Shown here: piece after piece, positions 1 to 64,000 of the stretch
How the letters are laid out: each line of letters opens with the position of its first letter
How positions within the stretch are numbered: the first letter of the stretch is position 1
NCBI GenBank assembly: GCA_963930775.1
Contig: OZ005689.1
Span: forward strand, 2,852,001 to 2,916,000
Reading direction: 5' to 3'
Source of the DNA: Cliona cf. orientalis
Taxonomy: Eukaryota > Porifera > Demospongiae > Clionaida > Clionaidae
DNA length: 64,000 bases
Notes under the pieces: generated by a model
What the model was told of the DNA's origin: nothing
The model's input: the letters and a program-made list of their open reading frames with translations, nothing else
Database searches by the model: none
Translations under genes and position numbers: made by a program

Positions 1-641
1 TCTTAGTGATATTATGGCAGCATTACTGATGCTTTGTGTGTTGGGTGGCAAAAGTGCCCCTATTGTGATACATGTAGGTGTAAATGATTAAGCAATGGCA
101 GGAAATATTATGCAAGTGGCTAACCTGTTATTGTAGGAATTATTGAAGTGAAGACAAGTATGTCATGTGTCCAATTATAATTAAGACATTCAATAGTTTT
201 TCCAGCTGTATCAGGTGTAACAGTGACGTCGAGTTGTGAAGTATAGTTGTTGCCCTCAACGCTAAGGCTCCTTGCCACTATAGCTCCATTGTTACATGTC
301 CTATTAGTTCCAATATTGAAGCGATTATGGTATAATGCTATCTCATAACAATTAAAAGCTGATCCGGTCCAGATAGTGGCTCCTTCTCCAGTAATAGTAC
401 ACTTATATGACAAGGTATCACCAGGACAGACACATCCACTGGTAAGTGCTGCATCAATAATTTTTTTCTCTTTGTATTTAGCAGTACATACTATTTTCGT
501 TTTGAGAATTGCTAAGTCTATGGTAGCTATGGTAGATGCAAGCTAGCCCTTACCTACCAATTAACACTGACCTGATCTTGATCTAGCTGATTGTCTGAAG
601 TAGATGAGGAAGAGCATTGAATAGGTGAGTAGCCTATCCAT
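1..641 (-). CDS. Receptor locus 1: signal peptide, Ig-like, start of FN3 (3' end off window)
   Basis: Exons on the minus strand: 572-641 (signal peptide), 125-448 (Ig-like), 59 to beyond base 1 (start of FN3). The start is the ATG at 639-641, chosen by alignment with loci 9 and 17; two further in-frame ATGs lie upstream at 663 and 669. The leader is hydrophobic (LLTYSMLFLIYF). The Ig exon shows the family marks in order: a Cys-rich CVCPGD-type B-strand start, TIWTGSAFNC for the core Trp region, CNNGAIVARSL, NNYTSQLDVTVTP and AGKTIEC for the F-strand Cys. Both introns are phase 1, typical of shuffled extracellular modules. The FN3 exon begins LLPPNTQSISN, as in loci 9 and 17. Transmembrane segment and tail lie outside the window. 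Confidence 0.85.
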
Positions 642-1178
642 TAGTTGACGGAGCTCTGTCGTCATAGCCATCAGAGCCGCTTAACTTTTCATAGTGATGG
701 TTTCTAGCAAACAGTGTACAGTGTACGTTGATATCAGGATTTTCTAAAAGTTTTGGTGTGTGCTAGTTATTTCATAAACATGCATTGCGTTGTTGAAAGA
801 TAATGTTTGCGTTGGTGTAGTACAATCTAACTAAATTTCTATTGCTGTAGAGCTTACGTGGATTTATGAAAACAACTAAGAGAATTGGGTAACAAGCAAA
901 CAAATGCTATAACATGGAGTCCTGGATAATCACCCATAATTCGCAGTTTTGGCCTGCATAGGCGTTTACCCGGAATATAATTTGCATACTTGTGTATAGA
1001 ACTTGCAACACTGATCCCTTGAAATGTGGTACATGAGCGCTTACCCATGAGTGGGCGCTTGCCCATAACACTACAATAATTCCAAAATTCATTTTCTGTT
1101 GTATGTGTAAATCAGTGCGTGTATGTACTAACACTATGCTCTAGGTTATGGCATCTGTCGATGACTGCCATTATTTCA
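642..1178. other. Intergenic, upstream of locus 1
   Basis: No gene seen. At 950-1,070 two short stretches of the type gcgcttaccc / gggcgcttgccc suggest a small decayed inverted-repeat element. Short ORFs here have no family features. Confidence 0.4.
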
Positions 1179-2609
1179 CTATAGTTGTTGTGTGCAACCA
1201 TAAGCGACATTATCTTGTGTATCAATAGTAGTAACTAAAGATACAGGATCGGTGACTTCTTCATACATTGGTACATCGTGTGTAGCGCCTATTGTGTGGC
1301 CGTAGGTAACATTGTCTTGTGTACTGATAATACGAACTGGAGGTAAAGGACCAGTGTCATTTTGATACATTGGCACATCTTGTGTAGCTCCTGCTCCTCT
1401 TGTTGATGCTCTTGTGTTGCCATAGGCAACATTATCCTGTGTATTGATGGCACTGACTGAAGGTAAAGGACTGAGCATGACATTTCCATACACTGGTTCA
1501 TTATGTGTGGTTTCTTCTGCTCTGTGTGACGCAGCTCTAATCTTTACTTCACTCTTTTTTAAGAAAATAGGTATCACTGTTAAAGATGCCACTGCACCCA
1601 CAAACAAAGCTGTTGCTAGGCAACTGAAAGATATGATGTACACTCGATTTGTAGCTGAGCTGTTTATTCCTATTGTTTCTGTTGTACTTGAATTATGTGT
1701 GCCCTAATTTTCTGTTGAATGAAAGCTGTCAGTTGGTATTCCTACTGTTGATTCTGTAGTGTTGAAGGTTATATGTAGTGGATCACTTATGTTGCCAGTG
1801 ATATTTCCACAGACCACAGTTTGAACAGCAAAGGTGCATATGCTATCATTGGTAGGTACATCTGTACAAGTGACATTGGTGTGGTTGATGGTAGGGGGGC
1901 AGCTGCCACAGTTTGATGCTAGGATGTTGTAATGGATAGCAGGACAGTCAGGGGCAACTGGACTCCAGCTGAATGTTAGTTCCCTTGAGGAATAGTCAAT
2001 ATTATTGAATTTGAGTCCATTTGGAGGTGAAAATGGACCTACAGTGGAGTTATTGATGCTGATTAAACAACTATCTCAATGTTAGCTAGCTGTATGAGAT
2101 AACTGACCTGTTATAGGAATTTGTGAATTGAAGACAAGGGTAGCAATGAGTCCATCATCGTATAAACATTCAATAGTCTTTCCAGCTGTGTCGGGAGTGA
2201 TAGTAACATTGAGCTGCGAAATATAGTTGTTGCCCTCAGCAGAAAGACTCCTGCCCACTATAGCTCCATTGTTGCATGATCCAAAATCTCCCTTAGTGGA
2301 TGAAAAACGATTGTGAAGTAGTGAAATCTCATTGTTGCTATTTGAACAGTTAAATGCTGATCCAGTCCAAATTGTAAATCCTGCTCCCACAACAGTACAC
2401 TCATAGGTTAAGGTATCACCAGGACAGGCACATCCACTCACAGATAGTGCTGTAGTGTCGGATACCTTAATATACATCATAGCTACTGCTAATAGTTTCC
2501 AAGTACCCTTATGTATGACACTCTTACTTGATTCACACGCTTGTTGTAAGGTGATAAGAATGAGTATTAAACCTGACAATGGTGTAGTAGCTGATTGACT
2601 GAGGTTCAT
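1179..2609 (-). CDS. Receptor locus 2: Ig-FN3 receptor with six tail tyrosines, interrupted by TAG before the membrane segment
   Basis: Exons 2528-2609 (signal peptide from ATG 2607-2609, core LSGLILILITLQQ), 2108-2449 (Ig-like), 1179-2038 (FN3, stalk, TM, tail). FN3 shows LTFSWSPVAPDCP and CGSCPTT. The TM helix is near 1,560-1,640 (VYIISFSCLATALFVGAV). The tail carries three tyrosine modules: YGNV/NVAYG, MYQND/NVTYG, MYEEV/NVAYG. An in-frame TAG at 1704-1706 lies in the Ser/Thr stalk exactly where locus 6 has CAG (Gln). As written the product is a 252-aa secreted Ig-FN3 protein; with Gln it would be a 427-aa receptor. The rest of the frame is undamaged, so the stop is young, polymorphic or a sequencing error. 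The 78-bp first intron is also open in frame. Confidence 0.8.
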
Positions 2610-3220
2610 CACTGTACAGCGGCGTTGCCTCTAGTACTAACAATATACATGACTGGACTGGAACTTCTGATTGAGAAGGTAGTCTATTCCTCCATGTTTT
2701 ATCAACACTGATTAGTTGTTGAATGTCTGAGCATGTGGATATACGTACCTCACTACTGTTCCGCATGTTACAGCAAAGTAGGGCATCTGTTTTGAAGGAT
2801 ACAATGTCTATATAATTGAGCGTGATCAACGTTACCGCTTTCAAAATGCATGCTAGCTCATGTGCTTGACTAAGAAGAGAAGTGTGTATTGAATTTACCA
2901 TATGCATTGTGTAAGATATTTTCGGAAAATCACGAGCTAGATATTCAAGCATTGATCCATGAGAGCACACAATTCAGATAATTATTCAACTATGGGAGTA
3001 TGTGTGTATGTAGCTAGTGAACAAAAGAAATGAAGTGAAAATGATAATACGTACATCTTGACAAGCACTAGCTACGTATAATACATGTACACTAAACATC
3101 TTAACTGTCAACAGAAGTGAGTGTGACTGTTCAATTAATGTGTAAAATTAATGGTAATTCTGTCCAAAACATCTAATATTATATAACAAGGCGTGTATTT
3201 GCTTATGAATAGTTAATATG
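2610..3220. other. Intergenic between loci 2 and 3
   Basis: No gene seen. The stretch matches 6,743-7,423 closely (for example the tract around 2,800-2,960 against 6,950-7,130), so it belongs to the tandem duplication of this region. Confidence 0.5.
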
Positions 3221-4986
3221 TTATGTTGCTGTTGTCGTCTGAACGTGGCCATAACCATAGGCAACATTATCCTGTGTATTGATGACACTCTCTGAAGGTA
3301 ATGGTCTAGTGATATCTTCATACATTGGTTCCACATGTATGATTTCTCCTGGGCTGGCTGACTGCTGAAGAGAAGCCTCTAACTTTGCTTTACTCCTTAT
3401 TAAGATGATGGATGTTACTATTATGAACACCACTATACAGACCATCAGAGCTGTTGCTAGGAGACCAATGGATATTACGTATTCTGTGTTAGTACCCAAC
3501 CTATCCATACCGCTTGTCTCAGTACTATCTAAACCGTGTGTTCCTTGGGTTTCTATTGAATAGAAGCTCATGGTTTCTGTGGGTTTCACATTGTATGATT
3601 CCTGGTCATCTGTTGGGCTCAAAGTGCTTGTTGGTGTTAGTTTCTGTGCTGGTGATTCCAAAGAATCTGGAGTGTCATAAGTAATTGAATAGTATTTGTG
3701 AGCTGCTGCATTAATAAATGAATTGTTTTTATGTATTATCAAATACGAAATGCAATGCCATATTTTTCTGCTATGCATTTATATCTTCACAGGAAGAAAA
3801 CCTGTGTTAATAGTGAAATGCACTTATAATATAATTAGCGAAATGTGCCTACTGAAACTAGCTACATCCCTAGTACGCATGCGCATTTGTTGTATCAATG
3901 GCCTGGTTTCAACTGCTTGATCATTCACGTTGCTACATTCTACCCAGTTAAAATGGCACTTGGCTCTTAAAGAATCTGAGAGTCAATAAATATGTAGCTT
4001 GAAAATAGCGAGTGCTTAGGCCAGCAAAATGCCATTCGCTGATAAGCAAAATGCACCTAGTGATGTGAAGATACGGTACCTATAATATTATTATGTGTAT
4101 ATAAGCTAAGAGATTAGTCTGTTTATAGCTCTAAGTGTACATGTGCAACGGAGCCTTAACTTTTGTTGATCGCTGCTCTATATCCAGTTCACTAGCAATT
4201 GACCATATTCACAAAATGCATGCATTTCTTGCTGATCTATATGCTACAGCCCAATATTTGTATGCAGAGCACTCAGGTGTACATTTTTTTGTGTTGATTG
4301 CTTAACATTATATCTCTTATGCCTACCTGATCCACTACCTGGTTCAATTGGATAGAAGCTCATGGTTTCTATGGGTTTCACATTATATGATTCCAGGTTA
4401 TCTGTTGAGATCCAAGTGCTTGTTGGTGTTACTATAAGATATGGAGTGTTATAAGAAATTGAATCAGAATAGTATTTATGATATGCTGCAGTGATGAATG
4501 AATGAATTGTTTTTGTGTGTTGTCAAAATACATAGTGCAAATGCCATATTTTCCCGCTATTAAGCACATGCATTTATATCTCCACATGAAGAAAACCTGT
4601 GTTTAATAATGAAATGCACCTATTAGCGAGATATGCCTACTAAAACTAGCTACGTCCCAAGTGCGTGTGCGTATTCATTGTATCGATGGCCTTATTTAAG
4701 GGGCATGATCAACTGCTCAATCACTCGCATTGCCATAATATTATTCAACCCAGCTCAAATGGTGCTCATTTCTTGACACTGCTTGAAGAAACTGAGGAGC
4801 CACGAAATATAGAATCATGAAAATTAATTCTGAAGGCCAAATGCTACTTTTCACGTAGTTTTACCTCCGCAAATTACCCACTATACGGTATCTCTTATGC
4901 CTACCTGATCCTACTTCCTGTTGCAAGAAGATAAGCAATGATATTAAAATTGATGATAACCGAATTACCGGTTTCACAGTAGCCAT
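3221..4986 (-). CDS. Receptor locus 3: short stalk-TM-tail protein without Ig or FN3
   Basis: Exons 4905-4986 (signal peptide; starts MATVKPVIRLSS, core ILISLLIFLQQ), 4339-4485 (49-codon stalk exon) and 3221-3705 (second stalk copy, TM, tail). Predicted 237 aa. All junctions are phase 1. The two stalk segments are homologous: both contain HKYYS, TPTSTxxxTD, ESYNVKP and ETMSFY, so the stalk exon has been duplicated. The stalk is rich in Thr, Ser and Pro and likely O-glycosylated. TM is around VISIGLLATALMVCIVVFII; the tail has one module, MYEDITRPLP and NVAYGYG. No Ig or FN3 exon lies between leader and stalk. It shares its membrane and tail type with the full receptors, so it may be a partner, a decoy or a signalling adaptor; this is inference. 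Confidence 0.75.
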
Positions 4987-5373
4987 TGAGAACGCTAGCA
5001 CTTTTCAACACCACCTGCCAGCTCAGTAGTAAAAGTTAGTTGATTACAGATTGTGCACAAGTACTAGAATGTTATAAAAACCATGGTCATAACTTGTGCA
5101 CAAAGCATAACATTGTACATATAGTGGTTATTTTATGTGCATTCAAACTGACTACATGGATTCAAAAATATTGTTCCAAATTTAGTTATGTAGCTAGATT
5201 GTGTACACCAACCAGGATATTATCTTTCAAAGTGAGAATTTAATGCCTAAACCAGCTATTAGTAAGCAAATACATAGTACCTACCCCAAACAATCTTCCC
5301 AAAGGCATACAGAAGTAGGCATGCAAACATCGAATGTGTGTAAATATGAATTGACTATAAGGTAATGATACTG
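4987..5373. repeat. Duplicated spacer (copy 1)
   Basis: Non-coding. The same sequence recurs at about 8,400-8,832 (shared stretches include cagattgtgcacaagtacta and gttctattg-type flanks), directly behind the signal-peptide exon of locus 5. It is the boundary of the tandemly duplicated block. Confidence 0.7.
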
Positions 5374-6742
5374 TCATTGATTATGTTGTTTACAGCCATA
5401 GGCAACATTATCTTGTGTATCAATGGTGCTAACTAAAGGCAAAGGACTAGTGACATCTTCATACGTTGGTATAGCTCCTTTTGTGTGGCCATAAGCAACA
5501 TTGTTCTGTGTATTAACGAGAGGTAAAGAACCAGTATCATTTTGGTAAATTGGTACATCCTGCATAGCTCCTTCTCTCTTGTTGATGTCCTTGTGTGGCC
5601 ATAGGCAACATTGTCCTATGTATTGATGGCACTGACTGAAGGTGAAGGGCTCAGCTTGACATTTTCATATGCAGGTTCATTGTGTGTGCTTTCTTTTGCT
5701 CTGTTTGATTGTACAGACACAGCTCTAATCTTTGCTTTACTCCTTAAAAAAGTAGCTATCACTATTATGGATGCCACCACCACACCCATGAACAAAGTTG
5801 TTGCTAGGCAACTGAAAGATATGATGTACACTTGACTTGTAGCTGAGTTATTTATTGCTATTATTTCTGTTGTACTTGAATTATTACTGTTGATTCTGTA
5901 GTATAGAAGGTGATATGTAGTGGATCACTTATGTTGCCAGCAATATTTCCGCAGACCACAGTTTGAACAGCAAAGGTGCATATGCTATTATTGGTAGGTA
6001 CATCTGACGTTAGTGTGGTTGGTGGTAGTGGGGCAGCTGCCACAGTTTGATGCTAGGATGTTATAATGGATAGTAGGACAGTCGGGGGCAACTGGACTCC
6101 AGCTGAAAGTTAGTTCCCTTGAGGAATAGTCAATGTTGTTGAATTTGAGTCCACTTGGAGGTGAAACTGGACCTACAGTGGAGTTATTGATGCTGATTAA
6201 ACAACTATCTCAATCTTAGTTAGCTATATGAGATAACTAACCTGTTATAGGAATTTGTGAAGTGAAGATAAGGGTAGCAATGAGCCCATCATCATATAAA
6301 CATTCAATAGTCTTTCCGGCTGTGTCTGGAGTGATAGTAACATTGAGCTGTGAAGTGTAGTTGTTGCCCTCAGCAGAAAGGCTTTGTCCCTCTATACTAT
6401 AGCTCCATTATTGCACAAACTATAATCTCCCTTAGTGGATGAAAAACAATTGTAAAACAGTAAAATCTCGTGGTTGCTGTATAGTTGAATGCTGATCCAG
6501 TCCAGATGGTAAATCCTGCTCCCACAACAGTACACTCATAGGTTAAAGTATCACCAGGACAGGCACATCCACTCACGAATAATGCTATAGTATCAGATAC
6601 CTTTGTATATACATGTACATATACATAATAGTTCCAAGTACTTATGTATGACACTCTTACTTGATTCAAACACTTGTTGTAAGGTGATAAGAATGAGTAT
6701 TAAACCTGACAATGGTTTAGTAGCTGGTTGACTGAGGTTCAG
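5374..6742 (-). pseudogene. Receptor locus 4: Ig-FN3 receptor pseudogene
   Basis: A full receptor layout is still recognisable: leader 6661-6742, Ig exon 6242-6584, FN3/TM/tail exon 5374-6172. It is broken many times. The ATG of locus 2 is CTG here (6740-6742). The Ig exon has frame changes after SAFN and around 6,395-6,410 near the CNNGA motif. FN3 lacks several bases at about 6,003-6,012 against locus 2. The stalk is shortened near 5,880-5,890. The tail has TAG at 5616-5618 for CAG and a frameshift near 5,570. Closest relative is locus 2, with which it forms the two halves of a tandem duplication. Confidence 0.85.
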
Positions 6743-7423
6743 CAGCGTTGCCTCTGGCAGGATCACTGACTAGCAATATTATACATGATTGTGTGCCTTA
6801 GAACTTCTGATTGAGAAGGTAGATTTAAACTTCCAAAATTATTGCAGTTAGTGAGTGTTTTATAAACACTGATTAGCTACTTAATGTCTGAGTGTATGGA
6901 TATACCTCACTACTATTCCACGTATTACAGCAAAGTAGGGCATCTATTTTGAAGGATACAAAAGTATGTAATTAAGCGTGATCAACGTTGCCGCTTTCAA
7001 AATGCATGCTACCTCATGTGCTTGACTTTGAGAGTATATAATAAAGTAGAGAAGTGTATATTGAATTTACCATGTGCATTATATAAGATGTTTCAGAAAA
7101 TCACAAGCTAGAGATTCAAGCATTGACCAGTGAGAGCACACAGTTTATATTATTATTTTCAACTATGGATACTTGTATGTGGCTTCAAGTGCTAGTAAAT
7201 GAAATAAACATTAGAAAATTAATGTTGAGTGAAACATGTATCTTGATAAGCACTAGCTATGTATAATATTACATGTACACTAAACATCTTTAACTGTCAA
7301 CAAGAGTGAGTGTGATTGTTCAATTAATGGCACACAGTTGCGTATAAATGGTGATTCTGTCCAAAATATCTAATAATATTATTATATAACAGGGCATGTA
7401 TTTCTGTATAAGCAGTTGGTATA
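6743..7423. other. Intergenic between loci 4 and 5
   Basis: No gene seen; diverged copy of 2,610-3,220. Confidence 0.5.
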
Positions 7424-8395
7424 TTATCTCGCTGTTGTCGTCTGAACGTGGCCATGACCATATGCAACATTATCCTGTGTGTTGATGACACTCTCTGAAG
7501 GTAATGGTCCAGTGATATCTTCATACATTGGTTCCACATGTATGGTCTCTCCTGGGCTGGCTGACTGTTGGAGAGCAGCCTCTATCTTTGCTTTACTCCT
7601 TATCAAGATGATTGATGTTACTATTATGAACACCACTATACAGACCATCAGAGCTGTTGCTAGGAGACCAATGGATATTACGTATTCTGTGTTAGTGCCC
7701 AAGCTATCCATACCTCTTGTCTCAGTGCTATCTAAACTATGTGTTCCTTGGATTTCTGTTGGATAGAAGCTCATGGTTTCTGTGGGTTTCACGTTGTATG
7801 ATTCCAGGTTACCTGTTGGGCTTGAAGTGGTTGTTGGTGTTGTTATTTGTACTTGTATTTCCAAAATATATGGAGTACTGTAAGTAGTTTCTGCAGTAAT
7901 GAACGAATGAATTGTTTTTGTGTGTTGTCAAAATACATAGTGCAAATGCCATATTTTCCCGCTATTAAGCACATGCATTTATATCTCCACATGAAGAAAA
8001 CCTGTGTTTAATAATGAAATGCACCTATTAGCGAGATATGCCTACTAAAACTATATAGCTACATCCCAAGTGCGTGTGCGTATTCATTGTATCGATGGCC
8101 TTATTTAAGGGGCATGATCAACTGCTCAATCACTCGCATTGCCATAATATTATTCAACCCAGCTCAAATGGTGCTCATTTCTTGACACTGCTTGAAGAAA
8201 CTGAGGAGCCACGAAATATAGAATCATGAAAATTAATTCTGAAGGCCAAATGCTACTTTTCACGTAGTTTTACCTCCGCAAATTACCCACTATACGGTAT
8301 CTCTTATGCCTACCTGATCCAACTTCCTGTTGCAAGAAGATAAGCAATGATATTAAAATTGAAGACAACCGAATTACCAATTTCACAGTAGCCAT
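7424..8395 (-). CDS. Receptor locus 5: short stalk-TM-tail protein without Ig or FN3
   Basis: Two exons: 8314-8395 (signal peptide beginning MATVKLVIRLSS) and 7424-7890 (Thr/Pro stalk, TM, tail). Predicted 182 aa, intact. The stalk begins ETTYSTPYILEIQVQITT and contains TPTTTSSPTG, ESYNVKP and ETMSFYPTE; only one stalk copy is present, against two in locus 3. TM is VISIGLLATALMVCIVVFII and the tail has one module (MYEDITGPLP, NVAYGHG). It is the tandem-duplicate partner of locus 3 and lies immediately upstream of pseudogene 4's promoter side. Confidence 0.8.
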
Positions 8396-8832
8396 TGAGA
8401 ACGCTAGCACTTTTCAACACCACCTACCAGCTCAGTAGTTATATTGACAGTTAATTGATTACAGATTGTGCACAAGTACTAGAATGTTATAAAAACCATA
8501 ACTTGTGCACAAAGCATAGCATGGTACATACGTAATATATACATAGTGGTTATTTACAATTGATATCATGTGCATTCAAACTGACTACATGGATTAAAAA
8601 ATATTGTCCCAAAATTATTGATTTTAGTTACATAGCTAGATTGTGTACGTACACCAACCAGGATATAATCTTTCAAAGTGAGAATTAATTTTAATGCCTA
8701 AATCAGCTAAGCAAATACGTAGTACCACAATCAACCTTCCCAAAGGCATATAAAAGTAGGCATGCAAGCATCGAATGTGTGTGTAAATGTGAATTGACTA
8801 AATATAATAAGGTAATGATAATCTAGATTATG
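8396..8832. repeat. Duplicated spacer (copy 2)
   Basis: Non-coding; homologous to 4,987-5,373, with small insertions. No gene seen. Confidence 0.7.
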
Positions 8833-10500
8833 TCATTGATTACGTTGTGTACAGCCATAGGCAACATTACTTTGTGTATCAATGGTGCTAACTAAGGGTG
8901 AAGGGCTAGTGACATCTTCATATATTGGTGTTTCCTGCATAGCTCCTGTAATTGTTTTTGTGTGGCCATAGGCAACATTGTCCTGTGTATTGATGGCACT
9001 GGCTGAAGGCGAAGGGCTGAGCTTGACATTTTCATATGCTGGTTCATTGTGTGTGCTTTCTTTTGCTCTGTTTGATTGTATACACACAGCTCTAGTCTTT
9101 GCTTTACTCCTTAAAAAAGTAGCTATCACTATTATGGATGCCACCACCACACCCATGAACAAAGATGTTGCTAGGCAACTGAAAGATATGATGTACACTT
9201 GACTTATGGCTGAGTTATTTATCCCCGTTGTTTCTGTTGTACTTGAATTGTGTGTGCCCTGATTTTCTGTTGGATGTAGGCTATCGTTCGATGTTCTTAC
9301 TGTTGATTCGATAGTATAGAGGGTGATATTTATTGGGTCACTTATGTTACTAGTTATATTTCCACAGACGACAGTTTGAACAGCAAAGGTGCATATGCTG
9401 TAATTGATAGGTACATCGGTACAAGTGACATTGGTGTGGTTGGTGGTAGTGGGGCAGCTGCCACAGTTTAATGCTAGAACGTAGTGGATAGCAGGACAGT
9501 CGGGGGCGACTGGACTCCAGCTGAATGTTAGTTTTCTTAGTGCTAAGTTGAGGTTGCTGATCCAAGGTCTAATTGGCATTAGAGTTAGGTCTATAGTGAT
9601 GTATTATTGGTATACATTATTTTGTTTTGATCATTTGTACAAGGTGACTAACCTGTTATTGTAGGAATTATTGAGGAGAAGATAAATATTTCATGCGTCC
9701 CATTATCATGAATACAGCCTATGGTTTTTCCAGCTGTGGCAGGTGTGACGGTGACATTGAGTTGTGAAGTGTAGTTGTTGCCCTCAACAGAAAGGCTCCT
9801 TGCAACTATGCTATTCCTGTACATGTATACATTACGTGTTCCTTGATGGAAGCGCCTATGGAGCAATACTATCTCTGCATCATTAAAAGCACTTCCAGTC
9901 CAGACAGTTGATCCTACTTCAGTTCCCGTAACAGTGCATTCATAGCTTATAGTATCTCCAGGACAGAGACATCTTCTTGAAGATACTGCATCAATGAATT
10001 TACATGTTGTCAACAAAACCGCAAATATCTGTACAGTCCAACCTTGATTATCCGAGCCCCTTTGGCCACGTGGGATTCTAATAATATCCAAGTCCGCATA
10101 TAATATGGACTTACCCAATGTTTCAATACCATAAGGGAAGTGAACCAGTTATGAAACAAAGAGCTAATTAGATCTAGTTCCACCTAAAAGTCAGTTTATA
10201 ACTCACTGTTTCATAACTGGTTCATTTACCTTACCACTCCCGGGTAAGTGCCCATGTACCGAATTTTAAGGGGCCACTGTAGCAGCTTCTATACAAACAT
10301 ATGGGTTTTAATTATATCCAGGTAAGCACCAAATCACTAATTATTTCTAAGTGCCCATGGGCGCCTACCCGCCGGACTCTACGGTAGTATAGTAATTATG
10401 TAATTCATGTAAGTCTCTTATGCCTACCTGATCCAAGTGTTTGTTGCGAGAAGATAAGCAAGGATATTGAACTTGAGATTACCATGTTCACAGTAGCCAT
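8833..10500 (-). CDS. Receptor locus 6: intact Ig-FN3 receptor with two tail modules
   Basis: Exons 10428-10500 (signal peptide, ATG 10498-10500, core SSSISLLIFSQQ), 9653-9985 (Ig-like), 8833-9590 (FN3, stalk, TM, tail). Predicted 387 aa, uninterrupted. Ig marks: CLCPGDTISYEC, TVWTGSAFN, NNYTSQLNVTVTP, AGKTIGC. FN3: LTFSWSPVAPDCP, CGSCPTTTNHTNVTC. The stalk carries ENQGTHNSSTTET, intact where locus 2 has a stop. TM is VYIISFSCLATSLFMGVVVA. The tail holds YENVKLSP/NVAYGHT and IYEDVTSP/NVAYGCT, four tyrosines. YENV fits the Y-x-N pattern bound by Grb2-type SH2 domains (family knowledge; binding here is inference). This is the best reference copy of subfamily A. Confidence 0.9.
10141..10226. mobile_element. 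Small hairpin element (MITE-like) in the first intron of locus 6
   Basis: The ends tgaaccagttatgaaaca and its inverse tgtttcataactggttca frame about 86 bp with no coding potential. Confidence 0.55.
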
Positions 10501-11295
10501 TGAAAACACTAGCACTGCATCTGTAAGCATTGACATGCGTATTTATTCCCATACATATTAATCTGCCTGTGATAATGATTTGGGCAGTAGATTAAGGTGT
10601 CAATATTTTTGATAGTGTATTCCACTCAAAAGCGGGGTATATATCTGGTGACAAAATACAACTGTGGGGGGGGGGGGGGGGGGGGGGGGTGCGGGGCACA
10701 TATCCAAGGGGGAGCAATCCCATTTTATATGCAGTGAAAGTGAATTCACTAAAAGGGCAAATTGATCCCGGGGGCCACCCCTTGTCCCTCTCTCGATGAT
10801 GATGAATTTGGGTGATGTTGTTTGTAACTGAAATGATGTAGCCCCAAAGGTTTTGTATTGATAATGTAGTACTAAATCAGATGCAAGAAATGTCCACTGC
10901 AGTGTTTTGATCACAAACTATTCAAGATAATATTATTATTATCTACGATTAATGTAACCAGTTTCATGTGTAAGTGGAGTGAAAATACATCCGAAGTGAA
11001 CACATTGTCCTGCCTATCATTGTGCTTCCCAAACCACTATTATACGTAGCTCACTTGTACGTAGCTGACTTTGATGTCAAACAAGGGACACATAGCAGCA
11101 ATGCAAGGAAGAGACAGAATGTTGTTTCAGTTCAAGAGCCTTCGTCAGCTATATGAGATAATGTGTGAAACTAATATTAATAATGATTTAATATAGGATA
11201 ATATTGATATTATGTACATTATAAACGAGTTTCATGAGGGCGTATGTGTGACTAGAAGGAAAACAATAGCCATGCATGTAGCAGTTGTTCTTGTT
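10501..11295. other. Intergenic upstream of locus 6, with a G tract
   Basis: No gene seen. A run of about 24 G lies at 10,666-10,689. The stretch 10,570-10,720 resembles 20,225-20,400, the 5' flank of locus 11 (shared gataaaatacaact and gggca-tagatt segments), so the 5' flanks of these loci are related. Confidence 0.5.
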
Positions 11296-12493
11296 TCATA
11301 TGTGACCATAGGCAATATTATCTTGTGTGTTGAATCTACTGACTGGAGGTGAAGGACCAACGATGTCTTCATACATTGGTTGTATGTGTGTGTTTCTTCC
11401 ATCTCTGGTAGTCAGCTGTAATTTTAAAGCTTTAATCTTTGCTTTATTTATGATCAGGATAACCGTCAGTGATACAGATGCTGCTATGCCAATAATCAAG
11501 GCTGTTGCTAGAGAACCAGTGGATATAATATATTCTCTGTTAGTATCTGCCTTGCACATGCTCAGATTTTCTCTGTGGTAGAGGATGTCAGTGTTTACTC
11601 TGATAGGATCACTAAGATTTGCAGCAAAGCTCTCACACGAATGTACAACAATCTGCACGACAAATGTGCATACACTGCCATCATCAGTTGGTGTTTCAAT
11701 GCAGGTGACATTGGTTTGGTTGGTGGTAGTGGGGCAGCTGCCACAGTTTGATGCTAGGATGTTGTAATTAATAGCAGGGCAATCAGTGGCAACTGGACTC
11801 CAGCTGAATGTTAGATGTCTTGATGGTGAGATATCAATATTGCTTATCCAAAGTTTATTCGATGTTGAAAATAACCCTAGTGTGTGCATTGGTATAAATG
11901 ATTTCCTTGGTTAGTTATACAAAGTGACAAACCTGTTGTAGGAGCCAGCGAAGAGAAGAGAGCAGTGGAGTCTGTCCCGTTATCACTTAAACATGCAATA
12001 GTCTTTCCAGCTGTTTCTATTGTGAAAGATACATCGAGTTGTGAAGTGTAATTGTCGCCATCAACAGAGAGGATTCTTGCAGTTATAGCTTCATTGTTAC
12101 ATGTTCCTTCATATATTACATTCCCTCTCAATCTGTAGAGTAGAAGTATTTGATTGCCACTATTAGGACAGTCGAAAGCACTTCCAGTCCAGACAGTCTT
12201 TACTCCTACCGTTACAGTGCATTCATAGATCAGCGTATCACCAGGACAGACACATTCACTTGGAGATGCTGCGTCAATGATACACAATTACATTAGCCTT
12301 TGTATGCAAAATACATATTATAGTAATATAGCCACATAGCATTACATACTAAGTATTTCACAAACACTTGAGTCTCCTGAATGTACTACTTACGTGTACT
12401 CAATCCAAGTTGTTGCTGTGGGTAGATAAAAAAGAATATTAAAGTTGATAATAAACTGACTATTGGTCGACCAAGGTGTGTCACAGTAGCCAT
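11296..12493 (-). CDS. Receptor locus 7: intact Ig-FN3 receptor, one tail module
   Basis: Exons 12394-12493 (leader MATVTHLGRPIVSLLS then TLIFFIYPQQQ), 11933-12268 (Ig), 11296-11876 (FN3/TM/tail). Predicted 338 aa. Ig: ECVCPGDTLIYEC, TVWTGSAFDCP, ARILSVDGDNYTSQLDV, AGKTIAC. FN3: WISNIDISPSRHLTFSWSPV, CGSCPTTTNQTNVTC. Downstream of FN3 the stalk is short, with an extra Cys (MCKAD). TM: IISTGSLATALIIGIAASVS. Tail: MYEDIVGPSPP and NIAYGHI, ending right after the second tyrosine motif. The Ig-FN3 intron is only 56 bp. Confidence 0.9.
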
Positions 12494-13335
12494 TGAAAAC
12501 ACTAGCTATAGCTAGCACTTCTCAGCAATGTACAATACATGTACATATAATTTATGTATCTCAGTAGTACATGTGATCAAAATTACTTTATAATTATTAC
12601 TACATAGCATTATAATCAATCCCATAATCAAAACATACATACGTTCATTAGTTTGTGACAGTCTTGTTGAGTTTTGTAGTAAGTGATAATTATGATATTG
12701 CAAGAGTATAATACATGTGTAGTATCACTCACCTTTTGTCTATCTGTTTATGATGGTATTTCCTTATTTTGGACAGAATATCACTATACGTGCATGTATA
12801 CGTATGTCTGGTCACTAATGATATTGACACTACTGCATACATGGCAAAGAGAAACTATGGGAATAACACCATCATATCATTGCTAATAATTTAGTAAAGA
12901 CACTTTGTACTTTGTGCATTGGCACTTTGGATACTTTGATAAAATTGTGTGTGTATGACATTGTGGTACACGAGTTTTCCATCTCCTTATCAGGCTGTAC
13001 GTTAGCCGAAAAGCTTCGGTGTTTGCGTGATGAAATTGAAGTTTGATTTGTACTATTATTATGAGCCAAAAATTAATAATCATGACACAGTTCTCTATGC
13101 TGCAAAAATGTACAATAATCATACCTAATGTTTACTATTTCCAAGCTATAATAGTTATAGTTCGAGGTAGTTTTGTGGGCTATTCCGAATGACTAATAAA
13201 TTGTATCATTGATGCTTAATTTCCTCATGGGTATATCGTTTCAAAAGTTAGCAAGTAATTGTGTTGTTCTAAATGTGAAGTTGTTAATCAACAATCCTAT
13301 TATGTTCTAGTTTATTGCTATAGTTAACTTATCAA
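12494..13335. other. Intergenic between loci 7 and 8
   Basis: No gene seen; AT-rich, with short ORFs lacking family features. Confidence 0.5.
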
Positions 13336-14687
13336 TCACAGTGCATTGTCCTCATATTGAATATACTTGAATTGCTTGTGACCATAGGCAACATTATCTT
13401 TTGTGTTAATGGCACTAGCTGAAGGTAAAGGTCCCATGACATCTTCATACATCGGGTCCATGTGTATTGTTCTCTCTGCTACATTTGGTTGTTCCAGAGC
13501 AGCTTTAATCTTTGCTTTGCTCCTCACCGAGGTAATAACTACTATTGTTATGGAAATCATTATAACAATGACCAAAGCTGCTGCTAGGGAACTAGTAGGT
13601 ATTATACATGTATCACTTGTATTACCAATAATACTTCCACTGACATTGGTATGGTTGGTGGTAGTGTGGCAGCTGCCACAGTTTGATGCTAGGATATTAT
13701 AATAGATAGCAGGACAGTTGGGGGCAACTGGACTCCAGCTGAATGTAAACTCTTTTAGGATGAAGTTGGCATTGCTAATATGAAGGTTATTAGGTGATGT
13801 AAGTAAACCTGGAATACAAAAATTAGGCATTTTTAGTTTAATTGATACTGTTACATATATACCTTAGGGTGACAATTATTTGCAGGTACATTTTTCCACG
13901 AATTTGGCTTAGAACACGCTTTTGTGAGTACTATATTTTGTGATTTATACACAAATGGTACAGGGAGTCTAATATTCTATAGTGCATGTGGCTAATGTTA
14001 GCAGGTAGAAAAATTTGCATTTTTGGGCAAGTCCGCAAAAATATCAATTAGTACATGTACCTGCAATAATCGTCACCTTAAGGTAAGGTGCACACATGGA
14101 TAGCAGCCCTTATAATACCTGGAATTTGTGTAGAGAACTGACCCGCATTACTATCTGTGCCATCATTATAAATACACATGATAGTCTTTCCAGCCACATC
14201 ATGTGTGACAGTGACATTGAGTTGTGAAGTGTAGAGGTTATCTTGTGCAGATAGGCTTTGTGCCACTGTAGCTCCATTGTTACAGCCTTTAAATATTCCA
14301 TATTGGTCTGTGAAATACCAGTGATCCAGGAATATCTCATCATTTGGACAATGAAGAGCTATTCCAGTCCAAACTGTAGCTCCTCCAAGATCACCTCTAA
14401 CCGTACACTCATAGGTCAGAGTCCAATCAAGGCAATCATACATACTTATAGACACAAGTCGAAGACCTACTAATGGGATACCTGTAGGGGAAAGTGATGG
14501 ATTCATAGATCAGAATTTTGCCAAAATAACTATACATTCACTGAACTTTATCTCCATGCATGATCTATACCAATTCATGTCTAAAACATAATATTATTGT
14601 TTTAATATGAATACATGCAAAACTACCAATTTACTTACTTTGTCCAAGGTTTTCAGGAAAGTAGAAAAGGAGCAATATTAAAATCAT
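13336..14687 (-). CDS. Receptor locus 8: divergent receptor with shortened FN3
   Basis: Exons 14639-14687 (short leader MILILLLFYFPENLGQ), 14119-14481 (Ig-like), 13336-13808 (partial FN3, TM, tail). Predicted 294 aa, frame intact. Two oddities. The Ig exon starts YDCLDWTLTYEC, so the otherwise invariant C-x-CPGD start is replaced. FN3 runs normally to CGSCHTTTNHTNV and then jumps to SGSIIGNTSD, so its second half (the CTFAVQTVVC part) is deleted in frame. TM: LAAALVIVIMISITIVVI. Tail: MYEDVMGPLPS, NVAYGHK, and an extra tyrosine YIQYEDN. The damage is in frame, so a working shortened protein is possible. Confidence 0.8.
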
Positions 14688-15507
14688 TGGTGATCTGTGT
14701 AGCCTAGACTGTAGCAGAGAGTGAAATATATATGTACATCTGTAGCCTAGTTCAATAGCATAATCCAGATTATAAGAGACTTACCATGCCTTTTTCTAGG
14801 ATCAACAGTATTCCCTTCTAATTTTGATTGGCTCACAATTAATCCACATTTTGTAGCATTTAGTGTGAGGATGTTGTTTTCCCAAATGAACATGATTGTG
14901 TGTTGTTTACTTGAAACAGCGTATTCATTAGGACAGTAAAGCTTCTTTTTTGTAGGATACAATTCATTGTGATTATAAACTATAATATTATTTCCACTTT
15001 CGAATCATAATATAATGTCATGTTTGCTAGCCAATCTGCATGCATTCAAGATAGGAAGAGAAAACGATTTTATTGTACTTGCCATATATTATGCTCTGTG
15101 TGTGATTTTCATGAACTAGAAATTCAAGCATCGACCATTGAGAGTATAATGTAGTTGATTATGGATGACAGCTGCATGGTGATGAAGTTGCTAACTATTG
15201 GTATCATGAATATCATCTTTATCTCTGCATGATCTTAACGAGTGTCTTTGGTAAAGGCAAGTGTGCAAGATAGAAATGTCACTGCCTAAGGGTATAATCT
15301 CATGCTTGATAATAATTTTCTAGCTGTCTCACATTGTGTACACTTGATAGGCAGTATTCCCAATTGATAAGACATGTTGTATAATGACTGAGACGTAATG
15401 CATTAGCTATACTTAATGGCTATTCTATCTATATTAGAGTATAATTATGATAATTATGATAATTACGGGTTTTGCATCATAATAGAGGCATTTATCTATG
15501 AGTTCTG
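14688..15507. other. Intergenic between loci 8 and 9
   Basis: No confident gene. On the minus strand 14,785-14,900 reads ENNILTLNATKCGLIVS, which recalls the WCxxNxLxLNxxKT segment of LINE reverse transcriptases; it is too short to call more than a possible retroelement scrap. Confidence 0.3.
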
Positions 15508-16688
15508 TCAGTTCTGTGATTCTTGCAATGTAGTTGTTTTCATGTGCACATAAGCAACATTATCTTGTGTATCGATAGCAGGGACTAAAGGCAAAGGTCC
15601 AGTGACATCTTTGTACATTGACTCCATATTATTATTATGTGTTTTGCTGCTTCTTGCTGTGTTTGTCAATTGCTGTTCTAAACCAGCTTTAGCATTTGCT
15701 TTACTTCTTCTCAAGATAATAATTATCACTGTTATGAAAACCACTACGCTGACCATTAAAGCAATTACTAACAAGCTGATGGGTATCGTATACACTGTGT
15801 TGGAGATACATGTATCAGTGTTTACACCGATGGAATTGATGATGTTGCTTGTGATGTTTCCACAGACCACAGTTTGAACAGCAAAGATACACCCGCTATA
15901 ATCGGGTGGTATGTCAGTACAGGTGACATTGTTGTCGCTGGTGGTAGTGGGGCAGCTGCCACAGTTTGATGATGCTAGGATGTTGTAGTGGATAGCAGAA
16001 CAGTCAGGGGCAACTGGACTCCAGCTGAATGTTAGTCGTCTTAGTGATGAGTCAGCATTACTGATTCCTATTTTGTCCGGTGGCAAAAGTGGCTCTATTG
16101 TGATAAGTGATTAGTGATTAAGCAAAGGCATGAAGTAGGTTGCTATAAACATGACAAACCTGTTATTGTAGGAATTGCCAAAGTGAAGTGATAATATTCA
16201 GTGCCTCCTTCATCATAATTAGCACATTCAATTGTGCTTCCAGCTGTGTCAGGTGTGACAGTGATGTTGAGTTGTGAAGTGTACTTGTTACCCTCATCTC
16301 TAAGGACCCTTGCCACTATAGTTCCATTGTTACACGTCCTAGTTCCAATATCCAAGTGACTTGATAGTATTATGTAATTGTTGTTTGATGAACAATTAAA
16401 AGCCGATCCAGACCAGATAATGTATCCTCTTTCCATTACTGCACACTCATATGACAAGGTATCACCAGGACAGACACATCCACTGGTAAGTACTGCATCA
16501 ATAAAATTTGCTTTCTTTGGATTTTCATCATTATTACTAATTTAGTATGCATATAGCTACAAAGCTGATTATACGGTAGCTACAAGCAAGCCTTCAGCTA
16601 CCAATGATTAACACTGACCTGATCCTGATCCAGCTGATTGACCAAAGTAGATGAGGAAGAGCACTGAATAGAAAAGTACCCTAACCAT
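15508..16688 (-). CDS. Receptor locus 9: intact Ig-FN3 receptor
   Basis: Exons 16619-16688 (leader MVRVLFYSVLFLIYFGQS), 16160-16492 (Ig), 15508-16094 (FN3/TM/tail). Predicted 329 aa. Ig begins VLTSGCVCPGD and contains IIWSGSAFNC and GSTIEC. FN3: RRLTFSWSPVAPDCS, SNCGSCPTTTSDNNVTC, with one extra Ser before the CGSC motif. TM: IPISLLVIALMVSVVVFITV followed by the stop-transfer run LRRSKANAK. Tail: MYKDVTGPLP, NVAYVHM. It is the closest full-length relative of the 5' half of locus 17 and of locus 1. Confidence 0.9.
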
Positions 16689-17008
16689 TTGTTGATGGAG
16701 CTCTGATGCAGCAGCTATTAGAAAGAAACCCTTAGCTTTGATGGTTTTAGAAAACAACTCTACATACATACTTGATTGTTTATCTCAAGATTTTCCAAAA
16801 TTCTTTGACGTGTGCTACTTAATTTATAAACATTGGTAAGACTTGATCTAGAGCTTATGTGGATTTATTATCAAAAGAATGGGGATATTAAGACATGTGC
16901 AGGCGAATAAGCACCATAATTACAAAATTACTCTTCTCTTTTGTGCATGTAAATTAGTGTATGTATACATGTAGGTTGCGGTGTCTGTCAATGACTGTCA
17001 TTATTTCA
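16689..17008. other. Intergenic between loci 9 and 10
   Basis: No gene seen; the sequence resembles the 5' flank of locus 1 (642-1,170). Confidence 0.5.
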
Positions 17009-18403
17009 CTATAGTTGTTGTGTACAGCCGTAAGCAACATTGTCTTGTGTAGCAATGGTACTAACTAAAGGCAGAGGACCAGTGACTTCTTCATACATTG
17101 GTTCATCCTGTGTAGCTTTAGCTCCTCTTGTTGATGTTTTTGCGCGCCCATAGGCAACATTATCTTGTGTATTAACAATACCAACTCGAGAGGAAGGACA
17201 TGTCTCGATCATTTTGATACGTAGGTATGTCATGCGTAGCTCCTGTTGTTGATGTGCTTGTCTGGCCATAGGCAACATTGTCCTGTGTATTGATGGCACT
17301 GGCTGAAAATAAAGGACTGTGCGTGACATTTTCATATGCCAGTTCATTGTGTGTGGTTTCCTCTGCTCTGTTTGATTGTACAGATACAGCTCTGATCTTC
17401 GCTCTACTCCTTTTTAAGAAAATAACTATCACTGTTAAAGATGCCACTGCACCCACAAACAAAGCTGTTGCTAGGCAACTGAAAGATATGATGTATACTA
17501 GACTTTTAGCAGAGTTATTCATTCCCATTGATTCTGTTGTATCAGTTGATGTTCTTACCGTTGATTCTGTAGTGTAGAGGGTGACATTTGTTGGGTCACT
17601 TATGTTGCCAGTGATATTTCCACAGACCACAGTTTGAACAGAAAAGGTGCATGTGCTATCGTTGGTAGGTACATTGGTGCAAATGACATTGGTATGGTTG
17701 GTGGTAGTGGGGCAGCTGCCACAGTTTGATGCTAGGACATTGTAGTGGACAGTAGGACAGTAGGGGGCAACTGGACTCCAGCTGAAAGTTAGCTCCCTTG
17801 AAGAGTAGTCATTTTTATTAACGTTAAGTGTACTTGAAAGTGAAAGTGGCCCTATAGTGATAAGTTAGTGAATAACTACATACATGAATGCCTTCAACTA
17901 AAATTTAATACCTCTGCAAAGATGACTTACCTGTTAAAGGAATTAGTAGGGAGAAGATAAGCATGGTGGTTGTCCCATTATCACCAATACACATGATAGT
18001 CTTTCCAGTAGTTTCTGGAGTGATGATGACATTGAGCTGTGAAGTGTAGTTATTGCCTTCAACTGCAAGGCTCTTTCCCACTATAGCTCCGTTGGTACAT
18101 GAATTATTAGTTCCATTTTCTGATTCGAAGCGACGGTGGAGCAGTGCTATCTCGTCATTACTGGATGGACAAATGAAAGCATTTCCCTTCCAGACAGTCA
18201 ACCCTCCTCCCACAACTGTACAGTCATATGTCAAAGTATCACCAGGACAGACACATCCATTCATGGATCCTGCATTAAGAAATAAATATCCCTTATTTGT
18301 CTTCTATTTTATAAGCTTACTTACTTGATTCAAGTGCCTGTCGTGAGTCAACAAGAAATAATATTAAGCCTAATGATATAATAACTGACTGACTGAGGTT
18401 CAT
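17009..18403 (-). CDS. Receptor locus 10: Ig-FN3 receptor with frameshifted tail
   Basis: Exons 18325-18403 (leader MNLSQSVIISLGLILFLVDS), 17931-18269 (Ig), 17172-17851 (FN3/TM/tail to the first stop). Predicted 365 aa. Ig: CVCPGDTLTYDC, TVWKGNAFICP, TGKTIMC. TM: VYIISFSCLATALFVGAV. The tail keeps its first module (YENVTHSP, NVAYGQT) and a third tyrosine (TYQND). Near 17,195-17,215 one frame change relative to locus 2 leads to a stop at 17172. The old frame continues open to 17,009 with NVAYGRA, MYEEVTGPLP and NVAYGCT, so three further tyrosine sites were recently cut off. The receptor remains membrane-bound and still has a tyrosine pair. Confidence 0.8.
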
Positions 18404-18933
18404 TACTGTAGCTACGTATAACCACTGTGGCTTAACTACAATATTACCGACTGAAAATGTGTACGTATTGCGTGATCGCACTGTGTGGGTATTTGATTAT
18501 ATATACATGTATAGTCCTTAAGTGCGTTTGATTGAGGTAATTGATGTGATCCTCCAAAATTCCTGCAATAGGCTGAGTGTTTTATAAGCTCCAATTTGCT
18601 GTTTATAATCACTATGATTACTTGTACCCCAGGAAAGAATCAGTACAAAAGTCACTGATGATCCTACTGCCCTTAGTTTCTAATGCTAATCTTTGGCAAA
18701 GTATGGCGTCTGTTTTGCAGGATACAATTCAGATTTAGATAGATTAATTAATGTTACCTTCTTCAAGTCATAATATGCCATTCACTAGTGGCAAGAGTGT
18801 ATACTCTTGCTGGTGGTCAAAGCGCTTTATCATAAATTTTGTGTAGTGTTCCCAACAATAAACCAACATGTTTGAGTGACAAACACATAGCATTATGCCA
18901 TAATACTACATTTTTAGCACAATACGTGAATGT
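18404..18933. other. Intergenic between loci 10 and 11
   Basis: No gene seen. Confidence 0.5.
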
Positions 18934-20113
18934 TTATGTTTTTGTGTGGCCATAAGCAACATTATCCTGCGTATTAATAATGCTACCAGAAGGAATGGGA
19001 TCAGTGATAGTCACATCTTCATACATTGGTTCATTGTGTTTATCCCCTCCTGTTCCATTTAAGACAGCTTCAATCTTAGCTTTGCTCCTTCTCATGTTAA
19101 TTATCATCACAGTTGTGAAAACCATTGCACTGATAATCAAAGCTGTTGCTAAAGAGCTGATGGATATGATGTACACTGTGTTGCTAGCTTTGCTTGCCAT
19201 GCCCAATGCGTCTGTAACATCTGAGTCACGTATGCTATGATTTTCCGTTAGCTGCAAGTCATCTCTTTGTGTGATTCGAATTGGTTTGCTTATATTTCCA
19301 GCAATATTTCCACAGCAAGCAGTCTGCATAGCAAATATGCATATGCTACCATTAGTTGGTACACCAGTACAAAGGATAGTGGTGTGGTTGGTGGTAGTGG
19401 GGCAGCTGCCACAGTTTGATGCTAGGATGTTGTAATGGACAGCAGGACAGTCAGAGGCAACTGGACTCCAGCTGACCACTAGTATGGTGAGGGAAAAGTC
19501 GAGATAGCCCTGAAGCTCATTTGGAGGTGATAGCGGGTCTGTAGTATTAAATTAGCAATAATGTTAGTCGAAACAATTACCTAACACTGGCTAGCTATAC
19601 ATTGTACATGCATACAGGCTAACCTATTATAGGAAGTGCCAGTGAGAAGAGAAGTCTTTCGATAAGTCCATCATTATAAACACATTCAATGGTCTTTCCA
19701 GCTGTGTCAGGTGTGACAGTGACGTTGAGTTGTGAAGTATAGTTGTTACCCTCAGAGCTAAGGATCCTTGCCATTATAGATCCATTGTTACACGTGTATA
19801 TACGATTGATATACACATGGAGTAGTATTATCTCATTTCCACTCGATGGGCAGTTGAAAGCTGTTCCAGTCCATATAGTTGCTCCTATATTACTTCCACC
19901 AGTAGCAATGCATTCATAGGTCAAAAGGTCACCAGGACAGGCATATTCACTAGCAGTAGACACTGCATGGATGAAAAGGATGCATGTACATAATGGATGA
20001 TCTTCTATTTATCTTTTCAACAGACATCCCTTATAGCACATTTGTACCAAATAATCCTTATGTTTATTCTTACTTGATCCAAGAGTTTGTAGCCAGTAGA
20101 TGAGAAATAGCAT
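18934..20113 (-). CDS. Receptor locus 11: intact Ig-FN3 receptor
   Basis: Exons 20074-20113 (short leader MLFLIYWLQTLGS), 19624-19962 (Ig), 18934-19538 (FN3/TM/tail). Predicted 327 aa. Ig: YACPGDLLTYEC, TIWTGTAFNCP, CNNGSIMARIL, AGKTIEC. FN3 has VVSWSPVASDCP and CGSCPTTTNHTTILC. TM: ISSLATALIISAMVFTTV. Tail: MYEDVTITDPIP, NVAYGHT, one module. The 13-residue leader is the shortest in the cluster and may be preceded by a further 5' exon that I could not find. This is the last receptor before the plus-strand KH/SAM gene. Confidence 0.85.
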
Positions 20114-20702
20114 TATTTAGGTGCTAATTTACTGCTGAATGTGTTTGCTATGTTTCATGAACCTTTTGCTAAACGATTTTCTAAATATAGTAGCATTGAT
20201 ATGCGTGTGTCACTAGGCTTTTACATACTAGTCTGTGATAATATTTTTTGGGCAATAGATTGAGTATCTATATTGGACAATGTTTATTTTAATATTTCAC
20301 TCAAGGGGGGGGGGGGGTGATTGTGGGTGGCGTATGCCTAGTGATAAAATACAACTGGGGGTGGGGTACACATCCAAAGGCAGTTGGGAAAGCCAATCCA
20401 TATGGTGGGCAAACCATCCCTCCCCCCTTCCCGAGGAAAAGGTAGAATTGATTAATTTGGGCAGTATGTACTTCATAGCTTATGATTCAGTCTGTGGTGA
20501 TGCTTTAAGGTGCTGAAATCTACTGTATACTCACAGTAATGTATAAATCAATGTACATTACTGTATGGTTGCCTGCATTGAGGGTGACAATATCAATAAA
20601 AATATTACTATCATAGAGCAAGGTGGCTCATGTTTTATACATTGTATGCTTAAGGCTACGTATCTCATCCGTAGAAACTTACGTATGTGTTTTCTACCCT
20701 AG
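20114..20702. other. Intergenic between receptor locus 11 and the first visible KH-gene exon
   Basis: Contains a run of about 13 G at 20,306-20,318 and sequence related to 10,570-10,720. I found no upstream exon of the plus-strand gene here; bases 20,686-20,702 are a good polypyrimidine tract and acceptor. Confidence 0.5.
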
Positions 20703-23700
20703 GACTGTCCAGCTGATAGTGTCCAATGCTCTGGTGGGCAGGATCATCGGCCGAGGAGGGATGAAGATCAACAGCATACAGGTTAAATTATAAAAGATTA
20801 TAGCTACATGTATACTTGCGTATGTATTTGTTGGTAGTTGCTTAGCAACCAAAGTTTTATAGGCAATTTGCCGGCTATGGGAAGGGGTTGGGTCATCATA
20901 AAGTAGGCCAATGATGAACAGAGGTCAACTACCAATAAAATAGTTATCTGACAGTAATTGGGGTGCATGAGATGCATGTATGTATGATACTGATACTGTA
21001 ACTACCAGGAAATTAACCTTGGGGAGTAAACTCCTTCACTATAGGAATACTTTTAAGCATGTAATAGTGTTTGTTAAGCATGTTATAGAGCGACAGGCTG
21101 TGATGTTTATTTTTAAACTTTCGTTCTCCTGAGAGATACAGATGTGAATGACAATCTGTCAAGATCTGAGCCTGTCTTATATCATTATGTACGTATTATA
21201 CATGTATTACTATGGGGCTATTGGGACGAAATAATAGCTTAAATTTCAGTGTTCTTCCCAGTATACATGAGGTGTGTTGGCCCCTGCAAGCCTTTTAGCT
21301 ACTTTGATGTGGGAATCGGGAGATTGAAAAGGCTTTGATGTGGCCACAGGCTCCGCCCATTTATCTATGCCCTCCATTGTAGCCTGGGGAGAACACTGAT
21401 TACTTTTTATACTTTCGTAGTTTCACTAGTATCTTTTGCTTGATTGGTATTCCTGGTAGGGTACTTGGGGTTATTTCCCTTAGAACATAAGCATTTTGAA
21501 CTCTTTCTTCTTTCATGAATCCAGGATGCTTCTGGTGCACATATCAATGTGTCTCGAAATATTCCCAAGTCAACTGAGAGACTGATTACCATCAAGGTGA
21601 GGTTATACTCTGAAGCATGTATTATAAAATGTACCGTGTGTGGCTAGGGATGAGGGACCTACATTGTGTACTCAGAATACCGTGTTTATGCTAATAGAAC
21701 GCAAGCTAATAAAGTAGTGACGATTTTAAATTTCGTGCAAGTTTTTGTAAAGGTCGTCACGCACTCCATTAAGATACACTATGAAAAATCCTAGAACATG
21801 AATTTCTTGCACTAATTAGATCATGTGTTTTATTAGCATAAACACGGTATTATGGTTGGTGATGCTATAGTATGATATCGTGATGTGTCTATGGCAGTGG
21901 GAAGGAGATGACGACTAGCTTACAAGGAAAATAGGAAGCATATAGTACAAATTCACAAATTGGAAATTTGATATGGAAACTTTGGATCAGTTGCATCATA
22001 CAGCGCACATGGCTTATTGTCAGCTATGACTGTTGGTGTCTAGTTGAGTACACCCCTCTTCCCACCCTTGTATTGTGAAGAGTATAATTATTGTGCATTC
22101 TTTAGACTTCTAGTGTCTAGATACATAAGATTTGTGGCTATTCCTTCTTCACTTTGATCCTTAGCCACAACTTATTAATTAATAAAATTACTATTTAAAA
22201 ATTTAAATTCTGTGATGCATGTGTACACACGTCAATATGCTTTATTAAATGGATATGACAAGTTATGTCATCAGTCATGGCTAAACTAAGCTATTTCCAA
22301 ACAACTTTCCGTGACACTGAAACACTCTGCAATTCATTTTCAATTTTCATATCAATATTCTGGGAATAATATGAATGATTAGTATACACAATTAGACATA
22401 ATCCATTATCACAGTACTTCGATGTTTCATTAGACTTTAATTATTTGCGTAAGTGACGTATTCTATCATGAACAGTGACATAAGGCATGTGCCTACATGT
22501 ACTTTAATGCATAAAATAAGAGATGTGACTGGGTATGTCATGAGTCATGCTTGGCTGAAACAATTTCCACGTATTGGTTCACATGATTATTAAAGCATTC
22601 ACCCAAAAGTATGTACAGTACAGTACAGTTGAATGATTTAATAAGACATAATACTATTATCCCAATTCCTAATCAATCAAAAACATTTGCTTTGTTATAA
22701 ACATCTTCTGAAGTGGGGAATACATGTACGTCTTATTTTATACAAAACTATCAATGTTGCATGCATAGTATAATATAATTATACACGCACACAATTGTAG
22801 GGTACCCAGCGTTCCATCACTAAAGCACAGGAGCTGATCGATGAGGCCCTCAGCACTCCAGACAACACCCTCGACACCAACACACCCTCACCTGTACCCC
22901 CACAGCACGACACCGGAGGAGGAGGAGGAGGAGGAGGAGGGGGTTCAAAGGTCAGTGAGTCCAAGAGGCTCCACCCCCAAACCACACCCAGCATCACCAC
23001 TGCCACTACTACTACGGTATCGGAAACGAGCAGGTACATCCCCACCAATACCATGGCAACACGAAGCAATACCTCGTACGTGGCTGTCACAGAGTATAGC
23101 AGTCGAGCGAACTCTAAAAACGGTTTGGCATATTCTGGCATGGTCATGGCATCTCGTTCAGAGACAACGTCTACTACCAGTCATTCCAGTACCGTATCAA
23201 CAGCCAGCGTGACTCTTACCAGGATGAACCCATGGAGCCGGGGACACGATACACACGGGACAACTGTTACCACGGTAACAAGCTCCTCCCACCACTCCCA
23301 GCCGGACTCTCCCGTACACGAGGAGGTGTCACAAGGCTCTAGTTCTTTGCTGATGTCAGCAGGTTCGGGTGATTGGGACAGTGAAGAAGAAAAGGAAAAA
23401 GTGAAGGGAGGAGTAGGAGTAAGAGATCAAAATGAGCCAAGCTCTTCTAGCCTCGGCAGCCAAACGACCGATGAGATTCAAGCACCAAATACTTCACTAC
23501 TTGGTGGGGTAATAGTGGGCGTGTCTGTGACCCCTGAACCCAGCTCGATGGACTTGAATGAGGAGTTCCCTCCGCTCTCTAAGCATGGTCGATCACAGTC
23601 TGACCCTCAGGTATCATCTGCTGAACGCCAACAACTACAACAACAGCAACAGCAGGATTCCAAGTCCGATCAAGCGAGCGTAAGCCTCAATCCTAACAGG

Positions 23701-24965
23701 CTGACCCAGTCCCTCACTTCTCAGATACAGCCAGGAGGAAGCTCCTCTAATTATCTGAAGAAGCCACCCCTCCCACCTTCTCTGTCGCCCAGCTTTGCTC
23801 CTGCCGTTCCTCCTGTCGAAGGTTCCTCTGTTTCCTCAAGCGAGAGTGGACCCAGACCTCATCGATCAGCATCGGGACCAGAGAAACTACCGTTTGCATC
23901 TCCCGCCAAAAGGAACCAATCAGATCCAGCCGTGTTGCAAGGGATCAAGGGGCCCGAGGATCTGGAGAAGACGCCCGGCTCTCGTGTAGGTCGGTCAGGG
24001 AGTGAGGATGGACTGATCACCTCAAAGAAGCCTGGCTCTCTGGCTGTGGGCAGCGACGTGGAAGGAAAGGTACATAAGCTCTAATGTATATAATATATAA
24101 ATTGCATAACGTCTAATTATGGCTTGGAAGTGAGGTATATACCACTGTAGCAGTGTATATTCGTTGTATAGCCTCCCTCCCAGCTTTTAGTGTTATAATT
24201 ATGCAGAAAAGCTGAAAGCTAGCATTGAAATGTTGGAAAGGCGTTGTGATGAGGCTATATTGATTAGGAATTTAACCTCACCAAACCTCATGCTAACCAT
24301 ATATATAGTAATATTTTCTTTACTACATAATTTATAATACCCTCCTCCCTCTCTCTGTTTTCCTTCAGCCCCACCATCGTTTAGCTCTACCCAGCAAGTC
24401 CCTACCCATCAGTAGCCAGGACAGTGTGACCTCTGACCTCCCCACCAGCACTCAGGGTGGCGGTAACTATGGCGCTATCGGTATCGGTCGACCGGCTGCC
24501 ACTAATCCTGTCCGTCGAAGTAGTGTGCCAACCAACACACAGCCCAAACAGCCGCACAGAAAGACATCATATGGTGAGTAAATGCCAAATTGAATCTACA
24601 CAAATACAGAAAAGTTTAATAGGTTTAATCTTCCACTGCCAATCCTAAACCTAAGAATCGTAAAGGGTAATGTGCTGTGCTTGGGCAAACAGCAAAAGGT
24701 AGAACCACTTAGGTGCAAGCATTTTTCTCCTTTCGAATGGTTGCTATAATTTTCTGCCACTACTTTTGTAGCTGGTCTGCACAATTTTGGTGGGGGACCA
24801 ATGAGGAATGTTCACTTCACTACCCTGGAGAATGTGAGTGAGACTGACCCCTTCACGCATGCCCCCTTCACTCCTCCCCCCAACTCGGTCGCTCCCCCCA
24901 ACCCCTGGATGATGGAGGGCCCAAGGGAACATCGAAGCCTCAGTTGGGCTGGACAACACGTAAGT

Positions 24966-25010
<45 letters not shown>

Positions 25011-28000
25011 CTAAACTATACAGCATAGTCCACTAGGCTTATGCAATTATTTGCTATTTAGCGGCTGTTTATGCAAAATGTGTACCCTATTCATATTAGT
25101 AGTGTTTAATGTTTAATACCAAACTGGGATATGTTTTGCTTAAACGACGTCATTAGACAACTAGAAATATCACTAGTAACTGCTTAAACACCTAGTAGCT
25201 TGGTGTTTGTGTGTTGACTGGAGTGGTGTAGACATGTTGTTCTTGTGTGCCTTGTACAATCCTTTGTCCCAGAGTTTTGTTAGTCTGGTAGACACAACAC
25301 ATGAATTAGGTAGCTGCTTGACCTCTTAGGTAATCTGAAATTGAATTTGTGTATGTAGGTCAGTAACGCCTTGATAGTGATGTTCCTATTCGTCCTGTGA
25401 TACTGAGTGACATAAGCATTTGTATTTGTGTTTATATTCTGACGATTTTGTGTCGATCATGAGTATTTTGCAACTCTGTACTATTCACCATTTCTCTCTC
25501 TCTCTCCCCTCTAGCCTATGGCATTTGGTGCAGTTGGGGTAGCTGGCAGTGGTGGAATGCGTCATGTCCCCTCTCAACCTCAACAATATGTACCCTCTTT
25601 CCTTCCAAAATCTGCCGTTCCCCCTCCCCCGTCGCTCAACCAATCTGACGACCCCCTGATACCAATTAGCACACCAGAGACCCCCCATGGTGAAAATATG
25701 GGGGACCAAGCTTTTGCCCCCCAGGGGGTGTATGGTCCCATTGGTAGCAACATGCCAAGTAATCCCTCCAATCAAGCGTTTTCTCAATCGATTGGAGGAA
25801 TGTCCAGCTCCTTAGGGAATTCCCCAATCTCGTCGCCTCAGTTACCTCATCACCACCGCTCAGACATCTGGGTCTACCCGCTCAGTACCAATGCCTCAAA
25901 CTCTGCCTTCACTGCGCCCACTCCAATAGGCGTACTTCCTACTGGCCACCAGCCCCCTCCTCCCCTCCCTCAGCCAATCGGTATGGGTGGGGCTAAGCCA
26001 CCTAATCCATTCCAGCGAGCTGTTGGTGGACAGATGCACAAAGGGGCTGGGGGCATTGGAGGTCATCACCATGGCAACCACGGAGGCAGGAGTTTGGAAC
26101 AGCGAGGCCATAGTTTGGAGGAAGATTTCCTTTACGGGAGCAACAATCCAAATCCAGTCCTCTCGTCCGCTCCCTACCACCACAAGAGATGGTCTGTGCC
26201 AAGTGGTATGTATGCTCCGCAACCTGCTGTGGGGGGATTCTTGCCAATTTCTTCACACTCCACCGAATTACCATCGTGGGGACCACGTGGTGGCGCTGCA
26301 GGACTTGGAAATCCAGGAGGACCTTTTCCTAACTTCAACAAGAAACCACACCCATCAGCTGGAAGCGGAGGAGGAAGAGAGGGAAGTCCCCTCTCGTTGA
26401 CAGACCCTTGGCCGCACTGGATTTCTCCAGTTCCCCCTCCACAGTTCCCGCCCAGTATATCACTTCCACCGCAACAGAAATCTGATTTTGCAGTTCCTCC
26501 TAAAGTGCCCAGTCCTCGCCTTGGACGTAGTAACTCTGTAGGGCAGTGGAGTTTATCCGGGAGTATTGATCGTGTCGGATCGAAGGGGGATGCAGAAGGC
26601 GGGGGAGGGATTGGTGGACGGAGGCAGGGAAGCAGTGGAGAGCTACAGCAGCTTATGAAGAGTCTGGACATCAACTCAGAACATATGCAGTCTCTGAAGG
26701 TATGTTGGTGACTGGTACATGAATATGTGTATGTTAAGCATGAAATCTTGAACATCCCCGTGTTTATAGAAGTTACATATAGCATAATTATGGTATATAT
26801 CCCACCTAAGTATACCTAAGTATTATATCAGCCGGGGTATAACTAGGATATTTTCCCTCCCTGAGGGGTACAAGGGAAAATATGATCCATATTTCCCTCC
26901 CTCTGGCTATTACTTTGACCAATCAGAGCCATTGTTTTAGTTCACACAAGCAGTCACATCATCATACCTACTATATTTGCGTGTGCATCAGCACAGTGCC
27001 ACTACTGATTGCACCATGGTTGCACACACACTCCACTGTACATAGGCAGTAGACATTGTTTACACAGACACGGAAACACACGCACACTAATTGACACTAA
27101 TCAGGAACCAATTAGATAGCTATCACTCGATCTGTCAGTTCTACCACGTGGCAAGTTCAACTGCAAGTGAACTGTATTAGCTGCTGGTCCAAGTCTCAAT
27201 AGCCATTGCCCGAGTTTGTTGAACAGTGAAACTATGTTTTCGAAGCTACCTGACTGTCTCCTGTTCACGGAAAGCTGAAGCACTGGTTGATTTAACTAGC
27301 CATGGTTCCGTGACTCAAGCCATCCGTCATCGGTTGCTTCTTTGCTGGTTTGTTTTTTATATCTGTGCAACTCTCTTTCTGTTCAGAACTATTGTTGCTA
27401 GGTTAGAACGGTTGTTGCTATGCATGTAGACTATGGTGCGCGTGACTTTTAGCCAATCAGGTGGGATATATAATAGTTATAGCACGGTTGCCAGGGATTT
27501 ATGGCGACGTAAACCGCCCTTGTCCTCGGGCTACGCCCTCGGACTCGGGTCGGTTTACTGCCATAAATCCCGGGCCCCGTGCTATAACTATAACATATTG
27601 TATTGTTGCTGATGAAACATCCTATGTGGTATACGAGGGAAAGTGTACGTGTGTGAATAGAATGCTTACTGTCAAATATTATAACTGGTTGCATAATTAT
27701 ATTGATGATGATTAGAAACTAATATCTTTTAGAGATGTTGTCCTTCGTTGTGTGACAATGACCATTGACCAGAAGTGTTCACAACTCCTTAATTTTTGAA
27801 TTTCCTATTAACCCCTACAGGCTCGCAAGTTGAGTCTAGAGCAGCTTCACTCGATGTCGGCTGACGAATGGAAGAGTCTTGATCTTCCCGTGGTGAGTTC
27901 ATCCTAGCACGTACATAGGCTCACACCACTATTCTTAAACCAACAATAGTGGTAGCTGTAAACATGTTGAAGAAGCTCTACTGTGGTAGTCAAATTAGTT

Positions 28001-29830
28001 TAAGGCTACATAATAATATACTTTCTATTAGCATGATATCACTACGGGTGGTATCTCAGGTAAGCAGCACTCATGGGCACTTATATATAACTTGCCCACA
28101 TGGCAGTTACCCAGGATATATCATTGGTATAGAAGGCTGCTACACTAACTGATGCATGGGTGCTTACCTGGCCCTATGGGAGTGGGGTATTCCATCTAAT
28201 GGTAGCAGCTATAAACATTTTAAAGAAGCAATAGAGTGGGAGTAACCTTTTGAAGCTACATACTTGTAATTTTTCCATAATATAGTGGATGCCACTACTC
28301 TCCAGCCACTATGCCAGTAGCTACGTGTGCACTTTATAAAAAGAAACCTTGTTGTGGGAATCGCTGGGTGGATATGCATATACAACGATGTGCTAGGATA
28401 ATGCTATATTTAGGGTGAGAGTTGGATGAACAGTGTATACGTAAGCTGACGACACTATATTCTCCAGCCAACAATCAACAATGACAGTAGCTGCAAGCCT
28501 CTTTAAGAAGCAATACAGTGGGAGTTTTGAATTTATAGAGCTACATGTTCTTCTGAAGTAGTGGGAGAGTTTGGATGGGTTCACTTGTGTGGTGCAAGTG
28601 TTGTCTTGTTTATCCGTCATGTTTGTCTGTATGGTAATTGCATTATGACTGACACACCCTCATTGGGCTCAATGCGGTTTCCTTGTATCAATTCCTATGT
28701 GTTCATTTTGTCTAGGTCATAGTGTTAATATTTAAATTTATCGCTGGTTGCTTTGTACGGTTTATCTATGTTACCATGTAACCTTAATAATGCTAATTTG
28801 CTTCTTTTGGTACAGGGACCCAGGGTGAAGCTGATGAATGCCATCTCTAATATCAGCAGTAAGTGTAATGTTCAGTGTATGTTACGTATGTATCTAGTAT
28901 ATTATTATAATATTATTGGTATTGTGTGTGGAGTAGTTCTCACTGACCATGCAACAAAATTAATGCCGTTGTATGTTAGCAAGGGTCTGTTGATGTTAGT
29001 CTCCTGCACACACCTTCAGTTGGAGTAAATCAAATGCTGAGGAGACCACTGCATTATGGATCCTACTGCTAACCTTGATCCCCTTGATCATGAGTAGGTG
29101 GGGGTGTGGGGGGTAGAGGTGGCAAGTACTATAGACCTACCAGCCCACTATTAACTTCCTTGTTCTGCAGCATGTTTGGGTGAAGCCGACTCTTAATGAT
29201 ATGTAATGAACTGGGATTCGTGCTAATGCTGCATGTGGTGGCAACGCCCTATCTATAAGCTGATCACCATTCCTTATGCAGTGTGCCTGTGGTATTTGTT
29301 TATATCCTGTGCAAGTACAGTACTTGGGTTATGTAATCATAATATGTATTGTTTACCTCACAAAAGCACTATGCCTGTTGCACTGGTTATTATACCATAT
29401 AGCAGGAACTTTTCGTGGAAGGCCGATCTTCACAGGTTTTGCAATTTAAATGTTGCGAACGTGTACATGTGACCATGCTTGTTACAATCATGCTTATTTT
29501 CCGCTAAAATAGTATAATTTGGTATGCTCATTAGACTGTATCCAATGACCCCCCCCCTTATATTTCCCTTGCACGCATGTAGAAACTTGCAAGTCTCCAC
29601 CGAACACTGTCAGTGCTGACTCCAGTAGCCAGGCCTCTGCCTCGCCAGACGCTGGATTACAAGGTCCTACCCCTCCTACCGGTTCAGAGATGACCACACC
29701 CCAGAATTTGTTGACCGACACCCCTTCTCCCTCGGCAGCAAGTTCCTCGGTTTCCATGGCAACGATGGGAACCCAGGATGCCCCGGATTCCTCTGGGGAT
29801 GCCCCCTTCTTACAGGAAAGCTTCCAGTAA
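20703..29830 (+). CDS. KH- and SAM-domain protein, 3' nine exons (MASK/ANKHD1-like KH)
   Basis: Exons 20703-20781, 21525-21596, 22801-24069, 24369-24573, 24772-24959, 25515-26699, 27821-27892, 28816-28858, 29583-29830; about 1,120 residues, frame continuous, stop TAA 29828-29830. The first three exons encode one KH domain: VSNALVGRIIGRGGMKINSI with the GxxG loop (GRGG), then SGAHINVSRN, TERLITIKGT and AQELIDEAL. The SGAHI and ERxITI pieces are most like the single KH of ANKHD1/ANKRD17. About 850 residues of Ser/Pro/Gly/Gln-rich disordered sequence follow. Near the C end LMKSLDINSEHM, LEQLHSMSADEW and LPVGPRVKLMNAI match a SAM domain. KH binds single-stranded RNA and SAM makes protein or RNA contacts, so a cytoplasmic RNA regulator is likely. 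No ankyrin repeats are in the window. Bicaudal-C also pairs KH with SAM, but its KH sequences fit less well. Confidence 0.8.
21677..21850. mobile_element. MITE copy 1 (174 bp) in KH-gene intron
   Basis: Inverted ends ataccgtgtttatgctaat and attagcataaacacggtat. A second copy, about 80% alike by eye, sits at 62,866-63,042 and shares the internal segment aaaggtcgtcacgc. Non-coding. Confidence 0.8.
24968..25009. repeat. (GT)n microsatellite
   Basis: About 21 GT units directly after the splice donor of the exon ending at 24959. Confidence 0.95.
27467..27598. mobile_element. Hairpin MITE in KH-gene intron
   Basis: Imperfect inverted repeat: atagttatagcacgg and gggatttatggc on the left, gccataaatccc and ccgtgctataactat on the right, with a GC-rich centre. 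The arms could fold to one long hairpin. Confidence 0.7.
27893..28815. repeat. Intronic degenerate repeats in the KH gene
   Basis: Three related segments start near 27,951, 28,200 and 28,486 (each with a gtagc-(t/g)c(t)-aa motif, aagaagc and gagctacat-like end), spaced 250-290 bp. No coding potential. Confidence 0.5.
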
Positions 29831-31391
29831 ACTTGTTGATTATTAACTCTTATAATTATTGTACTAGTAATTATTGTTTTTCACACATTCTGCTCGCTAA
29901 CGCACTGTTGCACCACAGACATAATAATATTGTACTGTGGTGAATCGAAATGCCTATTCCTACACTTATTTTATGCACCTACATTATAATTTGCCAGACA
30001 ACTACTATTATTAAACATTATTACTGTCTTATGTATTGCTATTATCTTTGCTGAACTTAGTAGTGATTACTATTCTATCCTATAGTTGTAGCCTTTATTA
30101 TTAAATTAATGGTAAACGTTGCCATAATTTGATTATTATGAGTTGTGATTAATGTGGTTGAGTTTTTTCAACTTTATGATGATTGTATCCATCCTATCTA
30201 TGAATCAATGAAATTTGCTTTTTGCTGACAGAAACTTGTGGGTGCTTTGGATCCTGTGATAGAATTGTACACTACATTGAATACAATGTCATAAAAGTAA
30301 TTTATTTAATGTAGATGACATTTTGTAGTTGAAATGTGCCTTGACCTCTGCACCCAAGTGCTATCATACAGTTCTCCTGATGCCCGAAAGCATGATGGAC
30401 TCAGCTTAGCTTTATATAGTATACACATTGTGCATCTCCAGTCTTAAATTTTGATAATGCACTTCGTGGAACCAATTAATTTTGTGCACATACCAAATTT
30501 TGTGGTTTGATATTCTATTTTTAAAATTAATTATGTTTGCTGTTTTTGACACATGATGGTGCTAATGAGGAAGTTTATTCTACTGGATAACCCTAATTAC
30601 TTAGCGCTGCCGCTTCTTGACTTAACTTTTGAGGATTGTTTTATATACAAGTGCAGCATCCTGGCACTTGCAGAAAGCATGCAGCATTATTGACCATTAA
30701 TCTTGAAACCTATAGACTTCATCTGTAAGCTTGTAAATAGCCATTATTCCTTGACTAGAAGTAATAAGGCAAGTGCTAGACGAAACATGGTGGCTGTGTA
30801 ATATAAACAAATTAACACAGTCCACATATCCAATGCTACTATGACTGTGTACATGTACATGTCATTTGAAGCACTTCAACAAGATACACCCATACATTCT
30901 TCATAGTATAGCTATGGTATTGTGTATAGTGATGTTATGACCAGTTGGGCTATAAGAGGGCTCGTTTCAAGCAAACCCATCCAGAATGTTCATTGTGCAC
31001 AGCCTCGCGGGGGCATTGTCCTCAAGTTGCCAGGAGCTAGGATTACAGCAGTTATAAGATTGTGTAGCTAGCTCGTGCTCAAGCTCGTGTTGGTGTGGAA
31101 TGGACAGGCTCACAAAGCAGCTTGCCAAAGTGCTGATAGCACTGTTGTTGACTCTAGCACAGACACCATCAAGCAAGTCCACACTGGTATTGTCTTGAGT
31201 GACACTCCCCCTGCCTGCATGAGTATGGAGAAAATTAACCTAATACATCTTGTAAACATGCATGCATGTATGTCTGACTCACCATTGTTGTAGCTATAAA
31301 AGGTGATAATAATAATAATATAAAATGGTAAAGTACTAAGTATGATGTTGCGATTTGATGCATAGGTATTTCAACGGTGAGTTTCAGCACT
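29831..31391. other. 3' flank of the KH gene and intergenic
   Basis: No second gene seen. The first few hundred bases after 29,830 are probably 3' UTR; no exact AATAAA is close to the stop. Confidence 0.4.
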
Positions 31392-32539
31392 TTAAAGGAT
31401 GATCGAATCCCAACGAGAAGTAGTTCCCCCGGCTGGAAGGCTCAACCTCACGATGTCTCTGTAGTTATAGGCAAATATGTGCATTTCAACTGTAGAAATT
31501 CTTGTAGAAAACTTGATCGTGATATTCTGACCAGTCAATGGATCGTAAGCACACACAATAGTCTTTCCAGCAGTTTCTGGAGTGATGATAACATTGAGCT
31601 GTGAAGTGTAGTTGTTGCCTTGTTCATCAAGACTTCGTCCCACTATAGCTCCATTGTTACACATGCCAATTGGGCCTCCTTTTGGCATGAACTGATGATG
31701 CTGTAGAAATATTGCATTTTGCTGACAGCCACTGAAAGCAGTTCCTGTCCAGAGAGTACCTCCCGTGTCACTTCCCTGAACAGTACACCTGTAGGTCAGC
31801 TGGTCACCAGGACAGATACACTCGTTTACACCCTCATGACCTAGTATGCCTTCATGTGTAGCACCTACAAGAAAACATGGTATACATTTTCTCTTAGAGG
31901 AAGGGCCTGAGGCGAGACTTGTATGAGATACGTGCATGTACAATGCTTCTTATTTATCTATAATTAATAAGAGTCGAAGTACCATGTAAAAAAAACTCTA
32001 ATAGTGTAGTCCTTGTAGCTAAATCAAATCTCAAAATCCACGAAAAGTATTTGGGTTTGGGTTTGGGTTTGAATTGTAGTGATCCAATGAAAAAGAGTAT
32101 AGTATCGAGACTCCATGATGCTTCTTTATGGAGCATTCAACGTACTACATAAGAAGCTTTAGAATTGTTCTGAGAGTGATTTAGCTAACTGATACTCATA
32201 GTTTCGTATCTCAAGCAGGATAGTAGTGATCTGCATATCATCTATGTTCTGTATTTATACAAATATGTATACTTTAGTATACTGAAGCTGGCTGCATTTT
32301 TTTCTAATTAAGCAAAAAGACCAGTTAAAATTTATGTATTACGTAGGTCTATGTAGGGAATTTGAATTAGACGAAAATTCGTCATAAGCTGATTTGAATT
32401 AAGTGGACTACGTACATTGTACTTATTTTTACCATACATACATGTAAGTGTTGTACTTACTGGGTACAAGAAACCACATGAGAATCAAACTCCCACTACA
32501 TCGAATGTTGTGTATGTGGTACCATACTGGAAGCTGCAT
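31392..32539 (-). CDS. Receptor-family locus 12: secreted Ig-only protein
   Basis: Exons 32461-32539 (leader MQLPVWYHIHNIRCSGS then LILMWFLVP) and 31392-31864 (Ig-like). Predicted 183 aa. Ig marks of subfamily C: ECICPGDQLTYRC, TLWTGTAFSGC, CNNGAIVGRSL, NNYTSQLNVIITP, AGKTIVC. At the place where relatives have a phase-1 donor (GGT), this copy reads ACAGTTG, so the Ig exon runs on to a stop at 31392. No FN3 or TM exon exists downstream. The product would be a small secreted Ig domain. It may be a functional soluble form or a remnant of a full receptor; the open frame and intact leader favour expression being possible. Confidence 0.65.
32046..32073. repeat. TTTGGG hexamer run
   Basis: Three to four TTTGGG units; too short to be more than a microsatellite. 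Confidence 0.6.
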
Positions 32540-32817
32540 CGTCTCTACCTTTGTGTAGCAACTTGTGTGTAGTTATTTTTTGTTCAAGTATTATAGCTTA
32601 AATGCTGCGGTATTGGTTCCCAATTGCGTATCTCTCCCAAATAGCTTACTCAATGGGAGGTTTATACACTGGTGCGTTTGTTGCTGAAAATTTTTAGTAT
32701 GAGCCTCGGAATGATTTGCTTGTACATATATGTATTATTAATTTGCTACAGTACTGGTACATGTGTATCGTACACCTAAGTTTGATTCAGAAGTTTAGTT
32801 GGTACTTTATACGTTGA

Positions 32818-32924
32818 GGCCACTGTAGCTTCATTGTTAGAACTTTCACGTGAGAGATCCATGAAGCAGGACCATTTCATCACTTGGACAGTTGTTAAGA
32901 TAACTTCCAGTCCATTGTACATGC
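32818..32924 (-). pseudogene. Relic of an Ig-like exon
   Basis: On the minus strand this piece aligns with the middle of the Ig exon of locus 8 (14,265-14,370): it keeps NCPSDEM, a degraded LLH region and an EATVA end where relatives have NNGATVA. It contains stops and has lost both flanks. Confidence 0.55.
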
Positions 32925-35269
32925 ATTAGCCGTAAATTTATGATTATGATACTTGATAAGAGGTTCCAAAATTTTGGAAATACGTGTAAGCTGAATGTTT
33001 AGTGAATCCTGCATAATATGCTGCTACTTGCTACACATGTGTACCTGACTCTTACCAAGTGGAGTCATGAAAACTAACCTTTTTATATGAAGTTTGTGCA
33101 TGCATAAACTATAGTTAATAGCATCAGGCCGACGTAAAGAGCACGTTTGCCCATGACGTATGGCGCATGCGCATACGTCACACTAGTATACAATTATTCT
33201 AAATAAAGCACACTTTAACTGTGCAACAACTCCTGCAAGCAAGAAGAACATCGCAGTGGAAAAATCTTTGAATCGCCTTGCCACCGAACAGTTACGAACG
33301 GCCAACGCCATGACCAGAGCCTAATAAGACAAGCTACCGCCATGGTCAATGCAGGAGACGATCCTTCCTTCCGAAGTTATTTAAATTACAGTAGTCCATA
33401 CCATGATGACTTCACGGACACCCTGTCACAGTAATGAGAAATTCTCCAATGGCTTGTCACGACCCGTTTCAGCGGAGATCCTGAAGGGCCCTTCAAGTTC
33501 ACAGTGCAGTGCACGACTTAAGGTGACCATGCAGTCACAGCTGAACCAGATTAAAACACAACAATGCGGTAGTGTTACACACACTACAACATCACCAACC
33601 TTCTGTTCCTCAAACGGTCCGTAAGTTAATCATTAGAGTTCATTAACTTGTGATGTCCGCTGGCGGCATGCATGGCCATGACAGATACGTTTAGATTGAA
33701 ATTCAAAGCAGTGGCTAAAGTGTAGACCTGAATACATATGCCACTTTTGTTTGTACTTACAGCCTGGCCAGCACCAGGTACGTACATATCTTTAGGCAGC
33801 ATGCACAACTCAGACTCAGTGCCCCGGCTTCACATGCGGGAAGCTATCTATTTTTAGTATTCCCAGCATCTACAGTCCCGGTTCCACAAGGAATTTAATT
33901 CCACTTCCGCTGCCTGTTTATACATGTACTCCTCATGGCCATGTAGCCCGTTGTCCTACAGAATTCCCAGTCACCAATTACCATCTGGTCAAACTGACCC
34001 GATTGCAGTACTACACAATAGGACATGCAAAACCTTCAATCAGAGGGTTCATATTACTCTGTAATATCAAATGCCCACATGTCCACTTTGTAAGGGACAA
34101 CTATTCTGAGTCCGCAAGACTTTTAGACTATCATGTCCTTGTATTTTACGACATCAGGAGGTCACGGGTGTACATCAACCTCATGTTGAAATAGCCAATC
34201 AAGCAGAGGCTTTGACCTCCAACCACAAAAGTTCTTAATTGTGTAGAAATATGGAGTATTCCCTAACATGTATTGTTTCGAGCCAAACAATCTTGTGTCA
34301 CCCATGATCCCCCCACTTCCTAGCATGCAAATCACAGTATGCACACTGGGTTCAGGGGCTAAATACGACACATTTAAACAAATGTTGTCCACTTTACCTC
34401 GATTCGACTTATATATTTACATGTAACATCACTGCACACATATGCAGTGATTTATTCCATTTACCATGGTCACATGGGCTGCAGTCCACAGTATGTTGCA
34501 CAACATCGTGCTCCATTTTAATATGGTCACATTATGATCTGCTCTGCAGAATTATATTCCTTTTCATATGCAGCGACCTGCTCCAATTAATGTAATCACA
34601 CTCTGTTATCCAATCTATCCAACATCATTGCACATATGCAATAATGTGCCCCAATGCAATGTGGTCATACATGCTGAAGTTGATTTTATGTTAAATCGGC
34701 CTTCAAGACATGTCTAGATCTGTTGTATTAGCTGTTAACACATTTGCTTATATAGGTTCTCGTCAGCATCATCCCATGCGCACAAAATAATCAGAACCCT
34801 CATAAATATAAATGTCTGACATGGATTCAGAATTAAGCAGACATGCAGCATTACTCAAAAATTACACTGAGCAGTCCCACTCAGATAACAGTAAGATGAC
34901 TCTATGACAGACCCTTTCCTACCTAGCTATGAAGCTACAACAGCACCAGACTACTTGTAAGCATCTCACTCTCACCAGCTAGCACTGGTTCATTATACAC
35001 TCCCATACCTCTAGGGAGCCCAAAAACGAATAGATCTGTCAACACAGACCAGACATGATTGTCCGATGATGTACCCATCAGTACTAACTGAGTTTTAATA
35101 GATGGTTTAAAATGTCAACAACATGTACACAGGTTTCAGCAAACAGTCTTTCATACTACCTGTCCCATGTAATCATGCATGGACCTATGTATTTCTGGTT
35201 AGAAGACGGTACATATACAACTAGGGAAAACAGCAGTACTGATAGGTAACAATACGTTTAACTCTGCTG

Positions 35270-36760
35270 CTAATATATGATGTAAACCACAGTAAATCAT
35301 GCATTGCTATAGCTCTTCTGCCGTCACAACCCCCAGCTGCTATAGTCCACTTATTGACACTGCTAGTGTAATTTAACCTGCCACTAACATAAACTTTAGC
35401 AGTCATATTGCTCCGCGATGCTGCTACAGCGTATCTGCACTCTACCACTGGTATGGCTACCATGGCTCTCACTACTTCCTCTGCTATGCCACTACATTGT
35501 ACATACAGCATACGTGCAGTCCGTTACAGGCATTGACCTCGGCACAGCCAGATCCCACTAACTGGTTTGTCATGCTGCTACAATGTATGCGCACTCTGCC
35601 ACTGGCATCAATTTCGGCAATCATAGTTCACAAACCACTCTACTATGCTGCTATATGCATGTTAATTCTGCCACTGGCACAATCCCTGGAAGCCTTGACT
35701 CATAAATACAACAATTTATAAGCTACCGCTGGCATAAACTGTTACAATCATAACTCATTAATAGCATTGCTAAATCATTACAGTGTACACTTCCTCTAAC
35801 TCTGATGCCGGCATAAACCTCATCAGCCTTAATTCACTAATTACACTGCTGCACAGCTTCATGCATGTAACACTGCCGCTGGCATAGACCTCAGCAGTCA
35901 TAACTCTTTAAATACACTGCTGTCTTGCTCCAGTATACCTTTTAATTCAGCTAAAAAGAAAGACGTTAGTAGCCATAGTCCAACTAACTGCTCTGTTACA
36001 CTACTACAGTGTACAGGCGTGTACATGCACTCCGCCACTGGTAATAACCTCATAGCCCACTAATTGCTCTACTATGCTGCCACAGGGTACGTGCACTCGC
36101 CTACTGACATTGACCTCAGCAGCCATAGCCCTCTAGATGTTCTGCTACGCTGCTACAGTACACGTGCACCCTGCCTCTGGCATTGACCTTGGCAGCCATA
36201 GCCCACAGATTGCTCTGCTACGCTGCTACAGTACACGTGCACCCTGCCTCTGGCATTGACCTTGGCAGCCATAGCCCACAGATTGCTCTGCTACGCTGCT
36301 ATAGTACACGTGCACCCTGCCTCTGGTATTGACCTTGGCAGCCATAGCCCACAAATTGCTCTGCTACGCTGCTACAGTGCATGTACACCCTGCCTTCGGC
36401 ATTGATCTAAGCCATAGCCCACAAGTTGCTCGGCTACACGGCTACAGTGTATCTGCACTCTGCCACTGGCATTGACCTCAGCAGCCATAACCCACGATGA
36501 GCTCTTCTACACTGCTACATGGTATGCCCACTCTGCCACTGGCATTAACCTCACTTACAATCCATTTCAGTGCACTTTACCTCAGTTAGGTCAATCTGAG
36601 CGTTCACTATACCGACACAATACACTACGTAAATTTTACAGTCTGTATAAACCTCAGTAGCCCAGTATCTATTACAACACTGTACAGCTACATTGTACTT
36701 AAATTCTGCCGCTGGTATCAACTTCAGACATTAGCAGCCACCTCTTACAAAATACACTAC
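35270..36760. repeat. Satellite-like tandem repeat, cleanest period 73 bp
   Basis: Degenerate units built on gctgctacagtgtacgtgca, ctctgcc(a/t)ctggcattgacc and agccatagccca. Between 36,134 and 36,420 successive units are nearly identical and spaced 73 bp; to either side they decay and the period drifts to 70-80 bp. Confidence 0.8.
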
Positions 36761-37059
36761 TATAAATCATTACCACAATAGCCATAGGCTGTGGTCTTGC
36801 CTCACAGACTTGCCCATGTCAGGTGATTAAAATGCAGCATATCTGGCATACATGTCAGCATCACCTACCCCATTGCACCTAGCAGGCTAGGCAATATCAC
36901 ATGGACAATATCTGGTATCTATCGTGCACTAATTTGGGGGGTAATTTGGGGGGAATTGATTGGTGGCTGAATGTCACACGTAACTTATCGGTCACGCCAG
37001 CAATGTCTTTGTTTTCTAACGCTGGATGTCACTGTCCTAGTTCCAGTTGGTACTCAACT

Positions 37060-37200
37060 TCACGGTCGGGACTCCCACGCTGGCCTTAGCTGCCAGTTGG
37101 CACCTGACTCAGGTTGGGACTCCCACGCTGGTACTAGCCTACTCGCCAGTTGGTTCCTGGCCTCAACGGCAGGACTCATACGCTGGTACTCAAACACAGT
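37060..37200. repeat. Short direct repeats, about 48-55 bp
   Basis: ggactcccacgctgg recurs three times with ccagttgg between; degenerate. Confidence 0.6.
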
Positions 37201-38822
37201 GACCTTGACCTACAGTCATACAGTCAAGTTACCCAGCTGCCATCAATGACCCAGGTTACGCCCAAATTAATCCTACCTCGCATTGCTTAATAACTAATAG
37301 ACATGTATTGTGCTTACTAGATCAAATGTTCTGATATTATGTGCTTGGTACATGTACTTACACAAAGATCAATCACACAAGTTTAATCGGTAAGTTCATT
37401 ATACTCGTGGAGACGGCATGTAATAGCTATTAACTTGGTGTTGCACTAGTATTGATTCTTACTTTTGTCAGCTTGCTAATTCTCACTAAATAAAAAGTTA
37501 TAAAAGTGCATGCACTGTGCATTTATAAAAATAATGGCTTATAAATTATTTTGCTCACAAAATTTGAAAGGTGATAATTATGCGTAAGTCACGCTAGCTT
37601 AATTGAATGGTGTTATTACATAAGCATAGCATTGTATGTTTATGGAATTGTTGGTTTTTTTGCCATTGAATTTCCTTTGTGGCTACTGATTGAACATTAT
37701 TATGTAATAGTACCACATGCATGCCACATCAGCAGATCTACATGTAGTAGCCCTACACACAATTCTTCTTGAAATGAAGTAATCACTGTCTCCTTTATCA
37801 ATTGAGAGCTTGTCAAGGAGCGAAAAAGGCAGTGGTAGTCAGCAAATGTCGCCAGAACTTAGTGAACAAAGTATTTCAACAAAATTCATACAATACTATT
37901 ATTGAAAAAGCTTAAAGGCACCTTGTTTTTAACGTATAAACCAGATATGTAGCAGCTAACGTGGTAACAGACATACGCGCAATGTCATGCACATGCTCAC
38001 AAATAAAATGACTGTCATACACCTCACGCATACATGCACCGAGGGTTAAAGAACTCTGGTGGCATCTCCCTGATAGATATCATCGTAACGGACACACTGA
38101 TTTCCACCTGTATGTTCTATATACATGTATATCTAGCACCTGTGTCTTTGTAACAGGCAAATATAACGCTCGGCGCATGCGCACGAGCGTTACGGTAGTC
38201 TGTTTGTCTGTTTGTGTGTTACCAGTCTACTGACTGGATATAAAGTTTATGCTAGAAAATGAACATACCAGCCAACTTCACGCTGATCTCCAAAGGTTTT
38301 CAACTTTGGGATTTTGCTATAAAGCATTCGTTGAAGAGTTGTGGCTCTATTCATCCTTTTTAGCGTGCGAGTCCGCCATTTTTGTGATATAAATATACTA
38401 TTTCCACGTGCCTAAGCTGTCTATTAATAGCACATACTATATATCTATTTATACCACTTACTATTAATAGGTACCCACGTGGTACATCGCGCATGCGCTA
38501 TATAAAGCTCATCTCCTAGTTCACAGCCTAGCGCCTAAGTGGAAAGAATTTGTGTATCTGTGGTACGTTTGTTTTGTCTCACTCTCTGTTTCAAGATTGT
38601 TAACCCCCTGAGCATAAAAATAGTGCACTGCATATACACAGCAGACAGTTTTACATACCTGCTTGTACTGTGCCTATATAACTTTCTATCATAAGTATAG
38701 CTAATCATAGAGTACTGTAGTGTTTGATCTCCATTCCATGTGGCATTCCGCCGAGCGTTTTGCACCATGGTGCTTCATTATTACAGTACAACATTGAAAG
38801 TAGCAGATTTCTGCTAAAATAA

Positions 38823-40139
38823 TTACATGGCAGCTGTTTTTGCGTGGCCATAGGCAACATTCTCTTTTGTGCTAATAGCACTAACTGAAGGTAAAGGATC
38901 TTCATACAGGGATTCCATGTGTGAGCTGCTTGCTTCTCTGTGTGTTGGTTGTAGTTCTTTAATCTTTGTTTTGTTCCTTTGCAAGATGATAACGATGGCT
39001 GTAGTGAAGACCACTGCACTAGTGATCAGTGCCACCACCAGGGAGCTGATGGTAGCTAGATATGCTGTGTTGGTGCTCATATCCACGTTGATTCTGTCCA
39101 GCAATCTTGTAGTAGTTACAATAACTGGGTCACTTTTGTTACCAATAAGAGTCTCACAGAGAACAGTTTGTATAGCAAATGTGCACACACTGTTTTCAGT
39201 TGGTATGTCAGTACAAGTGACATTGGTGTGGTTGGTGGTAGTGGGGCAGCTGCCACAGTTTGATGCTAGGATGTTGTAGTGGATAGTGGCAGGACAGTCA
39301 GAGGCAACTGGACTCCAGCTGAATGTAAGATACCATGAAACAAAGTTGGCAGTGCTGATAAAGAGTTTATTTGGTGGTGGTAACTGACCTGCAGTGATAA
39401 CTATATGTCTGATCAACAGCGTGAATAGCATATACAAATAGCTAATAAGATTCTTCCTAATATATTGCTGGACTGCAATATAATTATCGTACAAGAGCGG
39501 TGCTCTATTACCTAAAATTATTGTAGAAAATTTAATCATAATATTTCGGCCATCCAAGGCATCATAAGCGCATGTGATAGTCTTTCCAGCAGTTTCTGGA
39601 GTGATGGTGACATTGAGCTGTGAAGTGTAGTTGTTGCCTTGAACACCAAGACTTTGTCCCACTATAGCTCCATTGTTACAAGTGCCAAATGAGCCTCCTG
39701 TTGGATGGTGGGGTAGTAGTATCTCATTTTGTAGGCAGCCACTAAAAGCAGTTCCACTCCAGACAGTAGCTCCAGTAAGACTTCCCTGAACAGTACACCT
39801 GTAGGTTAGCTTATCACCAGGACAGACACATTCATTCACAGTCTCACAACCTGGTATGGCTTCTGACATATTACCTACAATAATTATTATAGGCATATGC
39901 TGCTAGAACGTGATAAACTACTGTTCTTTTAGTTACCCAGTAACTGCTAGTGGCTATTGATTAGCTAGCTGAAAAAAATATCCTATGATGGTTTTTAGTA
40001 TTATTCCACATGATTTTGTTGATTTCTTACTTGATATGATGTTATAATAAAGAAGCAGAAAAATCAAGCTCCAGGTTGATCCACCCGGCCGTACTAATAT
40101 AAACGTAGATCCATAGCGTCCTGCAGTAAACAGAGCCAT
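38823..40139 (-). CDS. Receptor locus 13: intact Ig-FN3 receptor, subfamily C
   Basis: Exons 40031-40139 (leader ending STWSLIFLLLYYNIIS), 39512-39874 (Ig), 38823-39388 (FN3/TM/tail). Predicted 345 aa. Ig: ECVCPGDKLTYRC, TVWSGTAFSGC, AGKTITC. FN3: LPPPNKLFISTANF, LTFSWSPVASDCP, CGSCPTTTNHTNVTC, CTFAIQTVLCE. TM: ISSLVVALITSAVVFTTAIV. Tail: LYEDPLPS, NVAYGHA. The 123-bp Ig-FN3 intron is a multiple of three and has no stop, so an unspliced message would encode 41 extra residues between the domains. Its 5' end lies about 340 bp from the left end of the transposon. Confidence 0.9.
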
Positions 40140-40482
40140 TTGTAGCTACTTTTCTCCCATCCTCCTGCCTTTAGTTTGAAGCAAGACTCTAGAGCGCTTA
40201 GCTATTGAGTGTCATCCACAAAATTGAACGTTTTTTTCCAAAATAATAAGAAAATTATCATAGTGCTAATAGTGTTGACATATTATGGTCTATGTTTACT
40301 GTTGATTCATACAGCCGTTTAGCATTGTGTAAGCATAATATTGTTTATACAAGAGTGCTTTTCCTTTGTTACTGAAACTTGCTTTCCCTTTGTGATTGTC
40401 ATGTGAATTCTACAAGATCCTGGTGCTGCTCACCTGAACCTGAACCCAATTAATATGCGTGTAGTTAACAAGTTAGAATTAA

Positions 40483-40525
40483 AACACATTCTCTTTTATT
40501 TTGTCCAATTCTCTTTTGCAGGATT
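40483..40525 (+). repeat. Left terminal inverted repeat (43 bp)
   Basis: Starts AACACATTCTCTTTTATTTT and ends TTTTGCAGGATT. Identical to the reverse complement of 53384-53426. Preceded by TTAA. Confidence 0.95.
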
Positions 40526-40736
40526 TGAAGTAAATTGAATGATTCTGCTAGCATTAATTAATATTACTGATCAAAATTAGCCACTTTGTCAGCATTGCTG
40601 ATTATAAATCATATCAATATTACCTCCAAAATGCATTTTGTAATAATCAGAGTATTAACATGGTGTATTGTAAGCATTGCTAGATGATAACAAATCTACT
40701 ATAAATTCACTCTCTCAAGATATTATGTAAGCTTAT

Positions 40737-43700
40737 TCAGTGATTTCTGCTTCTTATCTCAGCATAAGCTTTCTTAAGATGCTCGATACTCCTTTTTCGT
40801 AGGTGATTAGTGGTGGTCAGTTCAAAATCAAATAAAATGATCGATGCTTTTGGAATGGTGTCTGTCCAATCAACCATTTTCCTCTTGTTTCTTGGATCCC
40901 TCTGCTTTGCGACCCTCCAGGATTTGCTGTATTCTCCCTCTAGCCACACAATTTCAACTTCTTCATTCAGAACCTTCAGCACTTTCCCCAGCAATGGCTC
41001 CTTATCGCAATTTTCGCAATCAACAGCGACAAGATGGCCAATTTCCACCAAGGAAGTATCACTTACAGCTTGCACTGCATGCTGTTTGCTGCGGTAGGTG
41101 CCATTATACATCTGAAATGACCAAAAGTTTGTAAAATGTATAATTATTATATAGTATACCCTTACTTGCTACCTAAATTTAGGTAACTGCTGCAATTCAG
41201 GCACCAATAACCTTAACAAACAGGGGTGTGGTAGGTACAGCTACCTAAATTTAGGTACCGGCATTGGGGGCTTAGTAGTAACTTTTGTGCGAGTGTGGCT
41301 TTACCTAAATTTAGGTAGCTATACCGATTGCACTAATGCGCATGCGCTGAACTGCGGGCACTAATGCGCATGCGCATGACTCGAATTGGTGTCTCGATAG
41401 GTTGATGGAGGCGCTATCGCAAGGACAATAAATCAGGTGATCGCTCCAAATAAAACAGCTAGGTATTAAAGCTTATTTCTAACGTATAATTATACGTAGA
41501 CCTGATACACACTGTATTAAACACAGCACTGCAGTCTGGATAACGAAGTTTGCAATAATATTGCACTATCTCGTCGACAGTCGATGCAATTTACTAAATG
41601 GAGTGTACTCTCATGTAAGATTAAAGTTGCCAAGGACACTTCAAGTAAATAAAATCGCTATAATACTATAAGGAAGGAGGTGGCTAGGGTTTAGGGCCAT
41701 GATGGTGCTTAAAATATCCTACATGCATACCAGTAATGTCCAGGTATGACTACCATGGGCTACTTTGCTTCGGAGTCCCCAAAATCCAGGATAATACCCA
41801 GAACCAGTTTTGTGATAGTGTTTGCATTAGATTGACTTGTCAATGATAATCATAGAAGTTGCCAATATTTAAGGGGACACTTCAAACAAATTAAATTATA
41901 CTATAAAAGGAAGGAGGACTATAGGGTTTAGGGCCATGATGCTATGAACTTTGAACCATCCTTGAGCTGGTAAGCTTAAAATATCCTACATGCGTACTGG
42001 TAATGACCAGGTATGACTACCTGCAGCTACTTTGACTTTTGTGTGCGTGATGGATCCGGAGTCCCCGAAACCAACTTTATAATAATAGGAGAAAATATTA
42101 TGCATGTAGCTAGTTTTGAAGTGTCCCCTAACAATAGCTGTATAAGATATGAGAGCCATACTAATATCTTATAATATACTTACTCTACAAGGTGGATTCA
42201 ATGTAGCTTCAATCATGGACATTAGACTGGGATCTACTTCATGTTGCGGTTCTGGGATTGTTGATGGACGCTCAGGGTGCTCAACACTATTCCAAATAGC
42301 CTGCATTGCCCAAGCAGCTTCGTGCGTTGAGAGGAGATCATCTAGTTCACGTTCAAGGAATACATCCCAAGCATCAGATGAAGAGGGAGAAATCCATTGC
42401 TTGAATTTTGGAATATCATCCCTCAGCTTATTTACTTCTATTTTATCTGCAGTTGGTGGCAGGATTGGTGGCTCGCCACTAGGCATGTCCTGCATGAAAG
42501 TTCTTATATAGCTTAACAAGTATGGGCACCCACACTCTCATCACCCCATCTACATCCTAAAGCTAGCTGGAAGAGAAAAAATCCGGGCAGTCGCCGGGAA
42601 TCGAACCCAGGCCTAGGGCCACTGACTTGAGCCGCCAGCGCTCTACCACTGAGCCACGACCACCCTTAGGCACCCGAACTCCCCCCTTCCAGCTTTAAGG
42701 GCGAAAGTCAACCCTATACCCAAACTACGTTCATGGAGTCTGCCGGGATAATTAAATCACCAAAGCACAGAGCACCAACCATAGTAATAACATGAAAGTT
42801 CTTAGCTTAACAAGGATGGGCACACACACTCTCATCACCCCATCTACATCCTAAAGCTAGCTGGAAGAGAAAAAATCTGGGCAGCCGCTGGGAATCGAAC
42901 CCAGGGCCACTGACTTGAGCCGCCAGCGCTCTACCACTGAGCCACGACCACCCTTAGGCACCCGAACTCCCCCCCCCCTTCCAGCTTTAAGGGCGAAAGT
43001 CAACCCTATACCCAAACTACGTTCACGGAGTCTGCCGGGATAATTAAATCACCAAAGCACAGAGCACCAACCATAGTAATAACATGAAAGTTCTTAGCTT
43101 AACAAGGATGGGCACACACACTCTCATCACCCCATCTACATCCTAAAGCTAGCTGGAAGAGAAAAAATCTGGGCAGCCGCTGGGAATCGAACCCAGGGCC
43201 ACTGACTTGAGCCGCCAGCGCTCTACCACTGAGCCACGACCACCCTTAGGCACCCGAACTCCCCCCTTCCAGCTTTAAGGACCCTATACCCAAACTACGT
43301 TCATGGAGTCTGCCGGGATAATTAAATCACCAAAGCACAGAGCACCAACCATAGTAATAACATGAAAGTTCTTAGCTTAACAAGGATGGGCACACACACT
43401 CTCATCACCCCATCTACATCCTAAAGCTAGCTGGAAGAGAAAAAATTGGGGCAGCCGCCGGGAATCGAACCCAGGGCCACTGACTTGAGCCGCCAGCGCT
43501 CTACCACTGAGCCATGACCACCCTTAGGCACTCGAACTCCCCCCCCCCCCTTCCAGCTTTAAGGGCGAAAGTCAATCCTATACCCAAACTACGTTCACGG
43601 AGTCTGCCGGGATAATTAAATCACCAAAGCACAGAGCACCAACAATAGTAATAACATGAACGTTCTTAGCTTAACAAGGATGGGCACACACATGAATACA

Positions 43701-46581
43701 TAATTATGTTACACTGAGTGATTGGGGTTTGGTTTGAAATATACTCACATTCAGTGGTAAGATAACTTCATCCTCTTTGCACCAGGGATCACTACTCCAA
43801 CATTTGTAGTAGATTTTCACTTCCCCTTCTGCATCCTTGATAATCTTAAAGCAGTGAGGAGTTGAGTGGCCAGTGAAGGGATTAAGAAAGGGAGTAATCC
43901 AGGTCTTGACATCATGAACAGATGACAGTGTCACCACAGTCGGCTCAGGAGATGTACTCTCTTTTGTAAACTTGATGAGATCTGTAATAATAAATTTTAT
44001 GCTGAAGTTATTATTCATCCAGTAGCAGCTAGTACATCATTAATAATGTACAACAAAAATCAACGGTGAAAATGAGAAAATTCCATGCTAGAATGTCATA
44101 ACAATATTTATAGTGATGGCAGCTGAACTGTACATGTATTAGAGCACCACAGATTCTTCTCTCTATTCATGCCTGCGAGCTAGTATATGTATGCTAGAGC
44201 ACCACAGATATCCTTCATCCCATCAACATTAGTAGTTAAAACAGTTAGACGGAATAACCTAGCTATAGGGCAGTCATGACACCTGGAATTGATCCCAAAA
44301 TTCCCTACTTAATTTGACTACTGCATGAGCTATGCCACCCTCCCGCTCCCATCCCAGGTCATAGTGAGGAATTGCACTTGAGCTATTATAGACAACCCCG
44401 TACTCAAACTGGTGACAAACCTTGGATTGTCTCAATGTTATTCTTTTTTAACTTGTGTGACACTTTTGAAAAGAACTGATCAACATCTTCGTGCGTGTGA
44501 CCAACTGGTAGGAAGTTAATCCTAACCTGCAATAATTGTTATTTGCTCAACATAGATTTTAATGACGAAATCACTGTAAATAAACTTACTTTTTTGAAGA
44601 TTCCTTTTTTTACCAGAAGAGAGCAAAATCCAAGCACATAGCGATTCTTGTTCTCTCTGGAAGTGTTGTCAAGTTGTAGGTAAAGGACAGGAGGAAGTGG
44701 TGCTGAATCACTGATTTTACTCAGCACAGTGCCCAATACTTGTATTGTGAGATTGCTATCATGGGGCCACTGTAGGATGTCGTAGAAGCTATATATGAGC
44801 TTTCCATGTGGTGATCTGTACGTAAAAAGTGAGTTCACAATCAAAGACTTTGGATGTACTCTAGAATTAGCTAGTCTACTTTGCTGCAATAAATGAGAAG
44901 ATTGGAATTTACAGTATCTTAATTTATAGTCACTCCTGCAACTTACAAACCTAGTGTGAACTAGTGCTCCTGTCAGGTGCGTACGGACTCGGTACAAGTT
45001 CTGTGTTGACTTTGTTTCTTGCACCAAAGCTGGGACGTTGGTCTTATTTTGGTCCATGCCATCAATGATGATTGTCACATACTTCTCTGGCTGAGACCGA
45101 GCCTTCTCTTTGTGCAAGTAGTACTTCTTGCGCTCTTGGCTGTATAAAAGTAGGATGATGCTTGTGAGGTTATCAGACATTTGATATAACCAGGTTCAAT
45201 TTAGCTACTGCCTGTAAGCTTTTGAGATTTGGAAGCATGCAAGCTTGCTTACGAAATGATTTGGAGATGTTTCTGAAAATACTCTTGAAATGCAGCTGCT
45301 CCTAACTTCATCCTTTCCTGTGCAAACTTGCAACAGAGATCACACTTAGAGAATCGGCTTTGCTGCATAATCATAGAACATGCCTTAGTGCATATTGATT
45401 TTCAGCAAATTTAAATGCTTGATAGGCATTATCTTGTGCGCATGCTCCAGCAATAAGCCACACCTCTTAATTGACCCACTGCATACACCTCCTGCGCATG
45501 CTCGTTTACTCCATGCGGCGCGCGACCCGGAATTCTAACTTACTTCTGGGATGACTACATGCCGGAAACTCTTGTCCCACAACTTGTAGAACCACGATAG
45601 CGATACGCATTTTTTCTCATCCATCCCTTGCTCTGCTAATTCTTTCTTCATTCTTGCATAAACATCGTGCTTAGTAAGAAAATGAGGCAAATGGATCTGT
45701 TGGATATGTGGCATACGGTCACCAATCTGGCAAAAGAAGCGAGACATCCATGCTTTAGCTTCACTGACTTTTGTTGACTCCACTCGATTTACTGGCTTTC
45801 TCAGAAACTTGATAGCACCTTCCTTAAACTGGTCGTGGAGCTGTTTGTACCGCTTCTGTGAGACACTCAGGACTGAGGTGAAAGCATTGCAGCACAAGAG
45901 TTTACCTTCGATCATGCCCATCAATTCACCATCAGAGGAAGCATTTCTCCCACCAGATATCTGAAAAGAATCAAGAAGGAACTGATTCTGTTCCGTTGTA
46001 TTCTTTAAGGAAAATCTTTCCCTGGATTGTGTAACCTCAACCAAGCTAAGGTTACTTAAGCACTTTCTCTTACAACATGAGGTGCTTAAAAGATCTGCCG
46101 ATGTTATGCTATGTCTTGAGACAGGAGATTCCATGTTGCAACGCTTCCTTTTGTGATTCCTGCGATTTGGTGTGGAATGATTAACAGGAGAATCAACTAG
46201 GACATAATTGTCAATAGACGGTGAGGGAGAGTAGCATACCACTGAAGAAGCTGTTTGTGTGCTCAAGTTCAAGGAAGAGTTGGAGAGTAGATCTAGTGTT
46301 GAAGAATCATATGATATGTCATTGACTTCAGATTGAGCCTGCAGATTTTGGTTTCCGAATATCAAACTTGAAGAGCTTTCATTGAGTTCAATGAGGGAAC
46401 TTGACAATGTACTGCTCGTAGCTGTTTCGTTATTGGCTTCAGATTCCTGATGGAGCAGAGTCTCATCGAAGTAATCACCACTAGTATGAGAAGTTTCATC
46501 AACGAACAACAAACTATCGTCACTAGCAAGAGTACTAGAGTTTCCGCTCACGAAAGTATCGCTAGTAAGGTTACAATTCAT
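40737..46581 (-). CDS. DUF7869-type transposase-like protein of the transposon
   Basis: Exons 45544-46581, 45253-45362, 44951-45139, 44590-44815, 44421-44526, 43749-43981, 42184-42489, 40737-41111; 860 aa, no damage. Residues 1-200 are Ser-rich and disordered. About 270-346 hold SRFFCQIGDRMPH, PHFLTKHDVYARM and SWFYKLWDKSF, and 347-383 a cysteine knot (SKCDLCC). The core reads TIIIDGMDQNKTN (D409), LYLQLDNTSRENKNRY (D495) and INFLPVGHTHEDVDQFFS (E534/D535), which I recognise as the DUF7869 family signature and which has the D...D...E/H spacing of an RNase H-fold nuclease. The exon-3 donor (gtttgt at 44950) was chosen because it joins HTR to SPHGKLIY in frame. The C-terminal exon has IPKASIILFDFELT, often seen at the end of these proteins. 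Role as transposase is inference from motifs and context. Confidence 0.85.
41170..41317. repeat. Left array of a 16-bp perfect palindrome (3 copies)
   Basis: TACCTAAATTTAGGTA at 41170-41185, 41242-41257 and 41302-41317. The inner copy is followed after about 14 bp by GCACTAATGCGCATGCG, which recurs again at about 41,358. Probable binding sites for an element protein (inference). Confidence 0.9.
41630..42130. repeat. Imperfect direct repeat in the last intron of the DUF7869 gene
   Basis: Two copies about 250 bp apart share aaggaagga, tagggtttagggccatgatg, aaaatatcctacatgc and ccaggtatgactac. Confidence 0.75.
42493..43692 (-). repeat. Tandem array of four tRNA-derived (SINE-like) units
   Basis: Four units of about 277-293 bp lie in the intron 42,490-43,748. 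Each holds a tRNA-like block on the minus strand at 42586-42665, 42879-42953, 43171-43245 and 43448-43523. These keep a perfect A box (TGGCTCAGTGG) and B box (GGTTCGATTCC), a D arm GCTC/GAGC and a paired T arm, but position 33 is G, not U, so they are unlikely to be working tRNAs. Copy 1 has a 5-bp insertion in the variable region. Each unit also carries a C tract of 6-10 bases. Confidence 0.85.
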
Positions 46582-47133
46582 TTTCGCTCGAAGACGCTAC
46601 TATACTACTAGCGACGTAGCTAATTCAGTATCAGTAGCTAGCAACAGCAACTTCAATACTGTACATGTGACTTTCTCTTGATATGACAGTAGCTACAGTA
46701 GACAACTGCATGACTGGGTCTTTTCGCGCCAATTTTTGTTGAGACGTACTTACTTACAAAAGTACAAGTGTCCATACAGATATCAGATAGAGGCGCGCCT
46801 ACGAGACTGGCGCGCAATATGCAATATCATAGTGCGACTCGACTGAGCATGCGCACATGTGCTGAATAGCACATGGCAGCGCAAGCGTGCGCACGCGCAA
46901 TCTGCTAGAAGTCCCAAGGCCCTCGCAGCTGCAGAAACCTTCAACGACATTAATAATATTATTAAATTTTTTGTTCTTGCTCGCTAGCTAGCTACCTGCT
47001 GCGCTGCTACCTACCTGACTCGACTGTGACAAAGTGTACGAAGTTACCGGACTGAACTCGACTGAGCAACTCTGATCGAGGACGTACACGCACAGGGACT
47101 GCGGCCGATATTGTGGGATCTGTCAAGTTGAAA
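46582..47133. promoter_or_regulatory. Shared divergent 5' region of the two transposon genes
   Basis: The only gap between the two start codons (552 bp). It is richer in CpG than its surroundings, with GCGCGCC, GAGCATGCGCAC and GCGTGCGCACGCGC stretches around 46,790-46,905. No clear TATA box; a bidirectional promoter is inferred from position. Confidence 0.6.
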
Positions 47134-49963
47134 ATGAGTGGTCATAATTCTAAGCGATGGCACTTCGAATTGGACGATATTGGTGGCGCTGATGGCACAG
47201 TGAAAGGGATAAAAGTCATACGCGGTGGAAAGGAGATACAGAGTCGCAAAGGATTCCCTGTCGGTCACGTAGCTGAATTGCGCTCTCCTTCATCCCGGAA
47301 ATTGTGCAAGCAAGCAGAGAGCTATCTTCCATATGCTGTGGAGGTATGATAATCACGGATTGAATACTGTGATACTGCATGCGCAAGTATTATTTTAATC
47401 CGTATTGAACAGTTAGCTAGCTAGTCAATACTAAACTAAATGTAGCTACAGATCACACTAACTTTGGGTGAGGGGGTATCATTTTAATAATTCTGCCTAC
47501 TGTAGGTTACGTTCGAAGACAAGTCTGCAGTTGTGCTAAACAGGGAGAATTTTGAATGGAACCATGCTACAGCAGCACAATTGAATCAGTGCTTTCGTGA
47601 CACAACTACTGCAGGAGAGTTCATCAGGGAATTTCAAAGGGTGACGACCTTTGATGTTGCTACATTATGCCGTATCCTAAAGAGAGATGTATTGAAGGAA
47701 ATCACTGATGCCTCGGAAACCTCAATGTATGCAAGCTAATTGAGATTCTAAAAATTTGCAACACATATACATGTAGCTAGCTAGCTACTAAGTTTCAATT
47801 CAATATGGTACAGGTTAAGTGATTTAGAAGATACCAATAGCTCACAACTACTGGAGCAATCACAGCAGACAGACATGACCAACAAACGTCCTCGATACGA
47901 AGGAGATGAAGCAGCGTCTTCAAATTCACCACCTAATAAAGTACCGAAACATCAAAACACCCTAGATGATGCTATATTGGCCAAAAGAATTGGTATGTTA
48001 GCAAATTAAGCTTTATGTTTTTATTCAGCTATGATGACTTGTGATGCTATAGCTAGCTATAGTTGTATAGCTATATCCTTGAAGTCACCTTGAATGGGAC
48101 ATCTGTAGTGTGCCACAATGGCTCCATGTGATGTGCTGGAATGGCCATAGCATATAGGGAGGCGCACGCAACAATGGTTCGTTCATGCATACTAATATTA
48201 TACGTATACGCGGTATGGATGGGAGGGGCTGGGGGGTTTGGGGATGGGTTGCCAATGGTTAGCAGGGTTAGTCTCTAGGGTTTATCTATACGTGATATGT
48301 ATGGGAGGGGTGGGGGTTTGGGGATGGGTTGCCAATAGTTAGCAGGGTTAGTCTTTAGGGATTGTCTATGATAGGGGGGAAATAATGATTGGCAGCAGCA
48401 ACAACAGCGGTGGTGTAGTGGTTGGGGCTCTTGTGTGTGGAATAGAATGCAGCGGCTTCAAATCTCGCTTTATGCTTTGATTTTTTTTTCACTTGTCGAA
48501 ATTTTTCTAAGTTCTCGCGAGCCATTCCAGCATGGAGCCAGTATAGCATGCTGCAACTTATTATACCTAGTTGCCCTCTAGTCTCCGGCATGAATAGGCA
48601 CGAGATAAACATGTGCACATGCAATAATATATAATAATTATATAGATATTATCATAATTATTATCTGATCCATGCGCATGCATGCATGTTGCACATGTGC
48701 TGTAGTTCCGTATGCATTCAGTGCACACGTATATCTACAGTTTATGCACACCCATTTGAGGATAATTTTTATACTGCAGGTATACTTGAGCTCCCTGTAA
48801 CCTGCCTATGTGATACCCCTAGTCCAAGGCTTATCCGGAGCCTTGATGGGCAGTTCCTAAAGCATCTGAAGGAAAAAATGGCAGAAGATCCGTCCTCTCC
48901 GGGAGTACCTCCAATAGCTGTGCTTTGTAAAGATGTGAAGGATGCAGCAGATTTCAGTAAACGTTTGAAGGGTGTTTACAAATATGAAGTGCTTGGAGGT
49001 CAGCATACGAGCAAAGCGAGAATAGAGCTGCACGAAGAGCATCCCGACAATCCTCTGTTTGCTACAATTCTTGCAGAGGTTTATGCTGGCCTTAGTGATG
49101 ATGAAGCATTGCGATTGGGTTCAAGACACAATATTAATGGGCATTTTATACACAAAATGACCCATCGTGACTATGTAAGTTTCATTCTAGCCCGTTGCTA
49201 TGCAGTTACTAAGGTATACAAGGTACTGTATATGTGATACAGTCCCTCCTTGTAGGGCTCATGTCCATATGTTTACTATTATACAGTTCCTGAGGGCCAG
49301 GGCAAACATTCATACAGTTCTTGGGGGCTAAAAACATGTTTGTTGTATCCATGGAAACAATGGGCTAGAAAATAGTTATTGACCAATCCCTCGCTTTGTA
49401 TGCAGTATAGAAGCACTCATCCCTCGGGCTTTGCCCTCGGGATTTGTGCTTCTATACTGCATACAAACCTTGGGAGTTGGTCAATAACTATTACTAGTAA
49501 CAATAGGTATAACTATATATCGAGAGTAATAACTAGCTCTGTCGGTTATGTAGGTGGAAGCATGCAGATCTAAGCTGTTTTTGATGGCAAGAGAAATAGG
49601 GTACCAAGGCAATGATACACCGTCACCAAGTGGTGCATGGAAAAAGACATGCATGCAGTGCATTCTCCCAGCAGTAAGTTATAAATTTAATATTGAAGTT
49701 TAAGCAGCTAGGGATGGATAATAATCTTTATTTTCTAGGACATATCAAGATCACAGAAGGATAACATTTTCTCCCAAGCTTGCTTCACCACAGAAGCATG
49801 GGTCCTAGCAACACACGTTATGGATAAATATGAAGAAGGAGGCCTCAAAGATCAAAGGCTTCAGAAAAAGCATTTGGTTTCGAAGCCAGAATTTATGCAG
49901 CAGCATTTCCAATCCATTCAAGCCCTACCTCCATCATTTCAGGTGAATAATGGTACTCTATAT

Positions 49964-49995
<32 letters not shown>

Positions 49996-52900
49996 GCTTG
50001 CGCTCTTCCCTTGGTGTTCATCCCATGCAAGAGCAACTATCATGAATTTGAGTTGGACTGTGCATGCAAACTTGAGAGCATCTCTGGTGGGATGACACAC
50101 CAGCATTTCTTGATACAAGTATAGCAATATATGATTGTATGTAAGGTAGCTACAATGAACAATTCTTTCAAGCAGAGCAACCGTTTTGGCTTTAGAATCC
50201 ATATTTGTAGGTGGCTTGAGCAAGTACACCATTTACTACGTTAATACTTATAAAATATCTAGATCGAGATGCTAAATGCTCTCCTCAACAAGGAGAAGAG
50301 TCTTAAAGAAGTAAAAGAAGCTGCATCCAAGTTCCGCTCCCTGCAAGCTATCCAGCGAGTATTCTCTCGGACAGTGAATGTGAAGTGGGATGATGCTAGA
50401 GAGCGATTTCCCAACTTTACAGCAGATGAGCGGCTCCTTCAATTTAGATCACTATCTTTTGCGAAGGATGTACCACCACCATTCCTGGCATATTGTCAAG
50501 CAGCTTTACGTAGTGAGATTCAAGCTGAATGTCATGATTCACTGTACCAGCTGAAAGGGTGCAAGGCATATACACTACAGCATAACATTCTGACACTGTC
50601 ATACACAGACATACATGCTGAGAAGATACCATTTAGTGGATCTCATCTCTTTCTGGCCCGCATTGCTGAGGTACATATATATACACAGTTATGGTAGATT
50701 AACTGAATCAGTTTCAACAATAATTATAGGACATGACAGCAGATGATATGTGCAAACTAGTGTATACTAGCCGTCAGCTCAATACCCTACCAGACAGTCC
50801 TCTCACAATATTCAACTGCATCATTTTATGCTCAGTCTCCCAGATGGATATGGTGGCAGCAGAGGTGAAGCGATGTTACGACAATATTGACAGAGCTTAT
50901 TGGAGTCACTCATCCCCATCTTCATCAGGTTAGATATACAAGTGCAGTGGAGTAGGAAGCAATCGCGTGTTGCAGGGGCCACCGATACAAATTGTGGGTA
51001 TGGTTTGATTACTGAATTTTATGACCATAATTATTCCTTTGTAAAAGTTGTATTTCAGTAATTTAAACCAGTCTTTTATGAAGAAAGTCTGATATAATAT
51101 GATAAAAATTTGAAGAATAACTACACAAGGGTTATGTATCAAGCCGGATTATTGCATGGGGGGGGGGGGGGGGGGGGGACCAGTGGTCCCCGCTGGACCC
51201 CTGGTTCCTACTCCACTGAAGTGTCATGACATTGTATTAAGTGATTATACTTTAAGAAGAGAATGTTAGCTACACATTCTAACAATATACAGCACGATGT
51301 GTGATCAGCTTATTTACGTTGGCTTTGATTGGACAGTTATTGTGGTATAATAGTTTCCCAGGGCCATGCAGATTGTCTGGTCAGGGATATAGCATAGGAT
51401 ATGTACTACGTGAATACCGGTAGCTTATTTAGAGAGGCAACAGTGCAGCTGTCTAGGTATGTCTAGATCACAATGGTATGTTCAAAAAAACATATTACAC
51501 ATTGGCTCTAGACAGTTGAACAGTTTCTCAGTACCAGATTGTCTAGCCAAGGCTGCTATTTAGTGATTCCATCATATCGAGCAACCGTGCATACCATAAC
51601 TATAATAGTGTACATTCATGATTATAATAATATTTAACTGGCACTTTCATTATGAATACAGGTGCTTCAATGGGAATGGTGTCTACTGTCAGTGGCATAA
51701 TTGTGGGACACTTCTCGATTGATGGAAAGTTGAAGGCGGACCATTTCAATTTCTCGAGACCAATTCCCAACTTCTTTCAGGTCCAGGATGAGAGAGAGCT
51801 ATACAAAGCTTTGCTAGAAGCTTTCAGCTTCACCGGACAAATGGTTCTGGACACAATGACTAAAGGTAAATGTTAGCTGCTATCAATAATATGTGTTAGA
51901 GCCCCATCCATATTAGGATAAGCCTTAAATTATCGGGGTTATTCAACAGTGAAACCACTAATAATTGACTCTTTGCAACAGACAACTAGAGCTCTATAGA
52001 GCACATACCCCGCGCGCTCTGTAGCCACTTTAGCGTAGTATCTGAGGCATAGCTGTTTCGTGACTTGACGACCTTTTCCAATGCAGAGCTTGAGCATGCG
52101 CAGTCGCATCGGTTATGCTAAAGGAGTGGGTGTGGTCGATAAACCACAGGCATGCCGAACAGAAAATGCACGATTTGTAACACTAGTAAGTCTTTTTGAG
52201 CAATTCGAAGCGTGTATAAACCAGTTTATCACCGACACCTATCGATTTCCTGTGCTTACAGCACGCATAAATGCCTAGAACGCGAGATCTGGCGATTTTC
52301 GTGCCGACAACGACGACAACGACGACGACAGACAATTGCTTTACCCCTTGCGCATGCGCGCGGGGTAATTAGCTACCATGCCCGTCATTGCTCTTTCTAT
52401 AGAAGAGTAGGTTGGATCAGAATTACTGATTTGGTTTCTTGGGGAGGGGATCCAGGACTTAATGTCATAATGAGGCTAACTTCCACCCCCCCTCCCCCAA
52501 GTTGAAGTGTCCTCTAGCTCTTAAGCTTGTCTGATCAAAGTATAATAGCTACCAGATATCTTTCCTGCAATTTCAGAGCCTAATTTGTATTAGAGAATAA
52601 GGAGTGGTCATTCTACGCCAAATATAGGTATTGCATTGCGTGTGCATACATCTACGGTGCATACAACGTTTGATTTAGGAACACAAACCCTGCCTGAAAG
52701 ACTTTAGACACTATATTGTAGAGTTATCTACTAGCCAATTTACCATGAAGTTTGAACCAGAATATTTCGTATCTACCAGAGTATCATCCATTGTTGAACT
52801 AGCGCCCTCAAAGTGTGCTGGTATTTAACACTAGCCATAGTTGCTATCCCAAGTAACGTCCTCGCAAGTTGGACCACCAACCACACCCACTACGCATGCG

Positions 52901-53218
52901 CATTAGTGCACTCGCGTCGAGTCTACCTAAATTTAGGTACACGATAATAATCAATTATAAGAATTTGGTGCTTAGATAGCATGTACCTAAATTTAGGTAT
53001 GCATACATATCATGGTATGCTCTTTTATTGCAGGGAAGGGTGCATCAGCTGCACTACTGGCTGGCAGAAGTGTCATTTCTATTGACAATGATGTCACACT
53101 CACCAAATCTGCTCTGCGAAGTGCTATATCGTCAGGAATTTCTAGGATAGAAGGGAGTGATGCTGAAGAGTGTGATGAAAATGAGCAAAATGAAGAAGAG
53201 AATGAGAACAATGCTTAA
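47134..53218 (+). CDS. ParB/Srx-like domain fused to a decayed DNA-methyltransferase motif
   Basis: Exons 47134-47343, 47506-47726, 47814-47992, 48780-49174, 49554-49673, 49739-49942, 50263-50670, 50730-50928, 51662-51865, 53034-53218; 774 aa, intact. The ATG at 47134 is used; no upstream in-frame ATG is seen. Residues 205-345 match a ParB N-terminal domain: SLDGQFLKHLKEKM, VPPIAVL, YKYEVLGGQHTSKARIEL (276-283 replaces the usual GERRxxA loop), then LSDDEALRLGSRHNIN. Near the C end EAFSFTGQMVLDTMTKGKGA and LLAGRSVISID (690-731) follow motif I of beta-class N4/N6 methylases (VLDPFxGSGTT ... GRxxIGIE), with D709 and D731 kept but the FxGxG core changed. No DPPY/NPPF catalytic motif was found, so catalysis is doubtful. 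The last 25 residues are acidic. A DNA-binding partner of the transposase is a reasonable guess. Confidence 0.8.
48200..48370. repeat. Two direct repeats of about 75 bp in intron 3 of the ParB-like gene
   Basis: ggggtttggggatgggttgccaat followed by agttagcagggttagtct occurs twice. Next to it 48,395-48,470 looks like a weak tRNA-derived sequence on the plus strand (A-box-like tggtgtagtgg, B-box-like gcttcaaatct). Confidence 0.6.
49371..49492. mobile_element. Hairpin MITE (122 bp) in intron 4 of the ParB-like gene
   Basis: Near-perfect inverted repeat: aatagttattgaccaa, ttgtatgcagtatagaagca and ccctcggg on the left mirrored on the right, with a 5-base centre. Confidence 0.85.
49964..49994. repeat. 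Poly-G tract (31)
   Basis: Uninterrupted G run in an intron; similar runs at 51,158-51,178 (G), 10,666-10,689 (G) and 57,476-57,493 (C). Confidence 0.9.
52924..52999. repeat. Right array of the 16-bp palindrome (2 copies)
   Basis: TACCTAAATTTAGGTA at 52924-52939 and 52984-52999, 60 bp apart exactly as the inner pair on the left. Read inward from the right end, the inner copy is followed after a similar gap by GCACTAATGCGCATGCG, matching the left side in mirror image. Confidence 0.9.
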
Positions 53219-53383
53219 AAATATATATACATAATACAAGATTTATGCAATGTAACTATAGTCTCTAACTTCTCCAAGTATATATAGCTGTTCTATTAGC
53301 ATACTTCACAACATACAAGAATTTCAACTGAATTATACTGATTTCTTAGCATCAGTGCTAAGAGAATGGGTTAAAATTGCTTG

Positions 53384-53426
53384 AATCCTGCAAAAGAGAA
53401 TTGGACAAAATAAAAGAGAATGTGTT
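53384..53426 (-). repeat. Right terminal inverted repeat (43 bp)
   Basis: Exact reverse complement of 40483-40525, followed by TTAA at 53427-53430. Confidence 0.95.
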
Positions 53427-53735
53427 TTAAGTTAAAGTGCCCTATTATAAAGAGCTTATATTACTGTTATATTATACAAAGTATTGTATACAAACTAGTA
53501 GAAGAGCCACATGAGAATGTAGCAACTCAGCTGTATCTCTTCAAGTGATATTAGCTTAAATCCCATTCCTAAATGTATAGCTTTCTTAGTAGCATACATG
53601 TAGTTATGTACACATATCTACAGTTTTGAAAAATTTTGGCGTTATCATTATCACAATTATACTTCACAGGTAGATACTATATTAATTTTTTGCGTATATT
53701 TTGCAGCATAATGAGCTCCTAGAGCAGTGGCAGTT

Positions 53736-55332
53736 TCAATGTTGCCGCTTTTGTATATGATGGTAGGCAACATTATCTACTGTTACAGTAGTAACTGTAC
53801 TGACTGAAGGTAATCGTCCAGTGATGTCTTCATACAATGGTTCATCATCATTTACTCTTCGTTCTACTCTATTCAATTCTACGAAGGTAGCTATTATAGT
53901 ATTTGCCGCTTTATTTCTCCTCAAGATAATGGTGATCACTGTTATGGAGACCACTATACAGATGATCAGAGCTGCTGCTAGAACTCCAATAGATACTGTG
54001 TAGCCTACCGGTGTATCAGCATTCAAGTTGTGTATTCCCTCTGTCTCGGTGGTATCCGAGTTGTAGGTGCTCTGGTTTTCGAATTCTGTCATATCTCGAG
54101 GTGCATGTAAGGTACCAGTTGGTGCTGTATTTTGTTCTGTAGCATAGAAGGCAATGCTTATTGCATCGCTTGCATTACCGGTGATAGTTTCACAGAGTAC
54201 AGTCTGTACAGCGAAATTGCAGTCGCTGCTATTGGTTGGTACATAAGTACAAGTGACATTGGTGTGGTTGGTGGTAGTGGGGCAGCTGCCACAGTTTGAT
54301 GCTAGGATGTTGTAGTGGATAACAGGACAGTCAGGGGCAACTGGACTCCAGCTGAATGTAAGATACCGTGAAACGTTGTTGGCATTACTAATGCAAAGTT
54401 CATTTGGTGGTGGTGGTGATAACTGACCTGCAGCAGTTGAGTTGTGATCAATGGCAAATAGTATACACAAAATTTAATAGTTAATAAGATTCTGCTCAAT
54501 GTACGTACATTACTAGACTGAAATATCATGTAGGAGGGGTGATTAATATCTGGAATTCTTATAGAAAACTTGATCGTGATATTCTGACCAGTCAATGGAT
54601 CGTAAGCACACATGATAGTCTTTCCAGCAGTTTCTGGAGTGATGGTGACATTGAGCTGTGAAGTGTAGTTGTTGCCTTGAGCGCCAAGACTTTGTCCCAC
54701 TATAGCTCTATTGTTACATCTGCCAGTTGGGCCTCCTATTGGTGTGAACTGATGATGCTGTAGAAATATCGTATTTTGCTGACAGCCACTAAAAGCAGTT
54801 CCTGTCCAGAGAGTACCTCCTGTGTTGCTTCCCTGAACGGTACACCTGTAGGTCAGTTGGTCACCAGGACAGACACACTCATTTACACCCTCATGACCTA
54901 GTATGCCTTCAAGTGTAGCACCTACAAGAAAACATACTGAAAGTATTCTCCATGAAATTTTGGGCATGCCACATCCATTTATGCAATCAGTGAACATTCC
55001 ACGAATCCTACTGATCCGTGAAAGTTTTCTCTCTTGAAAGTTTCCTGGCTCTACAATCGACTTTCTCTTAGTCAAGCATATGCTAATCTATAGATGTTTC
55101 TAGTGAGTTATATTAGTAAATGGCCCTCCTGCTTTCCTGAGTCTGAGCCTAATTCCAAATTCATACGTAGTTAAGAAAGTGCCGTATTAAGAACCATTTA
55201 TTTCTATTGTACATGAATGTAAGTGTTGTACTTACTGGGTACAATGTTGTAGAAAAACCATACGAGAATCAAATTCCCAATAGATCCACATTGAACGCTG
55301 TATACGTGATACCTTACTGTAAACTGCACCAT
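53736..55332 (-). CDS. Receptor locus 14: Ig-FN3 receptor of subfamily C with a mutated splice donor
   Basis: Exons 55236-55332 (leader ending SIGNLILVWFFYNIVP), 54550-54921 (Ig), 53736-54427 (FN3/TM/tail); 386 aa if the usual junction were used. Ig: ECVCPGDQLTYRC, TLWTGTAFSGCQQN, AGKTIMC. FN3: LTFSWSPVAPDCP, CGSCPTTTNHTNVTC, CNFAVQTVLCE. A long Thr-rich stalk precedes the TM (VSIGVLAAALIICIVVSITV). Tail: LYEDITGRLPS, NVAYHHI. The Ig-exon donor is AT in place of GT (54548-54549). Without it the frame runs to a stop at 54302, giving a 238-aa secreted Ig protein. A weak phase-1 donor (TTTT-gtgtat, near 54,471) could rescue splicing. The FN3/tail exon is undamaged, so use of such a donor is possible. 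Confidence 0.75.
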
Positions 55333-55854
55333 CTCTACCTTTCTGTAGCTACTTAGCTATATTCTTTTAAATAATGATGCTGTAGTAATAGTTCCCCGAT
55401 TGCATATCTCTCCCAAAGATGGTATATTTGCGTACAGTGGCATATTTATTGCTGAAAGCAAGGAAAATTAATTTGTATAAGTGTATTATTGATTTCTTTT
55501 GGTACATGTGTATCATAAACTACATCTATTGACCAAGACATTTGATGATTTCTTCGAATGAGTTGAGTGCTATCATAAGCACTGATAACAATTACACCCA
55601 CCTGCTTCTGATATCGACACTGTGTACATGTAAGCCTTTTTTAGTGCTGACCTATTGTGTCAATTTCATATACCATTTTAACAAAGCTGGTCATAATATT
55701 ATTATTCACATGATCTCGCCTATTTATTAACAAAAAACCATACTAAACGTATGGAATTATCTCTTGTATCTATGAAATGTGTGCAAATGCCATGGTAGTT
55801 ACGTACTTAATTGTACAAAGCAAAGCTTAAAAAAGTGGCTCAGACTTTATCTAT
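55333..55854. other. Intergenic between loci 14 and 15
   Basis: No gene seen. Parts near 55,540-55,720 recur at about 57,550-57,720, 60,100-60,280 and 62,575-62,680 (cacccacctgcttctgat, gtgtacatgtataagcc), a repeated 3' flank shared by the subfamily B loci. Confidence 0.55.
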
Positions 55855-57037
55855 CTATGTAGTAATTGTTTTTGTGTGGCCATAAGCAATATTATCTCTT
55901 GTCTTGATGCCACTGACTGAAGGTGTAGGCTCTTCATACATTGATTCCATCTATGTGCTGCTTACTGCTCTGTTTGTTGGTTGGGAATCAAGAGCAGCTT
56001 TAATCTTTATTCTGCTCCTCATCAGTATGATGACTATCACTATTAGCAAGGCCAAGATGCTGACAACCGAAAATGTTGCTAGAGAGCTGATAGATGCAAT
56101 ATATGCTGTATTAGGATAGAAAATGTGTGTATTCATGCTGATAGGATTGCTGATATCGCCAGTGATATTTCCACAAACCACTGTTTGTATGGCAAAATTG
56201 CATTCACTATTGTCAGTTGGTACATCAGTACAAGTGGCAGTGGTGTGGTTGGTGGTAGTGGGGCAGCTGCCACAGTTTGATGCTAGGATGTTGTAGTGGA
56301 TAGCAGAACAGTCAGTGGGAACTGAGTTCCAATGAAATGTGAGCTGGTTTGGGTGGAAACCAACCTTGCTAATGTAAATTTTATCAGGTGAAGAGGAAAA
56401 ACGTCCTGCATGAGGAAGTTGATACTCATGATATGCACAGAGAAATAATATGATTCAGAACAAGATTCACACCTGTATCATTGATTATTGCCATTCCTGC
56501 AACTTCAATAATATTTATTCCATTGTCATGAGCACATTCAATAGCATCACCTATCAACTCTGATGTAACTATTACACTAAGCTGTGAAGTATATGTGCCA
56601 TTTCCACCTTTGAGACTCCGAGCAATTATTGCACCATTGTTACAACTTATTTTGATACCTTGTGGGTGACTGAACTGACTATGGGGCAGAACTATTCTTC
56701 CTTGATTACCAGTACAGTTTATAAACTTTAAAGAGCTTGTAGGCACTCCTCTAAAGACTGTGGAACCACCATAATATCCGCCCATGATCGAGCACTCGTA
56801 GATCAGAACATCTCCAGGACAAACACATGTAGAATTCGAGACGAGAGTAAATTCTCCACAAACTATATTTCATTGAGTATAACAAATTTAATAAGCAAGC
56901 ACAACAATACTCACCAGTCCATACATGGAGGCAGGTGGACAGATAGAGGTGCCAAACACTCAAATGCAGCCAATCCTATGGAAACAAAATTATCAGTGTT
57001 TTATAGCCAATTTGAATTTTGAGCTAAAGTTTACCAT
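55855..57037 (-). CDS. Receptor locus 15: subfamily B receptor with TAG in the tail
   Basis: Exons 57035-57037 (ATG alone), 56915-56975 (leader, WLHLSVWHLYLSTCLHV), 56473-56862 (Ig), 55951-56405 (FN3/TM/tail to the first stop). As written 302 aa. Ig subfamily B marks: CVCPGDVLIYEC, GGSTVFRGVPTSS, CNNGAIIARSLKGG, YTSQLSVIVTS, GDAIEC; the WTG core is replaced by VFRG. FN3: SPDKIYISKVGFHPNQLTF, WNSVPTDC, CGSCPTTTNHTTATC. TM: FSVVSILALLIVIVIILM. TAG at 55951-55953 replaces the CAG of locus 16 just before MESMYEE, so both tail tyrosines (MYEEP and NIAYGHT, still readable to 55855) are cut off. The result would be a receptor without a signalling tail. Confidence 0.75.
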
Positions 57038-57852
57038 ATCATTCTAGTTGAAATGTAATATTAATAAGACAGTCTAAGAATCACAAAAATTAAAGAGGGA
57101 TAGTCAACCTAGTTGAGACTATTCTATACACTAAAGTTCTAAATATTGTTTGTGTAGAGATGCTACAGTGTACATATCGTGATCTGGAGACATGCTATTA
57201 ACAAACTGAAAGTAAATATTATATATGAGTATTATGAGTATATACATGCACTGCCATTATTTATCAATAGTCAACACATGATAAGCCTGCATGATACACG
57301 ATTTCATGTAGCTGCAGCTGCCAAGATTGATAGTAACAGATAGACATAATAAATGTTTGGAACTTTGCTTAATCATATGTTGGGAAAAGCATTATGGTTT
57401 CTGTTTAGTGGGACTATCTCAACTACAAATAAATGGAAAAGAAGCACGTTGCTAATTTTGCTACACTAGCCCCCTCCCCCCCCCCCCCCCCCCAATCAGA
57501 AAATATATGATACAGTCATGATGGTGATATAAATTCTCCAAACTGGTCCAAGTGCTATCATAAACAGATATGTTCGTTTAATAATTACTCCCACCTGCTT
57601 CTGATTTCAATACTGTGTACACATACATGTATTATGCCTGATTTGGGGCTGGCCAATTTTATGGTATCATGTAACATTTAGTCATATTCATAAACTTGCA
57701 AATGCACTAATTGATTCACAAATTTTTAAAATTAGATGTGCAAAACTGTCGTTATCTCTTGTGTATAATGTGTGCAGTTTATTAGGTAATCGAAATGGCA
57801 TTGCATGGAGCTGGAGGAAAGGTTTCTAGTATGCATATGGCTTTACTGTCAT
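57038..57852. other. Intergenic between loci 15 and 16
   Basis: No gene seen. Poly-C run at 57,476-57,493; shares the B-locus flank repeat near 57,550-57,720. The stretch 57,140-57,420 is a diverged copy of 59,100-59,400. Confidence 0.5.
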
Positions 57853-59045
57853 CTATGTAGTAGTTTTTGTGTGACCATAAGCAATATTATCTCTTGTCTT
57901 GATGGCACTGACTGAAGGTATAGGCTCTTCATACATTGATTCCATCTGTGTGCTGCTTACTACTCTGGTTGTTGCTTGTAGATCAAGAACAGCTTTAATC
58001 TTTAGTCTGCTCCTTGTCCAAATAATGACTATCACTGTTAGCGAGGCCAAGATGCTGACAACCAAAAATATTGCTAGAGAGCTGATAGAAGCAATGTATG
58101 CAGTGTTAGTATCTTGAGGATAAAAAGTGTATGTGTTTATGCTGATGGAATTACTGAAATTGCCAGTGATATTTCCACAAATCACAGTCTGTATGGAAAA
58201 ATTGCATTCTTGGTTGTCAGTTGGCATGTCAGTACAAGTGACATTGGTGTGGTTGGTGGTAGTGGGGCAGCTGCCACAGTTTAATCCTAGGATGTTGTAG
58301 TGACTAGCAGGACAGTCAGAGGAAACTGAGTTCCACTGAAATGTGAGCTGGTTTGGGTGGAAACCAACTTTGCTAATATAAATTTTATCAGGTGAAGAAG
58401 AAAAACGTCCTGCATGAGGAAGTTAATACTCATGATATACACAGAAATAATATGATTCAGAACAAAAAGATTCACACCTGTAGCATTGATTGCCATTCCT
58501 ACAACATCGATAATATCCGTTCCATTATCATGAGCACATTCAATCACATCACCTATCAACTCTGAGGTGACTGTTACACTAAGCTGTGAAGTGTATATAC
58601 CATTTCCACCTTTGAGACTCCGAGCAATTATTGCACCATTGTTGCAGCTTTTTTTGATACCTTGTGGAAGACTGAAAAGACTATGGGGCAGAACTATTCT
58701 TCCTTGATTACCAGTACAGTCAACAAACAAGGAGCTTGTAGGCAGTCCTCTGAAAACTGTAGAACCACCATTTCCACCTATGATGGTGCACTCGTAGATC
58801 ACAACATCTCCAGGACAAATACATGTAGAATTCGAGATGAGAGTAAATATTCCACAAACTGTATTAATTTTTATTGAGTGTGTCAAAATTCAATAAATAA
58901 GCACAAAAACACTCACCAGTTCGTACATGGAGGCAGGTGGACAGACAGAGGTACCAAACACTCAAATGCAGCCAATCCTATGGAATCAATAGTATTTTTG
59001 TAGCCAATTTGAAAAAATTATCAGCCTAAGCTAAGAGTTTACCAT
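57853..59045 (-). CDS. Receptor locus 16: intact subfamily B receptor
   Basis: Exons 59043-59045 (ATG alone, followed at once by the donor gtaaac), 58917-58977 (leader DWLHLSVWYLCLSTCLHV), 58478-58858 (Ig), 57853-58409 (FN3/TM/tail). Predicted 333 aa, intact. Ig: CICPGDVVIYEC, GGSTVFRGLPTSS, CNNGAIIARSLKGG, GDVIEC. FN3: PDKIYISKVGFHPNQLTF, WNSVSSDCP; the usual LASNCGSC is LGLNCGSC. TM: SSLAIFLVVSILASLTVIVI. Tail: MESMYEEPIPS, NIAYGHTKTTT. The single-codon first exon is conserved with locus 15, which supports it. This is the reference copy of subfamily B. Confidence 0.85.
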
Positions 59046-60414
59046 AAATATACTGGTTGAGATGTTAGCTATTATAATAAGAATCACAAATTTAATCAAC
59101 CTAGTTGAAAATTCTACATAATTATTGTGATCTGTAGACATGTATTACTAATTGACAAACTGAAAGTAGATATACATGATTATTGTGGGTATACATGCAC
59201 TACTGTTGGTTATCAACAGTCAGCACGTGATAAGCCTGCATGATACACTATTTCATGTAGCTATTGCAGCTGCCAAGATTCATAGTCACAGATAGACCTA
59301 ATAAGTTAACATTGTTTGGAACCTTGCTTAATCACATGTTGGGAAAAGCATTGTTGTTTCTGTTTAGTGTACCTCAACTACAAATTGAAATGAAGCACTA
59401 TCATGCAAACCCTTAGCACATTGCAATAGCCTAACATACAATTCGCAAATATTTTATGCAAGCTAAGCCAGCATGCAACTATAAGCTGTAGCTTCCCAGA
59501 TGAAAAGGAACGCGTGCGCGCACGGTTTATTGTCAATAATACACTTCGCACGGATTACCACATGATACCACCCCAAACAGTTGATATATTTCCGTTACAA
59601 TCAAAAGAAAGGAGCGCTTCCATTCTGTGTGCGTTCAACCTTCAGTTACTAAGCTTCAAGGACCCTGAGTATCACCCACCACAAGCTTGCTTCAACGTTG
59701 AAACACCCATCATCATTACTTTTTGAACCACTTGCACCTGTGCATTTTGGCGTGACTGGACATTGAACGGTCAGTGTTCCGCAGATATCCACGTTGTACC
59801 CACCAATGCTCGCACTAACCGCACTCTTGCGTGGTGGTAGAGTGACACAAGCATAGTATGTAGTCATTCTACTGAAACGTTGTTCTACTATATACTTATC
59901 CTAATCTAAGTACTCTTGGTACATGCAGATCATAAAGAACTTGTGTATATTGATTGTGACATAAAATGTGCTATCACAATTATAGTAATATTATTAACTT
60001 TTGGTATTATTACTTTCCAAAATTTAATAAGCCATTGGCAAGTATTTTTGTAAACATTGATATGCATGTTTACTCACCATATATAGTGATAAGCAAAACA
60101 GATCGAGTGCTATCATAAAAAATTATGTTTGTATAATAATTACACCCTCCTGCTTCTGATTTTGATAACTGTGTACATGTATAAGCCTGTTTTGAGGCTG
60201 GTGGTATCATGTAATAATATTACTTTGTTAAACCTGGTCATATTTATAAATGCGCTAATTAAATCAAAAATCCATGAAATTAGATGTGCAAATTATCATT
60301 GTCTCTCGTATAGTAAGAAAATGAATGTGTACAGTCAAGGCCTTATAGTTCAGTTTATTCAGTAATCGAATTGCACAGAGCGATGGTTTCTTGTGTGGAT
60401 GTGGCTTTATCTAT
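59046..60414. other. Intergenic between loci 16 and 17
   Basis: No supported gene. Short ORFs around 59,514-59,867 on both strands have ordinary-looking composition but no recognised domain and no splice context I could follow. Confidence 0.4.
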
Positions 60415-61547
60415 CTATGTAGTAGTTGTTTTTGTGTGGCCGTAAGCAATATTATCTCTTGTCTTGATGGCACTGACTGAAGGTATAGGCTCTTCATACA
60501 TTGATTCCATCTGTGTGTTGCTTTCTGCTCTGTTTGTTGCTTGGGAATCAAGAGCTGCTTTAATCCTTATTCTGCTTCTCATCAGAATGATAACTATCAC
60601 TATTAGCAAGGCAGAGATGCTAACAATCGAAAATGTTGCTAAAGAACTGATAGACACAATGTATGCAGTATTGGTACCTCGAGGATAAAAGGTGTGTGTG
60701 TTCGGATTGCTGAAATTGCCAGTGATATTTCCACAAACCACAGTCTGTATGGCAAAATTGCATTCATTGTTATCAGCTGGTACATCAGTACATGTGACGT
60801 TGGTGTGGTTGGTGGTAGTGGGGCAGCTGCCACAGTTTGATGCTAGGATGTTGTAATGGATAGCAGGACAGTCAGGGGCAACTGGACTCCAGCTGAATGT
60901 TAGTTGTCGTAGCGTTAAGTCAATATTACTGATTCCTAGTGTATTGGGTGGCAAGAGTGGCCCTATTGTGTTGAGTATCAGTGATTAAGCAAAGACATGA
61001 AGTTGCAAGTGTCAAACCTGTTATTGTAGGAATTGTTAAAGTGAAGAGGCGGTTGATACGAAGCCCATTATCACTACCACATTCAATGGTCTTTCCAACT
61101 GTGTTGGGCATGACAGAGACATTGAGTTGTGAAGTGTAGTTGTTGCCCTCAACGCTAAGGCTCCTGGCCACTATAGCTCCATTGTTACACGTCCCAGAAG
61201 TTCCAGTATCAAAGCGACTGTGAATCAATATTATCTTATTGTACTTGAATGAACAATTAAAAGCTGATCCAGTCCAGATAGTGACTCCTCCTCCCGTAAC
61301 AGTACACTCGTATGATAAGGTATCACCAGGACAGACACATCCACTGGTAAGAACTGCATCAATAAATTTCGCATTTCTATCGGTACATATATTTGCATTA
61401 AGCGTCATACTGAGTGCATTCGTTTCGGTGTGCATAATTATATAGCAAATACTTGAACTATACCAAGTATCACTGACCTGATCCTGATCCGGCTGATTGC
61501 CTGCAGTAGTTGAGGAAGAGCACTGAAAGAATAGGTAGCCTTATCAT
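60415..61547 (-). CDS. Receptor locus 17: mosaic receptor, subfamily A front and subfamily B back
   Basis: Exons 61478-61547 (leader MIRLPILSVLFLNYCRQ), 61018-61353 (Ig), 60415-60962 (FN3/TM/tail). Predicted 317 aa, intact. Leader and Ig (VLTSGCVCPGDTLSYEC, TIWTGSAFNC, NNYTSQLNVSV) match loci 1 and 9, as does the start of FN3 (LLPPNTLGISN, LTFSWSPVAPDCP). From about the middle of FN3 (DNNECNFAIQTVVC) through the membrane segment (ISSLATFSIVSISALLIVIV) to the tail (MESMYEEPIPS, IKTRDNIAYGHT) it matches loci 15, 16 and 18. It has a normal ATG in the leader exon, not the single-codon exon of subfamily B. The breakpoint lies in the strongly conserved part of FN3, about 60,780-60,900. Confidence 0.9.
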
Positions 61548-61932
61548 TACTAGTCGACGGAGCTCTGTCGCAGTATTTACTGCATGTACACTGTTAGAAA
61601 TAGTGTCAGTCAACACCCTCTGTTTCGTGTGCTCTATAGCACTGAAACAGTGTGTTGCACAGCACTTTGTGTGTTCTCTAGGGATTATTTTGTACTTCTG
61701 TAACATGCAAAAAATTTTATTTTCAATATCAAAATGGTTCCAATAACAACATTACAACAATAACTTGTTCAAAAGAATTGGCATGTATGGGTGGGGTGGC
61801 CATGATTATTCAGACATACACAATTAAGGACAATGGAAACAGATGGAGATAAGCATAAAAGAGAAAGAGATCTGTATGAGAAGGAGGTATAAGGGTATGA
61901 AGCTCACCAGATTAACATGTGTTTGTTTATAT

Positions 61933-62124
61933 TACCGTAAATCTGGAAATTTTCGTTGTAAAAATATTTTCGTAGTCGATGGCGGCTACGAAAATTAATT
62001 CTTACGAAAATTAGCATGCACTATTAACGCTAGTGCGGTAAGGGGTTGTTCCTACGAAAAAATTTTTACACGAAAATTTATCATACGAAAGTTTCTTTAC
62101 ACGAAAATTTCCAGATCTACGGTA
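61933..62124. mobile_element. Inverted-repeat MITE (192 bp)
   Basis: Ends taccgtaaatctggaaattt and its near-inverse aaatttccagatctacggta, with several internal acgaaaatt repeats in both orientations. Non-coding. Confidence 0.85.
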
Positions 62125-62865
62125 TGAGGCAAAGTTATAGGCAGCAGGTGGCAGCTGTATCAGGTATAAATGAGAGAAAATCTTTATGCACTAGACAAGC
62201 AGGGAAGAATCTCAACAAGATAGGGAAGAGAAAGAGAAAAGTGGGGAGGGAGGGAGAGAGAGAGAAAGGAAGGGGAGAGAGATGTTGGGTATGAAACTTA
62301 CCAGATCAACCTGTTTGGTGGTGTGGCACTCCAGAATTACAAGCAGCAGGTGGCAACTGTACCATACAATGAGAGACAATCACCTTATGCACTTTAATTA
62401 TGACAGAAGGAAAGAGAGCCTCAGTATGCATAATGTAGCATTCTAACTTGATAACATCGGCAGCTGCATCATTTATGTGGTAGCAGCCTGGGAGAGAAAC
62501 TTTATGTCGCTTTATAAATATGGCCTTAAAGTAGAGAAGCGAGTGAGTCCCCCCACCCCCAAATATGTCCATTTAATAATTACACCCACCTGCTTCTAAT
62601 TTTGATGCTATGTACATGTATAAGCCTGTTTTGGGTCTGGCCAATTTTATGGTATCATATAACAAACAACCTGGTCATATTCATAACAGTGTTCTCCCCA
62701 AGCAAAATTCAAGGCGTGATGGGAGGGTATAGCCTGTGGCCACAGCAAAACCTATGGATTATCCCTATTCCCACATTAAAGGAAACACTGAACTGAAGGC
62801 TTGTTGGGCCGACATGCCTTAGGTATGCTAGGGAGAACACTGCACAACCTTGCAAATGTACACTA

Positions 62866-63042
62866 ATACCATTTTTATGCTAATAGAACGCAAGCTAAAA
62901 AAATAATTATGATTTTAATTTTAGTGCGATTTTCTGGTAAAGGTCGTCACGCTCTACATTAAGATGTATTATGAGAAATCCTAGAACGTGAATTTTCTTG
63001 CACTAATTAGATCTTGCGTTTAATTTGCATAAACTCGGTAAT
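62866..63042. mobile_element. MITE copy 2 (related to 21,677-21,850)
   Basis: Shares tttatgctaatagaacgcaa, aaaggtcgtcacgc and cttgcactaattagatc with copy 1; its left end is more decayed. Confidence 0.8.
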
Positions 63043-63155
63043 AATTGATTCATAAATCAATAAAATTTGATGTGAAAAATTGTCATTGTCTCTTGTATAT
63101 TATAAGAAAATTAATGTGTGCAGTCAAGGTTTCTTGTGTGCATGTGGCTTAATAT

Positions 63156-64000
63156 CTATGTAGTAGTTGTTTTTGTGTGGCCATAAGCAATATTATCTCT
63201 TGTGTTGATGGCACTGACTGAAGGTATAGGCTCTTCATACATTGATTCCATCTGTGTGCTGCTTATTGCTCTGTTTGTTGGTTGTAGATCAAGAGCGGCT
63301 CTTGTCTTTGTTTTGCTCCTCATCAATATGATGACTATCACTATTAATAAGGCACAGATGCTGACAACCAAAAATGTTGCTAGAGAGCTGATAGTAGCAA
63401 TGTATGCTGTATTAGGATAGAAAATGTGTGTATTCATGCTGATAGGATTGCTGATATCACCAATGATATTTCCACAAACTACTGTTTGTATGGCAAAATT
63501 GCATTCATTATCGTCGGTTGGTACATCAGTACAAGTGACATTGGTGTGGTTGGTGGTAGTGGGGCAGCTGCCACAGTTTGATGCTAGAATGTTGTAATGG
63601 ATACCAGAACAGTCAGAGGCAACTGAGTTCCACTGAAATGTAAGCTGGTTTGGGTGGAAACCAACCTTGCTAATGTAAATTTTATCAGGTGAAGAGGAAG
63701 AATGTCCTGCATAAGGAAGTTGGATATTGATGATATGCACAGAAAAATAATATGATTCAGAATTAGAAGATCCACACCTGTATCATTGATTATTGCCATT
63801 CCTACAACTTCAGTAATATTCATTCCAGTGTCATGAACGCATTCAATACCATTACCTATTAGCTGAGAGGTAACTGTTACACTAAGTTGTGAAGTGTATG
63901 TGCCATTTCCACCATGGAGACTCCGAGCAATTATTGCACCCATTGTTGCAAATTATTTTGGTACCTTGTGGGCGGCTGAAGTGACTATGGGGCAGAACTA
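63156..64000 (-). pseudogene. Receptor locus 18: subfamily B receptor, 5' end off window, Ig exon frameshifted
   Basis: Exons visible: 63156-63706 (FN3/TM/tail, intact: PDKIYISKVGFHPNQLTF, CGSCPTTTNHTNVTC, SSLATFLVVSICALLIVIV, MESMYEEPIPS, NIAYGHTKTTTT) and 63778 onward to the window edge (Ig-like). In the Ig exon one extra base at about 63,938-63,943 (cacccatt against caccatt in locus 16) breaks the CNNGAII motif and shifts the frame. A homopolymer sequencing error is possible, in which case this would be a normal gene. Leader exons lie outside the window. Confidence 0.7.

Follow-up and report, generated by a model that had tools for sequence, protein, structure and literature searches.

What is the 12.9-kb element that lies in the window, the stretch of 64,000 nucleotides of Cliona cf. 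orientalis DNA analysed here (contig OZ005689.1, positions 2,852,001 to 2,916,000), which of its two divergent genes moves it, and what might the other one do?

Borders, target sites and copies of the element

The element is an intact 12.9-kb DNA transposon that has been recently active. Its borders are the following:

40479..40482, unstranded: left copy of the 4-bp target site duplication, TTAA (sequence read; the paralogous empty sites hold a single TTCA or TTGA)
40483..40525, plus strand: left terminal inverted repeat, 43 bp, AACACATTCTC... (inverted-repeat comparison, genome pattern search)
53384..53426, minus strand: right terminal inverted repeat, 43 bp (inverted-repeat comparison, genome pattern search)
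53427..53430, unstranded: right copy of the target site duplication, TTAA (sequence read)

As originally predicted, the terminal repeats are perfect over 43 bp (47 bp counting the flanking TTAA); beyond the perfect part they run on imperfectly to 80 bp, at 81%. With up to three mismatches, the 47-bp end pattern has ten occurrences across the 216.8-Mb genome, including the two in the window, while the same pattern read backwards has none, so that its recurrence is not a matter of chance. The other copies and empty sites that had been foreseen were both found. The 65 distinct ends listed form 21 inward-facing pairs within 30 kb (33 of the 39 entries listed for one end search were used for pairing, four duplicates and two entries with three mismatches being left out), and at two paralogous loci the target is uninterrupted by any element. 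For two ends of the family, on C9 and C2, no partner appears within the 20 kb read inward.

A sister copy of 17,424 bp (C1:8310482-8327906) has both genes open, is 98.9-99.8% identical to the window element over long BLAST segments, and encodes proteins identical to those of the window at 857 of 860 and 772 of 774 residues. A third copy (C1:23115661-23128735) is far more distant, its aligned DNA segments being mostly 67-79% identical. Its silent sites are saturated (pS 0.77 and 0.79), so that no dN/dS could be obtained; against this saturation, amino-acid changes are few, with pN of 0.22 for the ParB-like gene and 0.135 for exons 2-8 of the DUF7869 gene, exon 1 having been left out. In the gene model of this copy, DUF7869 exon 1 is not intact and exon 4 is short, and the ParB-like gene is open as a 765-aa model. 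Four further complete copies are non-autonomous, with no tblastn match to either window protein.

The description of the element as an intact TTAA transposon holds for its integrity and for the TTAA on both sides, but not for the target. Sola1 transposons leave 4-bp target site duplications, and all seven complete copies read here are likewise flanked by duplications of 4 bp (TTAA, TAGT, TTAA, TTGA, TCAA, TTAT, ATGA), only two of which, at the window copy and a copy on C17, are TTAA. The five others rule out a TTAA-specific transposon. They also make a piggyBac- or Kolobok-type element, for which the two TTAA duplications could be invoked, scarcely credible, the more so as the sole Pfam match over the cut-off in the larger protein is DUF7869.

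The DUF7869 protein as probable transposase

The two divergent genes, of 860 and 774 aa, stood up to examination, with eight exons on the minus and ten on the plus strand; every intron is GT-AG and every junction is in phase. The first gene and the presumed promoter are laid out as follows:

40737..46581, minus strand: DUF7869 gene, probable transposase, 860 aa, 8 exons (gene model, Pfam PF25273 match, open in sister copy)
46581-45544, 45362-45253, 45139-44951, 44815-44590, 44526-44421, 43981-43749, 42489-42184, 41111-40737, minus strand: DUF7869 exons (gene model)
46582..47133, unstranded: head-to-head region of 552 bp between both start codons, presumed bidirectional promoter (gene models)

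The 860-aa protein clearly belongs to DUF7869 (PF25273; residues 426-621, E=1.3e-71, 240.6 bits against a curated cut-off of 26), a Pfam family that itself has no assigned function, that has at least 165 matches in the host genome and that is not named in the literature searched. D409, 17 aa upstream of the Pfam match, D495 and D537 fit, in order and spacing, the acidic motifs of DDE-like enzymes, as the putative RNase H fold would have them. E534 or D535 had been put forward as the third residue; D537 replaces them, being the acidic residue held in common with a distant single-gene relative. In one relative, a fragment weakly matches a DDE transposase family (PF07592, E 0.021, below the family cut-off). 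A profile search of the PDB with DUF7869 gave no transposase and nothing useful, and the two single-sequence AlphaFold models made for the questions of an RNase H and a ParB fold had a mean pLDDT of 37.

The same domain occurs in a separate 2.6-kb element with its own inverted ends, present in six copies that are 98-100% identical (one place was found with the pattern from one end, the rest with the pattern from the other). In the copy read, a 699-aa DUF7869 frame is the only ORF of at least 120 aa. A 4-bp duplication was read by eye at four of the six copies, and two have no matching duplication. The expectation that DUF7869 would be found in a concrete transposon context is borne out, and because the small element has DUF7869 as its only long ORF, the 860-aa protein is very probably the transposase of the window element. 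That it is cargo or an accessory, the element being mobilised by some other, undetected factor, agrees with the low confidence of its fold model and with the fact that its catalytic role is deduced; six near-identical copies of an element with no other ORF of that length, the DDE-like motifs and the weak DDE match nevertheless make this very improbable.

A ParB-like partner gene with precedent in algae

47134..53218, plus strand: ParB-like accessory gene, 774 aa, 10 exons (gene model; open in sister copy; 765-aa model open in third copy)
47134-47343, 47506-47726, 47814-47992, 48780-49174, 49554-49673, 49739-49942, 50263-50670, 50730-50928, 51662-51865, 53034-53218, plus strand: ParB-like gene exons (gene model)
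48780..49174, plus strand: exon 4, ParB-like region, YKYEVLGGQHTSKAR ... LSDDEALRLGSRHN (weak profile comparison)
51662..53218, plus strand: exons 9-10, methyltransferase-like remnant, VLDTMTKGKGASAALLAGRSVISIDND, without motif IV in the protein (weak similarity)

The pairing of this gene with DUF7869 recurs in the genome. At least 17 of 30 ParB-like clusters have a divergent DUF7869 neighbour within 25 kb, against a mean of 0.43 and a maximum of 3 in 500 control trials; the remaining 13 have none among the DUF7869 places listed. These counts rest on 38 of 64 ParB-like entries, collapsed by hand (additional fragments from the three copies were omitted), and on at least 126 DUF7869 places, also hand-collapsed, among the matches listed. 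Outside the host genome, no relatives of the 860-aa protein, of the single-gene protein (695 aa from near the first Met) or of the ParB-like alignment were found in viral contigs, none were found in the genome contigs searched with the DUF7869 alignment, and phage records held none.

The ancestry of the 774-aa protein is harder to read. It has no Pfam match at E<=1 and no family match over the cut-off in Pfam, NCBIfam or PHROGs, and a PDB profile search with the ParB-like region found no match. Profile-profile comparison of this region with ParB by hhalign is weak (P=0.036), one of 60 shuffles scoring higher. A protein of other origin, in a transposon family of its own, with a chance resemblance to ParB, would account for these figures; it is an unlikely reading, since the alignment is colinear across three ParB landmarks and the three best distinct enzymes in a PDB search with the tail, itself weak, are DNA methyltransferases, a domain reported beside ParB in an algal element (PMC12477816). 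The tail resembles only a stretch of methyltransferase other than motif IV; this catalytic motif, [DNS]PP[YFWH], is absent from the three gene models, and an exon-by-exon search of the genome, in which introns could hide a match, found none to the N4/N6 DNA methyltransferase family PF01555. On these two grounds an active methyltransferase is thought unlikely, and this part of the protein looks like a remnant, probably inactive.

It had been remarked that no TTAA element with this gene pair was known. A lack of any comparable pair is not supported: in Ectocarpus, the element Sola1-1_Ec32 carries a ParB plus DNA-methyltransferase gene opposite a Sola-1 transposase, and ParB-carrying transposons are reported from brown, green and red algae (PMC12477816). 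The accessory gene is opposite to and divergent from the transposase gene in the window too. The algal element differs in its size, 21.5 kb against 12.9 kb, and in its accessory protein, 1104 aa with a methyltransferase predicted for 4mC or 6mA, against 774 aa without motif IV; the available portion of the report makes no mention of subterminal palindromes, TTAA or DUF7869 (PMC12477816). Sola2 elements share with the window element AT-rich 4-bp duplications, inverted ends and, in some families, extra genes, but these genes are Fanzor1, the duplications are AWWT or similar, and no ParB-like gene is mentioned in the part of the source at hand (PMC3627910). From architecture and duplication length only, we infer a possible kinship with Sola-1.

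Subterminal palindromes and a possible role of the accessory protein

Bacterial parS sites are clustered 16-bp palindromes bound by ParB. Small groups of a perfect 16-bp palindrome lie 0.4-0.8 kb inside both ends of the window element, three on the left and two on the right (all unstranded, from a palindrome scan):

41170..41185: TACCTAAATTTAGGTA, left subterminal site 1
41242..41257: TACCTAAATTTAGGTA, left subterminal site 2
41302..41317: TACCTAAATTTAGGTA, left subterminal site 3
52924..52939: TACCTAAATTTAGGTA, right subterminal site 1
52984..52999: TACCTAAATTTAGGTA, right subterminal site 2

The palindrome occurs at 65 sites in the genome and its reversed control at none; among the 50 of these sites listed, 43 lie no more than 5 kb from a listed end. 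At up to two mismatches it is found inward of 27 of 30 distinct family ends (18 exactly; duplicate loci of the same ends were left out), three having none, and outward of none, whereas 200 scrambled palindromes put to the same test gave a mean of 0.06 and a maximum of 3. The 30 ends are not independent, since related non-autonomous copies account for many of them. In each of the four complete non-autonomous copies read, the palindrome stands near both ends at up to two mismatches. Another ParB-like/DUF7869 pair, at locus L056 on C7, lacks it, its only repeated palindrome being a simple repeat, so that the palindromes are so far shown for the window family only. The element ends at L056 are indistinguishable among tandem repeats. 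Palindromes at C5:4183363 adjoin a window-family end, and no link to the C5 gene pair was seen.

The gene pairing having a precedent, it is the palindrome that is the new element of this work, and we propose it, as a moderately firm deduction, as a candidate site of the ParB-like protein. The likeness to bacterial ParB-parS lies in the combination of clustered 16-bp palindromes with a ParB-like region, binding in the window being putative; bacterial ParB has a GERR box, in place of which the window protein has GGQH, with no family-level match.

Many DNA transposons carry repeated subterminal motifs bound by their transposase, and ParB-type domains can nick DNA. The fusion of such a domain with an adenine methylase has been reported as a nonspecific nickase (PMC5512222). 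It is a serious contender, if a somewhat less probable one than not, that the palindromes are subterminal binding sites of the transposase itself, the ParB-like protein nicking DNA, controlling silencing or protecting the element; for either protein they are candidate sites. Two circumstantial points speak for the ParB-like protein instead: the 2.6-kb element, which has no ParB-like gene, shows neither this palindrome nor any repeated one, and perfect 16-bp palindromes in small groups are parS-like.

The proposal that we favour, and regard as likely on the whole, starts from the borders, the duplications, the empty sites, the copies, the recurring gene pair, the scarcity of amino-acid changes beside saturated silent sites, and the palindromes lying only inward of family ends. 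The window element would be an autonomous transposon like Sola-1, presumably of the cut-and-paste type, in which the DUF7869 protein would recognise the 43-bp ends, cut, and insert at AT-rich 4-mers, leaving the 4-bp duplication. The 774-aa protein, with its ParB-like region and probably inactive methyltransferase remnant, would be an accessory DNA-binding protein that most likely binds the palindromes inside both ends and, so bound, may help to pair or mark ends that lie far apart. A more specific version, which we hold only tentatively and consider rather doubtful, is a partition-like module: the ParB-like protein would load at the parS-like palindromes, spread or clamp, and draw together the ends of a 13-17-kb element for a DDD-type DUF7869 transposase, the methyltransferase of the algal elements having decayed and the DNA-binding role being left.

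DUF7869, a Pfam family of unknown function, can now be given the probable role of a transposase whose ends are defined and whose target site duplication is 4 bp long, and ParB-carrying transposons, reported from brown, green and red algae, gain one more host. With the palindromes, the accessory protein has exact candidate sites, and its role becomes directly testable. If the partition-like module is real, a eukaryotic DNA transposon would use bacterial-style DNA partition to bring its distant ends together.

Copies, target duplications and empty sites

The window element is a transposon that has been mobile recently, and it is occupied by two head-to-head genes.

40479-53430: window element, with perfect 43-bp inverted repeats at both borders and TTAA on each side
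Minus strand: DUF7869 gene, 8 exons encoding 860 aa, junctions all in phase
Plus strand: ParB-like gene, 10 exons encoding 774 aa, junctions all in phase

The perfect inverted ends and the two divergent, in-phase genes of the original prediction are borne out. It had also suggested looking for paired 43-bp ends elsewhere in the genome and for empty sites, and both were found. A DNA search of the host genome (216.8 Mb), in which 40 of 63 candidates were scored, detected further copies of the element end. The 65 distinct ends listed yield 21 inward-facing pairs within 30 kb, two of which, spanning 8.8 and 24.8 kb, could be nested or fortuitous; the ends at C9:3547700 and C2:1040007 have no partner end within 20 kb inward. 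A matching 4-bp duplication flanks all seven complete copies for which both flanks were read (TTAA, TAGT, TTAA, TTGA, TCAA, TTAT and ATGA). The family inserts at defined inverted ends with duplication of 4 bp. Because the duplicated sequences vary, the target is an AT-rich 4-mer rather than strictly TTAA; the proposed TTAA specificity does not survive the TAGT, TTGA, TCAA, TTAT and ATGA duplications found besides the two TTAA. When joined, the flanks of the window element align with two paralogous loci, which lack it and run continuously through the target, with a single 4-mer there (TTCA and TTGA); judged from BLAST alignments whose right flank is short (11 and 4 bases), these loci are read as empty sites.

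On both sides, portions of the flanking DNA match many further positions in the window, indicating that the element lies within an array of related sequences that are apparently paralogous genes.

A conserved gene pair

The sister copy (C1:8310482-8327906; 17,424 bp, including additional inserted sequence) is 98.9-99.8% identical to the window element over long BLAST segments. Both of its genes are open in gene models, and the encoded proteins show 3 substitutions in 860 residues and 2 in 774 relative to those of the window. In the third copy (C1:23115661-23128735), aligned DNA segments are mostly 67-79% identical to the window element. Its ParB-like gene can be modelled as an open frame of 765 aa whose ten exons correspond to those of the window gene; in its DUF7869 gene, exon 1 has no intact model and the exon 4 model is short. 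Between the window and third copies, pS is 0.77 and 0.79, and pN is 0.22 (ParB-like) and 0.135 (DUF7869, exon 1 left out); silent sites being saturated, no dN/dS is given. Both proteins are kept by selection.

Matches to the ParB-like protein number 64 across the genome and were grouped into 30 clusters, several of which are non-independent, being copies of one family. At 17 or more of these 30 a DUF7869 gene lies divergently within 25 kb; displaced controls averaged 0.43 such clusters and never exceeded 3. The pair is a stable unit.

Some introns have features of their own. In intron 6 of the DUF7869 gene, a 292-bp unit is tandemly repeated about four times (42509-43692); every repeat includes a tRNA-Glu(CTC)-like sequence above the Rfam tRNA threshold, and the array is also present in the sister copy. 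Intron 3 (44816-44950; 135 nt) is in frame and stop-free, so that its retention would also yield an open protein. Intron 4 of the ParB-like gene contains a hairpin at 49387-49475 whose 43-bp arms are 84% complementary (DNA folding z-score -10.6), perhaps a nested miniature element.

Nature of the two proteins

The 860-aa protein matches DUF7869 in Pfam (E 1.3e-71, residues 426-621), a domain with at least 165 matches in the genome. Among these matches, one group represents a 2.6-kb element carrying a single intronless DUF7869 ORF (699 aa stop to stop), present in six copies of 98-100% identity, one of them at 2034-4625 of locus L057 on contig C10; this single-gene transposon is apparently very recent. 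By eye, with ends starting GTGAAGG, a 4-bp duplication flanks four of the six (ATAT three times, ATGT once) and none is seen at the two copies on contig C14. The best argument for DUF7869 as the catalyst is this mobile unit, in which it is the sole ORF of at least 120 aa. The DUF7869 protein is likely the transposase, and we strongly infer that it does the cutting. Acidic residues common to the window protein and that of the 2.6-kb element are D495 (LDN) and D537 (GHTxxxVD), with D409 or D412 as candidate upstream residue. A piece of the 2.6-kb element protein matches a DDE transposase family weakly (E 0.021, below the family cut-off). The RNase H fold suggested in the original prediction is putative.

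DUF7869 clusters are unevenly placed: 86 of the 126 listed lie beyond 17 Mb on C1, in its last 20.5 Mb, less than a tenth of the genome.

The 774-aa protein has no Pfam match at E<=1. Exon 4 of its gene and three relatives have in common a GG[QN]H and then an HN motif, and in a profile comparison against three bacterial ParB proteins three landmarks align colinearly (P=0.036; 1 of 60 shuffles scored higher). Four of eight PDB hits to the C-terminal part, representing three enzymes, are N4/N6 DNA methyltransferases (E 0.042 to 0.55), one stretch of which it appears to resemble. Methyltransferase motif IV was found in none of the three gene models, so the protein is probably inactive as a methyltransferase. 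PMC12477816 describes a brown algal transposon, Sola1-1_Ec32, in which a protein combining ParB-like and DNA methyltransferase parts is encoded opposite the transposase; comparable proteins from green and red algal transposons are cited there. This precedent makes both labels credible and lowers the novelty.

Subterminal palindromes and a possible role for the ParB-like protein

A 16-bp palindrome, TACCTAAATTTAGGTA, is present three times 0.69-0.84 kb in from the left end and twice 0.43-0.51 kb in from the right; at up to two mismatches it has no further site in the window. It has 65 sites genome-wide, against none for the pattern read backward, and 43 of the 50 sites listed are no more than 5 kb from a listed end; this zone makes up 0.18% of the genome. 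Allowing two mismatches, it is found within 1.5 kb inward of 27 of 30 distinct ends (18 exactly), many of them related copies and not independent, and outward of none of the 30; 200 shuffled palindromes of identical letter composition reached a mean of 0.06 ends and at most 3. Palindrome sites persist at both ends of the third copy, with two mismatches at the right end, and lie outside the BLAST-alignable DNA. Four non-autonomous copies (2.4-3.8 kb) have no tblastn match to either protein. Simple G runs aside, only their termini align with the window element by BLAST, plus the palindrome in one row, and all four carry it near both ends at up to two mismatches.

The ParB-like protein would bind the palindromes and help to pair ends 12 kb apart. 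This putative function is our best reading of the accessory gene, and we hold it tentatively. Its main rival, in which the transposase itself binds the palindromes, is likewise possible, though short of probable. The palindrome is absent from the 2.6-kb DUF7869 element, which is without a ParB-like gene; it is also absent from a ParB-like locus on contig C7.

The literature searched held no paper naming DUF7869 or PF25273, and Ectocarpus was the only eukaryotic case of ParB with transposons found there, subscription journals being mostly outside its coverage. Judged by these searches, what is new is the assignment of DUF7869 as a transposase with defined ends and duplications, together with the subterminal palindromes and the decayed methyltransferase.
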